Source: Clostridia bacterium (GTDB lineage: Bacteria; Bacillota; Clostridia; Oscillospirales; CAG-272). From it: 64,000 nucleotides of DNA. The DNA lies in contig JAFQOX010000041.1 in NCBI GenBank assembly GCA_017412045.1, positions 1 to 64,000 of the forward strand, written 5' to 3'. The first letter of the stretch is position 1; the number at the start of each line of letters is the position of its first letter. Positions 1 through 64,000 of this stretch are shown here, piece after piece. Below the pieces are notes generated by a model. The model saw only the letters and a list, made by a program, of their open reading frames with translations, had not been told where the DNA came from and did no database searches. The position numbers and the translations under genes were made by a program.

Positions 1-3000
1 GTATCGATTTTTTTCAATCGCGTTATCGTAATAATAACCGCCTCCTGCCACGGATACCGTAACGACACTGTTCGGAAGGTCGACGGAGGTAATCGGGCAA
101 CCCGAAAAAGCAGCGCCTTGGATTTCTTTCAAGCCTTCGTTAAGCGTTACGGTTTCAAGGTTTTTGCATCCTTGGAAACTATATGCTCCGATGATTTTAA
201 CACTGGAAGGAATGTTGATTGAAACCAGCGTAGTACAATTTTTAAATGCATTATCCTCAATTTTTGTAACAGTTTCCCCTTCGTAAACAGACGGAATTAC
301 GATCATAGTATCTGTACAAGTTCCGATACCCGTAACACTATATGTCCCGTCGGAATTTTGGGAAAAAGCAAGTCCTTCTGAGAACAAGAATTCTTCCTGT
401 ACGGTTTGACCGCAGACAGAACAGGTTCCGCTTCTGAGTCCCGGCACATTGCCTGACATTTCCCGGTCGATGGTCCAATTGTTGATTTTGTGTCCGTTGG
501 CCGGTGCAAGCTCGCCGCCGCAATCGGGACAAACGGACGGTGCCGTACAAGTTGCCGCGCTTCCTTTGCCGTGACCCTTTGCAGGTGCGATCTGGAATTC
601 ACAGACAGTGCATACCGAGGGCTTGGTACAGGTTGCGTTGCCGTTCGGTATATGTCCGGTTGCCGCGGCTAAAAGCTCACCGCAGACAGTGCAATTCGAT
701 GCCTCCGTACAAGAGGCTGTATTGGCTTTTTTATGTCCTTTGGCGGGCTCCAATTCCACTTGGCAGAACGTACAGATCTGTGCCGTCGTGCAGGTCGCTT
801 CTGTTCCGGGCTTATGCCCGAGTGCTGTCGCCAATTCAATTCCGCAAGCAATGCATTCCTGTGCTTCCGTGCAAGTCGCTGCCTTGCCGGGAGTATGCCC
901 TTTCGCGGCATCTACGATGGCACGGCATACGGTACAATACTGTGCTTCCGTACAGGTTGCCGCCTTGCCGGGAGTATGCCCCTTGGCAGGCTCCAATTCG
1001 ATGTGACAAACCGTACAGGTTTTGGCATCGGTACAGCTCGTTGAGCTGGGCCTATGACCTCTTGCCGGCGCCAATTCAATATGGCATACCGTACATTTTT
1101 GCGCATCGGTACAGGTTGCCGCCGCGCCGGGCTTATGTCCGAGTGCCGCCGTCAATTCCGCGTGGCATACGGTACAATGCTGGCTTTCGGTGCAGTTTGC
1201 CGCCTGACCGGGCGTATGTCCTTTTGCAGGAACGGTCTCCTGCGCGGTCAGCGTTTCCTTACAGAGCGAGCAGTGCTGACCTTCCGTCAGTCCTGTTTCG
1301 GTACAGGTCGGCTGTACCGCAGGATCGGCAACGACGATGTGGTCGCATCCCTCCTTTTCCTCTGCGATCATATAGACGCTGAAATGGTTCGTTGTGAAGG
1401 AAATATTTCCTTGTGATACCTCGACAGGCATCTTTTCCGGGGTATCGCCGCTCATGTAGTATACGACGGCGCGCTCTGCGGAAATTCCGGTGGGCAAAGG
1501 CAGGGTGACGGTGATATTTCCGTCTACTTCTACCTCGCTGCCGTAGCGCCAGAGCTCCATATCGTAAAGGTGATAGGTATTTTGATTGATTGGGAGCGTA
1601 CGGATCGCAGCCTTCATCAGGTTATCTGCCGAAACCTCCGCAACCTGAAATTCGGTTCCGAATTCAAATCTGCCATCCTCCGCTTCCACGGTCGCGTGAT
1701 ATTTGGAATTGGAAATGTTTTTGACGGACGTATCTTGCATCAGATACCAGGCAAAGAAGGCGCCTACGCCGATCAATGCGGCGATCAAAAAGGCGAGAAA
1801 ACCTTTTTTTACGCGTTTTTTTATGACAGCCGCCCGATAGCGTTGATATTCGGAAATATCCTCGATCGCAATATCGTGAGTTTTTGCAATTTCCAGCGCA
1901 TGATCAATGGATGCCGCCGCGTGTTCGTTTTTCAGATGCTTGTAATTGTTGCTGTAGATTTTCGCATGAAGGAGCAACGCGGAAATATGGTCGTGCGGTC
2001 TGTCTATGCTTTCTGCGAGCAACTCACGGACTTGCATTTTTGCTTCGTCTACCTGGTCCGTTTCAAACATCGTGTTAACGGAGTTCCACTCTCTGTCAAA
2101 GAATGTCAGCGGAATGTCGTTTTCATTTTTTAGAGTGGCATCCAGCCGTTCTGAGAGAACGGAGAGCAGATCGACATCCTCGTTATGCGCTTCACAATGC
2201 ATCAGATCTTCGGGCAATTGCGAAGCATTGAACTTTTCGCGAAAAACGGGAATGATCGTTTTTTCCGAGCTTTTGGAAAACGATAAAAATCTCCACCATT
2301 CGTTATGAACCCATTTGGAGTCCAGATTGTCGCGGGAGGAGCAGATGACGATCATCGCCTTTGCCGTTGTCAGCGCATGGTAGATGTACGGCTCGTAGTC
2401 GTTACCTGTCATACGGTTCAGAGATACCTTGCTGAAAAAGATGTTGTATTTTCCGGAAAACTTATTATATATTTGATAACCGAGATTGGCATCGTCCGTT
2501 CCGGAATCCTTGAAGCAGATAAAGACCTGGCTACCATGTGGGTATTCTTTTTTTACTTTACGGTATTTTTCTTTGTATTCTTCAATCAGTGACGCTTCCT
2601 TCTCGTATTGTTCCGCGTTGCCGCTGAGTCTGGCGTACTCGAGCGCTTTTTTGTAGCTGGCGGAATCCCGACATTTTTCATCGTTTATGCGCCAGAAGGA
2701 GGGGATTGCCTCTCCGTGTTCATTATGATAAAAGATCACGTACTGTTCACAAAGAAAACGTCCCCAATACGCTTCTTCCATGCCGCTTTCCGAAGCGTGC
2801 GCTTCAATCAGGTTGTCGTAGATTTTGCGCGCGTTGTCAAATCTGGCTTCCTGCCTATCCTTCATCGCGCCCACTAATTGGGGATAGATTGGCTCATCCT
2901 GAATCTTTTTTCGATATTGCGTAGCGCAATACTCACACGTCAAAAAATTGCCCTGCTCTGCAAATTCGGTCGATCCGCAAGCCGGGCATTGAAATTTTGA

Positions 3001-3015
3001 TTCAAAACTACTCAT
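1..3015 (-). CDS. Zinc-ribbon / TIR / single-TM / CxxC-repeat / BspA-LRR protein (C-terminus beyond window)
   Basis: One frame stays open from an ATG at 3015 to the window edge (1,005 codons), so the C-terminus is missing. Order seen: zinc ribbon with C10, C13, C27 and C30; a helical linker; a TIR-like domain at about residues 157-290, starting VFICFKDS and containing DYEPYIYHAL, whose Glu (about E208) aligns with the catalytic Glu of NAD-cleaving TIR domains; a membrane span at about 405-425 preceded by a Lys-rich stretch; a beta-rich segment; about ten 27-residue units at about 556-840, each with a CTVC-like pair and a GH ending; then BspA-type leucine-rich repeats (LRR_5) from about residue 903. 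The charge pattern predicts the TIR domain in the cytoplasm and the repeats outside. Zinc-ribbon, TIR and LRR_5 domains are known families. A sensor role is inference; the ligand and enzymatic activity are unknown. A paralogue without the TM segment lies at 7980-10400. Confidence 0.85.
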   Translation of the reverse strand, partial: MSSFESKFQCPACGSTEFAEQGNFLTCEYCATQYRKKIQDEPIYPQLVGAMKDRQEARFDNARKIYDNLIEAHASESGMEEAYWGRFLCEQYVIFYHNEHGEAIPSFWRINDEKCRDSASYKKALEYARLSGNAEQYEKEASLIEEYKEKYRKVKKEYPHGSQVFICFKDSGTDDANLGYQIYNKFSGKYNIFFSKVSLNRMTGNDYEPYIYHALTTAKAMIVICSSRDNLDSKWVHNEWWRFLSFSKSSEKTIIPVFREKFNASQLPEDLMHCEAHNEDVDLLSVLSERLDATLKNENDIPLTFFDREWNSVNTMFETDQVDEAKMQVRELLAESIDRPHDHISALLLHAKIYSNNYKHLKNEHAAASIDHALEIAKTHDIAIEDISEYQRYRAAVIKKRVKKGFLAFLIAALIGVGAFFAWYLMQDTSVKNISNSKYHATVEAEDGRFEFGTEFQVAEVSADNLMKAAIRTLPINQNTYHLYDMELWRYGSEVEVDGNITVTLPLPTGISAERAVVYYMSGDTPEKMPVEVSQGNISFTTNHFSVYMIAEEKEGCDHIVVADPAVQPTCTETGLTEGQHCSLCKETLTAQETVPAKGHTPGQAANCTESQHCTVCHAELTAALGHKPGAAATCTDAQKCTVCHIELAPARGHRPSSTSCTDAKTCTVCHIELEPAKGHTPGKAATCTEAQYCTVCRAIVDAAKGHTPGKAATCTEAQECIACGIELATALGHKPGTEATCTTAQICTFCQVELEPAKGHKKANTASCTEASNCTVCGELLAAATGHIPNGNATCTKPSVCTVCEFQIAPAKGHGKGSAATCTAPSVCPDCGGELAPANGHKINNWTIDREMSGNVPGLRSGTCSVCGQTVQEEFLFSEGLAFSQNSDGTYSVTGIGTCTDTMIVIPSVYEGETVTKIEDNAFKNCTTLVSINIPSSVKIIGAYSFQGCKNLETVTLNEGLKEIQGAAFSGCPITSVDLPNSVVTVSVAGGGYYYDNAIEKNRY
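498..1310 (-). repeat. 81-bp in-frame tandem repeat coding CxxC units
   Basis: Ten diverged direct repeats with an 81-bp (27-residue) period lie inside the TIR/LRR gene. Each encodes roughly ATCTxAQxCTVCxxELxPA followed by KGH and a short linker. The regular Cys-x-x-Cys pair and GH motif suggest metal binding or disulphide-stabilised modules. The DNA has diverged much more than the protein pattern, which argues for selection on the protein. Confidence 0.8.
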
Positions 3016-3081
3016 TTTTTCTTCATCCTATGCAAAAATTGATCATATTGATTTGTATAGTTGTTACTATATGTGAATAGT

Positions 3082-3110
3082 ATTTTACTATAAATTTATG
3101 CATTTGTCAA
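3082..3110 (-). promoter_or_regulatory. Sigma-A promoter of the TIR/LRR gene
   Basis: On the minus strand TTGACA (3105-3110) is followed after 17 bp by TAAAAT (3082-3087), about 65 bp upstream of the ATG at 3015. Confidence 0.6.
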
Positions 3111-3141
3111 TCATCTTTTTCAAAAATATGAAGCATCAACC

Positions 3142-3169
3142 TTGAAAATTCATTTTTTTATGATATACT
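3142..3169 (+). promoter_or_regulatory. Probable sigma-A promoter of the GH78 gene
   Basis: TTGAAA (3142-3147), a 16-bp spacer and TATACT (3164-3169), about 40 bp before the start at 3211. Confidence 0.5.
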
Positions 3170-3210
3170 GTTTTTTAGTAACGATGATTGTACGAAAGGA
3201 GCGTATTTTT

Positions 3211-5010
3211 ATGTATATTTTTCAAAAAGATCCCAATTTGCAATATGCGACCGTATTTCCGCGCAGGGTGACGTCGTCGCGCATGGCGCAAAACGCGCTT
3301 TCCCTGCTTGACGGCGAAGGAAAAGCTGTTTTGCTCGGCGGCTTCGGGGAGGCTTCCCTGCTTCTGGATTTCGACGCGGAGATCGTCGGCGGTCTGACCG
3401 TCGAGGTGTCCTGCGACGCGCCCGCGCGTATTCGCGTGAACTATGATGAAGATGCGGCGCTTGCACAGCGCAACGATCCGCTCGCCTGCTCGTGGTACAA
3501 GCTCGTATATGACGAATACGAGCTGGAGGCGGGTAAGCATACCCTCATCAGCCGCGGCAGACGAGGCTTCCGTTTCGTTTCCCTCAGCGCGCAGAGCGAG
3601 GAGGACGTGACCGTATATTCCGTATCCGCGGAAAACGGAAATTACCCCGTGGAGCAGAGAGGGCTTTTCCGTTGCAGTGACGAAAGGCTCAACCGCATCT
3701 GGGATATTTCCGCGGCGACGGCGAAGGCTTGTATGCAGAATTTCTACGAGGACGGCGTCAAGCGCGACGGACTCCTCTGGATCGGGGACTACCGCGTGAC
3801 CTTCCTCAGCGCCTATTATCTGACGGGCGACGCGTCGCTTGCGAGAAAGAGTCTGCTGATGATCCGCGACAGCCAATACGAATGCGGCGCGCTTCCCGCT
3901 TGCTCGGCGCGAGGCGGCGCGGAGCAGCACGGACCCGACAAAGCCATCTCTTATATGCCGAACATTCCCGGTGACGGTCAGAACAAATGGTGCATTCTCA
4001 ACTATATGTGCGATTATATTCTTTCCATCGAGGAATACGTTCGTTTGACGGGCGATGCCTCCATTCTGCCCGAGATCATGCCCAGCGCCGTCAGCGCGGC
4101 GAAATTCCTTCTGTCGCTCGCCGACCTGGAAACGCCCGGAAAATGGTACATCGACGATTATCTGCAAAAGCGCGATGCGTACGGTCTCAACTATACGATC
4201 CTGACGGATTGCACGATGAATCCGAAAAACTGCTTCTCCTCCAAGGGCGCTTTGCTGCTCGAGCTTCTCGCTTCCATGCAGGCGCTTTCCCGTCTCTCCG
4301 AAAGAGCGGGCAACGCGGAAGAAGCCGCATGGGCAAAGGAAATCGAAGCCCGTCTGGACGCGCATATCAGCGAGCATTATTACAACGCGCCGCGCGCGCA
4401 GTATCTCGATCAGAAGAGACAGAAATTCTGCGATATTTCCCAATACGTAACGCCCTTTGCGATCCTCGCCGGCAAGGAGGACGAGATCGGTATGCAGCGC
4501 ATGATGCGCTCGGTCATGCCCGCGCTCGGCTTTGCGATGGCGTGGCGTATAGAATCCATGTTCATAAAGGGCTATACCCGCGAGGCTCTGCGCGACGTTT
4601 CCTCGGCGTGGGGCAAAATGCTGGATGCGGACAGCCGTACCTGCTGGGAGCGTCTGGACGTGCCCGAAATGAACGCGACGCATTATTACGATGCATCGGG
4701 TAGCTTCTGCCACGGCTGGACCTCGTCTCCCGCATGGCAGCTTCCCGCGTGGATCGTCGGTATCCGTCCCGAGGACGACGGCTTCCGTAAAATTACGGTT
4801 GCGCCGAATCTCGATCTGCTCGACTTTGCGGAGGCGACCGTTCCGACGGCAAACGGCGACATTACGGCGCGCGCGGAGCGCGACGGCAAGCATACCGTCC
4901 TCTATCTCTCTTTGCCGGAATCCGTCGAGGAATGCACGGTCAGATGGGATGACGAGCATACGCTGACCGTCAGGGGCAACGAAAAATATACGCTCCGTTC
5001 CGATGATTAA
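3211..5010 (+). CDS. Alpha-L-rhamnosidase-type glycoside hydrolase (GH78-like, six-hairpin)
   Basis: A 599-residue protein predicted to release terminal alpha-linked sugars such as L-rhamnose from glycans or glycosides. The N-terminal 150 residues are beta-rich. The catalytic (alpha/alpha)6 part follows with the family signature DGVKRDGLLWIGD (about 181-193, general-acid region) and CWERLD with E480, the position of the GH78 catalytic base, then SFCHGWTSSPAWQLP. A C-terminal beta-sandwich ends the protein. No signal peptide is visible, so it is probably cytoplasmic and acts on imported oligosaccharides. It is shorter than many GH78 enzymes because accessory beta-domains are missing. The start at ATG 3211 is preceded by AAAGGAG at good spacing; the open frame runs upstream to 3142 without a better site. 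It is monocistronic, with a hairpin terminator after it. The sugar specificity is not proven. Confidence 0.8.
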   Translation: MYIFQKDPNLQYATVFPRRVTSSRMAQNALSLLDGEGKAVLLGGFGEASLLLDFDAEIVGGLTVEVSCDAPARIRVNYDEDAALAQRNDPLACSWYKLVYDEYELEAGKHTLISRGRRGFRFVSLSAQSEEDVTVYSVSAENGNYPVEQRGLFRCSDERLNRIWDISAATAKACMQNFYEDGVKRDGLLWIGDYRVTFLSAYYLTGDASLARKSLLMIRDSQYECGALPACSARGGAEQHGPDKAISYMPNIPGDGQNKWCILNYMCDYILSIEEYVRLTGDASILPEIMPSAVSAAKFLLSLADLETPGKWYIDDYLQKRDAYGLNYTILTDCTMNPKNCFSSKGALLLELLASMQALSRLSERAGNAEEAAWAKEIEARLDAHISEHYYNAPRAQYLDQKRQKFCDISQYVTPFAILAGKEDEIGMQRMMRSVMPALGFAMAWRIESMFIKGYTREALRDVSSAWGKMLDADSRTCWERLDVPEMNATHYYDASGSFCHGWTSSPAWQLPAWIVGIRPEDDGFRKITVAPNLDLLDFAEATVPTANGDITARAERDGKHTVLYLSLPESVEECTVRWDDEHTLTVRGNEKYTLRSDD

Positions 5011-5037
5011 ATCCCGTTTATTTGCATAATCCAGGAC

Positions 5038-5075
5038 GCCCGGAAGAACGAAAACGGTTCTTTCGGGCATTTGTT
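5038..5075 (+). terminator. Rho-independent terminator after the GH78 gene
   Basis: Arms GCCCGGAAGAAC and GTTCTTTCGGGC (12 bp, one mismatch) around a 7-nt loop, followed by a T-rich stretch. Confidence 0.7.
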
Positions 5076-5128
5076 ATGGGAAAAATTGCCGAAATCGAAA
5101 AAATATTTCTGAAATCCGATGAAATTCG

Positions 5129-5157
5129 TTGACTTTAGCGGATATATGTGGTATAAT
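5129..5157 (+). promoter_or_regulatory. Sigma-A promoter of the M28 peptidase gene
   Basis: TTGACT (5129-5134), a 17-bp spacer and TATAAT (5152-5157), 60 bp before the ATG. Confidence 0.8.
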
Positions 5158-5216
5158 AAACTTGTTGTAATAACAACAAAAACAAAATTGTTGAAAAACA
5201 GAAACGGAGTTATCTT

Positions 5217-7598
5217 ATGAGCAAAACGCAAAAAATCACGACCTCCATTCTGAGTCTTGTTCTCTGCGTTCTGTTCGCCGTATCCATTCTGGATACCTGC
5301 GAATTCAGAAAGCAGACCGATTTTGATCAGGATCAGATGATGGAGCACGTCGAAAATATTGCCGGGAACGGCACGCATTCCATTTTCCATCCCGAAGCCA
5401 ACCGTGCGGGAATTGATTACATCGTTTCCGTTCTGGATGCATACGGGCTTGTCGGCTGGGATACCGTCGAAGAGCCCGCGTACTACGTACAGGACTTTGT
5501 CGAAGAGGGCGTAGTCGTAAAAAAGGATGGCGTGATCCACTATCAGGATTTTGAACTCAGCAACGTCATCGTCCACATTCCCGCAAACGCCGAAAACAAG
5601 AGCGGAGAGGCGATCATGTTCATGGCTCATACGGACTCCGTTCCCATGGGTCCCGGCGCTTCCGACGATACCGTCGCTTGCGCAACCATGCTGGAAGCGA
5701 TCCGTTATTATCTCGAACAGAGAGAAAACGGCTATACGCATGAAAACGATCTTTTGTTCTGCTTCGTCAACGGCGAAGAAGTCGGACTTTTCGGATCTGA
5801 AGCGCTCAGAGGACCGGAGGCTTTTGAAGGCGCAGGCCCGCACGATTATGCGTTCAAGGGCTTCAACGACGTGCTGAACCGCGTCAAATTCGTGACCAAC
5901 CTCGAATCCCGCGGTACGAGCGGTACGGTCATCATGTTTGAAACTGCCGAAAACAACTATAATACCGTAAAGCTTTTCTCCGAGGTCAACCGCTCTCTCT
6001 TTACCTGCTCCATTGCGACCTTCGTTTATAAGGTCATGCCCAACTCCACGGACTTCACCACCTTCAAGAGCATCTATCAGGGCTTGAATATGGCGAATAT
6101 CAACGGCGGCGAAGATTATCATACCCAGAACGACAGTGTGGAAAACGTCGGCGCCGTCTATCTGTCCCAGCAGGCGCAGATCGTCGATGCCCTGATCGAA
6201 AAGCTTGGCAATTACGAGCTTTCCGATCTCTACGACGCGAAGGAATCTGCGATCTTCTTCTCCTATCTGAATATTTCCACCGTGATTTATAATCACGTGA
6301 CCGTCATCGTGCTTGCGGTGATCTGTATTTTGCTCCTCCTTGCCAATATCGTGCTCGGCGCTGTGAAAAAACAGAAGAATTTCAAAAAGACCGCGAAGGC
6401 GTATATCGGCATCGTTGCCGCTCTCGCGCTCAGCGCAGGCGCCGCCTTCGTTTGCTATTTCGTTTTCCAATGGATCGCCGTCCTCTTCGGTGTCATTGAT
6501 ATTCAAATGGTCGGTACGGTCATGTACTCCAATACGGCGATCGTCATCGGCATCGGCGTTCTGACGCTTGCGATGACCGTGCTTGCCGCGCACTTCTCCT
6601 GCAAATGGCTGAAGATCGAGGGCAGAGACCTTATGCGCGCGTTCGCGTATCTCCACGCCGTTCTCGGTATTGCCGTTTCCTTCGCTTTGCCGGATGCAAG
6701 CTATCTCTTTATCTTCACCGGCATTTTGCTGACCGCGATCGAGCTTCTGATCACGCTGTTCCCCGAAAAGCAGATCGAAAAATATCACCCCGAGCTTCTG
6801 GTCACGGCGCTGTATTTCCCCATCGTCATTCCCGTGCTCGTGCTCGCAACCTCCGCGCTCGGACTCAAAATGGCTTACGTTTACGCGGCTGTTTTCGCGC
6901 TGGCTCTCTTTGATCTGGCGGTCACGCTCGTTCCCGTTTGCCGCTTCCTCTCCGTCCGTATGGCTTCGAAAAAGGTTCATTCCGTTTCTCCCGCAGAGGG
7001 CGCGCTTCATATTCTCGCGGCTTCCCTCGTGATCTTCCTTTGCTGTAGCGTGGTAAGACCGAACGCCAGCGTGAACCTCCAGGGCAAGCAGAATATCGTC
7101 AAGCTTCCCTACGACGACGCTCTGGTATACGTCGTCAACGAAAACGGCGATGCCGAATACCGCATTTACGACCTGAACTCGGTTTATGCCCTGAAGAAAT
7201 ATTCTCCCGAAATGACGTTCGTGAACGACGAATATTATTTCGGCAAGGGCGAAAAGAAAAATATTGCACTTTCCATTCTGACTGCCGCGCAGGATAATGT
7301 TCTGACGGTAACGAAATCGGATGAACGCGCTTTCATCTATCTTGAGATCAAGAGCGAGGGCGCCAAGTCCTTTACCATCTCGGACGAAAACTTTACGGGA
7401 ACCTACGAGCTGACGGATGAAGTATATTCCATTATGATTCACAGCAATTGCACGGTCACCGTCAACGGCGGCGCCGCTGCCGTATCCTATAAGGAAGTGG
7501 TTCACGATTATGAGCCTCTGATCCCCGCGGAATATGCAAACGATGAAAATCAGCTTCATTTCAATCTCTGGATGATGAAATCTTTCATTTTCGAATAA
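5217..7598 (+). CDS. M28-family metallopeptidase with polytopic membrane domain
   Basis: A 793-residue protein with an N-terminal membrane anchor (about residues 7-25) and a di-zinc M28 aminopeptidase domain. Visible zinc-site residues are H138-T-D140, the D150/D151 pair and E187/E188 in NGEEVGLFGS; a further His lies in GEDYHTQNDS. After about residue 345 there are eight or so hydrophobic segments, then a soluble beta-rich C-terminal domain. This layout, with the peptidase outside and a multi-span domain behind it, recalls the ER metallopeptidase ERMP1/Fxna arrangement. It probably trims peptides at the cell surface. The ATG at 5217 has an ACGGAG site 7 nt upstream. It is a single-gene unit with its own promoter and terminator. 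Confidence 0.85.
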   Translation: MSKTQKITTSILSLVLCVLFAVSILDTCEFRKQTDFDQDQMMEHVENIAGNGTHSIFHPEANRAGIDYIVSVLDAYGLVGWDTVEEPAYYVQDFVEEGVVVKKDGVIHYQDFELSNVIVHIPANAENKSGEAIMFMAHTDSVPMGPGASDDTVACATMLEAIRYYLEQRENGYTHENDLLFCFVNGEEVGLFGSEALRGPEAFEGAGPHDYAFKGFNDVLNRVKFVTNLESRGTSGTVIMFETAENNYNTVKLFSEVNRSLFTCSIATFVYKVMPNSTDFTTFKSIYQGLNMANINGGEDYHTQNDSVENVGAVYLSQQAQIVDALIEKLGNYELSDLYDAKESAIFFSYLNISTVIYNHVTVIVLAVICILLLLANIVLGAVKKQKNFKKTAKAYIGIVAALALSAGAAFVCYFVFQWIAVLFGVIDIQMVGTVMYSNTAIVIGIGVLTLAMTVLAAHFSCKWLKIEGRDLMRAFAYLHAVLGIAVSFALPDASYLFIFTGILLTAIELLITLFPEKQIEKYHPELLVTALYFPIVIPVLVLATSALGLKMAYVYAAVFALALFDLAVTLVPVCRFLSVRMASKKVHSVSPAEGALHILAASLVIFLCCSVVRPNASVNLQGKQNIVKLPYDDALVYVVNENGDAEYRIYDLNSVYALKKYSPEMTFVNDEYYFGKGEKKNIALSILTAAQDNVLTVTKSDERAFIYLEIKSEGAKSFTISDENFTGTYELTDEVYSIMIHSNCTVTVNGGAAAVSYKEVVHDYEPLIPAEYANDENQLHFNLWMMKSFIFE

Positions 7599-7606
7599 TC
7601 CTCTCT

Positions 7607-7646
7607 AACACAAAAAGCCTCGGTGATCCGAGGCTTTTTGTGTTAG
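7607..7646 (+). terminator. Rho-independent terminator after the M28 peptidase gene
   Basis: A near-perfect hairpin built on AAAAAGCCTCGG and CCGAGGCTTTTT with a TGAT loop and a T-run. Confidence 0.85.
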
Positions 7647-7685
7647 CCGCAGTACCTTATAACAATCAAAACCTGATTTGATTTC

Positions 7686-7785
7686 CCCGCCCGTGTCATC
7701 CTCGGGAAAGCCTCGATCTTCGGGATTCTTCGCTTCGCTCAAGAATGACACGGAAGGTCGAGGCATAGCGAAGGATCTCGGGCGG
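7686..7785. repeat. REP-like intergenic element with GGGCGG-type ends
   Basis: About 100 bp bounded by CCCGCCCG and CGGGCGG in inverted orientation. Inside are GTGTCATCCTCGGG, TTCTTCGCTTCGCTC and AATGACACGG, which pair with one another as nested imperfect inverted repeats. No open frame of interest lies in the 380-bp gap (7599-7979). It looks like a dispersed REP/palindromic element, but only this copy is in the window. Confidence 0.5.
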
Positions 7786-7979
7786 AATATGAAATATAAA
7801 CTTTTCGTTGTTGAAAAGCAGCAGGGATGGAATTGATCGGATATGCAAAAGATACGATTTTTCATATTTGATAAAAAAGTAAATGCTGTTACCGCAGAAA
7901 ATATCGTCGTTTGCTCTTTTCTTTTTCGGCGCTTTGTGTTACAATAAGATATCCAATAAAATTTACGCGGAGGAAAATC

Positions 7980-10400
7980 ATGAACCGGAATATATGTTTT
8001 AACTGCGGCGGCGAGCTGATAGAGCGGAAGGGCAGGACGGTCTGCGCGTATTGCGGCACGTATATGCCGAAAAATATTTCAAATGAAGAGACGATCCTAC
8101 TGACTTCGGCTTGCCAGAAGCTCCGTCTGGCGGATTTTTCCGAAGCGGAACAGGAGTTTGACGACCTCATCCGCCGACACCCGAACAATGCGCAAGCCTA
8201 TTGGGGACGCCTGCTCGCGAGATACGGCATCAAGTACGAGGAAGATTACGACGGGAGCCGTATTCCCACCTGCTACGCGGCATCCATCGAGAGCGTATAC
8301 GAATCCTCGGATTACCAAAAGGCAATGGCGTACGCCGACGAGGAGAACCGCGCCGTATTCCGCGGTCACGCGGCGTATATCGAGCGCGTGCGCAAGGAAT
8401 GGGTGGAAAAGGCAAGCAAGGAGCCACCCTACGATATTTTCATTTCCTATAAGGACAGCGACGGCGAGAACGGCTTGGCACGCACCGACGACAGCGTTGC
8501 CATGCAGGAGCTTTATTTCCATCTCAGGGAGAGAGGCTACCGCGTATTTTTCAGCCGCGAAAGCCTGCGTGACAAGGCGGGCGAGAAATACGAGCCGTAT
8601 ATCTACGGCGCGCTTTCGACGGCGAAGATCATGCTGGTTTACGGCTCCAGACCCGAATACATCCGCGCCACGTGGGTCAAAAACGAATGGACCCGATATT
8701 TGAAGCGGATGCGCGAGGGAAAAAAGAAGCAGGGCTCTCTGCTCGTCGTTTACAAAGGCTTCAAGCCCTCGGAATTGCCGGGCGCGCTTTCCGCTCTGCA
8801 AGGCTTCGATGCGGGAAGCCAACTGTTCTCCACGCTTCTTTTCTCCAGAATCGAGGAGCTTCTGGCGGATACGCCGTCCGTTGAAAAGCATGAAAAAGCA
8901 GACGCGGAAAACGGCGCGGTCTGCCATCACGTTCCCATCGTGATCCCCGCACAGGCGCCGACCTGTACCAAGCCGGGATGGACGGAAAGCTCCCACTGTG
9001 AAAAATGCGGGACCGTGCTGAAGGAGGTCCGCATCATCCCCGCTACGGGTCATAGCTTCGGTGATTGGCGCGTTGCGAAAAAGGCAACCTGCACCGAGGA
9101 CGGTCTGTACGAGCGCGTTTGCCGCTGCGGAGAAAAGGAAATGCGCCCGATCCTCTGCCACGGACACGTGACGAGCGGCGAATGGGAAACGGTCGAAGCC
9201 CCCGCGCCCGGAAAGGAAGGGCGGAGGGCAAAGCTATGCATCCGATGCGGCGCGTACGTCGATCAGGAAGTAATTCCCTCGCTCCCGATCCGAAAAGCCT
9301 CCCAAGGCTTGCGATATAAGGTCAATGAGGATGGCAAGACCTGCACGATCAAGGGACGCGGCACCTGCACGGATACCGACCTCGTGATTCCCGATACGAT
9401 CGACGGGTATCGGGTCACCGCCGTCGGCAGCGACAAAAAGCATCGCTTCGGTCTCGCCGTCTCGAATTTTGAAGCACAGCTTACGAGCGTGGTGATTCCC
9501 GATTCCGTCACAAGCATCGGCAAATGCGCGTTTTCCGATTGCAGGAATCTGACGAGCGCGGTCATTCCGCCCTCCGTGACGAGCATCGAGGCGTGGGCGT
9601 TCGCAGGTTGCAGAAGGCTGACGAGTCTGACGCTCCCCGATTCCGTCACGACGATCGGCACCAAGGCGTTCGAGGATTGCGTCAGCCTGACGGATTTGGT
9701 GATTCCCGATTCCGTCACACGGATCGGTGACCGCGCGCTGAACGGCGTCGGCGCGGTATCGGTATCGCAGGATCATGCGAAATATCGCTCCGTCGACGGC
9801 AATCTGTATACCAAAGACGGAAAAACGCTTCTTCATTACGCGGCAAATAAAAAAGAGCCTTCTTTTTCCGTTCCGCACTCCGTTACCCGTATCGGAAACG
9901 GCGCGTTTTGCGGTTGTGGAGATCTGGAGAGCATCGTGATCCCCGATTCCGTCACGGGCATCGGCGAAAGGGCTTTCGAGGGCTGTGAGCGTCTGACGGA
10001 CGCGGTGATCCCAAATGCCGTCACCACGATTGAGAACGGTCTGTTCTTCGGTTGCAAGAGTCTCGTGAGCGTCAGACTTCCGAGCGCCGCGATGGGCATC
10101 GGCGCGTTTGCATTCTACCGTTGTGCCTCCCTGACGGAGGCGGTGATCCCGGATACGGTTACGGAGATTGGCGAAAGGGCGTTCGTCGATTGCGGGAAGC
10201 TCAGGAAAGTCGTGATCCCGCATTCCGTTGCAAGCATTGGCAACGAATGCTTCTCCGGCTGTAGGAGTCTGAAAAATATCCGATACCTCGGCTCTGCCGC
10301 GCAATGGAAAACGGTGACGTTGGGAGATGAATGGAAAAAATCCTCGTCTATCCACGTGATCACGTGTACGGACGGAAAAATCAGATTCTGGTTTTCATAA
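7980..10400 (+). CDS. Zinc-ribbon / TIR / BspA-LRR protein, cytosolic form
   Basis: An 806-residue paralogue of the protein at 1-3015. An N-terminal zinc ribbon (C6, C9, C22, C25) is followed by a helical linker of about 120 residues and a TIR domain at about 150-295, beginning YDIFISYKDS. It contains AGEKYEPYIYGALSTAK, where E205 aligns with the catalytic Glu of SARM1-like NADase TIR domains. Three Cys-rich units follow (about 315-450), then six or more BspA-type LRR_5 repeats (about 480-780, motif VIPDSVTSIGxxAF). Unlike its paralogue it has no membrane span or signal peptide, so it should be cytosolic. ATG 7980 has AGGAGG 5 nt upstream; the open frame starts earlier but without a site. Domain calls are confident. 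A defence or signalling role is inference. Confidence 0.85.
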   Translation: MNRNICFNCGGELIERKGRTVCAYCGTYMPKNISNEETILLTSACQKLRLADFSEAEQEFDDLIRRHPNNAQAYWGRLLARYGIKYEEDYDGSRIPTCYAASIESVYESSDYQKAMAYADEENRAVFRGHAAYIERVRKEWVEKASKEPPYDIFISYKDSDGENGLARTDDSVAMQELYFHLRERGYRVFFSRESLRDKAGEKYEPYIYGALSTAKIMLVYGSRPEYIRATWVKNEWTRYLKRMREGKKKQGSLLVVYKGFKPSELPGALSALQGFDAGSQLFSTLLFSRIEELLADTPSVEKHEKADAENGAVCHHVPIVIPAQAPTCTKPGWTESSHCEKCGTVLKEVRIIPATGHSFGDWRVAKKATCTEDGLYERVCRCGEKEMRPILCHGHVTSGEWETVEAPAPGKEGRRAKLCIRCGAYVDQEVIPSLPIRKASQGLRYKVNEDGKTCTIKGRGTCTDTDLVIPDTIDGYRVTAVGSDKKHRFGLAVSNFEAQLTSVVIPDSVTSIGKCAFSDCRNLTSAVIPPSVTSIEAWAFAGCRRLTSLTLPDSVTTIGTKAFEDCVSLTDLVIPDSVTRIGDRALNGVGAVSVSQDHAKYRSVDGNLYTKDGKTLLHYAANKKEPSFSVPHSVTRIGNGAFCGCGDLESIVIPDSVTGIGERAFEGCERLTDAVIPNAVTTIENGLFFGCKSLVSVRLPSAAMGIGAFAFYRCASLTEAVIPDTVTEIGERAFVDCGKLRKVVIPHSVASIGNECFSGCRSLKNIRYLGSAAQWKTVTLGDEWKKSSSIHVITCTDGKIRFWFS

Positions 10401-10427
10401 AAGTTTTTTTGAAACGAGGTGATGATC

Positions 10428-11333
10428 TTGCCTTTAAAGCTTGACGACAAATTGGTCATCGGCGTATCCTCCCGCGCTCTGTTTGATCTGGAAGCGGAGA
10501 ATCGGATTTTCGAGGAGGAAGGTCTGGAAGCGTATTCCGCCTATCAGATCGAACGTGAAAAAGAAATTCTGAAGCCGGGCACAGCCTTTCCGCTGGTCAA
10601 GGCTCTGCAAAATCTGAATGCGGACGGAAATGATCTGACGGAAATCATCGTTATGTCCAAAAACAGCGCCGATACGAGTCTGCGGATCTTCAACTCCATC
10701 GAGCATTACGGGCTGAACGTCAGCAGAGCCGCGCTGGTTGGCGGCGCGCCCATTTCGCCGTATCTCAACGCCTTTCGGACGGATCTTTTTCTGTCTGCCA
10801 ACGAGAGAGACGTGCAGGAAGCGATCGATGCCAATATTGCCGCCGGCATCATTTGCAGTCAGACACCGCTTCCCATCCGCGCGGACGACGACGTCCGTCA
10901 GATCCGTATCGCCTTCGACGGAGATGCCGTGATCTTTTCCGACGAGGCGGAGCGAATCTACCGAGAAAAGGGCTTACGCGCGTTTGAGGCACACGAGCAG
11001 GAGAACGCGAAAAATCCTTTGCCCGAAGGCCCCTTCGCAAAATTGCTCAAAACCATTTCCATCATTCAGCAGCGCTTCCCAAAGGATACCGCGCCGATCC
11101 GGACCGCTCTGGTCACCGCGAGAAACGCGCCCGCGCACGAGCGGGTCATTCTGACGCTTCGGGCGTGGAACGTGAGAATCGACGAGGTTTTCTTTCTCGG
11201 CGGAATTGCCAAAACGGAGGTGCTGAAGGCGTTCGGCGCGCATATCTTCTTTGACGATCAGAGCGTCCATATTGATTCGGCATCCGGCTCCGTTCCCTCC
11301 GCCAGAGTACCTTATAAAAACGGCAACGGCTGA
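10428..11333 (+). CDS. 5'-nucleotidase family protein (PF06189 type)
   Basis: About 301 residues resembling the cytosolic 5'-nucleotidase family, which removes phosphate from nucleoside monophosphates. Family landmarks are the N-terminal LVIGVSSRALFDLE, the IVMSKNSADTSLRIFNSIEHYG segment shortened here to its core, the SRAALVGGAP motif and LSANERDVQEA. The same fold halves reappear after about residue 160 (RIAFDGDAVIFSDEAERIY). The start is ambiguous. GAGG at 10416-10419 is ideally spaced (8 nt) for TTG at 10428, but ATG 10422 is in the same frame and too close to it. It follows the TIR/LRR gene by 27 bp and may be cotranscribed. Confidence 0.75.
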   Translation: MPLKLDDKLVIGVSSRALFDLEAENRIFEEEGLEAYSAYQIEREKEILKPGTAFPLVKALQNLNADGNDLTEIIVMSKNSADTSLRIFNSIEHYGLNVSRAALVGGAPISPYLNAFRTDLFLSANERDVQEAIDANIAAGIICSQTPLPIRADDDVRQIRIAFDGDAVIFSDEAERIYREKGLRAFEAHEQENAKNPLPEGPFAKLLKTISIIQQRFPKDTAPIRTALVTARNAPAHERVILTLRAWNVRIDEVFFLGGIAKTEVLKAFGAHIFFDDQSVHIDSASGSVPSARVPYKNGNG

Positions 11334-11383
11334 TCGCCGCCCCCTCCGGCAAGGTTGATTTTTCGTAATTTCCTATAATTTTA

Positions 11384-11435
11384 AAAAAATATCCCTCGGC
11401 AGTGAACGCATTCACCGTACCGGGGGATATTTTCG
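11384..11435. terminator. Hairpin terminator between the 5'-nucleotidase and HAD genes
   Basis: Arms AAATATCCC and GGGGATATTT enclose an inner GTGAA/TTCAC stem. T- and A-rich flanks on both sides fit convergent transcription. Just upstream (11345-11377) is a decayed piece of the dispersed repeat (CGTAATTTCCTATAAT). Confidence 0.65.
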
Positions 11436-11514
11436 TTTACCGAATCATATAATCGGCTTTTCACGTGCCGAAACGTACTCTCTTTTCTGTTGTGATGCTT
11501 TTGGGTGACGAAAT

Positions 11515-12222
11515 TTACAGCGCGCCGAGAAAGCCGATCAGATCGGAAAAACTACCCGAGGGCGTTTCGGGAAGCGCGCCCTCGCAGATAAGAAAGTCCG
11601 TCAGCAGGAAGGTGTCCATGCCGACGCTCTTCGCGGGCTTCACGTCTTCCTCGGCGTTATTGCCGATCATCAAGCAACGGGAGGGATCAAGATTCATCTT
11701 TTCGGCGATCTCCGTATAATAGGCGGGATTCGGCTTGCAGAAGGTGGAATTTTCGTAGGTGGTGATCCAATCGAAGCTGTCGGGAGAAACCTTTGCCCAC
11801 GAGAGTCTGGAAAGCACGGCTACCTTGGGAAAAACGGGGCTGGTGGCGAGAATGACCTTGTCCGCCTTTTCTCTTGCGAGATCGACCGCCTTTTGCGCCA
11901 GCGCGGTCGGGAAGGTGATCGCCGCCGTCTGATGAAATTCGTTCTCGTAGAAGGCGTCGAACTTCGGAATATCCTCGCGAATCCGCTCGCCGAATACGGC
12001 GGCGAATATCTGCCAGAAGACCTCCGCGTTCGTTTGCTTTCCGTCGTTTTTGAACATCGCGCCCGTTCCCTTCCAGAGCGAGGAGATCAGAAGCTCCTTT
12101 TCGTAGCCGAGGGGCGCCATTTTTTTTGCGAGCAGACCGAGATAGGTCTTGATGAAAAGATCGTTGTCCATCGGCAGTAGCGTGCCGTCGAGGTCAAATA
12201 AAATCGCTTCGTATTTTTTCAT
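11515..12222 (-). CDS. HAD-superfamily hydrolase
   Basis: A 235-residue phosphatase-like protein. It has HAD motif I FDLDGTLLP near the N-terminus (nucleophile Asp), motif II in ILATSP, motif III Lys in CKPNPAYY and motif IV MIGNNAEEDVKPA. The helical cap between motifs I and II places it with the YjjG/phosphoglycolate-phosphatase-like HAD enzymes. The substrate cannot be read from sequence. The start at 12222 (MKKYEAILF) is chosen because AAAAGGA lies 7-8 nt upstream; the in-frame ATG two codons earlier is too close. It lies downstream of nifJ in the same direction, but a strong hairpin separates them. Confidence 0.8.
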   Translation of the reverse strand: MKKYEAILFDLDGTLLPMDNDLFIKTYLGLLAKKMAPLGYEKELLISSLWKGTGAMFKNDGKQTNAEVFWQIFAAVFGERIREDIPKFDAFYENEFHQTAAITFPTALAQKAVDLAREKADKVILATSPVFPKVAVLSRLSWAKVSPDSFDWITTYENSTFCKPNPAYYTEIAEKMNLDPSRCLMIGNNAEEDVKPAKSVGMDTFLLTDFLICEGALPETPSGSFSDLIGFLGAL

Positions 12223-12251
12223 GGTCATTTCCTTTTTATCACGTAATTTGA

Positions 12252-12287
12252 AATGAACGGTGCGACCTTGCGGCTGCACCGTTCATT
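12252..12287 (-). terminator. Hairpin downstream of nifJ
   Basis: Perfect 12-bp arms AATGAACGGTGC/GCACCGTTCATT with a 12-nt loop, 33 bp after the nifJ stop. The T-tract is weak, so some read-through into the HAD gene is possible. Confidence 0.65.
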
Positions 12288-12319
12288 GATATTATCGGAT
12301 GACCGATAAAGGGACTATA

Positions 12320-15300
12320 TTATTTGGAGTAAACCTCGCCGAGCTTAACAAGACGTTCGTACTTGTTCTTAGCCTGCTTTTCAGCTTCTGCGAAGAGCGT
12401 AGCCGCTCTGTCGGGGAACTGCTGAGCGAGACGGCTGTAACGGGTTTCACTCTTGATGAAGTCGATGTAGCTTGCGGTGGGAGCCTTGCTGTCAACCGTG
12501 AGAGCGTTTTCGTTCGCAGGGTTGTAGCGGAAGAGCTGCCAGTAGCCTGCTTCAACAGCCTTCTTCATTTCGATCTGGCAGTTGGTCATACCGCCCTTCA
12601 GACCGTGCATTTCACAAGGAGCGTAGCAGATGATGATGGAAGGACCGTTGTGAGCTTCCGCTTCGGTGATCGCCTTGAGAGTCTGATTCATATCAGCGCC
12701 CATTGCGATCTGTGCAACGTATACGTAGCCGTAGGACATTGCGATGTTAGCGAGGTCTTTCTTCTTGATCGCCTTACCTGCGGCAGCGAACTGTGCAACC
12801 TGACCGATCTGAGAAGCCTTAGAAGCCTGACCGCCGGTGTTGGAGTAAACTTCGGTATCGAATACCATAATGTTTACGTTTTCGCCGGAAGCGAGTACGT
12901 GGTCGAGACCGCCGAAGCCGATATCGTAAGCCCAACCGTCACCACCGAAGATCCACATGGATTTCTTGGAGAGGTAGTCCTTTTCAGCGAGGATTTCCTT
13001 GCAGGTATCGCATTCAGCCTTTTCGAGCTCTGCGATATATGCAGTGGTAGCCTTGTCGTTTTCAACGCCGTTGTTGTAGGTGTCAACCCAAGCCTGAGCA
13101 GCAGCCTTGAGTTCGTCGGTAGCGCAGCAGCCTTCGAGAACCTTCTTGGTCTTGGCAAGGAGTCTTTCGCGAATGGTCTTCTGCGCGAGCATCATACCGA
13201 GACCGTATTCAGCGTTGTCCTCGAAGAGGGAGTTACCCCAAGCGGGACCGCGGCCGGATTCACGGTTAACGGTATAAGGAGTAGAAGGAGCAGAGCCGCC
13301 CCAGATGGAAGAACAACCGGTTGCGTTGGCAATGTACATTCTTTCACCGAAGAGCTGAGTTACGAGACGAGCGTAGGAGGTTTCAGCACAACCTGCGCAG
13401 GAGCCGGAGAACTCAAGCAGAGGCTGCTTGAACTGAGAGCCCTTGATGGTGGTGTTGATGAGTTCCTTCTTCTCGGAAACGTTTGCGACAGCGTAATCGA
13501 AAGCAGCCTGCTGTTCTCTCTGGCTTTCGAGAGAGGTCATTTCGATTGCGGTGCCGAGCTTGGGATTGTTGTTTACGGGGCAAGCCTTAACGCAGAGCGT
13601 ACAGCCCATACAGTCAAGGGGAGATACTGCCATGGTAAACTTATAGTTCGTCTTAACGACGGGCTTAGCAGCGAATTTGGTAACTGCGGGAGCGTTAGCA
13701 GCTTCTTCTGCGGTCATTGCGTAAGGACGGATCGCAGCGTGAGGACATACGAACGCACAGTTGTTACACTGGATACAGTTTTCGGGGTGCCATACGGGAA
13801 CGTCAACGGCAACACCGCGTTTTTCGTAAGCGGCAGCGCCCTGAGGAAGCTGACCGTCAGCGAGCTTCGCGAAGGTGGATACGGGGAGAGAGTCACCCTG
13901 CATCTTGCTTACGGGGATAACGATGTTGTTAACGAATTCAACGAGTTCGGGACGGGTACCGGTAGCAGCCTCGGGAGCCTTGTCATCGGTAGCGGTCTTC
14001 CAGGATTCGGGAATAACGACCTGCTGGAGCGCGTCAACGCCGGCGTCGATTGCCTTGTAGTTCATTTCTACGACAGCTTCGCCCTTCTTGAGGTAGGACT
14101 TCTTCGCCATGTACTTCATGTAGTCAACGGCTTCGTCGATGGGCATGATGTTAGCGAGCTTGAAGAACGCGGACTGGAGAATGGTGTTGGTTCTCTTGCC
14201 CATACCGATGGCTTTTGCCATGTCGATTGCGTTTACGGTGTAGAACTTGATATCGTTGTTCGCGATATATCTCTTGGTTTCAGCGGAGAGAACGTGATCA
14301 AGCTCTTCGTGCGTCCACTGGCAGTTGAGAAGGAAGGTACCGCCGGGCTTAACGTCGTTGACGATCTTGTAACCCTTGAGCATATAAGCGGGGGTATGGC
14401 AAGCAACGAAGTTTGCCTTGGTGATATAGTAGGTGGACTTGATGGGAGCGTCGCCGAAGCGGAGGTGAGAAATGGTTACACCGCCGGTCTTCTTGGAGTC
14501 ATACTGGAAGTATGCCTGAATGTATTTGTCGGTGTGGTCACCGATGATCTTGATGGAGTTCTTGTTTGCGCCTACGGTACCGTCGCCGCCGAGACCCCAG
14601 AACTTGCAGGAGATGGTGCCTGCGGGAACCGTGTCGGGAGCAGCAACCTCTTCGAGAGAGTGACCGGTAACGTCGTCTACGATACCGATGGTAAAGCCGT
14701 TCTTGGGAGCATCCTTTGCAAGGTTGTTGTAAACTGCGAAGATGCAAGCGGGCGTGGTATCCTTGGAGCCGAGACCGTAACGGCCGCCGACTACGGTTGC
14801 CTTTACGCCGCCCTGAGCGAGAGCGGTAACAACGTCAAGGTAGAGGGGTTCGCCGAGAGCGCCGGGTTCTTTGGTTCTGTCGAGAACGGCGATCTTGGTA
14901 ACGGTAGAAGGAATTGCTTCGATGAGTTTGTCAGCGCAGAAGGGTCTGTACAGACGAACCTTGATCAGACCAACCTTTTCGCCCTTCGCGTTGAGGTAGT
15001 CAACAACTTCTTCAACGGTGTCGCAAACGGAGCCCATTGCGATGATCACGCGGTCAGCATCGGCTGCGCCGTAGTAGTTGAAGAGCTTGTAATCGGTACC
15101 GATCTTTGCGTTAACCTGGTTCATGTAATCCTCAACGATACCGGGAACAGCATCGTAGTAGGGGTTGCATGCTTCTCTGTGCTGGAAGAAGATGTCACCG
15201 TTTTCAGCGGAGCCCTTGAGAACGGGGTGGTTAGGATTGAGAGCGCGTGCGCGGAATGCGGCAACAGCGTCCTTGTCGATCATGCTTTCGAGATCTTCAT

Positions 15301-15862
15301 AGTCCCAGACCTCGATCTTCTGGATTTCGTGGGAAGTACGGAAACCGTCGAAGAAGTTGAGGAAGGGAACTCTGCCCTTGATAGCGGAAAGGTGAGCAAC
15401 GGCACCGAGGTCCATGATTTCCTGCGCGTTGGATTCAGCGAGCATAGCAAAGCCCGTCTGACGGCAAGCGTAAACGTCGCTGTGTTCGCCGAAGATGTTG
15501 AGGGCGTGGGATGCAACGTTACGAGCGGAAACGTGGATAACGGCGGGAAGGAGTTCACCTGCCATCTTGAACATATTGGGGATCATGAGAAGAAGACCCT
15601 GAGAAGCGGTGTAGGTGGTAGTCAGAGCACCTGCAACGAGAGAGCCGTGAACGGCACCTGCAGCGCCTGCTTCGGACTGCATTTCCATAACCTTTACGCG
15701 GTCGCCGAACATATTTTCAAGTCCGGTTGCAGACCATGTATCGGTAAATTCAGCCATAGGGCTGGAAGGTGTAATGGGATAGATCGCAGCAACCTCGGTG
15801 AACGCATAAGATACGTGCGCCGCAGCCTGGTTACCATCCATCGAAATCTTTTTTCTTGCCAT
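12320..15862 (-). CDS. nifJ: Pyruvate:ferredoxin (flavodoxin) oxidoreductase
   Basis: A 1,180-residue single-chain PFOR that oxidises pyruvate and CoA to acetyl-CoA and CO2, passing electrons to ferredoxin; the central pyruvate-splitting enzyme of anaerobes. Domains in order: PFOR-I with IYPITPSSPMAEF near residue 30; the CoA-binding and linker domains; two 4Fe-4S clusters around residues 690-760 (CIQCNNCAFVCPHA and CMGCTLCVKACPV); a further Cys pair in GSCAGCAET; and the TPP-binding part with GDGWAYDIGFGGLDH and YSNTGGQASKAS. Length is normal for the family. The ATG at 15862 has GGAGG 10 nt upstream. The 1,226-codon open frame on the opposite strand is a codon-bias shadow. Confidence 0.98.
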   Translation of the reverse strand: MARKKISMDGNQAAAHVSYAFTEVAAIYPITPSSPMAEFTDTWSATGLENMFGDRVKVMEMQSEAGAAGAVHGSLVAGALTTTYTASQGLLLMIPNMFKMAGELLPAVIHVSARNVASHALNIFGEHSDVYACRQTGFAMLAESNAQEIMDLGAVAHLSAIKGRVPFLNFFDGFRTSHEIQKIEVWDYEDLESMIDKDAVAAFRARALNPNHPVLKGSAENGDIFFQHREACNPYYDAVPGIVEDYMNQVNAKIGTDYKLFNYYGAADADRVIIAMGSVCDTVEEVVDYLNAKGEKVGLIKVRLYRPFCADKLIEAIPSTVTKIAVLDRTKEPGALGEPLYLDVVTALAQGGVKATVVGGRYGLGSKDTTPACIFAVYNNLAKDAPKNGFTIGIVDDVTGHSLEEVAAPDTVPAGTISCKFWGLGGDGTVGANKNSIKIIGDHTDKYIQAYFQYDSKKTGGVTISHLRFGDAPIKSTYYITKANFVACHTPAYMLKGYKIVNDVKPGGTFLLNCQWTHEELDHVLSAETKRYIANNDIKFYTVNAIDMAKAIGMGKRTNTILQSAFFKLANIMPIDEAVDYMKYMAKKSYLKKGEAVVEMNYKAIDAGVDALQQVVIPESWKTATDDKAPEAATGTRPELVEFVNNIVIPVSKMQGDSLPVSTFAKLADGQLPQGAAAYEKRGVAVDVPVWHPENCIQCNNCAFVCPHAAIRPYAMTAEEAANAPAVTKFAAKPVVKTNYKFTMAVSPLDCMGCTLCVKACPVNNNPKLGTAIEMTSLESQREQQAAFDYAVANVSEKKELINTTIKGSQFKQPLLEFSGSCAGCAETSYARLVTQLFGERMYIANATGCSSIWGGSAPSTPYTVNRESGRGPAWGNSLFEDNAEYGLGMMLAQKTIRERLLAKTKKVLEGCCATDELKAAAQAWVDTYNNGVENDKATTAYIAELEKAECDTCKEILAEKDYLSKKSMWIFGGDGWAYDIGFGGLDHVLASGENVNIMVFDTEVYSNTGGQASKASQIGQVAQFAAAGKAIKKKDLANIAMSYGYVYVAQIAMGADMNQTLKAITEAEAHNGPSIIICYAPCEMHGLKGGMTNCQIEMKKAVEAGYWQLFRYNPANENALTVDSKAPTASYIDFIKSETRYSRLAQQFPDRAATLFAEAEKQAKNKYERLVKLGEVYSK

Positions 15863-15899
15863 GGGATTTATACCTCCGTGTTTTTAGATTTTCATATAT

Positions 15900-15928
15900 A
15901 TGATACCACCGTTTTTTCAAAAAGTAAA
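15900..15928 (-). promoter_or_regulatory. Probable nifJ promoter
   Basis: Minus-strand TTTACT (15923-15928), a 17-bp spacer and TATCAT (15900-15905), about 40 bp upstream of the nifJ start. The rest of 15929-16106 shows only a long-range CCTGT/ACAGG pairing and an AAACGGCGAGGT scrap of the dispersed repeat. Confidence 0.6.
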
Positions 15929-16106
15929 GACAAAAGTAAGAAAAAAGCGAAATTTTATGCGAAATTCTTTTTCTTATAAAGGAAATGTTCTCTTTTTATA
16001 CGAAAGACTGCCTGTTACGAAAAGCGCAACGCGGCGCGAACGCTTCCGAGACCTCGCCGTTTGGCATGATTTGAACACGGATCAATCTTAGACAGGCAAG
16101 CAACCG

Positions 16107-16868
16107 TCAGCGACGATCCGCCGCCCGCTTTTTGATCGCGTAGCGGTAGATCTCGATGGGGACGTACATGACGATCAGGATCGCCGCGATCAGGATCGGG
16201 AAGCCCCAGAGGTGATTTCCGAAAAGATCCTCAAATACGGTAAGCGGCGCCTGCGCTTTGGCAAGAAACATATAGTTCGTGGGGGTTTTCGTTCCTGCCG
16301 TGAGCGTATTCACGACAACGGCGGGGATCGCCATACAAACGAGCATGACGAGAGATTTCCAGATCTGTCGTGCTCTGGGCTTGATGTCACCGCCGACGGT
16401 AAGCATAATGGGATAGAGCGCGAGAAGGATGTGGATCGTGGAGGAGTGGATATGCATAAAATTGAGAATGGGGAGCTTCGTCCACGAGGGGAACGCAAGC
16501 GCCGCCAACGCGCCGGGAATACAGATCATATAAAGGAAGTTATCCAGAACCTTATAGGGCTTGAAGATATGTACCGCGATCACGAAGATATTGATCGTGC
16601 AAAGGTGGAACGGGAGATAGTTCATCGTCCAGAGTCCCGTGGAAAGAAGCATGATCCATTTCGCGATCTCGTCGGCAAAGATCAGACCTGCCACGGTAAA
16701 GCGGAAGCGCTTCCGTCCGATCTCTCCGCATCTGCGATAGCAGTAAGAGCAAATGGCAACGGTCAGCGCCAAGATCACGAGCCAGAAGATATGCGTCCCG
16801 TCAAAATGCTTGAAGCCGACGCCCTTTTTGATGCTTCCCGTGGTTTCCCAGAAGTATGCCATCGTCAT
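16107..16868 (-). CDS. TIGR02206-family (YwaF-like) integral membrane protein
   Basis: A 253-residue polytopic protein with about seven membrane spans. It matches the pattern of the TIGR02206/YwaF family: LPFHLCTINIF in the middle, a histidine-containing MHIHSSTIHILLALYPI segment, and TPTNYMFLAKAQAPL before the last span. The function of the family is not established. The start at 16868 (MTMAYFWE) is preferred because AAAGG lies 8 nt upstream; a GTG three codons earlier overlaps the ribosome site. Genes on either side are in the same direction but separated by regulatory gaps. Confidence 0.75.
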   Translation of the reverse strand: MTMAYFWETTGSIKKGVGFKHFDGTHIFWLVILALTVAICSYCYRRCGEIGRKRFRFTVAGLIFADEIAKWIMLLSTGLWTMNYLPFHLCTINIFVIAVHIFKPYKVLDNFLYMICIPGALAALAFPSWTKLPILNFMHIHSSTIHILLALYPIMLTVGGDIKPRARQIWKSLVMLVCMAIPAVVVNTLTAGTKTPTNYMFLAKAQAPLTVFEDLFGNHLWGFPILIAAILIVMYVPIEIYRYAIKKRAADRR

Positions 16869-16970
16869 AAAAAACACCTTTCTTTCTTGAAATCACGTTT
16901 ATATTTTACCATAAATGGAGCGATTTTTCAATAGGGCATGCAAAAATTCCCGGAGCAACTGCGTTTTCCC

Positions 16971-17005
16971 AAAAAAGGTATCCCACCCAAAGCAGGATAC
17001 CTTTT
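16971..17005 (-). terminator. Terminator of the lipoprotein gene
   Basis: GGTATCC/GGATACC stem followed on the minus strand by TTTTTT, directly after the stop at 17016. Confidence 0.8.
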
Positions 17006-17015
17006 CATCATAGAA

Positions 17016-19283
17016 TCAAGCCGCAGCTTCTCCCGTTTGAGAGAATCTTACGTAAATATAACCGTTCTGCTTGCTTTCGCCGTTTTCCAGGCTGTACGAA
17101 AGACGGTAAGTACCGTCCGCCATTGCCGTTTCCGTTCCCGTCAGCGCCGTATAAGAATCGCCGTTCCGGACCTCGACCAGCGTCAGATCGGGCATACCGT
17201 AACGGAACGCTTCTTCGCGGAGAAGCTCGGCAAACGCGGTATAGTCCAGGGTCTCCGCAGAGGAAATTTCAAGGTAAACGTCAACCTGCTCGGTATAGGT
17301 CACGGTCAGTCCCTGCCCGGAGGCGGTCGCCGTGATCATCATATCGTCCGCGCGGATCGCCGTGAGGGGCTGAGAGGACGTAAACGCAACGGGAATATAT
17401 CCCGAGGAACGAATGCCGTCAGCGGTTGCGATATAAGCAACGACGCGGTATTCACCCGCGCCCAGCACGGGCAGTGTCAGGCGGATATTGCTTGCGGAGG
17501 CGGTAAAGCTTCCTTCTCCGCCGTAAAGCGAAGCGGATTCTCCCTCCTGCCCGACGTGAACGAGAGAGCCGTTTGCCGCAGCCAGCGCAAGGACGACGCG
17601 GTAAGGCTCATCCTTCACGATCAGCGTCGTATCGTCGATCGTCAGGGAAATATGTTCAACGGAAATCGAAATGCCATCAACGACGGCGTTTCTGACGTCT
17701 GACGCGGTCACGGGAGCAAAGTTGACGAGCAATTCATACTCCGATTCTGTAAATCGGTCAAACTCAATCACTTCATCGCTCTTCAGTGTGATATAGTAAT
17801 TTTCCATTTCGGTAAAACGCGCCTTTTCCGCTTCCAGAGCCGCGCGGATATTTTCCTCTGTGGTAACGACGAAGCCGTTCCATTTGTAGAATTGGATCAG
17901 CCCCTCGATCTCCACGTAAGCTCTTTGGATGCCGTTGAATACGGTGTCGATATCGCGGCGGCAGACCAGCCCGATCTCCGCAAGATACGCCTTCAGATAT
18001 CCAAGCCGCTCCTCATGATTTTTGCCGATGACGGAAAGATACAGCTCCGCGCTGTATCCGTAAGCGTAGGAGCCGACGTTGACGCCGCCGATCCGCACGT
18101 TTCCGTCTGCGGATCTTCCCGTGGTAACGATGCTTCCGTTTGCCGTATGAAGCTTCAGATTTTCGGGATTCTGCACGTAGATATAGTCCTCTCCGAAGCC
18201 TGCATCCGCCTTGGGCGCGGTCACCTTCACGACACCGTCAAACGCGCAGAGCTGAAGCATAAGATCGCTCGTATCTTCATTCTCGCTGATAAATACGATA
18301 TCCGTCCGCTTGTCTGCGCTGATGATTTTGATAAAGTTGTGCTCTCCCGAAACGGGATCGTACGCAACCTCAAAGCAGATATCGTCCTTCATGATCATAT
18401 AGGAAATATTGTAATAGGTGGGCATATCCCCCAGAACGTAGGTTTCCCAATATCCCTTGGAAAAATCGGCTGTAAAATAAACGTTGTCCATCGAAAGCTC
18501 GTACCGCTCACCCGGGATATAGGTCATGCGTTCCTCGTGTCCGCCGTTTTTGCGGTAAAGCTCGTATACGTCCTTGCCCGCTTCGTTACGGTAGCGGCGG
18601 CAAACGTCCAGAATATCGTTGAACTCGTCGTAACGGCAGAGCAGCTCCTCGTTTTCCTGCACGCGCAGATAATAAACGTCCTGCCCCATTTTGACCCATT
18701 TGTCAACGATACGGATATTCTTCTTGGTAAAAGCGATCATATCCGCCGCAATGTTTGCGGAAACGACGATATTATTGGTCAGATTCAGGAAATATTCGTA
18801 GCTGTTACTGACTTCGCCGAATTCGCTCCATTCGACGGTATCGCCGACGACCTCCGCTTTTCCGATATTCTGCTTCTCGTCGCCGAGACTGCCGTCCTTA
18901 TAGTCCTCTCCCTCCAGCCTCATGATGGGAAAGGTATATCCGGATTCCAGCGTCATCACCTCGGTTTTCAGGCGCGATTGAGGGACGGTAACGGAAAGAT
19001 TGGCGATCGCCCTTGCCGCCAGATTCTGCATGACGGCAGATCCGTTGTCAAAAATATCCTTCTTTTCACCAAGCGCCTCCGCGTGAAGGCGTTCCTCCGC
19101 CAACAGAAGCTTTGCCGCCTCAAGTCCGACGATCGGAAGCTTCTGCCCGCCGGGCCGATCCTGGTTTCCCGGATTTTGCATACCCTCGTCCGTATTCAGG
19201 TCTCCTCCCGGCTTTTTTCCGCAGCCTGCAAACGCCGTCAGAATCAGGACGAATACCAACGTCAAACAAATCAATTTTTTCAT
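17016..19283 (-). CDS. Large lipoprotein of unknown function
   Basis: A 755-residue exported lipoprotein. It begins MKKLICLTLVFVLILTAF and a lipobox AGC puts the lipidated Cys at about residue 21, followed by a Gly/Asp/Asn/Pro-rich linker. The N-terminal half is beta-rich (motifs such as YELSMDNVYFTADFSKGYW). Residues 480-560 look helical (AALEAEKARFTEMENYY), and the C-terminus contains two immunoglobulin-like beta segments. No known domain is recognised. ATG 19283 has AAGGAG 8 nt upstream; the open frame extends upstream into repeat DNA and is ignored. It is a single gene with its own terminator. A surface-sensing or adhesion role is possible but unsupported. Confidence 0.7.
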   Translation of the reverse strand: MKKLICLTLVFVLILTAFAGCGKKPGGDLNTDEGMQNPGNQDRPGGQKLPIVGLEAAKLLLAEERLHAEALGEKKDIFDNGSAVMQNLAARAIANLSVTVPQSRLKTEVMTLESGYTFPIMRLEGEDYKDGSLGDEKQNIGKAEVVGDTVEWSEFGEVSNSYEYFLNLTNNIVVSANIAADMIAFTKKNIRIVDKWVKMGQDVYYLRVQENEELLCRYDEFNDILDVCRRYRNEAGKDVYELYRKNGGHEERMTYIPGERYELSMDNVYFTADFSKGYWETYVLGDMPTYYNISYMIMKDDICFEVAYDPVSGEHNFIKIISADKRTDIVFISENEDTSDLMLQLCAFDGVVKVTAPKADAGFGEDYIYVQNPENLKLHTANGSIVTTGRSADGNVRIGGVNVGSYAYGYSAELYLSVIGKNHEERLGYLKAYLAEIGLVCRRDIDTVFNGIQRAYVEIEGLIQFYKWNGFVVTTEENIRAALEAEKARFTEMENYYITLKSDEVIEFDRFTESEYELLVNFAPVTASDVRNAVVDGISISVEHISLTIDDTTLIVKDEPYRVVLALAAANGSLVHVGQEGESASLYGGEGSFTASASNIRLTLPVLGAGEYRVVAYIATADGIRSSGYIPVAFTSSQPLTAIRADDMMITATASGQGLTVTYTEQVDVYLEISSAETLDYTAFAELLREEAFRYGMPDLTLVEVRNGDSYTALTGTETAMADGTYRLSYSLENGESKQNGYIYVRFSQTGEAAA

Positions 19284-19339
19284 TTTTTCATCTCCTTTGC
19301 TTTGAATTACGCATATCGGTGTGCCGAACCGTTTTTTCA

Positions 19340-19450
19340 AAAAAGCGGGCAACGCCCGCAGGAAGTTTCTCGCCTACCGCAGTTTAGCCTGTATTCAAAC
19401 AATACAAAACGGCGAGGTCGAATTTGCGCAATTTCCTATGGTACAAAAAA
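19340..19450 (+). repeat. Dispersed intergenic repeat, short form
   Basis: Begins with the GCGGGCAACGCCCGC hairpin (19345-19359), continues through CTCGCCTACCGCAGTTTAGC and AAACGGCGAGGT, and ends TTTGCGCAATTTCCTATGG plus an A-run. It lies between the lipoprotein and aspartate kinase genes. Nothing else is seen in 19284-19596. Confidence 0.75.
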
Positions 19451-19596
19451 GCCTGCGCCGTATGCGCGGTGGTTCTGTTTTTATTATACAGTATATAGAA
19501 AAAATTGTCAATTATTTTTGAAAAAAATGTAATAGAAGGGAATTTTTACCAAATCAAAATTCGGAAAACCGAAGATCGGTTTTCCGAACAAAAAAA

Positions 19597-20877
19597 TCAG
19601 ACCGTTTTTTCGTAAAGCCGATGAATGAGCAATGTCAGATACCGCTCGTCAAAGCCCACCGTAACGCCCATGCGGTCAGCGCCGCCGTCCACGAGAAGCG
19701 GCTCCGCGCCGATCTCCGCCATCGTTTGCAGAATCATGCGCGCCGTTTCGGAGGAAAGCCCCTCTCCCACGACGGAGAGCAGAGCCATATCCGCTGTGAC
19801 CGTCACCGCTTCCGCAGAAAGCTTCTCAAAAAGATCCCGCAGAATATCCTCTTTTCTGCCGCCGATATCGTCGCCGTACACGAGAACGCCGACCGCATCG
19901 ATCGTATGCGGCGTAGAATATACGTTCGAGGTATAGGCCTCGAAAATGCCGAGCAGGCGGTGAAAATCCGCCAGATTTTTTCCGATTCCCGTCAGATAGA
20001 CAGAAAAAAGCAGATACCCCCGCTGTCCGACGATGCCGCTGACGGCGCGTTCCGTTTTTTTCGCGCAAATGCGGGTATATTCGCCGTCGGGATCGTTGGT
20101 GTTGCGGATCAGGACGGGAATCTCCTTCGCCTTCAGAGGCAGAACGGAATCGGAATGCAGAACGCAAGCGCCCATCGAGGAGAGCCGACGCAATTCCTCG
20201 TAAGAAAGCTCCCTCACGGTTCTCGGTGATGCCACCGTTTTGGGATCTGCCAGAAGAAAGCCGTTCACGTCCGTAAAATTCTCATATACGTCCGCATCGG
20301 CTGCCGCCGCCGCGATCGCGCCCGTGATATCCGAGCCTCCGCGCGGAAGGAGAACGGTCTCGCCGTTTGGCCCCGCGCCGTAAAAGCCCGGAATCACGAT
20401 ATTTCCGTACTGCTCCAAATGCGCGCGCATTGCTTTCTCGATTTTCGGCATATCGGGTTCTCCCTTTTCATCCAGAAAAATCACGTCGCGGGCGTCCGCG
20501 AAGGAAAATCCGATCAGGGCGGCAAAGATTTTCGCACAGAAGTATTCTCCTCTGCTGACCAGCTCCGCCCCGCGCGCCGTCATCAGTACCTCCCGATACT
20601 CCCGCGAAAAGTCCTGCGGAAGCCCGAGAGAAGCGACGATGTCGTCCAATCTTCCCGTGATCAAAGAAAAAAGCTCATTTCGTTTTTCCGTCGTTTTCGC
20701 CTGATCCATCCGATACAGCAAATCCGTTATTTTGTCATCCCCCGAAAAACGTTTACCCGGCGCAGATACCGCGACGACACGCCTCTCTTTATCCGATCGA
20801 ACGATTTCCGCGGCTTTTCTCATCTGCTCCGCGTGGCTGAGCGAGGTGCCGCCGAATTTCACGGCTTTGATCCCCAC
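19597..20877 (-). CDS. lysC: Aspartate kinase
   Basis: About 426 residues. Phosphorylates L-aspartate, the first step toward lysine, threonine, methionine and diaminopimelate. The amino-acid kinase domain opens with AVKFGGTSLSHAEQM (KFGGTS signature), has the LPRGGSDITGA nucleotide/substrate loop, and ends with TDVNGFLLADPKTV. Two ACT-type regulatory domains follow (about residues 300-426), so feedback control by a pathway amino acid is likely. The open frame starts with GTG 20886, but AAAGGGG is properly spaced (8 nt) for GTG 20877, which I use. It is monofunctional: no homoserine dehydrogenase part. Upstream lies a dispersed repeat and no riboswitch that I recognise. Confidence 0.92.
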   Translation of the reverse strand: MGIKAVKFGGTSLSHAEQMRKAAEIVRSDKERRVVAVSAPGKRFSGDDKITDLLYRMDQAKTTEKRNELFSLITGRLDDIVASLGLPQDFSREYREVLMTARGAELVSRGEYFCAKIFAALIGFSFADARDVIFLDEKGEPDMPKIEKAMRAHLEQYGNIVIPGFYGAGPNGETVLLPRGGSDITGAIAAAAADADVYENFTDVNGFLLADPKTVASPRTVRELSYEELRRLSSMGACVLHSDSVLPLKAKEIPVLIRNTNDPDGEYTRICAKKTERAVSGIVGQRGYLLFSVYLTGIGKNLADFHRLLGIFEAYTSNVYSTPHTIDAVGVLVYGDDIGGRKEDILRDLFEKLSAEAVTVTADMALLSVVGEGLSSETARMILQTMAEIGAEPLLVDGGADRMGVTVGFDERYLTLLIHRLYEKTV

Positions 20878-20973
20878 AGAAATCACCCCTTTGTTGGTAT
20901 GAATGCGACGGGAAACAATCCCGTCACGTTATTATATGGCGGATCCGCCGTTTTCGGGACGGTTCTGTACAAA

Positions 20974-21116
20974 ATTCCGCGGAACAAAAAGCGGGCAACG
21001 CCCGCTGGAAAACTGCTTGCTCTGCAAGCTGTGTGCTCGCCTATCCAAGTTTGGCTTGTATCTCAACAATGCAAACGGCGAGTTTGATTTTGCGCAATTT
21101 CCTATGGAACAAAAAA
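20974..21116 (+). repeat. Dispersed intergenic repeat, long form
   Basis: The GCGGGCAACGCCCGC hairpin (20991-21005), then the extra segment GAAAACTGCTTGCTCTGCAA, then GTGTGCTCGCCTATCC, AAACGGCGAGTT and the end TGCGCAATTTCCTATGGAAC. A degraded end motif (AAAATTCCGCGGAACAAAAA) precedes the hairpin, suggesting units can be head-to-tail. Confidence 0.75.
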
Positions 21117-21145
21117 CCTTCGGAACGAAAACGTTCCGAAGGTCC
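21111..21145 (-). terminator. Terminator of the exported LRR gene
   Basis: Perfect 11-bp arms ACCTTCGGAAC/GTTCCGAAGGT and, on the minus strand, a following T-run; 13 bp after the stop at 21159. Confidence 0.85.
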
Positions 21146-21158
21146 TGGAATTGCAATA

Positions 21159-22340
21159 TTAAGAATCTGCGGTTTCCGATCGAATGGCAACCGTACCGTC
21201 CGAGCAAACGATCTCCTTCAGCTCCGTGACCGCATACCAATTGCCGTTCTTTTCCATGGCGTTCCATTGCGAAACGGTTCCTTCGAAGGAAAGCGTCTTG
21301 ATGCCGCTGCTTGCCAGAAGGGCAACGCCGAGCTTTTGGACGGAAGCGGGCACCGTCAGCGCCTGCAACGCGATACAGCCGTCAAAGGTTCTGTCGCCAA
21401 GCTCCGTCAAGGAATGGGAAAGCGTGACCGAAGTGAGCGTCAGACAGTCGCTGAACGCATAAACGCCAAGCTTTTCCACGGAATCGGGCACCGTGACCGA
21501 GGTGAGCTTCTTGCATTCATAGAAAGCATGATTTTTGATTTCCGTCACACCGCTCGGAATACGGATCTCCTCCAGGCTGACGCAGGAGGAAAAGGCTCTT
21601 TCTCCGATGCGGGTAATCCCGTCGGGAAGCGTGAGCTTTTTCAGAGATGCGCAATGCGCAAACAGCCAATCCGCAATTTCGGTCACGCCGTCGGGAATGC
21701 TCATTTCCCGTAAGGAGGCGCAGCCGTAAAACGCCAGATTTCCGATTTCCGTCACGTCATCGGAAAAATGGATTTCCTTCAGCGCTTTACAATCGTAAAA
21801 CATTCCCTGTCCGATCTTGGTGATGGAATCGGGAATCGTTATGATCTCCAGACTTTGACAATTATAGAAAACCGCCTCGCCCAGATTTTGCAGACCATCG
21901 GGCAAAACGACGTCGCGCAAGCCCGTGCAATGATAGAAAGCCGCCGTTCCGAGCGTTTGGAGTCCGGAGGGAAGCTTGACCGATTTCAATTGATTACAGC
22001 CGTAAAAGGCGCCTGAGCCGATCACCGTCACGGAATCGGGGATCGTGACCTCCTTCAGTTTGCTGTTCCCCCGGTGTTGCTCGGCATCCTTTTTGGAGAT
22101 GCCGTAATTATAAAATACGTTTTTACCGATGGCGGTCACGCGGTAACCGTCCAGATATTCGGGGATATGGACCTTTCTCGCTCTACAGCTTCCCGCCCCC
22201 GTGATCGTACAGGTCACGCCGTCCTCGTTGACAACGTATTCCAGACCGCGCGCATCGTACGGTCCCATCGCGATCGCGACGATCGCGCCGACCGCGAGCA
22301 CCACTGCAAGCGCGGCAAAAATCCAAAATTTCTTTTTCAT
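21159..22340 (-). CDS. BspA-type leucine-rich repeat protein with N-terminal anchor
   Basis: A 393-residue protein. Residues 1-26 (MKKKFWIFAALAVVLAVG) form a signal peptide or anchor. A short segment EYVVNEDGVTCTITGAGSC resembles the start of the LRR region in the TIR protein at 7980-10400. About eleven LRR_5 repeats of 23 residues follow, with the motif IPDSVTxIGxxAFYxCxxL. LRR_5 proteins of gut Firmicutes are usually surface-exposed and implicated in adhesion; the ligand here is unknown. ATG 22340 is used, although its ribosome site (AAAGGA) is rather far (about 13 nt). It has its own consensus promoter and terminator. Confidence 0.8.
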   Translation of the reverse strand: MKKKFWIFAALAVVLAVGAIVAIAMGPYDARGLEYVVNEDGVTCTITGAGSCRARKVHIPEYLDGYRVTAIGKNVFYNYGISKKDAEQHRGNSKLKEVTIPDSVTVIGSGAFYGCNQLKSVKLPSGLQTLGTAAFYHCTGLRDVVLPDGLQNLGEAVFYNCQSLEIITIPDSITKIGQGMFYDCKALKEIHFSDDVTEIGNLAFYGCASLREMSIPDGVTEIADWLFAHCASLKKLTLPDGITRIGERAFSSCVSLEEIRIPSGVTEIKNHAFYECKKLTSVTVPDSVEKLGVYAFSDCLTLTSVTLSHSLTELGDRTFDGCIALQALTVPASVQKLGVALLASSGIKTLSFEGTVSQWNAMEKNGNWYAVTELKEIVCSDGTVAIRSETADS

Positions 22341-22390
22341 GTTCTCTGAATATTCCTTTCCGAAAAATTCTTGCTCGATTTCTCCCAATC

Positions 22391-22419
22391 ATTATACAAT
22401 GAAAAAGTAATTTTGTAAA
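22391..22419 (-). promoter_or_regulatory. Sigma-A promoter of the exported LRR gene
   Basis: Minus-strand TTTACA (22414-22419), a 17-bp spacer and TATAAT (22391-22396). Confidence 0.75.
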
Positions 22420-22543
22420 GATTTTTCATCATTTATTCATTTTTTTCTCAATATTTTTACATTTACGGAAAAGCGGAGCATTGGAAGTCCGCGTCAGGCA
22501 AAGGGATTTGTTTTTTGACGAAGATATGATAGCGAGCAAGGCA

Positions 22544-24553
22544 TCAGATATACCGGGGAAACGTCAGGATCGCTTTGAACAAATCCCCGTCGACGACGAT
22601 CTCAAAGCGTCCGTTGCACAGCTCCGTATAGCTTTTGGCGATGGCAAGACCGAGTCCGTTTCCTTCCGCCGTTCTCGATTCGTCACCGCGGACGAATCGG
22701 CACGTGATCTCCCGCGGGTCGAAATCCAGAGGATACGCAGAAATATTTTTGAATACCAGCTCCACCTCCCCGTCCTTTTCGGATGCTGTGATAAATACTC
22801 TCGTATTTTTCATCGTATACTTGAGAATATTATGGATCAGATTGCCGATCACGCGCGAAAGCTTGCGACCGTCGGCAGAAATATACAGCTCTCCCGGCGT
22901 TTCCACGCAGAAGGTCAGTCCCGAGCACTGAATTTCGCCGTCGTGCTCGCCGAGCGCTTGCTGGATCAGAAGAGAAGCATCGAGCTTTTCAAAAACCGCT
23001 TCGTCGTTGCCGCTCTGCGCCTTGGAAATATCAAAGAGATCCTGCGTCAGCGTTTTCAATCTGTCCGCCTTTTTGGAAACGACGGCAACGTAATCCCGCG
23101 CTTCCTCGGGCAGATCCTCCATGTTCGATAAAAGCTCCGTATAATTGATGATGGAGGTGATCGGCGTTTTCAGATCGTGCGAAACGTTCGTGATCAGCTC
23201 CGTTTTCATCCGTTCCGCTTTGATCTTCGCGGAAACGGATTCGTCAAGTCCCTTGGCGATCCCGTTGATATTTTCCGCCAACGCTCTCATATCGTCGCAT
23301 TTCAGCGCGGGAATCTGATACGAGACGTTGCCGCCGCGTACCTCGCGGACGCCTTTTTGGATATCCTCAAGGTCCTTTGCGCGATACCCGATCACAAAGC
23401 AGGCAATGGCAAACAAAAGGATTCCCGCGATCACCCATTCCAACGTAGCGGTCATTGCCACGCCGCAAGCGCCGATCAGAGCGGTATAGACGAAAAGCAT
23501 GGCGATGAGGATGACGCCCGTTTTTTGCGACAGCAACCGGATCACCGCCGTACAAAAGGCTTTGATCATTCTCAGAATCCATCTCAGCGTACAAAAAACG
23601 ACGCTCGATTCCATCAATCTGCGCGTTTTGATGTTTCTGATCAACGAAAGCAGAGAGGTCACGATGATCAGCGAGGCAAGCGCCGATGCAAATCCAAGAA
23701 GCGGATACACCCAATCAAACGGGAAATTGCCCGATATATACTCGTCGAGCACGAATAAACAAAGCACCGTCGCACCAATTCCGCTTCCGCCGAGCGCGGC
23801 GATATGGACCTCCGCCCAAATGCCGTCAATCCACAGATTCCGATATTCGCCGTTATGATCCTTTCCGCATACGCAGATCAGATAAATCAGCAGGAGCAAA
23901 GCGGCGACGGCACACGCCAGCGTACGTCGGAACGACGCCATGACGATCCCCTCCTGCTTTTCCCACATCGTTCTGTATTTCAAGACGGTGTCCTCCTTGA
24001 TGCTGCAAGCGACCACCAGCGTGCTCGCGCCGTCGGAGCGTTCCATTTCTTCCGCCAGGGTTTCGGTAAACGACAGATATTTGGCGGATGACACGTTTTC
24101 GGCCCTGCCCTCGCCGTCCCTGCGGAAGCAGGCGTGATATTCTGCCTGCATCAGTTCATCCGCAGAGGTTGCGCCACAGTTGGTCAGCACGGTATCATTC
24201 CATTTTACGTAATAGTTGACTTCGTCGGAAAGATAAAAATTTCTGAACCGTTTTTGCATATTGGCTTCCAACGATCCCTCCTCCGGCAAATCGCCCTGCG
24301 TCGCATCGCCGCCGTGCCCGTCGCGCGGAAACGTGCTGATATAAGCGCTCAGAACGGCGTTTCCGGGCTCGTTCAGCAGATGCGACAGATACCACGATTC
24401 CGAGAAATCACTTTCAAAGGAATACATACTCCTTTCCTCGTCAAAATACGCGATGAGCCCTTCGCTCACCGTCAGAACGCCAAGCGTCACGCTTGCGATC
24501 AGTAAGATCACCGCCATCAATTTCAGCGCGGCGGAATATACGATTTTTTTCAT
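22544..24553 (-). CDS. Two-component sensor histidine kinase
   Basis: A 669-residue membrane kinase. An N-terminal span is followed by an extracytoplasmic domain of about 170 residues. About six further spans lie between residues 200 and 400, an unusually large membrane part, and then a HAMP-like linker. The HisKA box NVSHDLKTPITSIINYTE has the phospho-accepting His at about residue 458. The HATPase_c part has an N-box (NLIHNILKYT) and GNGLGLAIAKSYTEL. It should phosphorylate the response regulator encoded 13 bp upstream in the same operon. ATG 24553 has AAGGAG 7 nt upstream. The signal is unknown. A weak GCGGA/TCCGC hairpin near 22474-22499 may end the operon. Confidence 0.9.
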   Translation of the reverse strand: MKKIVYSAALKLMAVILLIASVTLGVLTVSEGLIAYFDEERSMYSFESDFSESWYLSHLLNEPGNAVLSAYISTFPRDGHGGDATQGDLPEEGSLEANMQKRFRNFYLSDEVNYYVKWNDTVLTNCGATSADELMQAEYHACFRRDGEGRAENVSSAKYLSFTETLAEEMERSDGASTLVVACSIKEDTVLKYRTMWEKQEGIVMASFRRTLACAVAALLLLIYLICVCGKDHNGEYRNLWIDGIWAEVHIAALGGSGIGATVLCLFVLDEYISGNFPFDWVYPLLGFASALASLIIVTSLLSLIRNIKTRRLMESSVVFCTLRWILRMIKAFCTAVIRLLSQKTGVILIAMLFVYTALIGACGVAMTATLEWVIAGILLFAIACFVIGYRAKDLEDIQKGVREVRGGNVSYQIPALKCDDMRALAENINGIAKGLDESVSAKIKAERMKTELITNVSHDLKTPITSIINYTELLSNMEDLPEEARDYVAVVSKKADRLKTLTQDLFDISKAQSGNDEAVFEKLDASLLIQQALGEHDGEIQCSGLTFCVETPGELYISADGRKLSRVIGNLIHNILKYTMKNTRVFITASEKDGEVELVFKNISAYPLDFDPREITCRFVRGDESRTAEGNGLGLAIAKSYTELCNGRFEIVVDGDLFKAILTFPRYI

Positions 24554-24566
24554 GCAACATTCTCCT

Positions 24567-25247
24567 TTACTCAATTTTGTAGCCGATGCCCCAGACCACC
24601 TTGAGGTATCTCGGCTCCTTTGGATTGATCTCGATTTTTTCCCTGATGTGGCGGACGTGTACTGCGATCGTCCCGTCTCCAACGGCGTTCTGCTCGTTCC
24701 AGACGTTGGAATAAATGTCCTCTGCGGAAAAGACGCGCCCTCTGTTTCTTGCCAGAAGCTCCAGGATTTTGTACTCGACGGGTGTCAGTCTGACGGGATC
24801 TCCGTCTACCCTGACAGTCCTGCTCTCCGTGCTGATACAGAGCCCACCGATCACGATCTCTCCGTTCTGTCTGCCAATGGAGCCGAGCGTGGTATACCGC
24901 CGAAGCTGGGATTTTACCCTCGCCATCAGCTCAGAAGGATTGAAGGGCTTCGTCACGTAATCGTCCGCGCCTGCGGCAAGTCCGAAGATCTTATCCGTGT
25001 CCTCGGATTTGGCGGAAAGAAGGATCACGGGGATATTTCTCGATTCCCGCAGCTTCATCAAGGTCCGTATGCCGTCGAGCCTCGGCATCATGATATCCAT
25101 GATCATCAGATGCACCTCGTTTTCGGCAAGCGTCTCCAGCGCCGCCAAGCCGTCGTAAGCTTTCAGCACGCCGTAGCCCTCTCCCGAAAGAAAAATACCT
25201 ATGCTCTCCACGATCTCTCTGTCATCGTCCACAACCAACACGTTCAT
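24567..25247 (-). CDS. OmpR-family response regulator
   Basis: A 226-residue DNA-binding response regulator. The receiver domain has the acidic pocket VVDDD (residues 6-9), phospho-acceptor D51 in IMDIMMPRLDG, and K100 in DYVTKPF. A winged-helix Trans_reg_C domain follows (about 125-226), with VEYKILELLARNRGRVFS and VHVRHIREKIE. GGAGGTG lies 7 nt before ATG 25247, fixing the start. It is first in a two-gene operon with the sensor kinase. Direct repeats upstream (25303-25321) look like its own binding site, suggesting autoregulation. The target genes are unknown; the divergent membrane-protein gene is an obvious candidate. Confidence 0.93.
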   Translation of the reverse strand: MNVLVVDDDREIVESIGIFLSGEGYGVLKAYDGLAALETLAENEVHLMIMDIMMPRLDGIRTLMKLRESRNIPVILLSAKSEDTDKIFGLAAGADDYVTKPFNPSELMARVKSQLRRYTTLGSIGRQNGEIVIGGLCISTESRTVRVDGDPVRLTPVEYKILELLARNRGRVFSAEDIYSNVWNEQNAVGDGTIAVHVRHIREKIEINPKEPRYLKVVWGIGYKIE

Positions 25248-25302
25248 TTTTTTCACCTCCGTGCGTATCGTACCATACAATTCTTAATATATACCCATGA
25301 AA

Positions 25303-25321
25303 TTTCTTAAGTTTTCTTAAG
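25303..25321. promoter_or_regulatory. Candidate response-regulator operator
   Basis: Two copies of TTTCTTAAG (25303-25311 and 25313-25321) repeat with a 10-bp period; a third TTCTTAA is at 25281-25287. Helically phased direct repeats are typical of OmpR/PhoB-type sites. They lie between the two-component operon and the divergent gene. Confidence 0.45.
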
Positions 25322-25438
25322 AAATCAAAATTTTCATCGGAAAATATTTTTTTATTTTTCTGTTTTATATATACTTTTTTCATAATTATGTGATATAATA
25401 ATCTAAAATCAAATTCATAAAAAGGAAGTGTCTTTACA

Positions 25439-26305
25439 TTGCGCATAAAAAAAGTCTTGCCCTGCTATTTTATCCTTGCTTTCCTGTCCGGCATCGCGCT
25501 CTCCGTATGGAGAACGGTTCTGATGGTGCGTTATTACGACCCCTATAACAACGAATACGCCGTCGAAGCCTTCGGACAGCTGGAAGCCATCGGATTGACG
25601 CTGTTTTTCGTTTTGGTTCTTCTTGCAACTGCGGCGTTCGTCCTGAGAAGCTTCACGTTCAAGCCTCACGATACCGCGGAGCATTCGGGCTCCGTCTTTA
25701 CGAGCGCGCTTCTCGGCTTTGTTTTTCTGGCGGTCAGCATTTTCATTTCGTTTGACCTGAACGTCATTCTGGAGAATATCCAATTTCCTTTATTCCGCTA
25801 CGCGCAGATCGTATCGTACGCCCTGCTGTTCCCCTGCGCCGTTTATTTCGTCGTCAACGCGATGGGCAATCCGGGGCTGGAAACGGTCAAAAAAGCGCTC
25901 TCCTTCGTTCCGCCGTTGTGGGGTGTCGCTTTCCTGCTCGCCTCCCATATAGATCCTGCGTACAATTATAAGGATTTCAACCATACGCTCTGCAACGTCG
26001 CCATCGGCGCGCTGACCGTCTTTTTCCTTTACGAAACCAAAGCGGCGGTCACGGGAAAAGCCTCGATCGCCTATTTCGTTTTCTCGCTGATCTCCCTCAC
26101 GGCATCTATGGTCTGTATGATCCCTACCTTCGTTTTGCTGGCTTACTGGGAGCTTTCCTCCAATCTCAACCACCTCTTTGAAGCGGTCTTGCTCGGCTCG
26201 ATCTTCTATACCTGCGCTTGCTTCTTTCGGCTCTGCAAAAACGTCACCCCATGCGAAAAGAAGCCAAAGGAGAAAAAAGAAAAAGCTGAAGATCCCAACG
26301 CATAA
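25439..26305 (+). CDS. Polytopic membrane protein of unknown function
   Basis: A 288-residue protein with about seven hydrophobic spans and a Lys/Glu-rich cytoplasmic tail (EKKPKEKKEKAEDP). No family recognised. The probable start is TTG 25439, with AGGAAG 10 nt upstream; no better ATG lies nearby. A TATAAT hexamer at 25394-25399 may be its -10, with a poor -35. It is divergent from the two-component operon across the candidate operator, so it may belong to that regulon. A dispersed repeat follows its stop. Confidence 0.7.
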   Translation: MRIKKVLPCYFILAFLSGIALSVWRTVLMVRYYDPYNNEYAVEAFGQLEAIGLTLFFVLVLLATAAFVLRSFTFKPHDTAEHSGSVFTSALLGFVFLAVSIFISFDLNVILENIQFPLFRYAQIVSYALLFPCAVYFVVNAMGNPGLETVKKALSFVPPLWGVAFLLASHIDPAYNYKDFNHTLCNVAIGALTVFFLYETKAAVTGKASIAYFVFSLISLTASMVCMIPTFVLLAYWELSSNLNHLFEAVLLGSIFYTCACFFRLCKNVTPCEKKPKEKKEKAEDPNA

Positions 26306-26325
26306 TCCAACGATTCACAATCCAT

Positions 26326-26440
26326 CAAAAAGCGGCGAATCGCCGCTGGTGGTTGCTCGCCTATCGCAGTTAAGACTGTATCCAAACGATATAAACGGCG
26401 AGGTTTGATTTGCGCAATTTCCCATAGTAGTACAAAAAGC
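26326..26440 (+). repeat. Dispersed intergenic repeat, short form with altered hairpin
   Basis: The hairpin here is GCGGCGAATCGCCGC, a compensated change from GCGGGCAACGCCCGC. It is followed by GCTCGCCTATCGCAGTTAAG, AAACGGCGAGGT and TTTGCGCAATTTCCCATAG. Both hairpin arms changed together, which argues that the structure matters. Confidence 0.75.
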
Positions 26441-26480
26441 GGTTGCTCCGCGCCAAGGCACGGAGCAACCGCTTTTTCTT
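26434..26480. terminator. Bidirectional terminator before leuB
   Basis: AAAAGCGGTTGCTCCG pairs with CGGAGCAACCGCTTTT (16 bp) around a 10-nt loop. It serves the plus gene ending 26305 and the leu operon ending 26494. Confidence 0.85.
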
Positions 26481-26493
26481 TCAGTATGACGGA

Positions 26494-27561
26494 TCAGATT
26501 TCCGCAAGGATGGCATCGGTCATCTCTACCGTGCCCAGCGCGTCCCCGCCGTGCGCGATGTCTGCGGTGCGCAGACCTGCGTCCAACACGCGGTTGACGG
26601 CATCCTCGATCGCCTGCGCTTCCGCTTCGAGAGCGAATGCGTAGCGGAGCATCATCGCCGCGGAAAGGATCGTCGCGATGGGGTTCGCCTTATTCTGTCC
26701 CGCAATATCGGGCGCAGAGCCGTGGATCGGCTCGTACAGACCGACCTTGGTCGCACCGATGGATGCGGAGGGAAGCATACCGATGGAGCCCGTGATCTGG
26801 GAAGCCTCGTCGGAGAGAATGTCGCCGAACATATTCGAGGTTACGATGACGTCGAACTGCGAGGGATTGCGCACGAGCTGCATAGCGGCGTTATCCACGA
26901 GCATATCGGTGACGGTCACGTCCGGATATTCCGCCGCGATCTCGTGAACGGTCTTTCTCCAGAGTCGGGAGGTTTCCAGCACGTTCGCTTTGTCAATGCT
27001 GGTAACCTTCTTATTGCGTACGCGTGCCGCCTCGAACGCCGCGCGAGCGATGCGCTCGATCTCCATACGGCTGTACTGCTCGGTATCGTAAGCCTCCTCG
27101 CCGTACTTGCCATCGCGGTAGCCGCGGTCGCCGAAGTAGATACCGCCCGTCAGCTCTCTGACGATCATGATATCGAAGCCCTTCTCGACGAGGTCGGGAC
27201 GGAGCGGAGAATCGTCCTTTAATGCGGCGTACAGGCGCGCGGGACGAAGGTTGGTGTAAAGTCCCATTGCCGCGCGAATACCGAGAAGCGCCTTTTCGGG
27301 ACGGACGTTGCCGGGGAGATTGTCCCACTTGGGACCGCCGACCGCGCCGAGCAGAACGCTGTCGGAAGCAAGGCAGCCCGTAACGGTCTCCTCGGGAAGC
27401 GGAGCGCCCGTCGCATCGATTGCGGCGCCGCCGATCAGATAGGGTGTAAAATGAAATTCATGTCCGAATTTCGAAGCGATTTTTTCCAGAACGCGAACGG
27501 CGGAGTCCACGATCTCGGGACCGATGCCGTCGCCCTTCAGTAAAGCAATATTCAGATTCAT
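26494..27561 (-). CDS. leuB: 3-isopropylmalate dehydrogenase
   Basis: A 355-residue NAD-dependent enzyme that oxidises and decarboxylates 3-isopropylmalate in leucine synthesis. Family marks: [12 protein letters not shown] at the N-terminus, [11 protein letters not shown], the substrate Arg cluster in [15 protein letters not shown], the metal Asp region [20 protein letters not shown], and the adenosine loop [21 protein letters not shown] 27561 has AAGGAGG 9 nt upstream. It is last in the leuA-leuC-leuD-leuB operon, separated from leuD by an array of small hairpins. Confidence 0.97.
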
Positions 27562-27617
27562 GACGATGTTCCTCCTTAACGCAGTTTCGTCAACTTCAGA
27601 AAAATATAATAAATTTA

Positions 27618-27745
27618 AAATTTGCAAGGCAAATTTTTCCTTCATATTCCGCGAACAGCGGAATATATCACTCGCGCACAGCGCGAATATCACTTTGACG
27701 AAGTCAAAATATCACGTTTCGCCACAGGCGAAATATATCATTGCA
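27618..27745 (-). repeat. Array of small hairpins between leuD and leuB
   Basis: At least five short stem-loops in a row: AAATTTGC/GCAAATTT, ATATTCCGC/GCGGAATAT, CGCG-based, TTTGACG/AGTCAAA and TTTCGCC/GGCGAAA. They are joined by ATATCAC-type linkers. The array lies inside the operon and could affect mRNA stability or tune leuB expression. Confidence 0.65.
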
Positions 27746-27779
27746 ATGTTGTCAGCCTTCCGTTGACGGCATTGCCTCC

Positions 27780-28274
27780 TTAACGGATATTGCCCTTTTT
27801 GATGGATTCCATCAGACCGCCGTCGGCGATGATCTTGCCGATGAAGGGCGGGAAGGGCTTGGTCATATAGGTTTCTCCGGTCGTTTCATTCTTGATCACG
27901 CCGGTATCGGAATCGGAGGTGATGACGTCGCCGTCAGAAATGCCCTCCGCAGCCTCGGGGCATTCGTAGATGGCAAGACCGATATTGATGGCGTTGCGGT
28001 AAAAGATTCTCGCGAAGCTCTTGGCGATGACGAGCGTCACGCCGCTTTCCTTGATCGCCAGGGGCGCGTGCTCACGGGAGGAGCCGCAACCGAAGTTATT
28101 GCCGCCGACGATGATATTGCAGGTCTTGACGCGCGCCTGGAAGGAAGCGTCGAGGTCCTCCATGCAGTGAGAAGCCAGCTCTTTTTTATCAATGGTATTG
28201 AGATATCTTGCGGGAATGATGACGTCGGTATCGACGTTATCGCCGTATTTGATTACTTTTCCTTCAAATTTCAT
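27780..28274 (-). CDS. leuD: 3-isopropylmalate dehydratase, small subunit
   Basis: A 164-residue subunit that forms the swivelling domain of isopropylmalate isomerase and works with LeuC. Visible signatures are [11 protein letters not shown] near residue 17 and [16 protein letters not shown], the active-site loop. Length is typical of the bacterial/archaeal short LeuD. ATG 28274 has AAAGGAG 7 nt upstream; the open frame runs further upstream over the leuC end but without a site. 22 bp separate it from leuC. Confidence 0.97.
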
Positions 28275-28296
28275 GATTAAACTCCTTTTCTCTTGA

Positions 28297-29556
28297 TTAC
28301 AGCTCGTCCGCGCTTGCGATTCTGCCGAGAATGGCGGAAGCGGCGGCAACTGCGGGAGAAGCAAGATAAACCTCGGAGGTGGGATCGCCCATTCTGCCGA
28401 CGAAATTGCGGTTGGTCGTCGCGACAGCGCGTTCCTTGGGCGCGAGAATGCCCATATGACCGCCGAGACAGGGTCCGCAGGTCGGAGTAGAAACAGCGCA
28501 TCCTGCCTGAATGAAGACCTCAAGCAGACCTTCTCTCATCGCGCGCAGATAGATTTCCTGCGTTGCGGGAATGATGATGGCGCGAACGCCCTTTGCGACC
28601 TTTCTGCCGCGCATAAGCTCTGCGGCTTCCTTGATATTTTCGTAATAGCCGTTGGTGCAGGAGCCGATCACGACCTGATCGATCTTGATCTCGTCGATCT
28701 CGTCGGTCGTGTGCGTGTTTTCGGGAAGGTGGGGGAATGCAACGGTCGGCTTGATGGCGGAGAGATCGATTTCGATCACTTCATCGTAAGCCGCATCCTC
28801 GTCAGCCGTGTAAACGACGGGCTTGCGGTCGGAGCGCTCCGCGATATACGCGAGCGTTTTTTCGTCAACCTCAAAAATACCGTTCTTTGCACCCGCTTCG
28901 ATCGCCATATTGCAGATCGTCAGACGGTCGGTGACGGAAAGCGCGTGCGCACCCTCGCCCGTGAATTCCATGGAGCGGTACAGAGCGCCGTCCACGCCGA
29001 TCTTTCCGATGATGTGAAGGATGACGTCCTTACCCGTGATATGCGCGCGGGGTGTACCCGTGAGCACGAATTTGATGGCAGAGGGAACCTTGAACCACGC
29101 CTTGCCCGTTGCCATGCCGCAAGCCATATCGCTGGAGCCTACACCCGTGGAGAACGCGCCAAGCGCGCCGTAGGTACAGGTGTGGGAGTCCGCGCCGATG
29201 ACGACGTCACCGGAAACGACGAGACCTTTTTCGGGAAGGAGCGCGTGCTCTACGCCCATCTGTCCGACGTCGTAGAAATGAACGACTTCCTTTTCTGCGC
29301 AGAAATCACGGCACATCTTGCACTGGATCGCCGCCTTGATATCCTTGTTGGGCGCGAAATGGTCCATGACCATCGTAACCTTTTCTTTATCGTAGACCTC
29401 GGTATAGCCGAGCTTATTGAATTCGCGGATCGCAACGGGAGAGGTGATGTCGTTGCCGAGAACGCGGTCGAGAGAAACGAGGATCAGCTCGCCCGCTTCC
29501 ACTTTATCCAGCCCCGCATGAGCCGCGAGGATCTTTTGTGTCATTGTCATACCCAT
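28297..29556 (-). CDS. leuC: 3-isopropylmalate dehydratase, large subunit
   Basis: A 419-residue aconitase-family subunit carrying the 4Fe-4S cluster that isomerises 2- to 3-isopropylmalate. Cluster ligands are visible in GSCTNG and in [28 protein letters not shown] and [14 protein letters not shown] are substrate-site signatures. At about 420 residues it is the short LeuC/HacA-type, which fits with the short LeuD. The ATG at 29556 follows AAGGAGG at 8 nt. It lies between leuA and leuD in the operon. Confidence 0.97.
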
Positions 29557-29594
29557 GAGAAATGACCTCCTTCTATATAAATCTTCTATATAAA

Positions 29595-31244
29595 TTATAA
29601 CATTCTGTTGATCGCGCTGACGAGCGCCTTGACGGAAGAAATGACGATATCGCTGTCAATGCCCGCGCCCCAGGAGGTTCCGTCGCCGTTTTTGATGGAG
29701 ACGTAGGAAACCGCGCGGGAGGTGGAGCCGTCCTCAAGCGCGTGCTCGGAATAGCTGTCGATCATATAGCATTTGCCGATGACGGAGGTGATCGCGCCGG
29801 AAACTGCGTCCAGACTGCCGTTGCCGATCGAGCTGACCGTGTATTCCTTACCCTTCCAGGTCATAACGACCTCTGCTTTGGTTACGCCGTTTTCCTTGCG
29901 GAAATGCGCTTCCGTGACGTTGAGCTTATTTTTGAGATTGACGTAATTGTCCATAAAGATCTCGTAGACCTCCGCGGAGGAAAGCTCCTTGTGCGCATGG
30001 TCGGAAATGCTCTTGACGTGATAACCGAACACCTCACGCATTTTGGGAGGAAGAACGAGAGAATATTTCGTTTCGAGCAGATAGCCGATGCCGCCCTTGC
30101 CCGACTGGGAGTTGATGCGGATGACATCCGCCTCGTAGACTCTGCCGAGGTCGGTGGGGTCGATGGGAAGATAGGGAACGTTCCAGATTCCGCCGTGCGC
30201 CTCTCTGTAATGCATACCCTTGGCGATCGCGTCCTGATGGGAGCCGCTGAACGCCGCGAAAACGAGCGCGCCGCTGTAGGGCTGGCGTTCGTAAACGTGC
30301 ATACGGGTGACCTTTTCGTAGGTCGCGCAGATCTCGGGAAGGTTGGAAAAATCCAGTCCGGGATCGATGCCCTGAGAATACATATTGAGCGCGAGCGTGA
30401 TGATATCGACATTGCCCGTGCGCTCACCGTTGCCGAAAAGCGTGCCCTCGATACGGTCGCCGCCCGCCAGCAGTCCCATTTCGCTGTCGGCGACCGCGCA
30501 TCCGCGGTCGTTGTGAGGATGGAGCGAGATCACGAGGTTTTCTCTGTTGTGCAGATGCTTACACATATATTCCACCTGGTTTGCGTAAACGTGGGGCATA
30601 GAGTGCGACACAGTGACAGGAAGATTGATGATGACCTTATTGTCGGGCGTGGGCTGCCAGATGTCGATGACCTCGTTGCAGATCTCTGCGGCAAATTCGG
30701 GCTCCGTACCCGTGAAGCTTTCGGGAGAATATTCGAAAATAAAATGACCTTCCGTCTTTTCTCTGTATTCCTTGCAGAGGTTTGCGCCGAATTTCGCGAT
30801 CTCGACGATCTCCTCCTTCGATTTTTTGAACACCTGCTCACGCTGTGCGACGGAGGTGGAGTTGTAGAGGTGAACGACCGCGCTCTTCGCGCCGCGCAGA
30901 GCCTCAAAGGTCTTGGCGATGATATGCTCTCTGGACTGCGTCAGCACCTGAATGGTGACGTCGTCGGGAATCATATCGTTCTCGATCAGCGTGCGGCAGA
31001 ATTCGTATTCCGTCTCGCTCGCCGCGGGGAAGCCGATCTCGATCTCCTTGAAGCCGACCTTGACGAGAAGCTTGAAGAATTCAAGCTTTTCCTCCAGGCT
31101 CATCGGAATGATCAGCGCCTGATTGCCGTCGCGCAGGTCCACGCTGCACCAGGTCGGCGCTTTTTCCAGATAAGTCTTTTTCATCCATGCGCCGTCGGAT
31201 TCCACAGGAAAAAATTGCTTGGTATATTTTTCGTATCCGTTCAT
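29595..31244 (-). CDS. leuA: 2-isopropylmalate synthase, long (type 2) form
   Basis: A 549-residue enzyme that condenses acetyl-CoA with 2-oxoisovalerate, the committed leucine step. The HMGL-like TIM barrel has [15 protein letters not shown] near residue 35, [27 protein letters not shown] (metal His pair) and [16 protein letters not shown]-terminal allosteric LeuA_dimer domain (about 430-549) should bind leucine. Sequence and length match the LeuA2 type. ATG 31244 has AAAGGA 7 nt upstream. It is first in the operon and preceded by a T-box leader. Confidence 0.97.
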
Positions 31245-31267
31245 AAATAAATCCTTTCTGCGAAGCT

Positions 31268-31595
31268 CCTCCGTAATATACGAACCCGATAAAAACAAAA
31301 AAGCCCCTTTGCCGAAGGAAACCCTTCGCAAAAGAGACGAGATTACAGATGAACTCGCGGTACCACTCTTTTTGATAACGTTGACGTTATCCGCTTTTTC
31401 CGCGTCGTTCTCAACGCGGATTCTCTGTAACGGGAGAAGCCCGTTTCCATTTACACGCAAAGGCTTTCAACGGAACTGCTCGGGGGAGGAGTTATCTGCC
31501 GCTCCCGCTGTGTCCTCGCACCGAACGGACACTCTCTGCAAACGGAATATCGGAAATTGTTTCCCCTTCAAACGCATTTGAAATGCTTATTTAAA
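31268..31595 (-). promoter_or_regulatory. T-box leader (leucine) of the leu operon
   Basis: The minus strand carries the T-box sequence AGTGGTACCGCGAGTT, whose bulge pairs with the uncharged tRNA 3' end. It is followed by a terminator stem (TTTTGCGAAGG pairing with CCTTCGGCAAAGGGG, then TTTTTT). Upstream is a long Stem I region with a GGTGCGAG apical loop. A CTC leucine codon at 31489-31491 (GATAACTCC context) is placed like a specifier. Leucine starvation should allow antitermination into leuA. Confidence 0.9.
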
Positions 31596-31598
31596 CCA

Positions 31599-31627
31599 AT
31601 TATATCAAAAAAACTTTCATTTGTCAA
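31599..31627 (-). promoter_or_regulatory. Sigma-A promoter of the leu operon
   Basis: Minus-strand TTGACA (31622-31627), exactly 17 bp and TATAAT (31599-31604): a full consensus promoter just ahead of the T-box leader. Confidence 0.9.
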
Positions 31628-31809
31628 CAAATGGCAAGAAGTTTTCGTTCGGCATTTTATGAAAAACTTCAAAAACATTTTTGGGCAAAAAAACGGATTT
31701 TTCCGTTTTTATTCATTTCGATAGAAAGATAAACGGGAATTTACACGGCAAAGCAATCATTCATCTCCATCATGCTTCCGAAAATCGTGCAGGGCAAGAG
31801 AAAAATATA

Positions 31810-31838
31810 TTGCAAAATAAAAAAATTCATGATAGAAT
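31810..31838 (+). promoter_or_regulatory. Promoter of the nitroreductase gene
   Basis: TTGCAA (31810-31815), a 17-bp spacer and TAGAAT (31833-31838), 32 bp before the ATG. Nothing else is seen in 31628-31809. Confidence 0.65.
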
Positions 31839-31870
31839 GAAAATAAAAATTGATGTAAGGAGACTCACCC

Positions 31871-32386
31871 ATGAAATTTCTTGAACTCGCAAAAGAACGC
31901 TTTTCCGTCCGCTCCTTCAAAAAGGATGCCATTGAAGAAGAAAAATTGCAGGCAATCCTGGAGGCAGGCCGCGTAGCGCCCACCGCCTGCAACCTCCAGC
32001 CCCAAAAGATCTATGTGATTCAAAGCGAGGAAATGCGCGAAAAGCTCGCCTCCGTTTGCCGCTTTACCTTTGGCGCGCCCACCGTTCTCGCCATCTGCTA
32101 CGATAAGGATAAGGCGTGGAAAAACGATCTGACGCCCGGCTACTGCTCCGGCGAGACAGATGCGGCGATCGTTTGCACGCATATGATGCTCGAGGCGTGG
32201 GAGCTCGGCATCGGCTCCTGCTGGGTCGCGTGGTTCAACGCCGAAGAGGTCCACGCGGCGCTCGGACTGCCCGAAAACGTCGAGCTCTGCGGCTTGCTCC
32301 CCATCGGCTATCCCGCCGAGAACGCGACACCCACCAAGCTCCATACCAGAATCCGCGATTTCAGCGATACCATTCAATTCATGTAA
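31871..32386 (+). CDS. Nitroreductase-family flavoprotein
   Basis: A 171-residue FMN-dependent oxidoreductase of the short nitroreductase type. RFSVRSFKKDAI near residue 10 is the family's N-terminal FMN-binding signature (SxRxF). GRVAPTACNLQP gives the PTACNxQP flavin motif, and WELGIGSCWVAWFN and LPIGYPAE complete the pattern. The physiological substrate cannot be inferred. AAGGAG lies 8 nt before ATG 31871. Single gene with its own promoter and terminator. Confidence 0.88.
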   Translation: MKFLELAKERFSVRSFKKDAIEEEKLQAILEAGRVAPTACNLQPQKIYVIQSEEMREKLASVCRFTFGAPTVLAICYDKDKAWKNDLTPGYCSGETDAAIVCTHMMLEAWELGIGSCWVAWFNAEEVHAALGLPENVELCGLLPIGYPAENATPTKLHTRIRDFSDTIQFM

Positions 32387-32399
32387 TATCAATTTTCGC

Positions 32400-32440
32400 A
32401 AACGAGGCCGTCTCCGCGGGAGACGACCTCGTTTTTTTGG
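32400..32440 (+). terminator. Terminator of the nitroreductase gene
   Basis: AAACGAGGCCGTCTCC pairs with GAGACGACCTCGTTT around GCGG, followed by a run of seven T. Confidence 0.85.
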
Positions 32441-32492
32441 TAAATTCTGTGGTTTTGTTGCATGACGCGCATCAAAAAACACAGCGACCCCA

Positions 32493-32521
32493 TTTACTTC
32501 CTTTCCGTATTTTGCTATAAT
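32493..32521 (+). promoter_or_regulatory. Sigma-A promoter of the methyltransferase/corrinoid operon
   Basis: TTTACT (32493-32498), 17 bp and TATAAT (32516-32521), 58 bp before the first gene. Confidence 0.75.
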
Positions 32522-32578
32522 CAAAATATCAAGAGCCACGATACACATCCCCGATCGACCGTATAACGGAGGTATTTT

Positions 32579-33787
32579 ATGCAAAACGCAGACCGCATGA
32601 TCGTACGCGAGCTGGCAAAGCAATACGCGGAGCTCGCAAATTCCGATGAGCAAAAGCGCTCGCACCGCCGCATGAGGGATTCCAACGATCTGAAGATCGT
32701 CCGCCCTCCCGTTCTGATCGACGAGATCCCCTGGCATGAGCTGACCTCGGACGACTCGCTCGTTTGCCGCTGTGAGGATCCTCTCGCCAGAAGGACGGAA
32801 TGGTTTTTCCGCCGTTCGATCTTCCAAAAGAAGCATTTCCGCACGGATCTGCTCATGCCGGACTACTGGAAGGTACGGATGGCGTACGAGATCTCCCCGC
32901 TCGGCGTGGAAAAGCAGGTCACCCAAAGCGCCGCGCGCGCAAAAAGTTTTCTCGACGTTCTGGAGGAAGAAGAATCGCTCGATCTCATTCGGGAGCCCTC
33001 CTTCTGTGCCCGACCGGATCTGGACGAAAGAAATATGAATTTTTTTACGGATCTTTTTCACGGCATTCTGCCCGTCAGACTCGTCGGCGCGAACTGTATG
33101 TATATGCAATTCTGGGACGACATCTCCGAGCTTCGCGGCGTCGAGCCGATCTACGAGGATATGTACGACCGCCCCGAATATCTGCACAGGATCATGCAAA
33201 CCTTCGTTCGCCGCGCAAGCGCGCGTATGGATTTTCTGGAACGGCATTTCCACGTGGATAACGATCCGATCAGCCTTCACTGCACGCCCGGCATGATCTC
33301 CGGTCTGGCGCAGGACGGTCTGAAGGCGACCTGGTACAGAGGCATGGCGCAGCCCTTCTCCTGTGTGTCGCCCGACATGTTCAAGGAATTTGAATTCGAT
33401 TATATCAAGCCGCTCGCCGAGCGTTGCGCCTATACCTACTATGGCTGCTGTGAGCCGCTCGATAACCGTATTGAAATTCTGAAGGGCATTCGTAATCTTC
33501 GCAAAATCGGCGTATCTCCCTGGGCAAACGAGGCGCTCTGCGCGGAGCAAATCGGAGGGGATTACGTTTTTGCAAGAAAGCCCAATCCCGCGAACGTCGC
33601 TTATCGGACGGACCCCGACGTCATCAGACGGGAAACGGAAAACACCGTCAAGCTTTGTCTCCGTTACGGATGCCCCTTGGAATTCGTGCTGAAGGACGTC
33701 ACCACCGTTTCCCGAAAGCCGGAAAATCTCATTCTTTGGGCAAATACCGTCAGCGAGACGCTGGATCAATATTACGAAAAGGCATGA
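32579..33787 (+). CDS. UroD-superfamily (corrinoid-linked) methyltransferase, first copy
   Basis: A 402-residue protein of the uroporphyrinogen-decarboxylase-like superfamily. In anaerobes these proteins usually move methyl groups to or from corrinoid proteins rather than making haem. Visible features are NFFTDLFHGILPVRLVGAN, the CTPGMISGLAQDG loop, YYGCCEPLDNRIEIL in the barrel interior (Cys pair placed like a metal site) and ISPWANE-like VSPWANEALCAEQIGG. It heads a three-gene operon; the next gene, 15 bp downstream, encodes a corrinoid protein. By analogy with MtvB-type systems it could be the substrate:corrinoid methyltransferase. The methyl donor is unknown. ATG 32579 has GGAGG 7 nt upstream. 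Confidence 0.75.
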   Translation: MQNADRMIVRELAKQYAELANSDEQKRSHRRMRDSNDLKIVRPPVLIDEIPWHELTSDDSLVCRCEDPLARRTEWFFRRSIFQKKHFRTDLLMPDYWKVRMAYEISPLGVEKQVTQSAARAKSFLDVLEEEESLDLIREPSFCARPDLDERNMNFFTDLFHGILPVRLVGANCMYMQFWDDISELRGVEPIYEDMYDRPEYLHRIMQTFVRRASARMDFLERHFHVDNDPISLHCTPGMISGLAQDGLKATWYRGMAQPFSCVSPDMFKEFEFDYIKPLAERCAYTYYGCCEPLDNRIEILKGIRNLRKIGVSPWANEALCAEQIGGDYVFARKPNPANVAYRTDPDVIRRETENTVKLCLRYGCPLEFVLKDVTTVSRKPENLILWANTVSETLDQYYEKA

Positions 33788-33802
33788 GCCGAAAGGACCG
33801 CC

Positions 33803-35392
33803 ATGATCTATGAAGAAAAAAAGCCTCTGTATCTGAAAAAAAGCGCGCTTCTCAACGACGTCCCCATTCGTTACGAGTTGTCCGAATGCCGGGAAACCTG
33901 CGAAGCAGACGCTTACGCCGCGCAGCTCTACGCGCATGAAATGATCGAAATCGCCATGATCGTTTCCGGAAACGGCGTGCATCGCGTTTTGAACCAGACG
34001 ATTCCATGCAAAACGGGCGATCTCTATATTACCGCCGCAAACGTTCCGCACGGATATTTTACTGCGAACGCCGAATATCCTATGGCCATCAAAAAGCTCC
34101 TTCTGGATCCGAAGGACTGGTTTCCTCCCGAAATCGCCGCTGTGGGAGAGCCTCGGTATTGCTACGGCATCTTCAATGACAACGCCTTTCTTGCCTACGC
34201 TATGCTGAATACCGAAACGTATCTGGAAACGGAGACCTTATTTTCCGCCATTCTCGCGGAAATCGGGGAGAAAAAGCACGAATGGCGGGATGCCGTCGGT
34301 GCGTATCTGACACAGCTTCTGATCAAAATCAGCCGTTATATCAACGGTGCCATCAAAAATATTCCCGGCACGCCGTCCAAGGAATGGAACACCGTCCTTT
34401 CCACCGTCCGTATCATCGTGGATTCCTTCAGCGATCCCGATCTGACGCTGGAAACGATCGCAAGCTCCCTCTATATCAGCAAATCCCATCTGAGCCGCTT
34501 ATTCCGCAAAATCCTCGGTGAAAGCTTTTCCGATTATCTCCGCCGCATCCGCATGGACCATGCCTGCCAGCTTCTCAGGGAAACGCGGCTGAATATGGAG
34601 GAGATCATTGCCCGTTGCGGGCTTCGGGATATGCAATCCTTTTACCGTAATTTTCATGCGCTCATGCTCGTGACTCCGCACCAATACCGATTGTCACAGA
34701 ATCCGCACGTCCTCGTGGAAAAGCCGAAAAGCGAAGAAAGCAAGCATTCCCTGCTTTCGGAAATTTCGGAAAATCTGCAACGCGGCAAAGCCACCGTCGT
34801 CAAGGATCTTGTCCGCCGTGCGCTGGATATCGGAACGGAGCCGCAGAGAATTTTATCGGACGGCTTGCTCCACGGCATGAGCCTGGTCGGAGAACGGTTC
34901 AAAAACAACGAAATTTTCGTCCCCGAGGTACTCGTCGCCTCTCGGACGATGAATCACTGCCTGCAAATGCTGAGCCCTTACCTCGCCGAGAAAACCCGCG
35001 TCCGAGGCAGGGTGTGTATCGGAACCGTTCAGGGCGATCTGCACGACATCGGCAAAAATCTCGTCCGTATGATGATGGAGAGCAAGGGGCTTGAAGTCAT
35101 CGACCTCGGCGTGGACGTTGCGCCGGAAGCCTTCGTCCGCACGGTCATCGAACAAAATTGCGACGTGCTCGCTTGCTCCGCCCTGCTGACCACCACCATG
35201 GGTGTGATCGGAGACGTCGTCCGAAAATGTGAAGAGGCAGGCATCCGCCATCGGATCAAAATTCTGATCGGAGGGGCACCGATCACCGAGGAATTCTGCC
35301 GAAGCATCGGCGCGGACGCATATACCGCCGATGCCTATTCCGCGGCAGAAGCCGCCGCCGAATACTGCAAGAAAGCGGCGAACCGCCGCTGA
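33803..35392 (+). CDS. AraC-type regulator fused to a corrinoid (B12-binding) protein
   Basis: A 529-residue fusion. Residues 1-150 form an AraC-type cupin sensor region (HGYFTANAEYPMAIKK). Residues 205-305 contain two helix-turn-helix units (LETIASSLYISKSHLSRLFR, then IARCGLRDMQSFYRNF). After a linker, 315-400 is the helical corrinoid cap domain (QRGKATVVKDLVRRALDIG; VPEVLVASRTMNHCL). Residues 403-520 are a B12-binding Rossmann domain with the base-off ligand motif GDLHDIGKNLV, H414 being the cobalt ligand. The halves match ordinary AraC regulators and MtaC/MtbC-type corrinoid proteins, so this could be a transcription factor that reads cobalamin or its methylation state. AAAGGA precedes ATG 33803. 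The last codons (KKAANRR) run into a scrap of the dispersed repeat hairpin. Confidence 0.88.
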   Translation: MIYEEKKPLYLKKSALLNDVPIRYELSECRETCEADAYAAQLYAHEMIEIAMIVSGNGVHRVLNQTIPCKTGDLYITAANVPHGYFTANAEYPMAIKKLLLDPKDWFPPEIAAVGEPRYCYGIFNDNAFLAYAMLNTETYLETETLFSAILAEIGEKKHEWRDAVGAYLTQLLIKISRYINGAIKNIPGTPSKEWNTVLSTVRIIVDSFSDPDLTLETIASSLYISKSHLSRLFRKILGESFSDYLRRIRMDHACQLLRETRLNMEEIIARCGLRDMQSFYRNFHALMLVTPHQYRLSQNPHVLVEKPKSEESKHSLLSEISENLQRGKATVVKDLVRRALDIGTEPQRILSDGLLHGMSLVGERFKNNEIFVPEVLVASRTMNHCLQMLSPYLAEKTRVRGRVCIGTVQGDLHDIGKNLVRMMMESKGLEVIDLGVDVAPEAFVRTVIEQNCDVLACSALLTTTMGVIGDVVRKCEEAGIRHRIKILIGGAPITEEFCRSIGADAYTADAYSAAEAAAEYCKKAANRR

Positions 35393-35494
35393 CGGTCGCC
35401 GCCGTACCGCATTATTCTGTTATACACTGCTTGACACGGCGCTGTTTTGAGAAAATTCCTGTGATATAAAAATATAACGTAAAGGAGTCTTACC

Positions 35495-36514
35495 GTGAAT
35501 CAGAAAAATATGAAGCTTTGGCTCGATGAGCTTTGCCAAAGCCCCTGCAAAAAAGCATTGCCCATCCTTTCCTTTCCCTGCATCAGCCTTCTGAACATCC
35601 CCGTCAGAGAGCTTATTTCCGACGCGGACACGCAAGCCCGCGGAATGGAGCTGATCGCAAAAAAAACGAATGCCGCTGCTTCCGTCAGTCTGATGGATCT
35701 TTCCGTTGAGGCGGAGTGCTTCGGCGCAAACGTACGCTTCTCGGAGGACGAGGTCCCCACCGTAACGGGCAGGCTGATCTGCGATATGGATGATGCCGAA
35801 GCGTTGCAGGTGCCCGCAGTGGGCGCGGCGCGTTCCCGCATTTATATTGAAGCGATCGAAAAGGCGCTAACACGGATCACAGACCGCCCCGTTTTCGCAG
35901 GCATGATCGGTCCGTTTTCCCTCGGCGCGCGATTGCTTGACGTTTCGGAAATCATGATGGATTGCTACGACGATCCCGACATGGTCCATCTCGTTCTGGA
36001 AAAAGCGACCGAATTTCTGATCGCCTACGGAAACGCCTACAAAGCGGCAGGCGCGCACGGAATCATTATGGCGGAACCCGTAGCCGGATTGCTCTCCCCC
36101 TCGCTGGAGGAAGAATTTTCTGCTCCGTATGTCAAAAAAATCATCGATGCGCTCCAGGATGACGGTTTTCTGATCGTCTACCATAATTGCGGCGGCAACG
36201 TGCTCTCCATGACCGACTCCCTTCTCTCTCTCGGCGCCGCCGCCTATCATTTCGGAAACGCCATTGATATGAAAGCCATGCTCGAAAAGCTCCCTGCGGA
36301 TACCGTCGTCATGGGCAACGTAGACCCCGCCGCCGTTCTCTGCTTCGGCACGGAGGATGCCGTCAGAACAGAAACGCAAGCGCTTCTGGAAGCCTGCGCT
36401 TCATATCCGAACTTCATCGTATCCTCCGGCTGTGATATTCCGCCGAAAACACCGTGGGAAAATATCGAAGCGTTCTTCGATACCGTAGATCAATTTTATC
36501 AAAAGCGCACATAA
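35495..36514 (+). CDS. UroD-superfamily methyltransferase, second copy (MtaA/MtbA-like)
   Basis: A 339-residue protein resembling methylcobamide methyltransferases. Zinc-ligand positions are visible as H230-N-C232 in VYHNCGGN and C313 in SSGCDIPPKTPWENI, the arrangement used by MtaA/MtbA-type enzymes to activate a thiol acceptor. MIGPFSLGARL and AEPVAGLLSPSLEEEF are other family segments. It is the likely partner that moves the methyl group off the corrinoid domain encoded upstream. Start is GTG 35495 with AAAGGAG 7 nt before it. The 102-bp gap from the previous gene contains no clear promoter. A terminator follows. The methyl acceptor is not known. Confidence 0.82.
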   Translation: MNQKNMKLWLDELCQSPCKKALPILSFPCISLLNIPVRELISDADTQARGMELIAKKTNAAASVSLMDLSVEAECFGANVRFSEDEVPTVTGRLICDMDDAEALQVPAVGAARSRIYIEAIEKALTRITDRPVFAGMIGPFSLGARLLDVSEIMMDCYDDPDMVHLVLEKATEFLIAYGNAYKAAGAHGIIMAEPVAGLLSPSLEEEFSAPYVKKIIDALQDDGFLIVYHNCGGNVLSMTDSLLSLGAAAYHFGNAIDMKAMLEKLPADTVVMGNVDPAAVLCFGTEDAVRTETQALLEACASYPNFIVSSGCDIPPKTPWENIEAFFDTVDQFYQKRT

Positions 36515-36523
36515 TACCAAAAT

Positions 36524-36562
36524 AAAACCGCAGATCTCGTCGCAACAGATCCGCGGTTTTAC
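36524..36562. terminator. Bidirectional terminator after the corrinoid operon and the 25-aa gene
   Basis: AAAACCGCAGATCT pairs with AGATCCGCGGTTTT; T- and A-rich on both flanks, so it can serve both converging units. Confidence 0.75.
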
Positions 36563-36563
36563 T

Positions 36564-36641
36564 TTATTTGAAAAAAGCGACGCCGTTTCCGCGAATCACC
36601 GCGCAAACGCCGAAAATAACGCCGAGAATGACCCATTTCAT
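36564..36641 (-). CDS. 25-residue small membrane peptide
   Basis: A complete miniature transcription unit on the minus strand. A consensus promoter lies at 36678-36706. The ribosome site AAAGGAGG is 8 nt before ATG 36641. The 25-codon frame MKWVILGVIFGVCAVIRGNG plus VAFFK ends at a TAA, and a terminator follows immediately. Residues 2-16 are a hydrophobic helix, followed by a positively charged tail, typical of small membrane proteins, type I toxins or sporulation micropeptides. No homologue is recognised by eye. The perfect expression signals are what support it. Confidence 0.65.
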   Translation of the reverse strand: MKWVILGVIFGVCAVIRGNGVAFFK

Positions 36642-36677
36642 ATTACCGTCCTCCTTTGCGTTTCAGATTTCATTTTT

Positions 36678-36706
36678 ATTATAGCATTTTATCCTATCTT
36701 TGTCAA
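36678..36706 (-). promoter_or_regulatory. Consensus sigma-A promoter of the 25-aa gene
   Basis: Minus-strand TTGACA (36701-36706), exactly 17 bp, TATAAT (36678-36683). Confidence 0.85.
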
Positions 36707-36810
36707 GCCGAAACAAAAACACGCGCACGGCAACCGCATTTACTTTTTCACATTCATCAATAAAAATCATAATCGGAATGATATAGATATATGGAGATTT
36801 GAAGATTGCC

Positions 36811-36864
36811 CAAAAAAGGTGCTCGTCCAGATCGGAGATCATCGCGAAGCACCTTTTTTTTTCG
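36811..36864 (+). terminator. Hairpin with T-run in the 36.7-37.1 kb gap
   Basis: AAAAAAGGTGCT pairs with AGCACCTTTTTTTT. No gene is recognised between 36707 and 37124; this hairpin and the next bracket about 160 bp of unassigned sequence. Confidence 0.6.
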
Positions 36865-37023
36865 AATGTAGCGGGCGGTTATTAGGTTTCGAATACCGAT
36901 CTTTGTGAGGCTTATACGGGACTTCCATCCTTTCAGCAAGCACAATCAAGATGCTGAGCTTGTTGATTGGGGTATCGAGAATACGTGTATTATGCCCGTA
37001 TTTATTGTGGACATAAAATGAGC

Positions 37024-37064
37024 GTCAGGCAAGGCAGTCTCGGAACTGCCTGCCTGATTTTTTC
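37024..37064 (+). terminator. Second hairpin terminator in the same gap
   Basis: TCAGGCAAGGCAGT pairs with ACTGCCTGCCTGA, followed by TTTTTTCTC. It ends whatever is transcribed from the 36.87-37.02 kb stretch, possibly a small RNA or a gene remnant. Confidence 0.7.
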
Positions 37065-37124
37065 TCTTTTTGCAGGAATACTTGTACGAAAAACTTTTTT
37101 ATTCAGTAAAACTTATCGAAAAAC

Positions 37125-37153
37125 TTGACAAAAGGCAGATTTTTTTATATAAT
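37125..37153 (+). promoter_or_regulatory. Sigma-A promoter of the acyl-activating operon
   Basis: TTGACA (37125-37130), 17 bp, TATAAT (37148-37153), 53 bp before the start codon. Confidence 0.88.
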
Positions 37154-37206
37154 CAAATTGTAAAGTTCTCGAAAGCTGAAAAATAAATCGGAAAGAAGGA
37201 TTTACT

Positions 37207-38901
37207 GTGAAAAAAAGTCAACCCACTCACAAGGTTTATGAGTTTGACACGTTTTATGACGGCGTAGTCAAACAGGCGCAGCGCTACGGCGACAAGGACA
37301 GATACGTTTACAAACGCAAGAAGCAGGAATATCATTTCACGTACAATGATATGCTGAATCACGTAAACTATCTCAGCTCCGCTATGAACGTTCTCGGCGT
37401 TGCGGGAAAATTTGCAGGTGTCACGGGCGACACGCATCCCGATTACGTTGCAACCTATATTGCAACCACCTCCTGCGGCGGTGTCATCGTTCCTCTGGAT
37501 AAGGAAATCTCCGCGGAACAGTTCACCAATTTCGTCAATCTTTGCGAATTGCAGCTTCTTGTCTATACCTCGTCCATGCACAAGAAGATTCTCCCCCTGT
37601 ACGATCAGATGCCGACGCTGAAATACATCGTCTGCATGGATTTCGACGGCGAAAAGCCCGAGGATCCCCGTTTCATGACGCTTGCGGAGATGCTGGAAAT
37701 CGGTAAGAAGGCATACGACGAAGGCGACCGTACGGCTGAAAATCACGTCGTGGACAGAGATGCGGTTTGCACAATTCTCTTTACGTCCGGTACGACCGGT
37801 ACGAGCAAGGGCGTTATGCTTTCTCAGAAAAATCTGACGACGAGCGCTTACGACTGCTGCGCGATCATCGATGCAACGGCGGATGATACTCTCGTTTCCG
37901 TTCTTCCGATTCACCACGCGTATGAGTTCACGATCTCCCAGCTTGCTGCACCCAATATCGGTATTTCCATGTTCATCAATGATTCCATCAAGAACACCCT
38001 GCGCAACTTCGCAAACTTCAAGCCCACCGGCTTGATCCTGGTTCCTCTCTACGTAGAGACCATGCAGAAGAAGATCTGGGCGGAAATCGAAAAGAAGGGC
38101 AAAACCAAGCTCGTCAAGAGAATGATCCCGATCGCGCTGAAGCTTCCCAGAAGCATTCGCCGCAAGATCTTCAAGGATATCATCGATGCGTTTGGCGGCA
38201 AACTGAAATTCATCGTATGCGGCGGCGCGCCCCTGCGTACGGAATTGATCCGTGAATTTGATGCCTTTGGCATTAAGATTTGCGAGGGTTACGGTATCAC
38301 GGAGTGCTCCCCCCTGATCTCCTGCAATCCCTTCAACAAACGCAAGCCCCATTCCGCAGGTCTCGTCGTCAACCACATGCAGGCTCGTATCGACAAGGAA
38401 TCTCCCGAGGATGAGACCGGCGAGATCACCGTCAAGGGCGATGCCGTCATGCTCGGCTACTACAAGAACGAAGAAGCAACCCAAGCCGTTTTCACGGAGG
38501 ACGGTTGGTTCAAAACGGGCGACATCGGTTATATGGATCAGGAGGATTATATCTATATCACCGGCAGAAAGAAAAACGTCATCATCGCAAGCAACGGTAA
38601 GAACGTTTTCCCCGAGGAGCTGGAGGAGCATCTCGGCGTATCCGAGCTGATCAGCGAAATCGTCGTTGTCGGAAGAAAGGGCGAAGAACCCGGTGAGGTT
38701 GTGATCACCGCCCTCGTATTCCCCGATTACGATAAATTTGAAGGTAAGACGAAGGAAGAAATTCAGGCGGCTATCGAGGCTGAGGTTGATGCGGTCAACA
38801 AGAAGCTCCCGACCTTCAAACACATCAAGAGCGTGGAAATTCGTGAGACGGAATTCGAAAAGAATACCTCCAGAAAGATCATGCGCTACAAAATCAAGTA
38901 A
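37207..38901 (+). CDS. AMP-binding acyl-CoA/acyl-ACP synthetase
   Basis: A 564-residue ANL-superfamily adenylating enzyme that activates a carboxylic (probably fatty) acid with ATP and transfers it to CoA or ACP. Motifs: P-loop ILFTSGTTGTSKGVMLSQ (about residue 195), YGITECSPLIS (A5), DGWFKTGDIGYMD (A7), and the hinge ITGRKKNVIIASNGKNVFP. A C-terminal catalytic Lys sits in FEKNTSRKIMRYK. No membrane span. GTG 37207 has AAGGA upstream. An acyl carrier protein gene follows 45 bp downstream in the same operon, making ACP the likely acceptor (an AasS/DltA-like logic). Confidence 0.88.
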   Translation: MKKSQPTHKVYEFDTFYDGVVKQAQRYGDKDRYVYKRKKQEYHFTYNDMLNHVNYLSSAMNVLGVAGKFAGVTGDTHPDYVATYIATTSCGGVIVPLDKEISAEQFTNFVNLCELQLLVYTSSMHKKILPLYDQMPTLKYIVCMDFDGEKPEDPRFMTLAEMLEIGKKAYDEGDRTAENHVVDRDAVCTILFTSGTTGTSKGVMLSQKNLTTSAYDCCAIIDATADDTLVSVLPIHHAYEFTISQLAAPNIGISMFINDSIKNTLRNFANFKPTGLILVPLYVETMQKKIWAEIEKKGKTKLVKRMIPIALKLPRSIRRKIFKDIIDAFGGKLKFIVCGGAPLRTELIREFDAFGIKICEGYGITECSPLISCNPFNKRKPHSAGLVVNHMQARIDKESPEDETGEITVKGDAVMLGYYKNEEATQAVFTEDGWFKTGDIGYMDQEDYIYITGRKKNVIIASNGKNVFPEELEEHLGVSELISEIVVVGRKGEEPGEVVITALVFPDYDKFEGKTKEEIQAAIEAEVDAVNKKLPTFKHIKSVEIRETEFEKNTSRKIMRYKIK

Positions 38902-38946
38902 GAATTATTTTAAATGCCGCTCCGCGGCAAGACAGGAGAGTTTATT

Positions 38947-39180
38947 ATGTCTATCATGGAACAGATCACAGAAATTCTTGTGGAAACCTTTAGTCTTGAT
39001 CCTGAAGAAGTTACTGCCGATGCAAGATTGGAAGCAGACCTCGGTATCAATTCCCTTGAGCTCGCAGAGCTCGCGCTTCGTTGCGATGAAGAATTCGACG
39101 TTGAAATCGACGACGAAGACATCCACCGTTTGATTACCGTTGGTGACGTTGCTAACTACATCGAAGAAAAAACAGCATAA
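38947..39180 (+). CDS. Acyl carrier protein
   Basis: A 77-residue ACP. The phosphopantetheine Ser is S36 in DLGINSLELAELA, where the usual DSLD is replaced by NSLE, so this is probably a specialised ACP rather than the fatty-acid-synthesis AcpP. The rest (LRCDEEFDVEIDDEDIHRLI) is the normal acidic helix II-III. ATG 38947 with AGGAGAG 6-7 nt upstream is preferred to the longer frame. It is coexpressed with the AMP-binding enzyme and followed by a terminator. Confidence 0.9.
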   Translation: MSIMEQITEILVETFSLDPEEVTADARLEADLGINSLELAELALRCDEEFDVEIDDEDIHRLITVGDVANYIEEKTA

Positions 39181-39187
39181 ATAAATT

Positions 39188-39243
39188 TTCGCGTGAAATT
39201 CGTTCGGGGCCTGTTTTTCTCGAACGGATTTCACGTTTTTTTG
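39188..39243 (+). terminator. Terminator after the ACP gene
   Basis: CGTGAAATTCGTTCG pairs with CGAACGGATTTCACG, then seven T. Confidence 0.88.
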
Positions 39244-39298
39244 TCATACAAAGTTGCAGATGCAACTTTATGAGGCAAAGCGCGAAAGGAGTCTAACA

Positions 39299-40552
39299 AT
39301 GAATATTTGCGGAAAAAGAATGTACGCACTTCTTGAAAAATTGAATTTTGAACGTCTTTCTACCTTTGAAGGGGAACAAAAAGCGGCGGCGATTCTCAAA
39401 AAAGAGATTGAGGAACTTGGTCTTACGCCCGTCATCGAAACCTTCAAAGCACCGAGATATACCATCAAGACGGCAAAATTGGAAGTGACAGAGCCTTTTT
39501 ACAAGGAATATGAGGTGAACGGTTACGGTTTTGCAGGCAATGATGCCGCAAACGGAATCGAGGCGGATTTCGTTTATTTGGAAGCGTTTGAACCGATCGA
39601 CTTGGTTGACGTGAAGGGGAAGATCGTTTTTGTTGCGAATGGCTTGCGCCCAAATGATTTCAAGATCCTCTTGGAAGCGGGCGTTCTCGGGGCAATTACG
39701 ACATCCGGCAACTTCCGCGATACGGCGGAAACGGCGGATTTGGATCAGAGAATGCTCCGTCCCATTCATATCGAGCACGGCAAGCTTCCCACGGTTTGTA
39801 TGCGCATGAAAGAAGCAATGGAGATGGTTGCCTCCAAGCCCGGTAAGGTAAAGCTGACGCTTTCCCAGGAGGAAGGTGAGGCAGATTCTCAGAACGTCAT
39901 GGTGGAGATTCCCGGAACGGAATATCCGGACGAGGTGATCGTATATACTGCGCATTACGATTCCGTTGTTTTCAGTCACGGTATGTTTGATAACGCGACG
40001 GGTACGGCAACGATCCTGGAGGTCCTCCGTTATTATAAGGAAAATCCGCCAAAAAGAACTCTGCGTTTTATCTGGTGCGGTTCGGAGGAAAGAGGACTTC
40101 TCGGCAGTAAGCATTACGTAGCCGCGCACGAGGAGGAACTCGAAAAGATCCGTCTTTGTATCAACGTTGATATGACGGGACCGATCTTCGGTCGTGACTA
40201 TGCGCTGGTTACGGCAGAGGAATCTCTTTGCAGTGTGATTACGTTCCTCTATAAAGAATTGGGACATCCGATGACGGTCATGCAGGAGATTTGCTCTTCC
40301 GACTCCATTCCGTTTGCGGACAAGGGAATCCCCAGTGTAAACTTCCTGCGCAGAGGAGCGAATAATTCGTATCAGATTCATTGCCGTCACGACGTGATCG
40401 ATATCATTTCCGCAGATGCGCTGGAAAGAACCGCGAAATTTATCGTCGCCTTCTCCAATCGCGTGATCGAATCCAAATTCTTCCCGATCGATAAGACCAT
40501 GCCCGAAATCATGGTGGACAAGATCAATAAGTATTTGCGCAAAAAGCTGTAA
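39299..40552 (+). CDS. M28-family metallopeptidase (cytosolic)
   Basis: A 417-residue di-zinc aminopeptidase-type protein with a PA-domain-like insert (about residues 85-170). Zinc-site residues are visible in VYTAHYDSVVFSHGMFDNATG (first 20 residues: His, Asp, then Asp), CGSEERGLLGSKHY (catalytic Glu pair), INVDMTG and IHCRHDVIDI. No signal peptide, so it is probably cytosolic peptide degradation. ATG 39299 has AAAGGAG 8 nt upstream. A perfect 9-bp-arm palindrome, AAAGTTGCA/TGCAACTTT, sits at 39250-39269, 30 bp before the start, and could be an operator. Terminator downstream. Confidence 0.88.
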   Translation: MNICGKRMYALLEKLNFERLSTFEGEQKAAAILKKEIEELGLTPVIETFKAPRYTIKTAKLEVTEPFYKEYEVNGYGFAGNDAANGIEADFVYLEAFEPIDLVDVKGKIVFVANGLRPNDFKILLEAGVLGAITTSGNFRDTAETADLDQRMLRPIHIEHGKLPTVCMRMKEAMEMVASKPGKVKLTLSQEEGEADSQNVMVEIPGTEYPDEVIVYTAHYDSVVFSHGMFDNATGTATILEVLRYYKENPPKRTLRFIWCGSEERGLLGSKHYVAAHEEELEKIRLCINVDMTGPIFGRDYALVTAEESLCSVITFLYKELGHPMTVMQEICSSDSIPFADKGIPSVNFLRRGANNSYQIHCRHDVIDIISADALERTAKFIVAFSNRVIESKFFPIDKTMPEIMVDKINKYLRKKL

Positions 40553-40566
40553 TGGATTCCAAAAGA

Positions 40567-40611
40567 AAACCCCTGACAGATTGTAATCCAATCTGTCAGG
40601 GGGATTTTTAT
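40567..40611 (+). terminator. Terminator of the second M28 peptidase gene
   Basis: CCCCTGACAGATTG/CAATCTGTCAGGGG stem of 14 bp with a short loop and a T-rich tail. Confidence 0.88.
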
Positions 40612-40672
40612 ATCATAGGAAATCGCGCAAAACGGACCTTGCCGTTTTGCATTGTTTAAATGCAAACAAGCG
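40612..40672 (-). repeat. Degenerate copy of the dispersed repeat
   Basis: On the minus strand the end motif reads GCGATTTCCTATG, preceded by AACGGCAAGGTCCGTTTTGC. Only the end motif and the neighbouring block are kept; the hairpin end is lost. Confidence 0.5.
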
Positions 40673-40720
40673 AAGCACACCGAAATGCTGCACAGTTCGG
40701 TTTCCGGTGGGATTCCGCTT

Positions 40721-41569
40721 TTAAAATGGAATGCGAAGCAAACGGAGCAGCGTGGGAATCTCGTTTTCAATATCCACGCCGTAGCGTGTGTCCGTTTGGT
40801 CGGCATAGGTGCGTCGGATGCACGCGAGCGTATATTCGACGGCGACTTTCGTTGCATCCTCGACGGAGAATCCTTTTGTCAGGGCGGCGATCAGCGCGCT
40901 GGCAAAGGTGTCGCCCGTACCGTGATAAAATCCGTCGATCTTTTCCGCAAAGGCATAGGAGATTTCATCGCTTATGGCATCGTATGCGGCGGCGCCGATC
41001 GTTTTTTCGCTTGCCGAAACGCCGCTCAGAACGATTTCCTTCGATCCGAGCCTTTGAGCGAGGCTGCGGAGGAGCGCTTCCGTTTCTTTCTGTGTGTAAT
41101 GCTCCTTGTATTCTTCTCCCAGGAGAAACGCCGCTTCCGTCAGATTCGGCGTGATGATGTCCGCCATGCGGCAGAGCTCACGCATACCTTCGAGAAAATC
41201 GGGCGTGATCAGAGAGTAATACTGTCCCGCATCTGCCATGACGGGATCTACGACGATCGTCGTTTCGGGCGTTGCGAAATCGCGCAGAATATCCTTGACG
41301 ATGCCGACCTGCTCGGGAGAGCCCAGATAGCCCGTATAGATCACGTCAAACGTAAAGCCGAGCTTTTTCCAATGGTCGGCGATGGGACGCATATCCTCAG
41401 TCAGATCGCGAAAGGTGAAATCCGTAAATCCGCCCGTATGAGAGGAGAGAACGGCGGTCGGCAGAGGAATGACCTCCGCGCCCGAGACGGAAATGATCGG
41501 AATAGCTGCCGTCAGGGAACACCGTCCGAGACAGGATATATCATGAATGGCGAGAACTTTTTTCTGCAT
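40721..41569 (-). CDS. pdxY: Pyridoxamine/pyridoxal kinase
   Basis: A 282-residue ribokinase-like (PfkB/PdxK superfamily) kinase that phosphorylates vitamin B6 vamers for salvage to PLP. Marks: the N-terminal substrate loop VLAIHDISCLGRCSLTAAIP, the IPLPTAVLSSHTGGF motif, VVDPVMAD, TPNLTEAAFLLG and the anion-hole motif YHGTGDTFASALI with the catalytic Asp. ATG 41569 follows AAAGGGGC at about 8 nt. It lies opposite the neighbouring PLP-dependent enzyme genes (dat, alr) on the other strand, which share demand for its product. Confidence 0.88.
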   Translation of the reverse strand: MQKKVLAIHDISCLGRCSLTAAIPIISVSGAEVIPLPTAVLSSHTGGFTDFTFRDLTEDMRPIADHWKKLGFTFDVIYTGYLGSPEQVGIVKDILRDFATPETTIVVDPVMADAGQYYSLITPDFLEGMRELCRMADIITPNLTEAAFLLGEEYKEHYTQKETEALLRSLAQRLGSKEIVLSGVSASEKTIGAAAYDAISDEISYAFAEKIDGFYHGTGDTFASALIAALTKGFSVEDATKVAVEYTLACIRRTYADQTDTRYGVDIENEIPTLLRLLRIPF

Positions 41570-41727
41570 GAATAAAAGCCCCTTTCCTTTAAATTTCATT
41601 CATCATAAGATAAAAGTGACATTTTATTATAACACCAAATAACGGGAGTGTCAAGTTTGTTCCCGACGGATTTTGGGAATCCGCGCGCAAAAATCATGAA
41701 AAAATCGGTTTGCAAGGGAAAACTTGC

Positions 41728-41756
41728 TTGACATTTTTTCAAATCGTCCGTATAAT
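41728..41756 (+). promoter_or_regulatory. Sigma-A promoter of the dat-alr operon
   Basis: TTGACA (41728-41733), 17 bp, TATAAT (41751-41756). Confidence 0.88.
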
Positions 41757-41795
41757 AAACATATCACCCCTATTATCAGAAAGGAATTTTACCAA

Positions 41796-42641
41796 ATGAA
41801 AACACTTGGTTATTATAACGGAGAAATCGGTGAGCTGGAGGAGCTTCGCGTTCCGATGCTTGACCGCGCCTGCTATTTCGGAGACGGCGTTTACGACGTC
41901 GTCTATACGCGCAATCATAAGCCGTACGCGCTTCGCGAGCATATCGACAGGTTGTACAGCAGTATGGCGATCCTGAACATTCATCTGGATATGCATCCCG
42001 ACGAGCTGGAAGCGCTGATCTGCGATCTGATCAAAAAGGTGGATGCCGATGAGCAGAACGTTTATTTTCAGGTATCCCGCGGCACGGGCTTGCGCGACCA
42101 CGCGGTCAAGGAGCCCATGAAAGCGAATCTCTGGATCATGCTCAAGCCGATGCCGATCCGCGATACTTATAAAAAAGCAAATCTGATCACTCTGGAGGAT
42201 AAACGCTTCCTCTATTGTAATATGAAAACGCTGAATCTCATTCCCGCCGTTCTGTACTCCACCACGGTGGAGGGCGGCGGCTACGACGAAGCCGTTCTGC
42301 ACCGAAACGGCAGAGTAACGGAGTGCGCGCACAGCAATCTCTCCATCCTGAAGGACGGCGTGCTCCGCACCGCTCCCGCGGACGAATATATTCTTGCCGG
42401 CATCGGCAGAGCGCATTTGATCCGCAAATGCAGAGCGTTCGGCATTCCCGTCTGCGAGGAACCGTTTACGGTGGAGGAAATGATGCAGGCGGATGAGATC
42501 ATCGTGACCAGCGCAGGCTCTCTTTGCATTGCCGCCGGCACGGTTGACGGCATTGCCGTCGGAGGAAAAGCGCCCGAGCTGCTTCGCCGTTTGCAGGATT
42601 CGCTGATGGCGGACTATTTCAGCGCGACCGAAAAAGACTGA
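41796..42641 (+). CDS. dat: D-amino-acid aminotransferase (class IV)
   Basis: A 281-residue PLP enzyme of fold type IV that interconverts D-alanine and D-glutamate with their keto acids. PLP Lys K144 lies in YCNMKTLNLIPAVL; GDGVYDVVYTRNHKP and FQVSRGTGLRDHA are further family signatures. The CAHSNLSILKDGVL loop fits D-amino-acid aminotransferase better than branched-chain aminotransferase, though specificity is not certain. AAAGGA lies upstream of ATG 41796. Two bp after its stop begins alr, so the pair is translationally coupled and supplies D-amino acids for peptidoglycan. Confidence 0.88.
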   Translation: MKTLGYYNGEIGELEELRVPMLDRACYFGDGVYDVVYTRNHKPYALREHIDRLYSSMAILNIHLDMHPDELEALICDLIKKVDADEQNVYFQVSRGTGLRDHAVKEPMKANLWIMLKPMPIRDTYKKANLITLEDKRFLYCNMKTLNLIPAVLYSTTVEGGGYDEAVLHRNGRVTECAHSNLSILKDGVLRTAPADEYILAGIGRAHLIRKCRAFGIPVCEEPFTVEEMMQADEIIVTSAGSLCIAAGTVDGIAVGGKAPELLRRLQDSLMADYFSATEKD

Positions 42642-42643
42642 GT

Positions 42644-43810
42644 ATGGATTATCAGAGAGTTTACGCCAAAATAGACCTGGATGCCATTGCGCACAATATC
42701 GCGCTCGTAAAAAAGAAGATTGCCGATAAAACCAAGCTGATGCTGATCATCAAAGCGGATGCCTACGGACACGGCGCCGTCGTGATCGCAAAGGAATTTG
42801 AGGCGCAGGCGGATTATTTCGGCGTGGCAGAAATGAACGAGGCGCTGGAGCTTCGGGCGGCGGGCATTCAAAAGCCGATCCTGATCCTCGGCTATACCTC
42901 GCCGTTTCTCCATGAAAAGGCTTTGGAAAACGATATTACGCTGACGGTATTCCAATATCAAAACATTGAAAAGCTTTCCTCGACCGCCGCAAGGCTTGGC
43001 AAGGAAGCGAAGATCCATTTTGCCGTGGACACGGGAATGTCACGTATCGGCTTCGGTGTGACCGAGGAGGATGCGGATCTGGCAGCAAGAGCGTCAAGGC
43101 TGCCGTTTATCCGTCTGGAGGGAATCTTCAGCCATTTTGCCATGGCGGATGCCATCGACAAGACCTCCGCGGAAAAGCAAAGATGCCTCTTCGAGCAATT
43201 TCTTTCCATGCTGCGGGTCAGGGGCGTCGAAGCGCCCATCCGCCATCTGGACAACAGCGCAGGAATTCTTTCCTTTGAAAACGGGTACGATATGGTTCGT
43301 GAGGGAATTATCCTTTACGGGCTGTATCCGTCGGAGGAGGTTTGCTCTCAGGTTGGCGATTTTTACGATTTCCGTCCCGCGATGGAGATCATTACCCATA
43401 TTTCTCATATCAAAATGCTGGAGGCGCATCACGGCATTGGATACGGTCACACCTACGTGACCGATAAGCCCTTGCGCGTGGCGACGGTCCCTGTGGGATA
43501 TGCGGACGGTTATCCACGCGCGCTCTCGAACCGCGGCGAGGTTCTGATTCACGGAAAGCGCTGTCCCATCCTCGGCAGAATCTGTATGGATCAGATGATG
43601 GTGGACGTGACCGACGTTCCGGAAGCGTTGCCGGAGGATCCCGTAATTCTCGTCGGAAAAGACGGAGAGGAGGCTATCTCCGTTCAAGAGGTTGCCGACG
43701 CGGCGTATTCCTTTCATTACGAGTTCGTTTGCGGGATTGCCAGAAGAATTCCGCGGATCTACGTACGGGACGGAAACGTTGTTCAGCAAAGCTTGTACCT
43801 GAATATATAA
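42644..43810 (+). CDS. alr: Alanine racemase
   Basis: A 388-residue PLP enzyme making D-alanine for cell-wall synthesis. PLP Lys K37 is in LIIKADAYGHGAV. The second catalytic base (Tyr) is in HGIGYGHTYVTDKPLRVATV on the opposite monomer, and RICMDQMMVDVTDVP and VCGIARRIPRIYV are standard C-terminal motifs. Full length. The start ATG 42644 follows the dat stop by 2 bp. A strong terminator ends the operon. Confidence 0.96.
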   Translation: MDYQRVYAKIDLDAIAHNIALVKKKIADKTKLMLIIKADAYGHGAVVIAKEFEAQADYFGVAEMNEALELRAAGIQKPILILGYTSPFLHEKALENDITLTVFQYQNIEKLSSTAARLGKEAKIHFAVDTGMSRIGFGVTEEDADLAARASRLPFIRLEGIFSHFAMADAIDKTSAEKQRCLFEQFLSMLRVRGVEAPIRHLDNSAGILSFENGYDMVREGIILYGLYPSEEVCSQVGDFYDFRPAMEIITHISHIKMLEAHHGIGYGHTYVTDKPLRVATVPVGYADGYPRALSNRGEVLIHGKRCPILGRICMDQMMVDVTDVPEALPEDPVILVGKDGEEAISVQEVADAAYSFHYEFVCGIARRIPRIYVRDGNVVQQSLYLNI

Positions 43811-43814
43811 TATC

Positions 43815-43860
43815 AAAAGACGATGCTTTTTGTTTTAAAAAAGAACGCATCGTCTTTATT
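43815..43860 (+). terminator. Terminator of the dat-alr operon
   Basis: AAAGACGATGC/GCATCGTCTTT arms with an A/T-rich loop and T-rich tail. Confidence 0.85.
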
Positions 43861-44051
43861 ATGTTTAAGCTCCCGTGCCGTGTAAGCAGACACTTGCTCC
43901 GCGATTGACGATAATCCATGGGGACGTTTTCAAAAAGATATATAAAAATGTATTTATTTGTGGTATATGTTCATAATTTATTTCATTTTTTTTGTAATGT
44001 TAGTAAAAAAGAAGAAAATTTTTTGCGGTTGAAAAAAAGTCAGAAAAACTA

Positions 44052-44080
44052 TTGCTTTTTTAATTTCTTTATGATATTAT
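44052..44080 (+). promoter_or_regulatory. Probable promoter of the polysaccharide regulatory operon
   Basis: TTGCTT (44052-44057), 17 bp, TATTAT (44075-44080). It leaves a leader of about 140 nt before the first gene. The AT-rich 43861-44051 shows nothing further. Confidence 0.5.
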
Positions 44081-44226
44081 AATTGTGAAGAGGAGTATAT
44101 TTCGGAAAAGAATTTGGGTAATTTTGTTTCAATGTATTGAAAATTTGGTTTTTTTGCACAAACCAACGATTTTCAGGTTTTGATATAAACAGAAAATACA
44201 AAATCTTGGAAAAAGGAGATTTGAAG

Positions 44227-45003
44227 ATGGACAAAAAAGATAATATGATATCTGAATATTATACGATTGATTTGTTGCATATCGTGAAACGCGTATGGCA
44301 TTATATTTGGGCGGTTGCTCTGGCAAGCGTGCTTGCGGCAGTAATCGGCTTTTGTTATGCATCCTTCTTGATCGCCCCGACGTATTCCTCCTCGGTCATG
44401 CTCTACGTCAATAACAATTCGTTTTCTGTGGGAAGCACGGACTTTACGATCAGCTCCTCGCAGATCTCGGCGGCGCAAAGCCTGGTTGATACGTACAGCG
44501 AGATCTTAAATAACCGGACCACTTTGGAGCGTGTCATCGATAAAGCCGACATTTCATATAAATATGAAGAGCTTTCCAAAATGATCACGGCGGGTCAGTC
44601 GAACGGTACGGAAATTATGAAGGTCACCGTAGTTTCCGAAAATCCGGAAGAGGCTGCAAAGATCGCGAATGCCATCGCCGAGGTTTTACCGCTCAGAATC
44701 TCGGAGATCATCGAGGGTGCTTCTATGGAAATCGTTGATACGGCAGTTCCGAATTATCGGAAAATTGCGCCGAGCATTACCAAGTATACAGCGGTTGCAT
44801 TTATTTTGGGCTTACTGCTTTCCGTGGGTGTGATTGCGGTATTGGCAATCATGGACGATACGATCCACGATGAAAATTATATCCTCCAGAATTACAATTA
44901 TCCGATTCTGGCGAAGATCCCCGATCTGATGGAAAAGGATTCCAAGCATTACGGCGGATATCACTACTACTATTATCAGGGCGAGCAAGAATCCAAGGAT
45001 TGA
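44227..45003 (+). CDS. Polysaccharide co-polymerase / BY-kinase modulator (Wzz, CpsC/YveK-like)
   Basis: A 258-residue protein with two membrane spans (about residues 25-47 and 180-200) around an extracytoplasmic alpha/beta domain, the classic Wzz/CpsC layout. The second span is followed by a short cytoplasmic tail (MDDTIHDENYILQNYNYPIL) that in this family activates the tyrosine kinase encoded next. It sets polymer chain length and switches the kinase. AAAAAGGAG is 9 nt before ATG 44227. The next gene starts 11 bp after the stop. Confidence 0.85.
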   Translation: MDKKDNMISEYYTIDLLHIVKRVWHYIWAVALASVLAAVIGFCYASFLIAPTYSSSVMLYVNNNSFSVGSTDFTISSSQISAAQSLVDTYSEILNNRTTLERVIDKADISYKYEELSKMITAGQSNGTEIMKVTVVSENPEEAAKIANAIAEVLPLRISEIIEGASMEIVDTAVPNYRKIAPSITKYTAVAFILGLLLSVGVIAVLAIMDDTIHDENYILQNYNYPILAKIPDLMEKDSKHYGGYHYYYYQGEQESKD

Positions 45004-45014
45004 AGGTGAGAGAT

Positions 45015-45800
45015 ATGATGAAAACGAAGCAGAAAAAACACAGTACATCATTTTCGGCAGCCGAAAACGGCAAAACGTTACATAAAAATCTGGATTTTAC
45101 AGCGACGGAGCAATATAAGCTTTTGCGTACCAACCTGGGCTTTACCTTGCCCGCCGGCGAAAAATGTCCCGTCATCGGTGTAACCAGCTCGATCCGAGGC
45201 GAAGGAAAAAGTACGACGTCCATCAACCTTTCGTACGTGCTTGCGGAAAAAGGAAGCAAGGTTTTGCTGATTGACGGAGACCTCAGACTTCCTTCCGTTG
45301 CGAAAAAAATGGAGCTGGACCAGAAAAAGGGTCTGACCGATTTTTTGATGGGTCAGGGTGGCAATCTGGAAGATTTCCGATCTCCCTTGCTCGAAAACTG
45401 GTACATTATGACCTCGGGAACGATCCCCCCCAATCCCTCAGAGCTTCTTGGCTCAAGCAGAATGAACGCTCTGCTGACGGAGTTCCGTAAAACGTTCGAT
45501 TATATCGTGCTTGACTTACCTCCCGTGAACCTGGTTTCCGACGCGATGTCTGTTGCGGGATATATTACGGGCATGGTCGTCGTTGCCAGAGAGGAATATA
45601 TCGAGAAGAAGGATCTGAAGGCCTGCTTCCGACAGCTTGAGCTTTCCAACGTCAAGATCCTTGGCTGCGTGATGACGTGCGCAAAACGCAAAAGCGGCTC
45701 GTACGGAAAATACGGTAAATATAAGCGCTATAAATATTACGGTCATTACGGTCACGATGCCGAAAGTCAAAAAGAAAGCGGAAAGGGTGGCAAGCCGTGA
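45015..45800 (+). CDS. Bacterial tyrosine kinase CpsD/CapB type
   Basis: A 261-residue autophosphorylating BY-kinase. Walker A at about 58-68 (SSIRGEGKSTT), Walker A' in VLLIDGDLRLPS, Walker B in YIVLDLPPVN. A C-terminal tyrosine cluster (SYGKYGKYKRYKYYGHYGH) is the autophosphorylation tail. Paired with the membrane activator upstream and the phosphatase downstream, whose GTG overlaps its TGA, it should control polysaccharide synthesis by cycling tyrosine phosphorylation. Start ATG 45015 has AGGTG 6 nt upstream; ATG 45018 is an alternative. Confidence 0.9.
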   Translation: MMKTKQKKHSTSFSAAENGKTLHKNLDFTATEQYKLLRTNLGFTLPAGEKCPVIGVTSSIRGEGKSTTSINLSYVLAEKGSKVLLIDGDLRLPSVAKKMELDQKKGLTDFLMGQGGNLEDFRSPLLENWYIMTSGTIPPNPSELLGSSRMNALLTEFRKTFDYIVLDLPPVNLVSDAMSVAGYITGMVVVAREEYIEKKDLKACFRQLELSNVKILGCVMTCAKRKSGSYGKYGKYKRYKYYGHYGHDAESQKESGKGGKP

Positions 45801-46498
45801 TTGACTGGCACTCCCATATCTTGCCGAATATGGATGACGGAAGCCGCAACGTGTCGGAAAGCACGACTCTTCTGAGAATGCTGTCCGATCAGGGCGTCGA
45901 TACCGTTGTCGCCACGCCGCACTTTTATGCGACCGCAGAGTCGGCGGAGGATTTTTTGCGAAGAAGAGCGCAATGCCATGAAAGCCTGACGGCTTCGATT
46001 CCATCCGATTTTGACTGCCCGCGCATTTTGCTCGGTGCGGAGGTCAAATATTATCCGGGGATCAGCGCGCGAGAGGATCTGCGTGATTTTTGTATCGAAG
46101 GTACGCGGTTGCTTTTATTGGAAATGCCTTTTTCCGAATGGACGGAATACACGGTCAGGGAATTGAACGTGCTTGCCTGTTCAAAGGGCGTTACCATTGT
46201 TCTGGCGCATATCGAGCGATATTTGCCGTTCCAGAAATCAGATTTGTGGAATCGGCTTCGCAATAACGGCATATTGATGCAAATGAATGCAAGCTATTTT
46301 TCAGGTCTCGGCACGAGGCGGAAAGCGCTTCGCTTGCTGGAGGACGGTTTCGTCCATATGCTTGGATCGGACTGTCACAACACGACCTCACGGCCGCCCT
46401 TGATGTCACGCGCTTGCGGCGTGATACGTAAGAGGTTCGGAGAAAACTTTATCAGTCAAATGCATGAGTACGGTCATTCCTTACTCGTGTATAAATAA
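45797..46498 (+). CDS. PHP-type protein-tyrosine phosphatase CpsB/CapC
   Basis: A 233-residue metal-dependent phosphatase of the PHP family that dephosphorylates CpsD-type kinases. Metal ligands are visible in the N-terminal IDWHSHILPNMDDGS, in VVATPHFYATAES, GAEVKYY, LAHIERYLPF and LGSDCHNTTSRPP, the standard CpsB/YwqE series. It starts with GTG 45797, overlapping the kinase stop by 4 bp (GTGA), so the two are translationally coupled; GGGTGG lies upstream. Confidence 0.93.
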   Translation: MIDWHSHILPNMDDGSRNVSESTTLLRMLSDQGVDTVVATPHFYATAESAEDFLRRRAQCHESLTASIPSDFDCPRILLGAEVKYYPGISAREDLRDFCIEGTRLLLLEMPFSEWTEYTVRELNVLACSKGVTIVLAHIERYLPFQKSDLWNRLRNNGILMQMNASYFSGLGTRRKALRLLEDGFVHMLGSDCHNTTSRPPLMSRACGVIRKRFGENFISQMHEYGHSLLVYK

Positions 46499-46527
46499 AA
46501 TACTTATTTTCAGAAAGGATTTTCAAA

Positions 46528-47289
46528 ATGAAAAAAATCGTATTGTTTGTCATGGTTCTTGCCCTGACGCTTAGCTGGAGCCTCGCAGTCTCCGCTAATT
46601 TCGTTCCCAGCATTGAAGCAAAACCCGCTCCCGAGGTTTCCGGCGCTACTGACGAAGCAGGTGAAGCAATCCAGATGGTCATCGTTTCCTTGGCCAATAA
46701 GGATGAGCTTCCCGAAGAAGCAAAGCAGGCTCTCGAAACTGCTTACAACCAGATCGTAAATGCAAAAGACATTTCCGAGGTAAGCGCAACGATCAAGGAA
46801 CAGATCGAAGAATTGGCAGAAAATGCCGGCGTTGAGGCGGAAGAGCTCATTGCTTCCGATCTCTTTGATCTCAGCCCCGAAAATCTCGGCGAAGCTACCG
46901 AGAACGGCGAGTACAACATTTCTCTTGCCGTTCCTTCCCTGAAGAACTTCGTTTGTCTGCTCCACTACGTTGACGGCGAATGGGAAATCGTTTCCAACGC
47001 AAAGGTTTCCGCAGACGGTAAGAACCTTGAGTTCTCCGTAGACGGCTTCTCTCCCTTTGCAATCATCACTGCTTCTCCCGATGCAGTCGTTGATCCTGCA
47101 AGAAAGCCCGTTCCGCTGGTCGTTTGGATTCTGATCGGTATTCTCGTCGGCGCTCTGATCGACGTTGCTATCATTTTCTTCATGGAAAAGAAAGCAAAAC
47201 AGACTGCTGCTGCGGTTAACGCAAACCAGGCTCTGAAGGACAGCGCTGAAGAAAACGTTGCAAGCAAAGATAAGCGCTCCAAAAAATAA
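46528..47289 (+). CDS. Exported protein with C-terminal membrane anchor, unknown function
   Basis: A 253-residue protein with a signal peptide (MKKIVLFVMVLALTLSWSLA, cleavage near AVSA), a helical segment (about 60-115) and a beta-rich domain (about 125-190). A C-terminal membrane span (PLVVWILIGILVGALIDVAI) is followed by a charged cytoplasmic tail. No family recognised. Position between CpsB and an LCP ligase suggests a cell-envelope or polysaccharide role. AAAGGA precedes ATG 46528. Low-complexity acidic residues dominate the outer part. Confidence 0.7.
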   Translation: MKKIVLFVMVLALTLSWSLAVSANFVPSIEAKPAPEVSGATDEAGEAIQMVIVSLANKDELPEEAKQALETAYNQIVNAKDISEVSATIKEQIEELAENAGVEAEELIASDLFDLSPENLGEATENGEYNISLAVPSLKNFVCLLHYVDGEWEIVSNAKVSADGKNLEFSVDGFSPFAIITASPDAVVDPARKPVPLVVWILIGILVGALIDVAIIFFMEKKAKQTAAAVNANQALKDSAEENVASKDKRSKK

Positions 47290-47298
47290 TCGCATACA

Positions 47299-48288
47299 AT
47301 GAAAAGAATCGAAGATAACAAAACGCATTACGGAATCTATATCGTAACGGTTTCGGTTATTGTTAGTCTTCTGATCGGTGCCCTGTCGTTTTTGTTCATA
47401 TGGGAAAAGCGACAGGGCACTTTCCCTTCACAAACGGCGCCCGAAGTTTTTGAATATGAAGGTGAAACGTACGTTTTGAAAAAAGATATTCAAACCTTCC
47501 TCGTGCTCGGTCTTGATAAATTTGAAACCGGTTCGCCCAACGTTTCCTATAACAATGATCAGCAGGCGGACTTTTTGATGCTCCTGGTCATTGATAACAA
47601 TGAAAAAAAGGTTTCCGCGCTTCAGATCAATCGCGATACCATGACGGACGTGAATATTCTTGGCTTGAATGGAAACCGCGTCGATACCGTTACCATGCAG
47701 ATCGCGCTTTCCCATACCTATGGAAACGGAAAGGTGATCAGCTGTCATAACGCGATGGAGTCGGTTTCAAAGCTTTTGAAAAACGTCAAAATTGATCATG
47801 GAATGTCCATGAAAATGGACGCGGTTTCCATTTTCAACGACCTTGTCGGCGGTGTCGAGATCACGCTCACGGAGGATTTTACTTATCTGGACGCCTCGAT
47901 GGTCAAGGGCGCGACGGTTCTTTTGAAGGGGGAGCAGGCACTGCATTACGTGCGCAGCCGTTCCGGATTTGAGGACAGCAGTAATATTGCTCGTATGGAA
48001 CGCCAAAGACAATATATGAATGCGCTGTATGAACGCGTATTGGATGCCATAGACAAGGATGATTCTTTTATTCTGGACGCTTCCCTGAAAACTGCGGATT
48101 ATATCGTTTCCGATTGTTCGACCGCGCAGCTGCAGCGTTTGGCAGATAAATTGATTGATTATGAATTTTCCGGCATCCGGACCCTGGACGGTGAAAGCGT
48201 AAAGGGCGAAAAATATATGGAGTTTTATCCGACCGAGGATTCGATCATGAAGAACGTGCTGGAGCTTTTCTATACGAAAAAAGATTGA
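47299..48288 (+). CDS. LytR-CpsA-Psr (LCP) family ligase
   Basis: A 329-residue membrane protein. One N-terminal span (about residues 12-33) and an extracellular LCP domain with QTFLVLGLDKFE, QADFLMLLVIDNNEKKVSAL, LQINRDTMTDV and HYVRSRSGFEDSSNIARMER (shortened core RSRSGFEDSSNIARMERQRQ), the Arg/Asp residues that bind lipid-linked glycan pyrophosphate. LCP enzymes attach polysaccharide to peptidoglycan, matching the cps genes upstream. No clear ribosome site is seen before ATG 47299, 9 bp after the previous stop, so translation may be coupled. Confidence 0.9.
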   Translation: MKRIEDNKTHYGIYIVTVSVIVSLLIGALSFLFIWEKRQGTFPSQTAPEVFEYEGETYVLKKDIQTFLVLGLDKFETGSPNVSYNNDQQADFLMLLVIDNNEKKVSALQINRDTMTDVNILGLNGNRVDTVTMQIALSHTYGNGKVISCHNAMESVSKLLKNVKIDHGMSMKMDAVSIFNDLVGGVEITLTEDFTYLDASMVKGATVLLKGEQALHYVRSRSGFEDSSNIARMERQRQYMNALYERVLDAIDKDDSFILDASLKTADYIVSDCSTAQLQRLADKLIDYEFSGIRTLDGESVKGEKYMEFYPTEDSIMKNVLELFYTKKD

Positions 48289-48299
48289 TTTCACGACAT

Positions 48300-48366
48300 C
48301 AAATATCCCCGGAGCATTGTGCCGACCGTATCGCAGTCGGTTTGATGTGTCCGGGGATATTTTTCG
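48300..48366. terminator. Terminator between the polysaccharide operon and spoIIID
   Basis: AAATATCCCCGGA pairs with TCCGGGGATATTT around an inner CCGAC/GTCGG-type stem, followed by T-rich sequence; convergent position. Confidence 0.75.
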
Positions 48367-48389
48367 TTTGACGGGAAAATTTGAAGCCT

Positions 48390-48563
48390 TTACCCGTTTT
48401 CTGATAAAGGATCAGCGCAGACCTTTTGTTGCATATATTTTTGGCGGGTAGCTTCTCCGCCTCTCACGTGCCGTTCCTGTTTATTTTGCTCCAGAACGGT
48501 GGCGACCTCTCGGTGAAGCGATGGGTTGATATGCTTCAACCGCTCGCTTACGTCCTTATGTAC
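48390..48563 (-). pseudogene. spoIIID: spoIIID 3' part (interrupted gene, codons 37 onward)
   Basis: From the shared core, the minus strand reads VHKDVSERLKHINPSLHREV, then ATVLEQNKQERHVRGGEATR and QKYMQQK, ending at TAA 48390. This is the second half of SpoIIID, the mother-cell transcription regulator; the ERHVRGGEATRxKY segment is its C-terminal basic signature. The frame has no start or ribosome site of its own. Joined to 52116-52002 at the GTACATA core it gives an in-frame 93-residue SpoIIID with no extra or missing base. It is therefore not a decayed gene but one half of a gene split by the 3.4-kb element. Confidence 0.9.
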
Positions 48564-48569
48564 GGACGT
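48550..48569. promoter_or_regulatory. Recombination site (att), left end of the spoIIID element
   Basis: ACGTCC-TTATGTAC-GGACGT: 6-bp inverted arms (48550-48555, 48564-48569) around the 7-bp core TATGTAC (48557-48563). Dyad arms around a short asymmetric core are what a serine recombinase dimer recognises. Confidence 0.75.
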
Positions 48570-48627
48570 TGGAAACAGGAATGCTACGGACGCGCCGCCC
48601 GATTGGCAATGAGAGCGCAAAAACGTC

Positions 48628-50118
48628 TTAAGTGAAAGCGTTCAGATAAATATCAATATATCCCTCCTTGTCCACCTTGATCTCCCGAATGATTTCCTTC
48701 AGCTTCGCGTTGGAGAGCGCACGGATATCCGTGATGGCTTCTGTATTGCGAAAAACAGAGTCCAGCGCGTTTTCAAAATTTTTCTGATGAGATTCGCGGG
48801 AATATGCTTGCCGTTCGTATTCCAGCCGTAGGATTTCCGCTTTTATGACAGACAGTTTTTTCTGTAATTCTTCGAGAGAGATCATATCGTTTGTGAAAAG
48901 GCAGATCAGCTTTTCTCTGTAAGCTTGGAGTTCAGAGAGCCTTTTTTCGATTGATTCTTTTTCTTTTTCGGCTTTCCCGTTTTTGGCGTATTTTTGCAAG
49001 AATATTTCTTTCGCCGCGCGGATATATTTTTCTTTTTCGGAAAGAAGCGCGGAAAAATATTTTCGGATCTCGGAAATGAGAACGTCCTCGTCGATCTGAA
49101 CTGCGTTCGGACAAGCGCCCGTTCCCTGCTGATTACGCCCCGAGCAGCTCCAACGCACGTAGGTGTTTTGATAAGTTCTGCTGATACGGCGGAAGGAGTA
49201 GCCGCATTCCTCGCATTGGATCAGCGTGGAAAACAGGTGTCGGTTGCTATGCCTCGTTTTGTTTGTTTGAAAGGAACGACTTCGCTCCTCCAAAAGTCTT
49301 TGCGCTTTCTCAAAAGTCGCTTCATCAATGATTTTCAGATCGGGATTTTGCGTGATAAAAAAATCCTTTTCATCTTTGTTCACGCGCTTGCTGTCCGGGA
49401 AATTCACGATTTCCTGTTTGCCGTTGACGATCCTGCCGATATAAATAGGGTGAGAAAGGATTCTCGCCACGGCATTTTGCGACCATTTACAGCCGCGCTT
49501 GGTGGTGATTCCCATACCGTTGAGGATTTGCGCGATCTTTAACGTACCCTCCCCGTCCTCAGTATATTTTTTGAAAATCATCCGCACGGTTTCCGCTTCT
49601 TTTTCATTGATATTCAAATGAAAATAGTCCCCGTTGATCTTATCATAACCGAAAATGAGATTGGGTACTTTCCCCTTTTCCGCGTTGAATCGTTTGCTGA
49701 ATTTGATTCGCTGGGACGTATGGCGGCTCTCCTCCTGCGCCATTGCAGCCAGCAAGGTCAGCATAAATTCATTTCCGCCCATGTTGCTCATCCGACCGTT
49801 CAGAAATTGTACGTCAATGCCGAGCGACAGAAGCTTTCGGTAAGCATCTAAAAAATCCAGCGTATTGCGCGCGAGTCGGGAAACGTCCTTGATGAGAACG
49901 GCTTGAAACGTACGCGACTCCGCGTCGTGCATCATTTGATTGAATGCGGCGCGGTTTTTTGTTTTCGTGCCCGAAATTCCCTGATCGGAATAAATGTGAA
50001 GCAGATGCATTCCGTTTTTTTGCGCGTACGCCCCGAAGAACTCTTTTTGGGTTTGCAAGCTGTTCAGCTGATCCTTTTCATCCGTGGAAACACGGCAATA
50101 AGCAACGACGTTGAGCAT
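48628..50118 (-). CDS. Large serine recombinase (SpoIVCA-like)
   Basis: A 496-residue site-specific recombinase. The N-terminal resolvase domain has the nucleophile S11 in AYCRVSTDEKDQ, then LIKDVSRLARNTLDFL and MAQEESRHTSQRIKF. The Recombinase domain (about 155-260) includes GMGITTKRGCKWSQNAVARI. A zinc ribbon at about 310-350 has Cys pairs CEECGYSFRR and CSGRNQQGTGAC, followed by a coiled coil (about 375-450). It should catalyse recombination between the two TATGTAC sites. Start MLNVVAYC at 50118 with AGGTAGGTG upstream; the longer open frame is only translated repeat DNA. It ends 65 bp from the left att core. Confidence 0.95.
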   Translation of the reverse strand: MLNVVAYCRVSTDEKDQLNSLQTQKEFFGAYAQKNGMHLLHIYSDQGISGTKTKNRAAFNQMMHDAESRTFQAVLIKDVSRLARNTLDFLDAYRKLLSLGIDVQFLNGRMSNMGGNEFMLTLLAAMAQEESRHTSQRIKFSKRFNAEKGKVPNLIFGYDKINGDYFHLNINEKEAETVRMIFKKYTEDGEGTLKIAQILNGMGITTKRGCKWSQNAVARILSHPIYIGRIVNGKQEIVNFPDSKRVNKDEKDFFITQNPDLKIIDEATFEKAQRLLEERSRSFQTNKTRHSNRHLFSTLIQCEECGYSFRRISRTYQNTYVRWSCSGRNQQGTGACPNAVQIDEDVLISEIRKYFSALLSEKEKYIRAAKEIFLQKYAKNGKAEKEKESIEKRLSELQAYREKLICLFTNDMISLEELQKKLSVIKAEILRLEYERQAYSRESHQKNFENALDSVFRNTEAITDIRALSNAKLKEIIREIKVDKEGYIDIYLNAFT

Positions 50119-50135
50119 AAAACACCTACCTCTCT

Positions 50136-50246
50136 TTTTTATCGCATAGGAAATTGCGCAAATAGAACCTCGCCGTTTATATCGTTTGGATACAGTCTTA
50201 ACTGCGATAGGCGAGCAACCTCCGGCGGGCGTTGCCCGCTTTTTTA
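50136..50246 (-). repeat. Dispersed intergenic repeat, short form, upstream of the recombinase
   Basis: The minus-strand copy runs from GCGGGCAACGCCCGC through GCTCGCCTATCGCAGTTAAG and AAACGGCGAGGT to GCGCAATTTCCTATGCG. On the plus strand its hairpin is followed by TTTTTT and works as a terminator. It separates the recombinase from the 61-aa gene. Confidence 0.75.
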
Positions 50247-50432
50247 TCATGCGCTATACGAAGAGGCGTCGTTTTCCGCGGGGCGTTCCAGCCCTTTTGC
50301 GGCAGCCGTATGTAAAATCATTTCTTCTATCCTTTCCATATTTGCTTCCACGGCTGTCTTTAAAAAGAAAAGGGCGGTGATTTCCTCGGTATTGGGATCG
50401 TGAAATCGAAAAACGTAATTTTTTTCCTTCAT
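50247..50432 (-). CDS. 61-residue protein upstream of the recombinase
   Basis: A small soluble protein, MKEKNYVFRFHDPNTEEITA followed by a helical segment (LFFLKTAVEANMERIEEMIL) and a polar tail. GGAGG lies 5 nt before ATG 50432, giving strong support for translation. Same strand as the recombinase and within the element. No family is certain. Its size and position would suit a recombination directionality factor or a regulator of the recombinase; that is inference. The last codons extend into the edge of the dispersed repeat. Confidence 0.7.
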   Translation of the reverse strand: MKEKNYVFRFHDPNTEEITALFFLKTAVEANMERIEEMILHTAAAKGLERPAENDASSYSA

Positions 50433-50582
50433 ATTTTCCTCCGGATTGGATTTGTTTTTGATCGATCCATAGCAATATACGATATTGGCGCTTGCATATC
50501 GGCTTTTATTTGCTGAACGCTTGATGAAATCAAGGATATGCAAAAAAATTTACCGATTATTCATACACGCCGCCATAAAATG

Positions 50583-50737
50583 TGGTATACTGTTACAAAA
50601 GAGCTTTCGTGAGCACCGGACCGCCGTGGGACGACAGGGTCCCGAATTTGAAAATCATATGGCAACGAATGGTTTCCGGATCATCTCTGAATATTTTTGA
50701 CTACCCCCGAGCCGCTTGATTCGGGGGTTTTTCGTTT
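50583..50737 (+). ncRNA. Possible structured leader or small RNA upstream of the epimerase gene
   Basis: An extended -10 (TGGTATACT, 50583-50591) is followed by about 110 nt with GGACC/GGTCC-type pairing (CCGGACCGCCGTGGGACGAC and AGGGTCCCG). A terminator then follows (CCCCCGA/TCGGGGG with T-run, 50704-50733), and the epimerase start lies a further 120 bp on. It could be a short RNA or a transcription attenuator for the epimerase. I do not recognise a known riboswitch class. An alternative open frame through it has no ribosome site. Confidence 0.4.
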
Positions 50738-50854
50738 GGCGGAGCAGCACTTCGTTCGTATGAGAACCATTGGCTTCATACCGTTGCGATGACTTTATTT
50801 TGAATGGGACGGAAATGGGTTAAAATCCCAATCATAAAAAGGAGATTTCGTGAG

Positions 50855-51949
50855 ATGAAAACCATTATGCTTGTGTTCGGCACACGCCCGGAGGCGATCA
50901 AAATGTGCCCCCTTGTAAACGAATTGAAGACGAGAAAAACAGTCCGGACGGTCGTATGCGTGAGCGGTCAACACCGTCAAATGCTGGATACGGTGCTGGA
51001 TACCTTCCGGGTGATTCCGGATTATGATCTTTCCGTTATGAAAACGGGTCAAACCTTGTTTGACGTTACGAGCAATATACTGCTCGGCATCGGAAACGTT
51101 CTGGATGAAGCGAAGCCGGACGTCGTGCTGGTCCATGGAGATACCTCGACTGCGTTCGCTGCCGCCCTCGCGTGCTTTTATAAGAAGATTCCAGTCGGAC
51201 ACGTGGAAGCAGGACTGCGGACGTATAACGTCGACAGCCCTTATCCGGAAGAATTCAACCGTCGCGCGATCGGGATCGTTGCCAGATATCATTTTGCTCC
51301 CACCGCGCTTTCCGGGGGCAACCTGCTGAACGAGGGTAAGGATCCGTCTTCGGTCTATATTACGGGCAATACCGCGATCGATGCGCTCCAAACCACCGTT
51401 CGAAAGGATTATAGGCATCCGGAGCTGGATTGGGCAAGGGACAGCAGGCTGATCATGATTACCGCGCATCGCCGCGAAAATCTCGGTGAGCCCATGCGTC
51501 GGATGTTCCGCGCGATCCGCCGCGTGATGGATGACCACCCGGACGTCAAAGCGATCTATCCGATTCATATGAACCCTGCGGTGCGACGGGCAGCAAAAGA
51601 AACGTTGGACGGCTGTGACCGAATCCATATGATCGAACCGCTCGACGTGATCGCTTTTCATAATTTTCTGGCGCGCAGCTTTATGATTCTGACGGATAGC
51701 GGCGGCGTTCAGGAGGAAGCGCCTTCGCTGGGGAAGCCCGTGCTTGTCATGCGGGATACCACGGAACGTCCCGAAGGAATTCGGGCGGGAACGCTGAAGC
51801 TGGTCGGCACGGACGAGCAGGTCATTTATGACAACTTCCGCTTGCTGCTGGAGGACCGCGCCGTATATGAATCCATGTCCGAAGCGAGCAATCCGTACGG
51901 AGACGGCCTTGCCTGTAAAAGAATTGCCGATATATTGACGCAGATATAA
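50855..51949 (+). CDS. wecB: UDP-N-acetylglucosamine 2-epimerase (non-hydrolysing)
   Basis: A 364-residue GT-B-fold enzyme interconverting UDP-GlcNAc and UDP-ManNAc, a precursor for teichoic-acid linkage units and ManNAc-containing polysaccharides. Signatures: MLVFGTRPEAIKMCPLV, SGQHRQMLD, VLVHGDTSTAFAAALACFY, VGHVEAGLRTYNVDSPYPEE, TAHRRENLGEPM and DSGGVQEEAPSLGKPVLVMR (catalytic and UDP-binding residues). ATG 50855 has AAGGAG 10 nt upstream. It lies wholly inside the spoIIID element, convergent with the 5' half of spoIIID, 11 bp away. A housekeeping-type enzyme as cargo of an excisable element is unusual. Confidence 0.93.
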   Translation: MKTIMLVFGTRPEAIKMCPLVNELKTRKTVRTVVCVSGQHRQMLDTVLDTFRVIPDYDLSVMKTGQTLFDVTSNILLGIGNVLDEAKPDVVLVHGDTSTAFAAALACFYKKIPVGHVEAGLRTYNVDSPYPEEFNRRAIGIVARYHFAPTALSGGNLLNEGKDPSSVYITGNTAIDALQTTVRKDYRHPELDWARDSRLIMITAHRRENLGEPMRRMFRAIRRVMDDHPDVKAIYPIHMNPAVRRAAKETLDGCDRIHMIEPLDVIAFHNFLARSFMILTDSGGVQEEAPSLGKPVLVMRDTTERPEGIRAGTLKLVGTDEQVIYDNFRLLLEDRAVYESMSEASNPYGDGLACKRIADILTQI

Positions 51950-51960
51950 GGTCAAAGAGC

Positions 51961-52116
51961 TTACTGCTGATCTGTCCGGCAGTTCCGTTTTGTCACGTCT
52001 GTATGTACCGTTGATTTGCTGATGCCGAAGGCTGCCGCGGTCTTTCGGACGGTATTTTTCGTATCGACGATATATTCACCAAGCCTGATCGCGCGGTCCC
52101 GCGTATTTTCTTTCAA
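51961..52116 (-). pseudogene. spoIIID: spoIIID 5' part (interrupted gene, codons 1-38)
   Basis: TTG 52116, with AAAGGAGG 7 nt upstream, opens the frame MKENTRDRAIRLGEYIVDTK, NTVRKTAAAFGISKSTVH: the N-terminal helix-turn-helix half of SpoIIID. It matches the family in spacing, with V37-H38 at the crossover. After the core the frame runs 13 codons of element DNA and stops at 51961, giving a 51-residue truncated protein in the unexcised state. The truncated product keeps the helix-turn-helix but lacks the C-terminal basic region needed for normal DNA binding. Joining to 48556-48390 restores 93 residues. Confidence 0.9.
51995..52014. promoter_or_regulatory. Recombination site (att), right end of the spoIIID element
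   Basis: Core TATGTAC at 52002-52008, flanked by ACGTCT (51995-52000) and CGTTGA. The left arm matches the left site (ACGTCC) at 5 of 6; the right arm is diverged. Confidence 0.7.
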
Positions 52117-52181
52117 AATGATTCCTCCTTTTCGCGTAAAGCTGATCTTGATTTTAAAAATGCCATTGCTATGGTCAATAC

Positions 52182-52209
52182 ATTATATGAACGGAAAACG
52201 GATTTATTC
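52182..52209 (-). promoter_or_regulatory. Sigma-E-like promoter of spoIIID
   Basis: Minus-strand GAATAAA (52203-52209), 13 bp, CATATAAT (52182-52189). This fits the mother-cell sigma-E pattern (ATA-centred -35, CATACAxT-like -10, 13-14 bp apart) better than sigma-A. It is about 66 bp upstream of the spoIIID start. Confidence 0.5.
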
Positions 52210-52269
52210 TATGAAACGGACAAAGCCGATTTTTGAAAATCGCGTGTTTTCAAGAAAAATTTTGCTTGT

Positions 52270-52327
52270 CTCCGGACAATGCAAACGGCGAGGACAATTT
52301 TGCGTAATTTCCTATGGAATAAAAAAG
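52270..52327 (+). repeat. Left boundary repeat of the AT-rich island (half copy of the dispersed repeat)
   Basis: AAACGGCGAGGACAAT followed by the 29-bp boundary sequence (52299-52327), which starts TTTGCGTAATTTCC and ends TATGGAATAAAAAAG. Identical 29 bp recur at 60641-60669. The hairpin end of the repeat is absent here and present at the right boundary. Confidence 0.75.
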
Positions 52328-52370
52328 AGCCGGCTTGTCCGTTACGATGAACGGAAAGCTGGCTCTGCAC
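52326..52370 (-). terminator. Terminator of the KTR gene
   Basis: AGAGCCGGCTTGTCCG pairs with CGGAAAGCTGGCTCT around a short loop; the minus strand continues into TTTTTT. It overlaps the 3' end of the coding region. Confidence 0.75.
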
Positions 52371-52557
52371 ATTTGTGTCGGGCGCATTTGCTTAGCACCA
52401 TTTTTAATTTTACAACGTCTATCCGAAATTCTTTTTTACACTTCGGACAGTATAGCGGAAACTTTACAAGGACTGTATCTTCATACACTTTTGTTCTTGT
52501 CTTGCCTCCGCAAGTCGGACAACGAATCCATAAAGATTCTTTTTGATCGTCAATCAT
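52342..52557 (-). CDS. Cysteine-rich KTR-type small zinc-ribbon protein
   Basis: A 71-residue protein with IRCPTCGGKTRTKVYEDTVL and FPLYCPKCKKEF: two CPxC knuckles and the KTR motif that names this family, often found on Firmicutes transposons and conjugative elements. Probably binds one zinc; function unknown. ATG 52557 follows GGAGG at 6 nt. It sits just inside the left boundary of the accessory island. Confidence 0.88.
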   Translation of the reverse strand: MIDDQKESLWIRCPTCGGKTRTKVYEDTVLVKFPLYCPKCKKEFRIDVVKLKMVLSKCARHKCAEPAFRSS

Positions 52558-52643
52558 ATTTTGCCTCCAAATAATGGATAGCTCTGCATTAGATGTCCGG
52601 CTCTGGAAAGTTTTGCTTATTGTTACAACAGAGAAAAATATAT

Positions 52644-54128
52644 TTATTTAATATATGGGCTTGCTTTATGATTTTTAATTTTGATCTTTGACACATAGGC
52701 GTTGTTGCCGTATAAATCAAAAAGATCAAGCAGATGTGTAACACATATCCAACGAATATGTTGAGAAGATAAATATTGCAAGATATGGTAAAGATTTTGT
52801 GTTCCTTCCGCATAAGAGGTGGTTTGAAATAATTCGTTGAGAACTACCATTGCACCATCGACGGAATGATTAATGATATCTGCAATTTTGATGACTTCTT
52901 CTTCAAAACGTCCGGCGTTTCCGAGGATATCCAATGTGTTTTCTGATGATGCCATCAATACATGCAAAGCACATATGGGAACGATTGAAGCTTTCTTTGC
53001 GAGAATTGGCAAACCCGCTTGAGCAAACAGGTAGGCAGTTGTAACAGAGCGAAGATAAACGGTTTTTCCACTACCATTGTCACCGCGTATCAGCATACCT
53101 CCGATATTTTGCGAGAGGAAAAAATCGTTTGGAATAACGGTTGTTTCTTCGGAGCAACGGAAAAGTAAAAACACATCGTATAAATCCAATATTTCGGTTT
53201 GATTTCCGAACAATGGAAAAACGTACGGCGTTTTCAAGTCTTGCAATTTATCCAAAAGATGACAAGCGGTTTCATAAAATAATAGATCATCTTTGATCCC
53301 CATAAACTCAGATAAGATTTGATTTGCTACTTCAATCAAGGCGTCTGTAATATCTGAAAGGCTCTGTCCAACAATTTTTTCTGTGGTAAAGGAGTTATAA
53401 TTCAGCGGAATTTCGTCCTTTTGTTTTTCCTTTTTGTCGTCATATTCATGTTTTTTGAAGAAACTAAATTTTTTAGGTTCTTTTTTCGGATTTAAAACAG
53501 GTATATCTTCTACTGACGATAAAAGACGAATATTTGTAAGTTGTGCGTTTTCGCCCAATTCAAATGCAATATCTGCATGTAAGTGAATTGCAATTAATCG
53601 ATCATATTTTTTAGCAATAGCAAGTAATTGGGTAAAACTGTCCGATTTCACAATCGTGTGCAAACGAACTTGAAGCGCAAGAAGTCCTGCTGAATGAAGC
53701 GGAAGTCCATCTATAGTTGCATCGAGTTTTTGAAGTAAAAGCAACAAATCTCGTATTAGTATGCAAATGGATTGCAAAGTTGATACACCCGAATCGATCA
53801 TCGTACCTACCGCTTTTCGATATGTTAGTTTATTGTTTTGCCTTGTTTTGTTATATTCCAATACAACGGATACAAATGCACCGAAAAGGTCAGATAAATT
53901 TGCTAAGAGAAATCGATGACTCATAAAATCTCGTAAAATATCCTGCCGATATAGAATATCTTCCGTTTCAATCAATGGTTCGGCAAGAATGTTCAAAAAA
54001 TGATTTCTTTTTTCCTTTTCGGGGATAACGAGAGAAATTGCGTTATCAATCATCAAGGAATCCAATGCCTCTGCGGAAAGCGGAGGCGCTTTTTTCGGTG
54101 TGGAATTTCGATAAAGCAGGCTAATCAT
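52644..54128 (-). CDS. MutS-like ATPase (second of pair)
   Basis: A 494-residue protein with the MutS core/lever and ATPase domains but no N-terminal mismatch-recognition domain. Walker A GDNGSGKTVYLRSV (about residue 348); the Walker B region reads GAMVVLNELFQTTSYAEG, with Asn where MutS has the Mg-binding Asp (canonical LLDELGRGT); CVTHLLDL is the terminal His motif. The charged segment around 220-245 (KKHEYDDKKEKQKDE) is a linker. It probably acts as a dimer with the paralogue just upstream, overlapping it by 8 bp. AAAGGA precedes ATG 54128. Cellular role unknown; ordinary mismatch repair is unlikely. Confidence 0.82.
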   Translation of the reverse strand: MISLLYRNSTPKKAPPLSAEALDSLMIDNAISLVIPEKEKRNHFLNILAEPLIETEDILYRQDILRDFMSHRFLLANLSDLFGAFVSVVLEYNKTRQNNKLTYRKAVGTMIDSGVSTLQSICILIRDLLLLLQKLDATIDGLPLHSAGLLALQVRLHTIVKSDSFTQLLAIAKKYDRLIAIHLHADIAFELGENAQLTNIRLLSSVEDIPVLNPKKEPKKFSFFKKHEYDDKKEKQKDEIPLNYNSFTTEKIVGQSLSDITDALIEVANQILSEFMGIKDDLLFYETACHLLDKLQDLKTPYVFPLFGNQTEILDLYDVFLLFRCSEETTVIPNDFFLSQNIGGMLIRGDNGSGKTVYLRSVTTAYLFAQAGLPILAKKASIVPICALHVLMASSENTLDILGNAGRFEEEVIKIADIINHSVDGAMVVLNELFQTTSYAEGTQNLYHILQYLSSQHIRWICVTHLLDLFDLYGNNAYVSKIKIKNHKASPYIK

Positions 54129-55584
54129 TTATTTTTCCTTTCTCAGCAAGTGAAACCCGGTCCAATCCGTATTTTTTCAAAATATCCTCCGCATAGGAAC
54201 GCTTCTCTCGGACACCGCGTTCAATTTTGAATGTTCGCTGATTTTCTTGATCGGTGTTTACAGCCGCACACAGAACAGGAAATTCAAATTCCATGACCTC
54301 ATAAAAATGTGTAACAAAAAGGCAAAACGCATTTTTCTCTGCAAAATTTCTCATAAATGAAAGTGAAAGTGATAATCCCTTTCGTGCATCTGCTCCTGTA
54401 AAGGTTTCGTTTAGAAAAAAGAAACTATTTTCTGTCCCTTTATCCAACATAGCACGGACACGGTATTCCTCATCAAAAAGCCTTCCACCCCGATCAAAAT
54501 GTTCATCCGCTGGAAAATGTGTAAAGATCAAATCAAACGGGAAAATTTCCGCCGACTCACAAAAAATCGGGCAACCACTCAAAAAAAGAATTAAGTTGGA
54601 TGCAACCGCACGCAGATATGTTGTTTTACCGCCACCATTTGCACCGAGCAAGAAAAAGCAGTGTTCATTTTCCGTGAAAAATACTTGATTGGGTACATAT
54701 TGACCGTGCGGTATGTGTTTAGCAAGAAGCGAAATATCATAAATATCTTTTGCAATATATTGTTTGCGATCGGAAACCGTGGCGAAGGAATATGGTATTT
54801 CGTGTTCGGCTGCACGTTCGAGCAAATTTAAAACAGAAAGATAAAAATCAGCCTCTTCTTTGAGCAAGGACACATCGTTGTCAAGGACATCGTGAAGCAC
54901 TTCCTTGAGTTCAAGAAGACGAGAAAATTCGTTCGGATAAAGCAACTGCAAGTTTTCTGAAATCGGAATCGACATACGAATGGTTTGCTGTATAGAAATA
55001 TCTTCAGAATATCCGAAGGCGCGTTTGCAATCTTTGATTTCGTCGATGACAGAAGAGGGATGTTCCGTGCTTTTGGATTTGAGAATGTGAGCGCTTCCCG
55101 ATGATACATGAATCTTCGAGTGAGAAATTGCATCCAATAAGTTCTGATATTCTGAAAATAACGATTCATATTCAAGAAACTCCCGTTGTTTTTGCTTGGC
55201 ATACGCAGAAAGTCTTTCGATGAACACGCAGTTTGTCGAAGGAAGTTCTTGGATGCTTGCAATCAACACTTGAAAGCCCCGATAATGTTTTGCGAAAAGG
55301 AATAGACCTTCACACTCCGTTTCCGCTTCTGTAAAAACCTTGTTGGAATGGAGAAATGCAGTCAGAGTATCATGAAAGGAAGAAAATCTTTCTCTAAACA
55401 AGGGTTCCATCAAGGCGCGAAATAATCTTTGGCGTGCTAATATTTCGTCTGTCGGGCAAATAACCTTTAAGAATGACCAAGTTCTATCATCAAGAATGCG
55501 AGAAAGACCGCTATCCTCAATGACGTGATGATCGATGTATCGATATTTGTAATCGGGAGAAAGGCTTAAAATCGAAAGCTTCAT
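54121..55584 (-). CDS. MutS-like ATPase (first of pair)
   Basis: A 487-residue paralogue of the next gene. Walker A GANGGGKTTYLRAVASNL (about 342), the P-loop-linked helix, and a Walker B-like FFFLNETFTGADARKG, again with Asn-Glu instead of Asp-Glu; then LFVTHFYEV. The N-terminal 300 residues are helical (lever-like), without mismatch-binding or connector domains. It starts 4 bp after the XRE stop and overlaps the next MutS gene, so XRE-MutS-MutS form one translationally coupled operon. The low G+C of the codons differs from the flanking chromosome. Confidence 0.82.
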   Translation of the reverse strand: MKLSILSLSPDYKYRYIDHHVIEDSGLSRILDDRTWSFLKVICPTDEILARQRLFRALMEPLFRERFSSFHDTLTAFLHSNKVFTEAETECEGLFLFAKHYRGFQVLIASIQELPSTNCVFIERLSAYAKQKQREFLEYESLFSEYQNLLDAISHSKIHVSSGSAHILKSKSTEHPSSVIDEIKDCKRAFGYSEDISIQQTIRMSIPISENLQLLYPNEFSRLLELKEVLHDVLDNDVSLLKEEADFYLSVLNLLERAAEHEIPYSFATVSDRKQYIAKDIYDISLLAKHIPHGQYVPNQVFFTENEHCFFLLGANGGGKTTYLRAVASNLILFLSGCPIFCESAEIFPFDLIFTHFPADEHFDRGGRLFDEEYRVRAMLDKGTENSFFFLNETFTGADARKGLSLSLSFMRNFAEKNAFCLFVTHFYEVMEFEFPVLCAAVNTDQENQRTFKIERGVREKRSYAEDILKKYGLDRVSLAEKGKIND

Positions 55585-55588
55585 AAGC

Positions 55589-56287
55589 TCACCACCATGC
55601 TGACAATTTGTTTTTATTCGAGCGTTCTACAAGTCCGCTGCGAAGCAATTCCAATGCAGATGCAGGCAAAGCACCCTCAACCACAGAATATTCTATGAGT
55701 GAAGCATAGATTGCACCGCGGGCTACAAGCGGCTTTAACAATCGGATATCCATTTCACCATCTAAAATCTTTTGAAATATGGTAAACTGTGCAGTTATAT
55801 CCATCCAAGGAAGCAATTGTTCAATTAAATCATCACTTGCTTGATCGAAATCAGCGTTTTTCAAAAGCTCTACCGTGCTTTCACTATTCAAAAATTCCGC
55901 AAGTTTTAAAATATTGGAAATATCAATTCCTTTGGCAGAAAGACTTGCGGAAAGCTTGTCAAGAATACTCGGTTTCAAAAGCGGCGCAAGATTTACCACA
56001 TCACGAATATTCTCCGCCACGGGTGAAGGTTCTCCGATAGCTACACTTTTTAAAATCGTCGCCTCTCCGTTAGTGGGATCTCCCGAACCGATCAGTTCAT
56101 CTAAGGTAATATGAAATACTTCTGCAATCAAAACAAGGATAGACACGTTCGGAAAACTTTCGCCCTGCTCATATTTTGAAATTGCTTGTCGCGTTACACA
56201 AAGTCGGTCAGCCAATTCCATTTGTGTCATGTCTGCTTTTTTGCGAAGTGCGGCAAGATATCTGCCGAATTTTGTGATGTCAAACAT
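55589..56287 (-). CDS. XRE-family transcriptional regulator
   Basis: A 232-residue protein with an N-terminal HTH_3 domain (residues 5-60: MTQMELADRLCVTRQAISKY) and a helical C-terminal half (about 75-232) that may sense a ligand or dimerise. ATG 56287 is used; an upstream ATG lies too close to the AAAGG site, and spacing for 56287 is long (about 14 nt). It is transcribed away from the ABC genes, and its promoter is a mirror image of theirs in a long inverted repeat, so it probably represses both units. Confidence 0.88.
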   Translation of the reverse strand: MFDITKFGRYLAALRKKADMTQMELADRLCVTRQAISKYEQGESFPNVSILVLIAEVFHITLDELIGSGDPTNGEATILKSVAIGEPSPVAENIRDVVNLAPLLKPSILDKLSASLSAKGIDISNILKLAEFLNSESTVELLKNADFDQASDDLIEQLLPWMDITAQFTIFQKILDGEMDIRLLKPLVARGAIYASLIEYSVVEGALPASALELLRSGLVERSNKNKLSAWW

Positions 56288-56426
56288 ATTTATGACCATG
56301 CCTTTCTTGAAATTGAAGAAGTTTTGCGCGGTTTGCAAAGCAAATTCGACTCCCATAGAGGCGAAAGTCACAAAACTTCCGGTCTGAAAAGCGATCCGTT
56401 TTTCAAACTTTTCACCTCTTGATTAC

Positions 56427-56536
56427 AGTATAGCATCCAAATAGGAAAAAGTCGAGCAAAAAATAGTTGCGCGGATAGGATAACTCCTGTTTGCAACTGT
56501 TTTTTGCTCGACTTTTCGTTTTTTGAGTTTTATAAT
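56427..56536. promoter_or_regulatory. Mirror-image divergent promoters in a 24-bp-arm inverted repeat
   Basis: Arms at 56447-56470 and 56493-56516 (23 of 24 bp matching; right arm starts GCAACTGTTTTTTGCTCGAC) with a 22-bp centre. Each arm contains TCGACT as a -35: plus strand TCGACT (56508-56513), 17 bp, TATAAT (56531-56536); minus strand TCGACT (56450-56455), 17 bp, TATACT (56427-56432). A regulator binding the arms would cover both -35 regions at once. Confidence 0.7.
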
Positions 56537-56565
56537 GAAATCAAAACCGCGAAAGGAAGTTTTTT

Positions 56566-58362
56566 ATGAAAAAGAAAATTCAAAATTTGTGTTACCTTCT
56601 TAACTATGCATGGAACAAAAGCAAACTCCTTTTTCTCACAACAAGCTTGAAAAATGTTTTCCGTGCTCTGTTACCGCTGATAGATATCGTCGGCATAGGT
56701 TTTGTTGTCGATGCCTTGACATCGGGAAAAACGAGAGAAGAAATTATTTTTGCCATTTTATTTTACGTTGCTTTCCATCTCGCTGTGTCCCTTACGTCAA
56801 GTGTTATAACACTTTGGGACGATAATACCGTGCGCTATGCGTCTGATTTGTTACAACGCGATTATATGGATGACGCTATTTATATCAATTATCATTTTGC
56901 ACAAGATCGAACCGTATTAAATCTGAAACTACGGTCTATGCTCGCACAGCCGGTGTGGCTTCTTTCCGATCTTGGTAAATTCCTGCGCTTGTTTGTTCAA
57001 TTTGCGGGTATCGCGTATATCTTTTCTGTATTGAGCCCCATCTTTCTATTGATTATTACGGGGACATCAGCGGTAGCGGTTATAATTTCTTTCAAACGAC
57101 ATGCAATCGATTTTGAACTCAAAAATAACATGACCGAGCATGACCGAAAGCTTGCGTATCTCTACACGGCAATGACAGACTTAAAATATGCGAAAGAAAT
57201 ACGCATAGGAGGAGCTTCCGAACTTTTAGAGAAAAAATATCAATCAACATTGAAAGAACAGATCAATAAGATGAAAGTCTTTTTTGATAAAAGTATGGGA
57301 ATGAACATGATTTCTTCCATTATGACGGTAGTGCAAACCGTTTCGATGTACTTATATTTTTCTTATGAAATGTATTCTTCTCACATAACTCTTTCCGAAT
57401 ATACGGTTTTGCTCGCTGCCACAACCCTTTTGGCTTCCAATCTGATTGATTTTTTCGATAATATCGCCAAGATCAATAAAACTTTAAAATATACAGATAT
57501 CTTTAGAGATTACAGAACATATTTGAAAGATCACAGCACCATTGCGCAAAGCGCTTCTTTGCCTCCCGTTGAAATGGATATGCAAAACGTCGAAATTACG
57601 TTTCACAACGTATCTTTTGTTTATCCCGAAACAACTCGCGAGATTTTGCATAATCTGAATTTCACGGTGCGAAACGGAGAAAAAATTGGAATCGTCGGTT
57701 TGAACGGGTCGGGAAAAACAACGCTCGTCAAACTTTTATGCCGTTTATATGAACCGACAGAGGGATATATCACCTTGAATGGCATGGATATTCGCAATAT
57801 TCCGATCACGCAATACACGGAATATCTCGGCATTGTTTTACAGGATTTTATGTTGTTTGCTTATTCTGTGAAAGAAAACATCGTATTTGACAAGCCTTTC
57901 GACGAGGAAAAATTGGAACAAAGCTTAGAAAAAAGCGGGTTGAAATCAAAAATATCTGCTTTGCATGATGGTGTTGCTACCTCAATTTCCAAAATATTGG
58001 ATGAAAACGGAATTGATTTCTCAGGCGGCGAAGGTCAAAAGCTTGCACTTGCCCGTGCGCTTTACAAAAATACTTCCTTTTTGATCTTGGACGAGCCTAC
58101 CTCTGCACTGGATCCGATTGCGGAATATGAGCTTTTTAAAAACTTTTCCGATATCGCAGAGGGGAAAACAACATTTTTCATTTCTCATAGGTTATCTTCC
58201 ACCCGTTTTTGTGATCGTATCTTTGTTCTTGATGATGGAATGATTTGTGAATCGGGAGACCATGACGAGTTATTGCAAAAGAAAGGTGTTTATGCCGAGC
58301 TTTACGAATCACAGGCAAAATATTATCGAAAGGAGAAGCGGGCAACGCCCGCAGGAAATTGA
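56566..58362 (+). CDS. ABC exporter half-transporter (first of pair)
   Basis: A 598-residue type IV/B-family exporter: six-span membrane domain (residues 1-320) plus ATPase. Walker A GIVGLNGSGKTTLVKLL, Q-loop VLQDFMLFAYSVKENI, signature DFSGGEGQKLALARALY, Walker B FLILDEPTSALDP, switch His in FISHRLSS. All catalytic residues are intact. The last residues (EKRATPAGN) are encoded by a fragment of the dispersed repeat hairpin inserted at the 3' end. ATG 56566 has AAAGGAAG upstream. It overlaps the frame leading to the second ABC gene and should form a heterodimer with it. The substrate is unknown; an antimicrobial or signalling peptide is plausible. Confidence 0.9.
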   Translation: MKKKIQNLCYLLNYAWNKSKLLFLTTSLKNVFRALLPLIDIVGIGFVVDALTSGKTREEIIFAILFYVAFHLAVSLTSSVITLWDDNTVRYASDLLQRDYMDDAIYINYHFAQDRTVLNLKLRSMLAQPVWLLSDLGKFLRLFVQFAGIAYIFSVLSPIFLLIITGTSAVAVIISFKRHAIDFELKNNMTEHDRKLAYLYTAMTDLKYAKEIRIGGASELLEKKYQSTLKEQINKMKVFFDKSMGMNMISSIMTVVQTVSMYLYFSYEMYSSHITLSEYTVLLAATTLLASNLIDFFDNIAKINKTLKYTDIFRDYRTYLKDHSTIAQSASLPPVEMDMQNVEITFHNVSFVYPETTREILHNLNFTVRNGEKIGIVGLNGSGKTTLVKLLCRLYEPTEGYITLNGMDIRNIPITQYTEYLGIVLQDFMLFAYSVKENIVFDKPFDEEKLEQSLEKSGLKSKISALHDGVATSISKILDENGIDFSGGEGQKLALARALYKNTSFLILDEPTSALDPIAEYELFKNFSDIAEGKTTFFISHRLSSTRFCDRIFVLDDGMICESGDHDELLQKKGVYAELYESQAKYYRKEKRATPAGN

Positions 58363-58372
58363 TCGCTTATAT
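58337..58372 (+). repeat. Fragment of the dispersed repeat inside the ABC gene junction
   Basis: GCGGGCAACGCCCGCAGGAA followed by a TCGCTTAT remnant, matching the first 35 bp of the copy at 19345. It supplies the final codons of the first ABC gene. Confidence 0.65.
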
Positions 58373-58391
58373 TTCCGGGGAAATCAAAATC

Positions 58392-60176
58392 ATGAAAAAA
58401 TTCATTCAAAAATTAATAGCGGCATATCAGATCATGAAACTTATTTATCGTTATGAACCGTTATATTTTTGGGTTGTTATACCCAATATTTTATTGAATC
58501 CCGTTTTCCAAGCACTTGGCGTATATATGCCCAAACATATCATAGAATGTTTGACCGAGGAAACCACTTATAAAAGAATAGTAACTGCAATCCTTATTTA
58601 TGCAATTCTTCTGCTGTTTTTTCATTTGATTTTTCAATTTTTGAATGGAAAACAGGCTGTTTACGAAGATCGGTTTGCAAGAAAAATACGTTTTGAAATA
58701 GGGAAAATATCGATGCATCTATCTTATTCAGACGTAGAATCTCCTGCACATCGAGAAATCATTTTACTTGCCGGCAAGGCAACCGAACTCACAAAAACAT
58801 TTTCCATCGTTCAGAGAATTGTTTCTCAAATCATAACCATTGTAGGATTTGCGGCAGTTATTGCAAATCTTGATGGAACCATTTTCGCCGCAATTCTTTT
58901 TGTCAGTGCCCTAAAAGTGCTATTTTCGTGCCTGCGATATTCCCGAAATAAAAAAGTCCGACTGCTTTATGCTCAAAATGATCGCGAAGGAAACTACTTA
59001 TCCCGTGTTGCTTATTTTGATGTGGGAGGTCAAAAAGAAATTCGCGTAAATAGTCTTGAAAATTGGTTTATTACGAAAAACAATCAATACCGAGAAAAGA
59101 TGTTAACGTTTCAATATAAAGATTTTCGATATTCTGCTTTATTTGATATTTTGATGGCGATTGCCCTTGCACTCCAAACTTTGCTTGTTTTAGGATTGCT
59201 TACACAAAAATACTTGATATCCGAAATCTCGATTGCAGATTTTACAATGTATTTTTCTGCCTCGACCACACTTGTTTCCGCGTTCACAATTCTTGCCGAT
59301 GCGATGGAATTGTATCATCAGCAAGTGTTGAATCTTGGAGATTTTCAGAAGTTACTATACTTGAACACAATAACACCTTGTGAGCATTGTTGCGTAGATG
59401 CGGATTTTGAAACTGAAAATAATATTACTATTTGTTTTGAAGATGTATCATTTGCTTACCCCAATGCAAAGGTAAATACGTTGAATCATGTCAATCTTCG
59501 GATTGACGCAAGGGAAAAGCTCGTTATCGTTGGCAAAAACGGTGCAGGGAAAACGACGCTTATCAAACTTTTATGCAAATTTTATAAACCAACAGCGGGA
59601 AAAATTACGATGGGCGGCGAAGATATTTGGCAAATTTCTAATGAAAAGTATTATAAGCTGATAGCGACTGTTTTTCAGGATTTTCAAAATTTCGCTTTCT
59701 CTCTCTCGGAAGCAATCGCTCTCCGAGATGATACGGAGCGAGCGAAAATAGAAAACATTGTTTATGATGTTGGATTGAAAAATTTATTGGATTCATCTTC
59801 CGATGGTACAAATACTTATATTACAAAAAATTTTTCAAAGAATGGAATAGAACCATCGGGAGGAGAATCGCAGAAAATTGCAATCGCAAGAGCAATTTAT
59901 AAAAATGGACCGATTCTCATTCTTGACGAGCCGACAGCGAGCCTCGACGCAAAAGCAGAAGCTGAAATATATCACAATTTTTTTCAAATGTCGGGGAATA
60001 AAACGACCGTTTTTGTCAGCCACCGACTTGCGGCATCCACAATAGCAGATCATATTGCCGTTTTTGTTGACGGTACGATTGCCGAATATGGAAACCACCA
60101 TACGTTAATGCAGAAAAACGGCATATATGCAGAAATGTATCGAAAGCAAAGCGAAGGATATACAGCTAATTCATAA
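58392..60176 (+). CDS. ABC exporter half-transporter (second of pair)
   Basis: A 594-residue exporter with six spans and an ATPase domain: Walker A VIVGKNGAGKTTLIKLLCKF, signature EPSGGESQKIAIARAIY, Walker B ILILDEPTASLDAKAEAE, switch His VSHRLAAS. The start is taken as ATG 58392 (MKKFIQKLIAAYQIMK); the longer frame from TTG 58359 is translated repeat DNA. Its ribosome site is weak (GGGGAA), perhaps because the repeat fragment disrupted the original junction. With the previous gene it should make a heterodimeric exporter. A terminator follows at 60235. Confidence 0.9.
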   Translation: MKKFIQKLIAAYQIMKLIYRYEPLYFWVVIPNILLNPVFQALGVYMPKHIIECLTEETTYKRIVTAILIYAILLLFFHLIFQFLNGKQAVYEDRFARKIRFEIGKISMHLSYSDVESPAHREIILLAGKATELTKTFSIVQRIVSQIITIVGFAAVIANLDGTIFAAILFVSALKVLFSCLRYSRNKKVRLLYAQNDREGNYLSRVAYFDVGGQKEIRVNSLENWFITKNNQYREKMLTFQYKDFRYSALFDILMAIALALQTLLVLGLLTQKYLISEISIADFTMYFSASTTLVSAFTILADAMELYHQQVLNLGDFQKLLYLNTITPCEHCCVDADFETENNITICFEDVSFAYPNAKVNTLNHVNLRIDAREKLVIVGKNGAGKTTLIKLLCKFYKPTAGKITMGGEDIWQISNEKYYKLIATVFQDFQNFAFSLSEAIALRDDTERAKIENIVYDVGLKNLLDSSSDGTNTYITKNFSKNGIEPSGGESQKIAIARAIYKNGPILILDEPTASLDAKAEAEIYHNFFQMSGNKTTVFVSHRLAASTIADHIAVFVDGTIAEYGNHHTLMQKNGIYAEMYRKQSEGYTANS

Positions 60177-60234
60177 TTATAAAACGGGAAATTGCATAAT
60201 ACAGCGAAAAAATCAATAGAGAATCTCATCTGTA

Positions 60235-60292
60235 ATCCGCCGAGAGCACTTGACCATAACGGTCGATTACTCTCGGCGGTAAACTTTTATAT
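60235..60292 (+). terminator. Terminator of the ABC exporter operon
   Basis: CCGCCGAGAG/CTCTCGGCGG arms with an inner ACC/GGT pairing and a T-rich tail. Confidence 0.7.
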
Positions 60293-60412
60293 ACACATAT
60301 TTGAATGATCGGCAGGCATGATCTTTTGATGTAATCTGTTCATAATGTTATTTGATATTTTTGGCAATTTTGAAAATTCGGTGTTATATAAAGTACGGGG
60401 ATAAAGTTACGT

Positions 60413-60442
60413 AGCAAGCATAGGAAGTGGGTACCCACTTCC
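60413..60442 (-). other. oriT-like palindrome and nic-like site
   Basis: A perfect 20-bp palindrome, GGAAGTGGGTACCCACTTCC (60423-60442), directly followed on the minus strand by TATGCTTGC. An inverted repeat a few bases from a YATCYTGY-like sequence is how IncP/MobP-type origins of transfer look. No relaxase gene is in the window, so any mobilisation would be in trans. Confidence 0.35.
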
Positions 60443-60608
60443 GTGTTTTCGCCCTTACCACGCTCGCGCTTCGGTTGAAAACAGCTTGTTGGGAAACGTC
60501 CCAAACTGCGTTTATTTTCCTTTCTATGTTTTAAAGGTGACTGCAAAAATATCGTTTTTTGAGGTGTTGTCCCCACCTCTTTTTGTCACGCTTTCTTTTT
60601 GCTTTCTC

Positions 60609-60637
60609 ATTATATCACATCTTTTTTCGCTTTGCAA
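60609..60637 (-). promoter_or_regulatory. Minus-strand promoter at the island's right end
   Basis: TTGCAA (60632-60637), 17 bp, TATAAT (60609-60614) reading into the oriT-like region. No convincing gene follows, so it may be the remnant of a mobilisation gene's promoter. 60293-60608 holds no supported gene. Confidence 0.5.
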
Positions 60638-60640
60638 CTC

Positions 60641-60793
60641 TTTGCGTAATTTCCTATGGAATAAAAAAGCGGGCAACGCCCGCTGGAAAACTGCTTGCTC
60701 TGCAAGCTGTGTGCTCGCCTATCGCAGTTAAGACTGTATCCAAACGATATAAACGGCGAGGTTCTATTTGCGCAATTTCCTATGGTATAAAAA
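60641..60793 (+). repeat. Dispersed intergenic repeat, long form; right boundary of the island
   Basis: Starts with the 29-bp boundary sequence (60641-60669), then the GCGGGCAACGCCCGC hairpin, the extra ACTGCTTGCTCTGCAAGCTG segment, CTCGCCTATCGCAGTTAAGA, AAACGGCGAGGT, and a second end motif GCGCAATTTCCTATGG. The most complete copy in the window. Confidence 0.8.
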
Positions 60794-60824
60794 AGACACC
60801 TTCCCAAGCAGGGAAAGTGTCTGT
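60790..60824 (-). terminator. Terminator of the MBL/SGNH operon
   Basis: AGACACCTTCCC/GGGAAAGTGTCT arms; the minus strand continues into TTTTTTA. Confidence 0.85.
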
Positions 60825-60830
60825 CAAACG

Positions 60831-61514
60831 TCAGTAACCGATTTCTTTCGCATAAGCGCGAAGATTTGCGAGGATGACCTCGTACGCCTGTGCGGTCAGA
60901 TGCATATATTCGTCATTCTGGTATTCGGGCTTCAGATATCCGGTGTTCGGGTCGATCAGCTTTGCGTGCGTATCCACGTAGGGGATCTGCAATTCCGCGC
61001 ATAGCTCCCGCACCCATCCGTTTGCCTGCACGACAGCCTCCTTCGTCAAGCGTTTGTAATACTTGACCGACTTGTCGGACAGCGGGAGAATGGATTGCAC
61101 CAATATTTTCGTTTCGGGGCTCGCCTTCCGCACGGAAAGCAAAAGCTCCCGATAAATAGCGACAAAGCTCTCACGGGAGAGCCGTCCCGCGCCTCCGGAA
61201 ACGCCCACGGTGATCACGAGAATCCGCGGCTTTTTGAAAGCCGCCGCCTCTGCCGGCGACAGATCGCGGTTCTCCTTTTGCAGATGGACGCATTTGACCG
61301 CATTCACCGTTTCAAAAAGAACCGTGCTGTTCACGCCGGACCACACGCGCTCCCGCGGAATTCCTCCGCGCAAAGCCAAATGCGCCGTCGTGGAATCCCC
61401 GAAGAACGTCATTCTCTCCACGGGATCGTCACTCACCGCCAGCGTTTTCAAGGATGATGAGAGAAAAACCGCAAAAACCAAAAAGACGGAAATCCATTTT
61501 CGGTGTAATTGCAA
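60831..61514 (-). CDS. Exported SGNH/GDSL hydrolase
   Basis: A 227-residue protein with a signal peptide (residues 1-26) and an SGNH esterase fold: block I FFGDSTTAHLA (catalytic Ser), block III IVTVGVSGGAG-type in place of the usual GxND Asn, and block V DEYMHLT with the Asp/His pair. It is probably a deacetylase or esterase acting on cell-wall or surface polysaccharide. The start is TTG 61514 with AAGGCGG about 10 nt upstream, 17 bp after the stop of the MBL gene, so it is second in a two-gene operon. Confidence 0.82.
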   Translation of the reverse strand: MQLHRKWISVFLVFAVFLSSSLKTLAVSDDPVERMTFFGDSTTAHLALRGGIPRERVWSGVNSTVLFETVNAVKCVHLQKENRDLSPAEAAAFKKPRILVITVGVSGGAGRLSRESFVAIYRELLLSVRKASPETKILVQSILPLSDKSVKYYKRLTKEAVVQANGWVRELCAELQIPYVDTHAKLIDPNTGYLKPEYQNDEYMHLTAQAYEVILANLRAYAKEIGY

Positions 61515-61531
61515 GGAAACGCGCCGCCTTT

Positions 61532-62467
61532 TTATTTAGTCAGACGGTAAACCTCTTTTCGATCGGAGCAAATGATGATCGTGCCCTCCAGATCCGTACG
61601 CAGAACGGGCACGCTTGCTTTTTTCAATCTGTCCAGAATCACCTGCTCGGGATGTCCGTAGTCATTGCCCTCTCCGCAGGGAATGATCGCCAGCGAAGGA
61701 TCGGCAGCCGCCAGAAACGCCTCCGACGTGGAGGTCTCCGAGCCATGATGCCCCAACTTCAGAACGTCGCATTTGAATTTGGAGGACGGTTGCGCCGCAA
61801 GCATGGCTTTTTCGCTTTTCTCCTCGGCATCGCCCGTAAAAAGGAAGGACGTTTCGCCGTAATCCAGACGAATGACCACGCTCCAGTTGTTCGCGTCGTT
61901 TTCCTTTACCTTGGAAGCGTCCACAGGACCGAGAATCTCAAAAGAGGCATCGCCTATTTGATAAGTATCTCCCATTTTGCTCGGAATATACCCGAGTCCG
62001 AGCTCCTCCATCGCTTCCAGCATATTCAGCCACGTTTTCTGGGAAGTATCGCATTCGGGCAAGATCAGTTTTTCTACCCGATAATTTTCGATCACCCTTT
62101 GCGCGGCGGCGTTGTGGTCAAAATGGGGATGCGTCACGATCATATAGGAGATCGTTTCCACGCCCAGACCGTCCAGATAATCCGTAATCACCTTTGCGGG
62201 ATAGCCTGATGAAGTACCCGCATCGATCAGCATATTTTTCATGCCGTTCTCCGTCGGGATACGGATCAGGATCGAGTCCGCCTGCCCCACGTCGATATAA
62301 TGCACCTGAAGATCGTATACACCGCTCTCCGTTCTGCCGTCAATGCCGCCCTGATCGCCGTTCCGATGGAGAATCACCGAAAGAAGTCCGATGATCACGA
62401 TCAGTGCCAGCGTTACGAACGAGCGGAATCGTGTTTGCCGTGTTTTCCGACTGCGTCTTTTTGCCAT
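61532..62467 (-). CDS. ComEC/Rec2-like metallo-beta-lactamase-fold hydrolase
   Basis: A 311-residue protein with an N-terminal Arg-rich segment and one membrane span (about 17-34), then an MBL domain. Motifs: HYIDVGQADSILI, THPHFDHNAAA (metal ligands), FLFTGDAEEKSEKAM, LKLGHHGSETSTSEAF and IIPCGEGNDYGHP. This is the soluble C-terminal domain type of ComEC, which in related proteins degrades one DNA strand during uptake. As a stand-alone exported protein it may be an extracellular nuclease or phosphodiesterase. ATG 62467 has AAGGAGG at 8-9 nt. Confidence 0.88.
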   Translation of the reverse strand: MAKRRSRKTRQTRFRSFVTLALIVIIGLLSVILHRNGDQGGIDGRTESGVYDLQVHYIDVGQADSILIRIPTENGMKNMLIDAGTSSGYPAKVITDYLDGLGVETISYMIVTHPHFDHNAAAQRVIENYRVEKLILPECDTSQKTWLNMLEAMEELGLGYIPSKMGDTYQIGDASFEILGPVDASKVKENDANNWSVVIRLDYGETSFLFTGDAEEKSEKAMLAAQPSSKFKCDVLKLGHHGSETSTSEAFLAAADPSLAIIPCGEGNDYGHPEQVILDRLKKASVPVLRTDLEGTIIICSDRKEVYRLTK

Positions 62468-62591
62468 ATAAAAAGCCTCCTTTTTCACGTCAGAATCCTA
62501 TCCTGATTTATTATAACAAACGCGCCGTATTTTCACAATAGCAAGATGAAAAAATATTTTTCATTTTTTTGAAAAAACTTTCAAAAAAGTA

Positions 62592-62620
62592 TTGACAAAT
62601 CAAAAACGATGTGATAGAAT
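62592..62620 (+). promoter_or_regulatory. tRNA promoter
   Basis: TTGACA (62592-62597), 17 bp, TAGAAT (62615-62620), 38 bp before the tRNA. Confidence 0.85.
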
Positions 62621-62658
62621 GTTAAGGCAGTCGAGCGAGAGACTGCTCGATATGGAAT

Positions 62659-62734
62659 GCGCTTGTAGCTCAGCGGATAGAGTGCCCGGCTACGAACCGG
62701 TAGGTCGAGGGTTCGAATCCCCCCAGGCGCGCCA
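62659..62734 (+). tRNA. tRNA-Arg (anticodon ACG)
   Basis: A 76-nt cloverleaf: acceptor GCGCTTG/CAGGCGC, D-arm with TAGCTCAGCGGATAGAG, anticodon loop CTACGAA (ACG), T-arm with GGTTCGAATCC, discriminator G and encoded CCA. ACG is the Arg anticodon normally edited to ICG. It has its own promoter and a perfect terminator. Confidence 0.97.
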
Positions 62735-62776
62735 AAACAAAAAAACCAAGTCATGTGACTTGGTTTTTTTGTTTTG
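62735..62776 (+). terminator. Terminator of the tRNA-Arg gene
   Basis: A perfect 20-bp inverted repeat built on AAAAAAACCAAGTCA and TGACTTGGTTTTTTT, directly after the CCA. Confidence 0.95.
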
Positions 62777-62962
62777 GAATGAAGCGTGCTTTCGTACATG
62801 AAAAATGAAGCAGGACTTCGTCCCATGAAGTGCGCCTCGACGGCGCGTGAGGAGTTTATCGCGCTTCGCTTCATGTTCCGCTTGCGGAACACTTCATACG
62901 AGCGAATATTTCCAAGCAATGCGCGAGTGATTCCTATCGCATAGCGATACTTCATAAACATA
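62777..62962. repeat. Array of small hairpins with ATGAAG/CTTCAT linkers
   Basis: Successive short palindromes (GGACTTCGTCC, GCGCCTCGACGGCGC, TTCCGCTTGCGGAA, TATCGCATAGCGATA) separated by ATGAAG or CTTCAT. Same style as the array at 27618-27745 but with a different linker. No gene in this gap. Confidence 0.6.
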
Positions 62963-62980
62963 TTTTTTGATTTTTACAAT

Positions 62981-63010
62981 AAAGCCGACGGCGCGCCGTC
63001 GGCTTTTCGT
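62981..63010 (-). terminator. Terminator of the cortex-hydrolase gene
   Basis: AAGCCGACGG-CGCG-CCGTCGGCTT hairpin with T-rich flanks on both sides, 16 bp after the stop at 63026. Confidence 0.85.
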
Positions 63011-63025
63011 TATACAAAAAACAGT

Positions 63026-63850
63026 TTAATAATAAAAATGATGATTTCCGATCACGAACGCAAATTTTCTGTTTTTCTGTACCCACGAATTGGTTGCGAT
63101 TTTGGGATTCACGAAATACAGGACGCCGTCGTTCACGCTTGTTCCCTCCAGAACCATCTTCGCCGCGCGGATGCATTCCGCGTTGGCGTTGTTATAGATC
63201 GCTCCCGTGGCAACGGGTGTAAACTGAATACCGTATTTTCTGTCGAAGATCACGCTGTAAATGGTATTGGGAAACTGATAACTTTCCACACGGTTCATCA
63301 CCACGTTACCGACCGCGATTTTGCCGAGAAGCGGTTCGCCTCTGCTTTCCGCGTAAATGATACGGGAGAGCCAGAGCACGGAGCCGTCCCAATAGATCTG
63401 ATCCGCCGCCGCGCATACGCCGCCCTTGTCTGCGATCGCAACGCTTCGGGAGGCATCGTTCCAGGTCACCTTCGCATCAAAGGCTCTCGCCGCCGCGCGG
63501 ATCGGAACGTACAGCTTACCGTTGATCACACGGCAGGCAACATCGGTATAAAAGCATCTGCCGTTGGCTTCTATGTAAAAATCGCCTTCCTTGGCAGAAA
63601 CCGAAATTCCTCTCGTGCGAACCGTGAGAACGCCTCCGCTCGAGGAGACCACGCTGCTCGAGCCGTCCATGATCCTGCAAAAATCAAGGAGCGGCACCAT
63701 CGTTTTTTCTTCGATCAGATAGCCCTCCAGCTTTTGATTCCCGACGGCAATCGGGATCTGCGGATGCGCGGCGGAAGCTTCAACGGAAAACAGAACGATG
63801 ATGATACCGACCGAAAGCAATAACATTCTGAATTTTTTTAACGTTTGCAT
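63026..63850 (-). CDS. SleB/CwlJ-type cell-wall hydrolase with copper-amine-oxidase N-like domain
   Basis: A 274-residue exported protein. Signal peptide at residues 1-27 (LLLSVGIIIVLFSVEASA). A stalk domain of the copper-amine-oxidase-N-like type follows (about 30-140: TMVPLLDFCRIMDGS; LYVPIRAAARAFDAKVTWND). The Hydrolase_2 catalytic domain (about 150-274) has SRIIYAESRGEPLLGKIAVG with the catalytic Glu, VVMNRVES, SVIFDRKYGIQFTPVATGAI. This is the SleB/CwlJ spore-cortex lytic enzyme fold, which acts at spore germination and fits a spore former. ATG 63850 has AAAGG 8 nt upstream. The last 150 bp of the window contain an AAAGGAGG without a start codon and no recognisable gene. Confidence 0.87.
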   Translation of the reverse strand: MQTLKKFRMLLLSVGIIIVLFSVEASAAHPQIPIAVGNQKLEGYLIEEKTMVPLLDFCRIMDGSSSVVSSSGGVLTVRTRGISVSAKEGDFYIEANGRCFYTDVACRVINGKLYVPIRAAARAFDAKVTWNDASRSVAIADKGGVCAAADQIYWDGSVLWLSRIIYAESRGEPLLGKIAVGNVVMNRVESYQFPNTIYSVIFDRKYGIQFTPVATGAIYNNANAECIRAAKMVLEGTSVNDGVLYFVNPKIATNSWVQKNRKFAFVIGNHHFYY

Positions 63851-64000
63851 AAACATATCCTTTCCTTATCTTTTTTGATATGAGAAACCAGCGGGAAACA
63901 GCCGTTTTTGGAAACCTCCTTTATTTTTTGCATTTCATGCTTCCGTTTCAAACTCGTTCCTCTACGTCTTTATCATACCATAATCATATGCAGGAATACA

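What the first reader, a model, noticed from the sequence alone, without database searches (positions are those of the whole stretch)
48557..52008. spoIIID is split by a 3.4-kb element encoding its own serine recombinase: a skin-like developmental rearrangement in a new host gene
Seen directly: on the minus strand, 52116-52002 encodes the N-terminal half of SpoIIID and stops soon after TATGTAC (plus-strand reading); 48563-48390 encodes the C-terminal half starting at another TATGTAC. Joining at the core gives a continuous 282-nt frame with no indel, codon 39 being assembled from both sides. The reconstituted 93-aa protein keeps the family spacing (SKSTVHKDVSERL). Between the halves lies a large serine recombinase gene ending 65 bp from one core. 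Established: skin elements in sigK, excised by the SpoIVCA serine recombinase in the mother cell, have this architecture. Inference: the element is excised during sporulation to make SpoIIID. I am not aware of spoIIID having been described as a host for such an element.
Basis: partly seen in the sequence, partly recalled or inferred. Interest (0 to 1): 0.96.

Follow-up and report, generated by a model that had tools for sequence, protein, structure and literature searches.

The report
Mobile elements splitting sporulation gene spoIIID
A key sporulation gene is cut in two by a small DNA element that carries its own precise cutting enzyme; the same cut recurs at the same place in many related bacteria, so these bacteria probably have to edit their own chromosome before they can finish a spore.

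Summary
spoIIID, with no other copy found in this 87.7%-complete draft genome, is split at codon 38/39 by a 3.4-kb element holding a large serine recombinase, a small conserved ORF and a UDP-GlcNAc 2-epimerase gene. Joining the flanks restores a 93-residue frame. Of 80 named loci with related recombinases, 48 have spoIIID sequence downstream. Reconstructed attP sites are palindromic around one dinucleotide in 15 of 17 elements. Two distinct IMG/VR viral integrases have an uncut attP. sigma-E-like promoters are enriched before the recombinase operon. Unexpectedly, attP usually lies inside the recombinase gene, so integration removes a conserved C-terminal tail (not in this window's element). 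Against: two congeneric carriers have a frameshifted 5' half. Excision during sporulation is inferred; no read or bench data exist here. My literature searches found no report of spoIIID as host gene. Verdict: new variant of a known kind (skin-like elements).

The parts
52002..52116 (-). 5' half of spoIIID, up to and including the core
   Evidence: PF12116 profile 2-51, E 1.6e-15; frame
52002..52008 (.). core copy (TATGTAC) at the 5'-half junction
48564..52001 (.). element between the two cores
50804..51949 (+). UDP-GlcNAc 2-epimerase (wecB/mnaA-type) cargo gene; the only match in this draft
   Evidence: PF02350 E 1.2e-116; one match in each of 7 genomes of the genus
50532..50562 (-). sigma-E-like promoter (-35 at 50562-50555, -10 at 50541-50532), 109 nt upstream of the small ORF
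   Evidence: p 0.005; not the best site when a more upstream start codon was assumed
50247..50432 (-). small conserved ORF, 61 aa: candidate recombination directionality factor
   Evidence: relatives in 41 of 72 elements; alignment A2
48628..50118 (-). large serine recombinase, 496 aa
   Evidence: PF00239, PF07508, PF13408; PHROG 95 integrase E 4.8e-113
48557..48563 (.). core copy (TATGTAC) at the 3'-half junction
48390..48563 (-). 3' half of spoIIID, from the core to the stop codon
   Evidence: PF12116 profile 35-81, E 3.5e-19; frame

Best explanation
The 3.4-kb segment is a site-specifically integrated mobile element. Its large serine recombinase uses a conserved site in the DNA-binding region of spoIIID as attB and crosses over at the CA of GTACAT. 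It belongs to a family of recombinases whose relatives sit in spoIIID across the class, carrying phage-, conjugation- or cargo-type DNA. SHOWN by sequence: the insertion site, in-frame restoration, no other copy in the draft, recurrence, conservation of both halves in nearly all carriers, a symmetric attP, viral contigs with an uncut attP. [quoted passage not shown]
For: Split gene and restored frame; intact congeners. Same split in 22 of 336 and 18 of 285 genomes. spoIIID sequence downstream of the recombinase in 48 of 80 named loci. attP symmetric in 15 of 17, p 0.002 here. Uncut attP in two distinct viral integrases. 68 3' halves of the first sets and 15 of 15 class ones reach the family C terminus; pN/pS 0.36 and 0.34. 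sigma-E-like promoter p<=0.05 in 23 of 40 operons, 1 of 41 in the negative control. Small ORF in the position of B. subtilis skr (PMC6957869, passages).
Against: No read, expression or excision data. G616 and G673 (one genus) have a frameshift in the 5' half. The promoter result depends on the chosen start codon: 14 of 41 and no site for this window. The viral contig L194 has no significant sigma-E-like site (p 0.37). The small ORF is absent by my search from 31 of 72 elements and has no structural match. Part of the purifying selection may predate insertion. I did not test whether this genome has a full sporulation gene set.
Confidence: 0.82

Rival explanations
1. Plain disruption: the element sits in spoIIID without scheduled excision, and carriers are losing or have lost sporulation, or rely on rare random excision.
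For: G616 and G673 share a frameshift in the 5' half. No excised junction was observed. Excision in sporulation was not testable here. In this genus the 5' half of G000 shows slightly higher pN than pairs of intact species (0.18-0.21 against 0.10-0.18).
Against: The other halves examined stay open, with pairs such as L158/L160 showing 12 synonymous and 0 non-synonymous differences. Recombinase frames and symmetric att sites are kept. A sigma-K-type gene is whole in G000.
Confidence: 0.14
2. Misassembly or a chimeric contig.
For: Draft genome; several other genomes have contig ends within about 125 bp of the core, e.g. G234, G555, G673, G705, G743.
Against: The same junction in many independent assemblies, including single-contig genomes G043 and G529 and the 6.3-Mb contig of S. 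arabinosiphila DSM 106076, which holds both halves.
Confidence: 0.01
3. Excision happens but is driven by phage-like induction or host stress rather than by the sporulation programme.
For: Viral contigs of the clade exist as uncut forms; in C. difficile the recombinase gene itself is expressed in growth (PMC5025042, abstract).
Against: sigma-E-like promoters are enriched upstream of the small ORF/recombinase operon in elements.
Confidence: 0.1

Closest known systems
skin elements in sigK (B. subtilis SpoIVCA/Skr; C. difficile CD1231/CD1234)
   Same: Large serine recombinase in the element, interrupted mother-cell regulatory gene, small ORF encoding a directionality factor (upstream of spoIVCA in B. 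subtilis) (PMC6957869 and PMC5025042, passages and abstract).
   Different: Host gene is spoIIID, which acts before sigK. Excision here is unproven. Stretches from sigK interruptions of four double carriers held only distant recombinases (24-25%) or none.
gin (gerE), vfbin (spoVFB), SPbeta (spsM), yin (yabG) and phi3T (kamA) interruptions
   Same: Mobile DNA splits a sporulation gene at a short core and precise excision restores it (PMC5595907, PMC10747680, PMC6957869, passages).
   Different: Other host genes; those I read of are described in single species or strains, whereas this site recurs across a class.
SPbeta recombinase YokA (SprA)
   Same: The longest solved relative by sequence: profile of A1 against 9dxh, E 2.5e-21.
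   Different: Distant; targets spsM.
Integration-dependent immunity of mycobacteriophage BPs
   Same: attP lies inside a phage gene, so integration shortens its product at the C terminus (PMC4557955, abstract).
   Different: There the gene is the repressor; here it is the recombinase, and the target gene usually supplies the new stop codon. Not seen in this window's own element.

Membership tests
Sporulation-gene intervening (skin-like) elements | Element lies inside a sporulation gene whose halves join in frame at a short core | tested here: met
Sporulation-gene intervening (skin-like) elements | Element encodes its own site-specific recombinase | tested here: met
Sporulation-gene intervening (skin-like) elements | attL and attR consistent with one integration of a circle (symmetric attP) | tested here: met
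   p 0.002 for this element, 15 of 17 elements
Sporulation-gene intervening (skin-like) elements | A directionality factor is encoded in the element | tested here: inconclusive
   conserved small ORF in 41 of 72; function untested
Sporulation-gene intervening (skin-like) elements | Recombination genes under mother-cell (sigma-E) control | tested here: inconclusive
   motif enrichment; depends on start codon
Sporulation-gene intervening (skin-like) elements | Excision as a circle in the mother cell during sporulation | not testable with these tools
   no reads or expression data
Sporulation-gene intervening (skin-like) elements | Sporulating host with no other copy of the gene | tested here: inconclusive
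   no other copy in an 87.7%-complete draft; sigma-K-model best match whole but under the curated cut-off; sporulation untested
Large serine recombinases | Resolvase, Recombinase and zinc-ribbon domains with the catalytic serine motif | tested here: met
   invariant YCRVST in A1; role of the serine recalled

The most novel reading that the evidence does not exclude
spoIIID is a class-wide landing site whose integrases read their own integration state: attP lies inside the integrase gene, so integration exchanges a conserved C-terminal tail (Y-x-S-N-x-x-E-R-F-[VI]-W) for a stop codon usually supplied by spoIIID, giving different enzyme forms for integration and excision. In genomes that carry both this element and an interrupted sigK, spore formation would run through an ordered two-step chromosome rearrangement, spoIIID first and sigK second. 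In the window's own element the recombinase stops before the core, so the tail switch is a property of most of the family, not of this member.
Probability: 0.35. Interest if true: 0.95.

Novelty: new variant of a known kind. Interest (0 to 1): 0.88.

Why it matters
In C. difficile sigma-E and SpoIIID together control sigK transcription and sigK skin excision (PMC5025042, abstract and passages). An obligatory DNA rearrangement in spoIIID would put programmed chromosome editing one step higher in the mother-cell programme, in about 6% of the spoIIID-bearing genomes sampled. It bears on how gut Clostridia sporulate, on calls of 'non-sporulating' made from draft genomes with a broken spoIIID, and on how phages and cargo islands exploit a cell line that dies. 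The recombinase family also offers integrases with a defined, conserved target site.

Tried and rejected
Rejected: the 7-bp repeat as evidence by itself. Rejected: G229 as a split gene; its two matches abut with a frameshift. G053 diverges from spoIIID about 15 bp past the core and is the least certain of the 22. Rfam over 45000-56000: no match. Seven of eight large ORFs of the 65-kb G529 element had no PHROG match at 1e-10, only the recombinase did; Pfam shows conjugation-type genes instead. Fold search of the small ORF: no match. The model of a full-length integrase is poor at the tail (pLDDT below 50 over 497-526). Exact searches of IMG/VR for this element's attP and for a family attP pattern: no match. 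Recombinases in four sigK interruptions: no match to this window's recombinase at 1e-3; the G114 recombinase as query finds 24-25% relatives in the G103 and G217 stretches (for G103 only the two ends were fetched). A first promoter scan used start codons set too far upstream (14 of 41 at p<=0.05, this window p 0.65; elements without the small ORF 4 of 30); one search repeats it with the start nearest the conserved motif (23 of 40, this window p 0.005). Tail codon counts had one row out of frame and are superseded. Literature: nine searches of an open-access library; subscription papers, preprints and supplements were not searched.
Full report
OBSERVATION. PF12116 finds no other copy in G000 (2.57 Mb, 158 contigs, 87.7% complete). 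Joining inside the core gives the 93-residue protein. Of six congeners, G002, G003 and G006 have intact spoIIID; G005 reads through the core until its contig ends; G004 is split at the same core, halves on two contigs, with a 66%-identical recombinase; G001 has no match. So the gene is interrupted here and whole in relatives.

RECURRENCE. PF12116 was run over 394 genomes of the order; 336 matched. I picked the 23 with weak best matches. On a closer look G229 is a frameshift, leaving 22: 15 with both halves on one contig in the same orientation (3.4 to 34.9 kb apart), 2 with halves on two contigs, 5 with only one half. In all 15 single-contig cases the joined frame is open. In the class, 393 genomes gave 285 matches and 18 candidates, three of them already counted. 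The 15 new ones match as halves meeting at the same site: both halves on one contig in 6, on two contigs in 7, only the 3' half in 2. The largest spans 64.9 kb in the single-contig genome G529. All 15 3' halves are open. Of 13 5' halves, 11 are open, while G616 and G673, of one genus, share a frameshift. In some class genomes (G529, G462, G767) the element end repeats more of spoIIID than the 7-bp core.

RECOMBINASE FAMILY. spoIIID sequence lies downstream on the same strand in 48: 48 of the first 53 listed (L114-L166) and none of the other 27. In 47 of the 48 it is the 3' part only; L138 has nearly a whole gene there besides a 5' half. In 4 of the 48 it lies more than 1 kb downstream. Blautia glucerasea MSK.21.93 (L116), Pseudoflavonifractor phocaeensis An569 (L115) and Anaerobacterium chartisolvens DSM 27016 (L153) show the 3' half only within the DNA held; Schaedlerella arabinosiphila DSM 106076 (L124) and Bacterium D16-36 (L121) show both halves. 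Over the order sample, 16 genomes score above 750 bits with A1 and all 16 are split; 15 of them are alignment rows, so their scores are by construction (G380 is not a row). The informative point is that no other genome in the sample scores above 548 bits.

ATTACHMENT SITE. Joining the element ends gives an attP symmetric around the CA of GTACAT: p<=0.05 in 15 of 17, the same centre in 16 of 17, p 0.002 for this element; G285 and G130 are not significant. The two arms lie kilobases apart in the chromosome, so the symmetry is hard to explain except by integration of a circle at that dinucleotide.

UNCUT FORMS. IMG/VR contig L194 (from a 62-kb contig; endolysin, tail, ligase and helicase-type PHROG matches) carries a 50%-identical integrase with an unbroken attP. 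Three contigs identical over the 7.6 kb held (L341-L343, from contigs of 50, 69 and 119 kb) carry a second, 64% identical to the first; their phage genes were not examined. No spoIIID match was found in the stretches held.

TAIL SWAP. Of 20 elements examined, 17 had a recombinase match next to the 3' half. In 12 of 17 its stop codon is the TAA formed by the core and spoIIID; in 2 more the frame runs through the core; in 3 (G000, G407, G193) it stops before. Among the 48 named loci the stop lies exactly there in 30. In the circular form the frame encodes a conserved tail: 14 tails (13 elements and L194) are open in that frame over 11 codons, while 6 and 13 of 14 have stops in the other two frames, and differences fall 387/282/552 on codon positions 1/2/3. 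Both viral integrases encode such a tail, which supports the reconstruction. What the tail does is unknown, and this window's recombinase does not show it.

CONTROL AND SELECTION. A small ORF (mostly 45-75 aa, motif KLNYRFHNPN) lies upstream of the recombinase in 41 of 72 elements; B. subtilis skr sits in that position (PMC6957869, passages). A sigma-E motif built from published promoters is enriched upstream: 23 of 40 at p<=0.05, 14 of 41 with other start codons; upstream of spoIIID, a positive control, 14 of 22; inside recombinase coding 1 of 41; upstream of recombinases without the small ORF 4 of 30. The 68 3' halves and 30 5' halves of the first sets are not cut short (G365 and L146 are one sequence). 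pN/pS is 0.36 over 67 3' halves and 0.34 over 30 5' halves. Part of that divergence may predate insertion; pairs whose elements are also alike, such as L158/L160 (12 synonymous, 0 non-synonymous), are the fairer test.

MOBILITY AND CARGO. G217 and L122 share an element 97.8% identical over 9 kb while their 3' halves have pS 0.72, so the element moved between hosts. Pfam in the ORFs sampled: conjugation-type and Cas9-like proteins (G529), TraG-type (G407), glycosyltransferase (G365), UDP-sugar dehydrogenase and polysaccharide export (G049), type I restriction (G285), riboflavin synthesis (G193). Here it is one UDP-GlcNAc 2-epimerase gene: one match in each of the 7 genomes of the genus, in the congeners without the window's neighbours in the 1.5 kb around it. 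A single-copy gene held in the element would make loss during growth costly yet harmless in a dying mother cell; this is speculation, and the draft may lack another copy.

CASCADE. With the sigma-K model, halves of a split gene appear in G103, G114, G217 and G380, which also have split spoIIID, and in G001; in G000 the best match is whole, though under the curated cut-off. G170 has a further pair of partial matches that I did not follow. In C. difficile skin excision is under sigma-E and SpoIIID (PMC5025042, abstract and passages). Ordered excision in double carriers is therefore a prediction, not a result.

NOVELTY. Passages I read name sigK, spsM, spoVFB, spoIVFB, spoVR, gerE, kamA and yabG as interrupted genes, not spoIIID. 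Searches pairing spoIIID with skin element, prophage, Lachnospiraceae, interrupted, integration site, or integrative and conjugative gave no such report. I file it as a new variant of skin-like elements.

Noticed in passing
window 50804-51949: UDP-GlcNAc 2-epimerase gene, the only match in this draft, lies inside the element; each congener has one match elsewhere. Possible captured housekeeping gene.
   Followed up: partly
L009 13207-13890 (G004 C62): A purC-type gene, the only match in G004, lies on the element side of the 3' half; it is 95-96% identical to copies in G001 and G002 but about 40% to others of the genus.
   Followed up: partly
G103, G114, G217, G380, G001: sigma-K-model matches are split too, so four genomes carry two interrupted sporulation genes.
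   Followed up: partly
L304 8693-11803 (G529): Cas9-like protein (HNH, RuvC domains) inside the 65-kb element, with conjugation-type genes.
   Followed up: no
L092 7404-10457 (G333): 1018-aa protein matching Pfam RdRP (RNA-dependent RNA polymerase), E 2.3e-13, inside the element.
   Followed up: no
L099/L100 (G234) and L284/L296 (G667): Nearly identical element ends in spoIIID of genomes from different families: recent transfer, or contamination of a bin.
   Followed up: no
L098 (G130 C23): A second, partial 5' half of spoIIID, 95% identical over about 100 bp and joined at the core to other DNA.
   Followed up: partly
L138 7686-14039: A 5' half, the recombinase, and then a nearly whole spoIIID 2.4 kb downstream; arrangement not resolved.
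   Followed up: no
L114 6439-8004: A 51%-identical recombinase runs through the same core into sequence that is neither spoIIID nor the usual tail.
   Followed up: no
L300, L301 (G673, G616): 5' half of spoIIID frameshifted at a run of A in two genomes of one genus: decay, slippage or sequencing error.
   Followed up: partly
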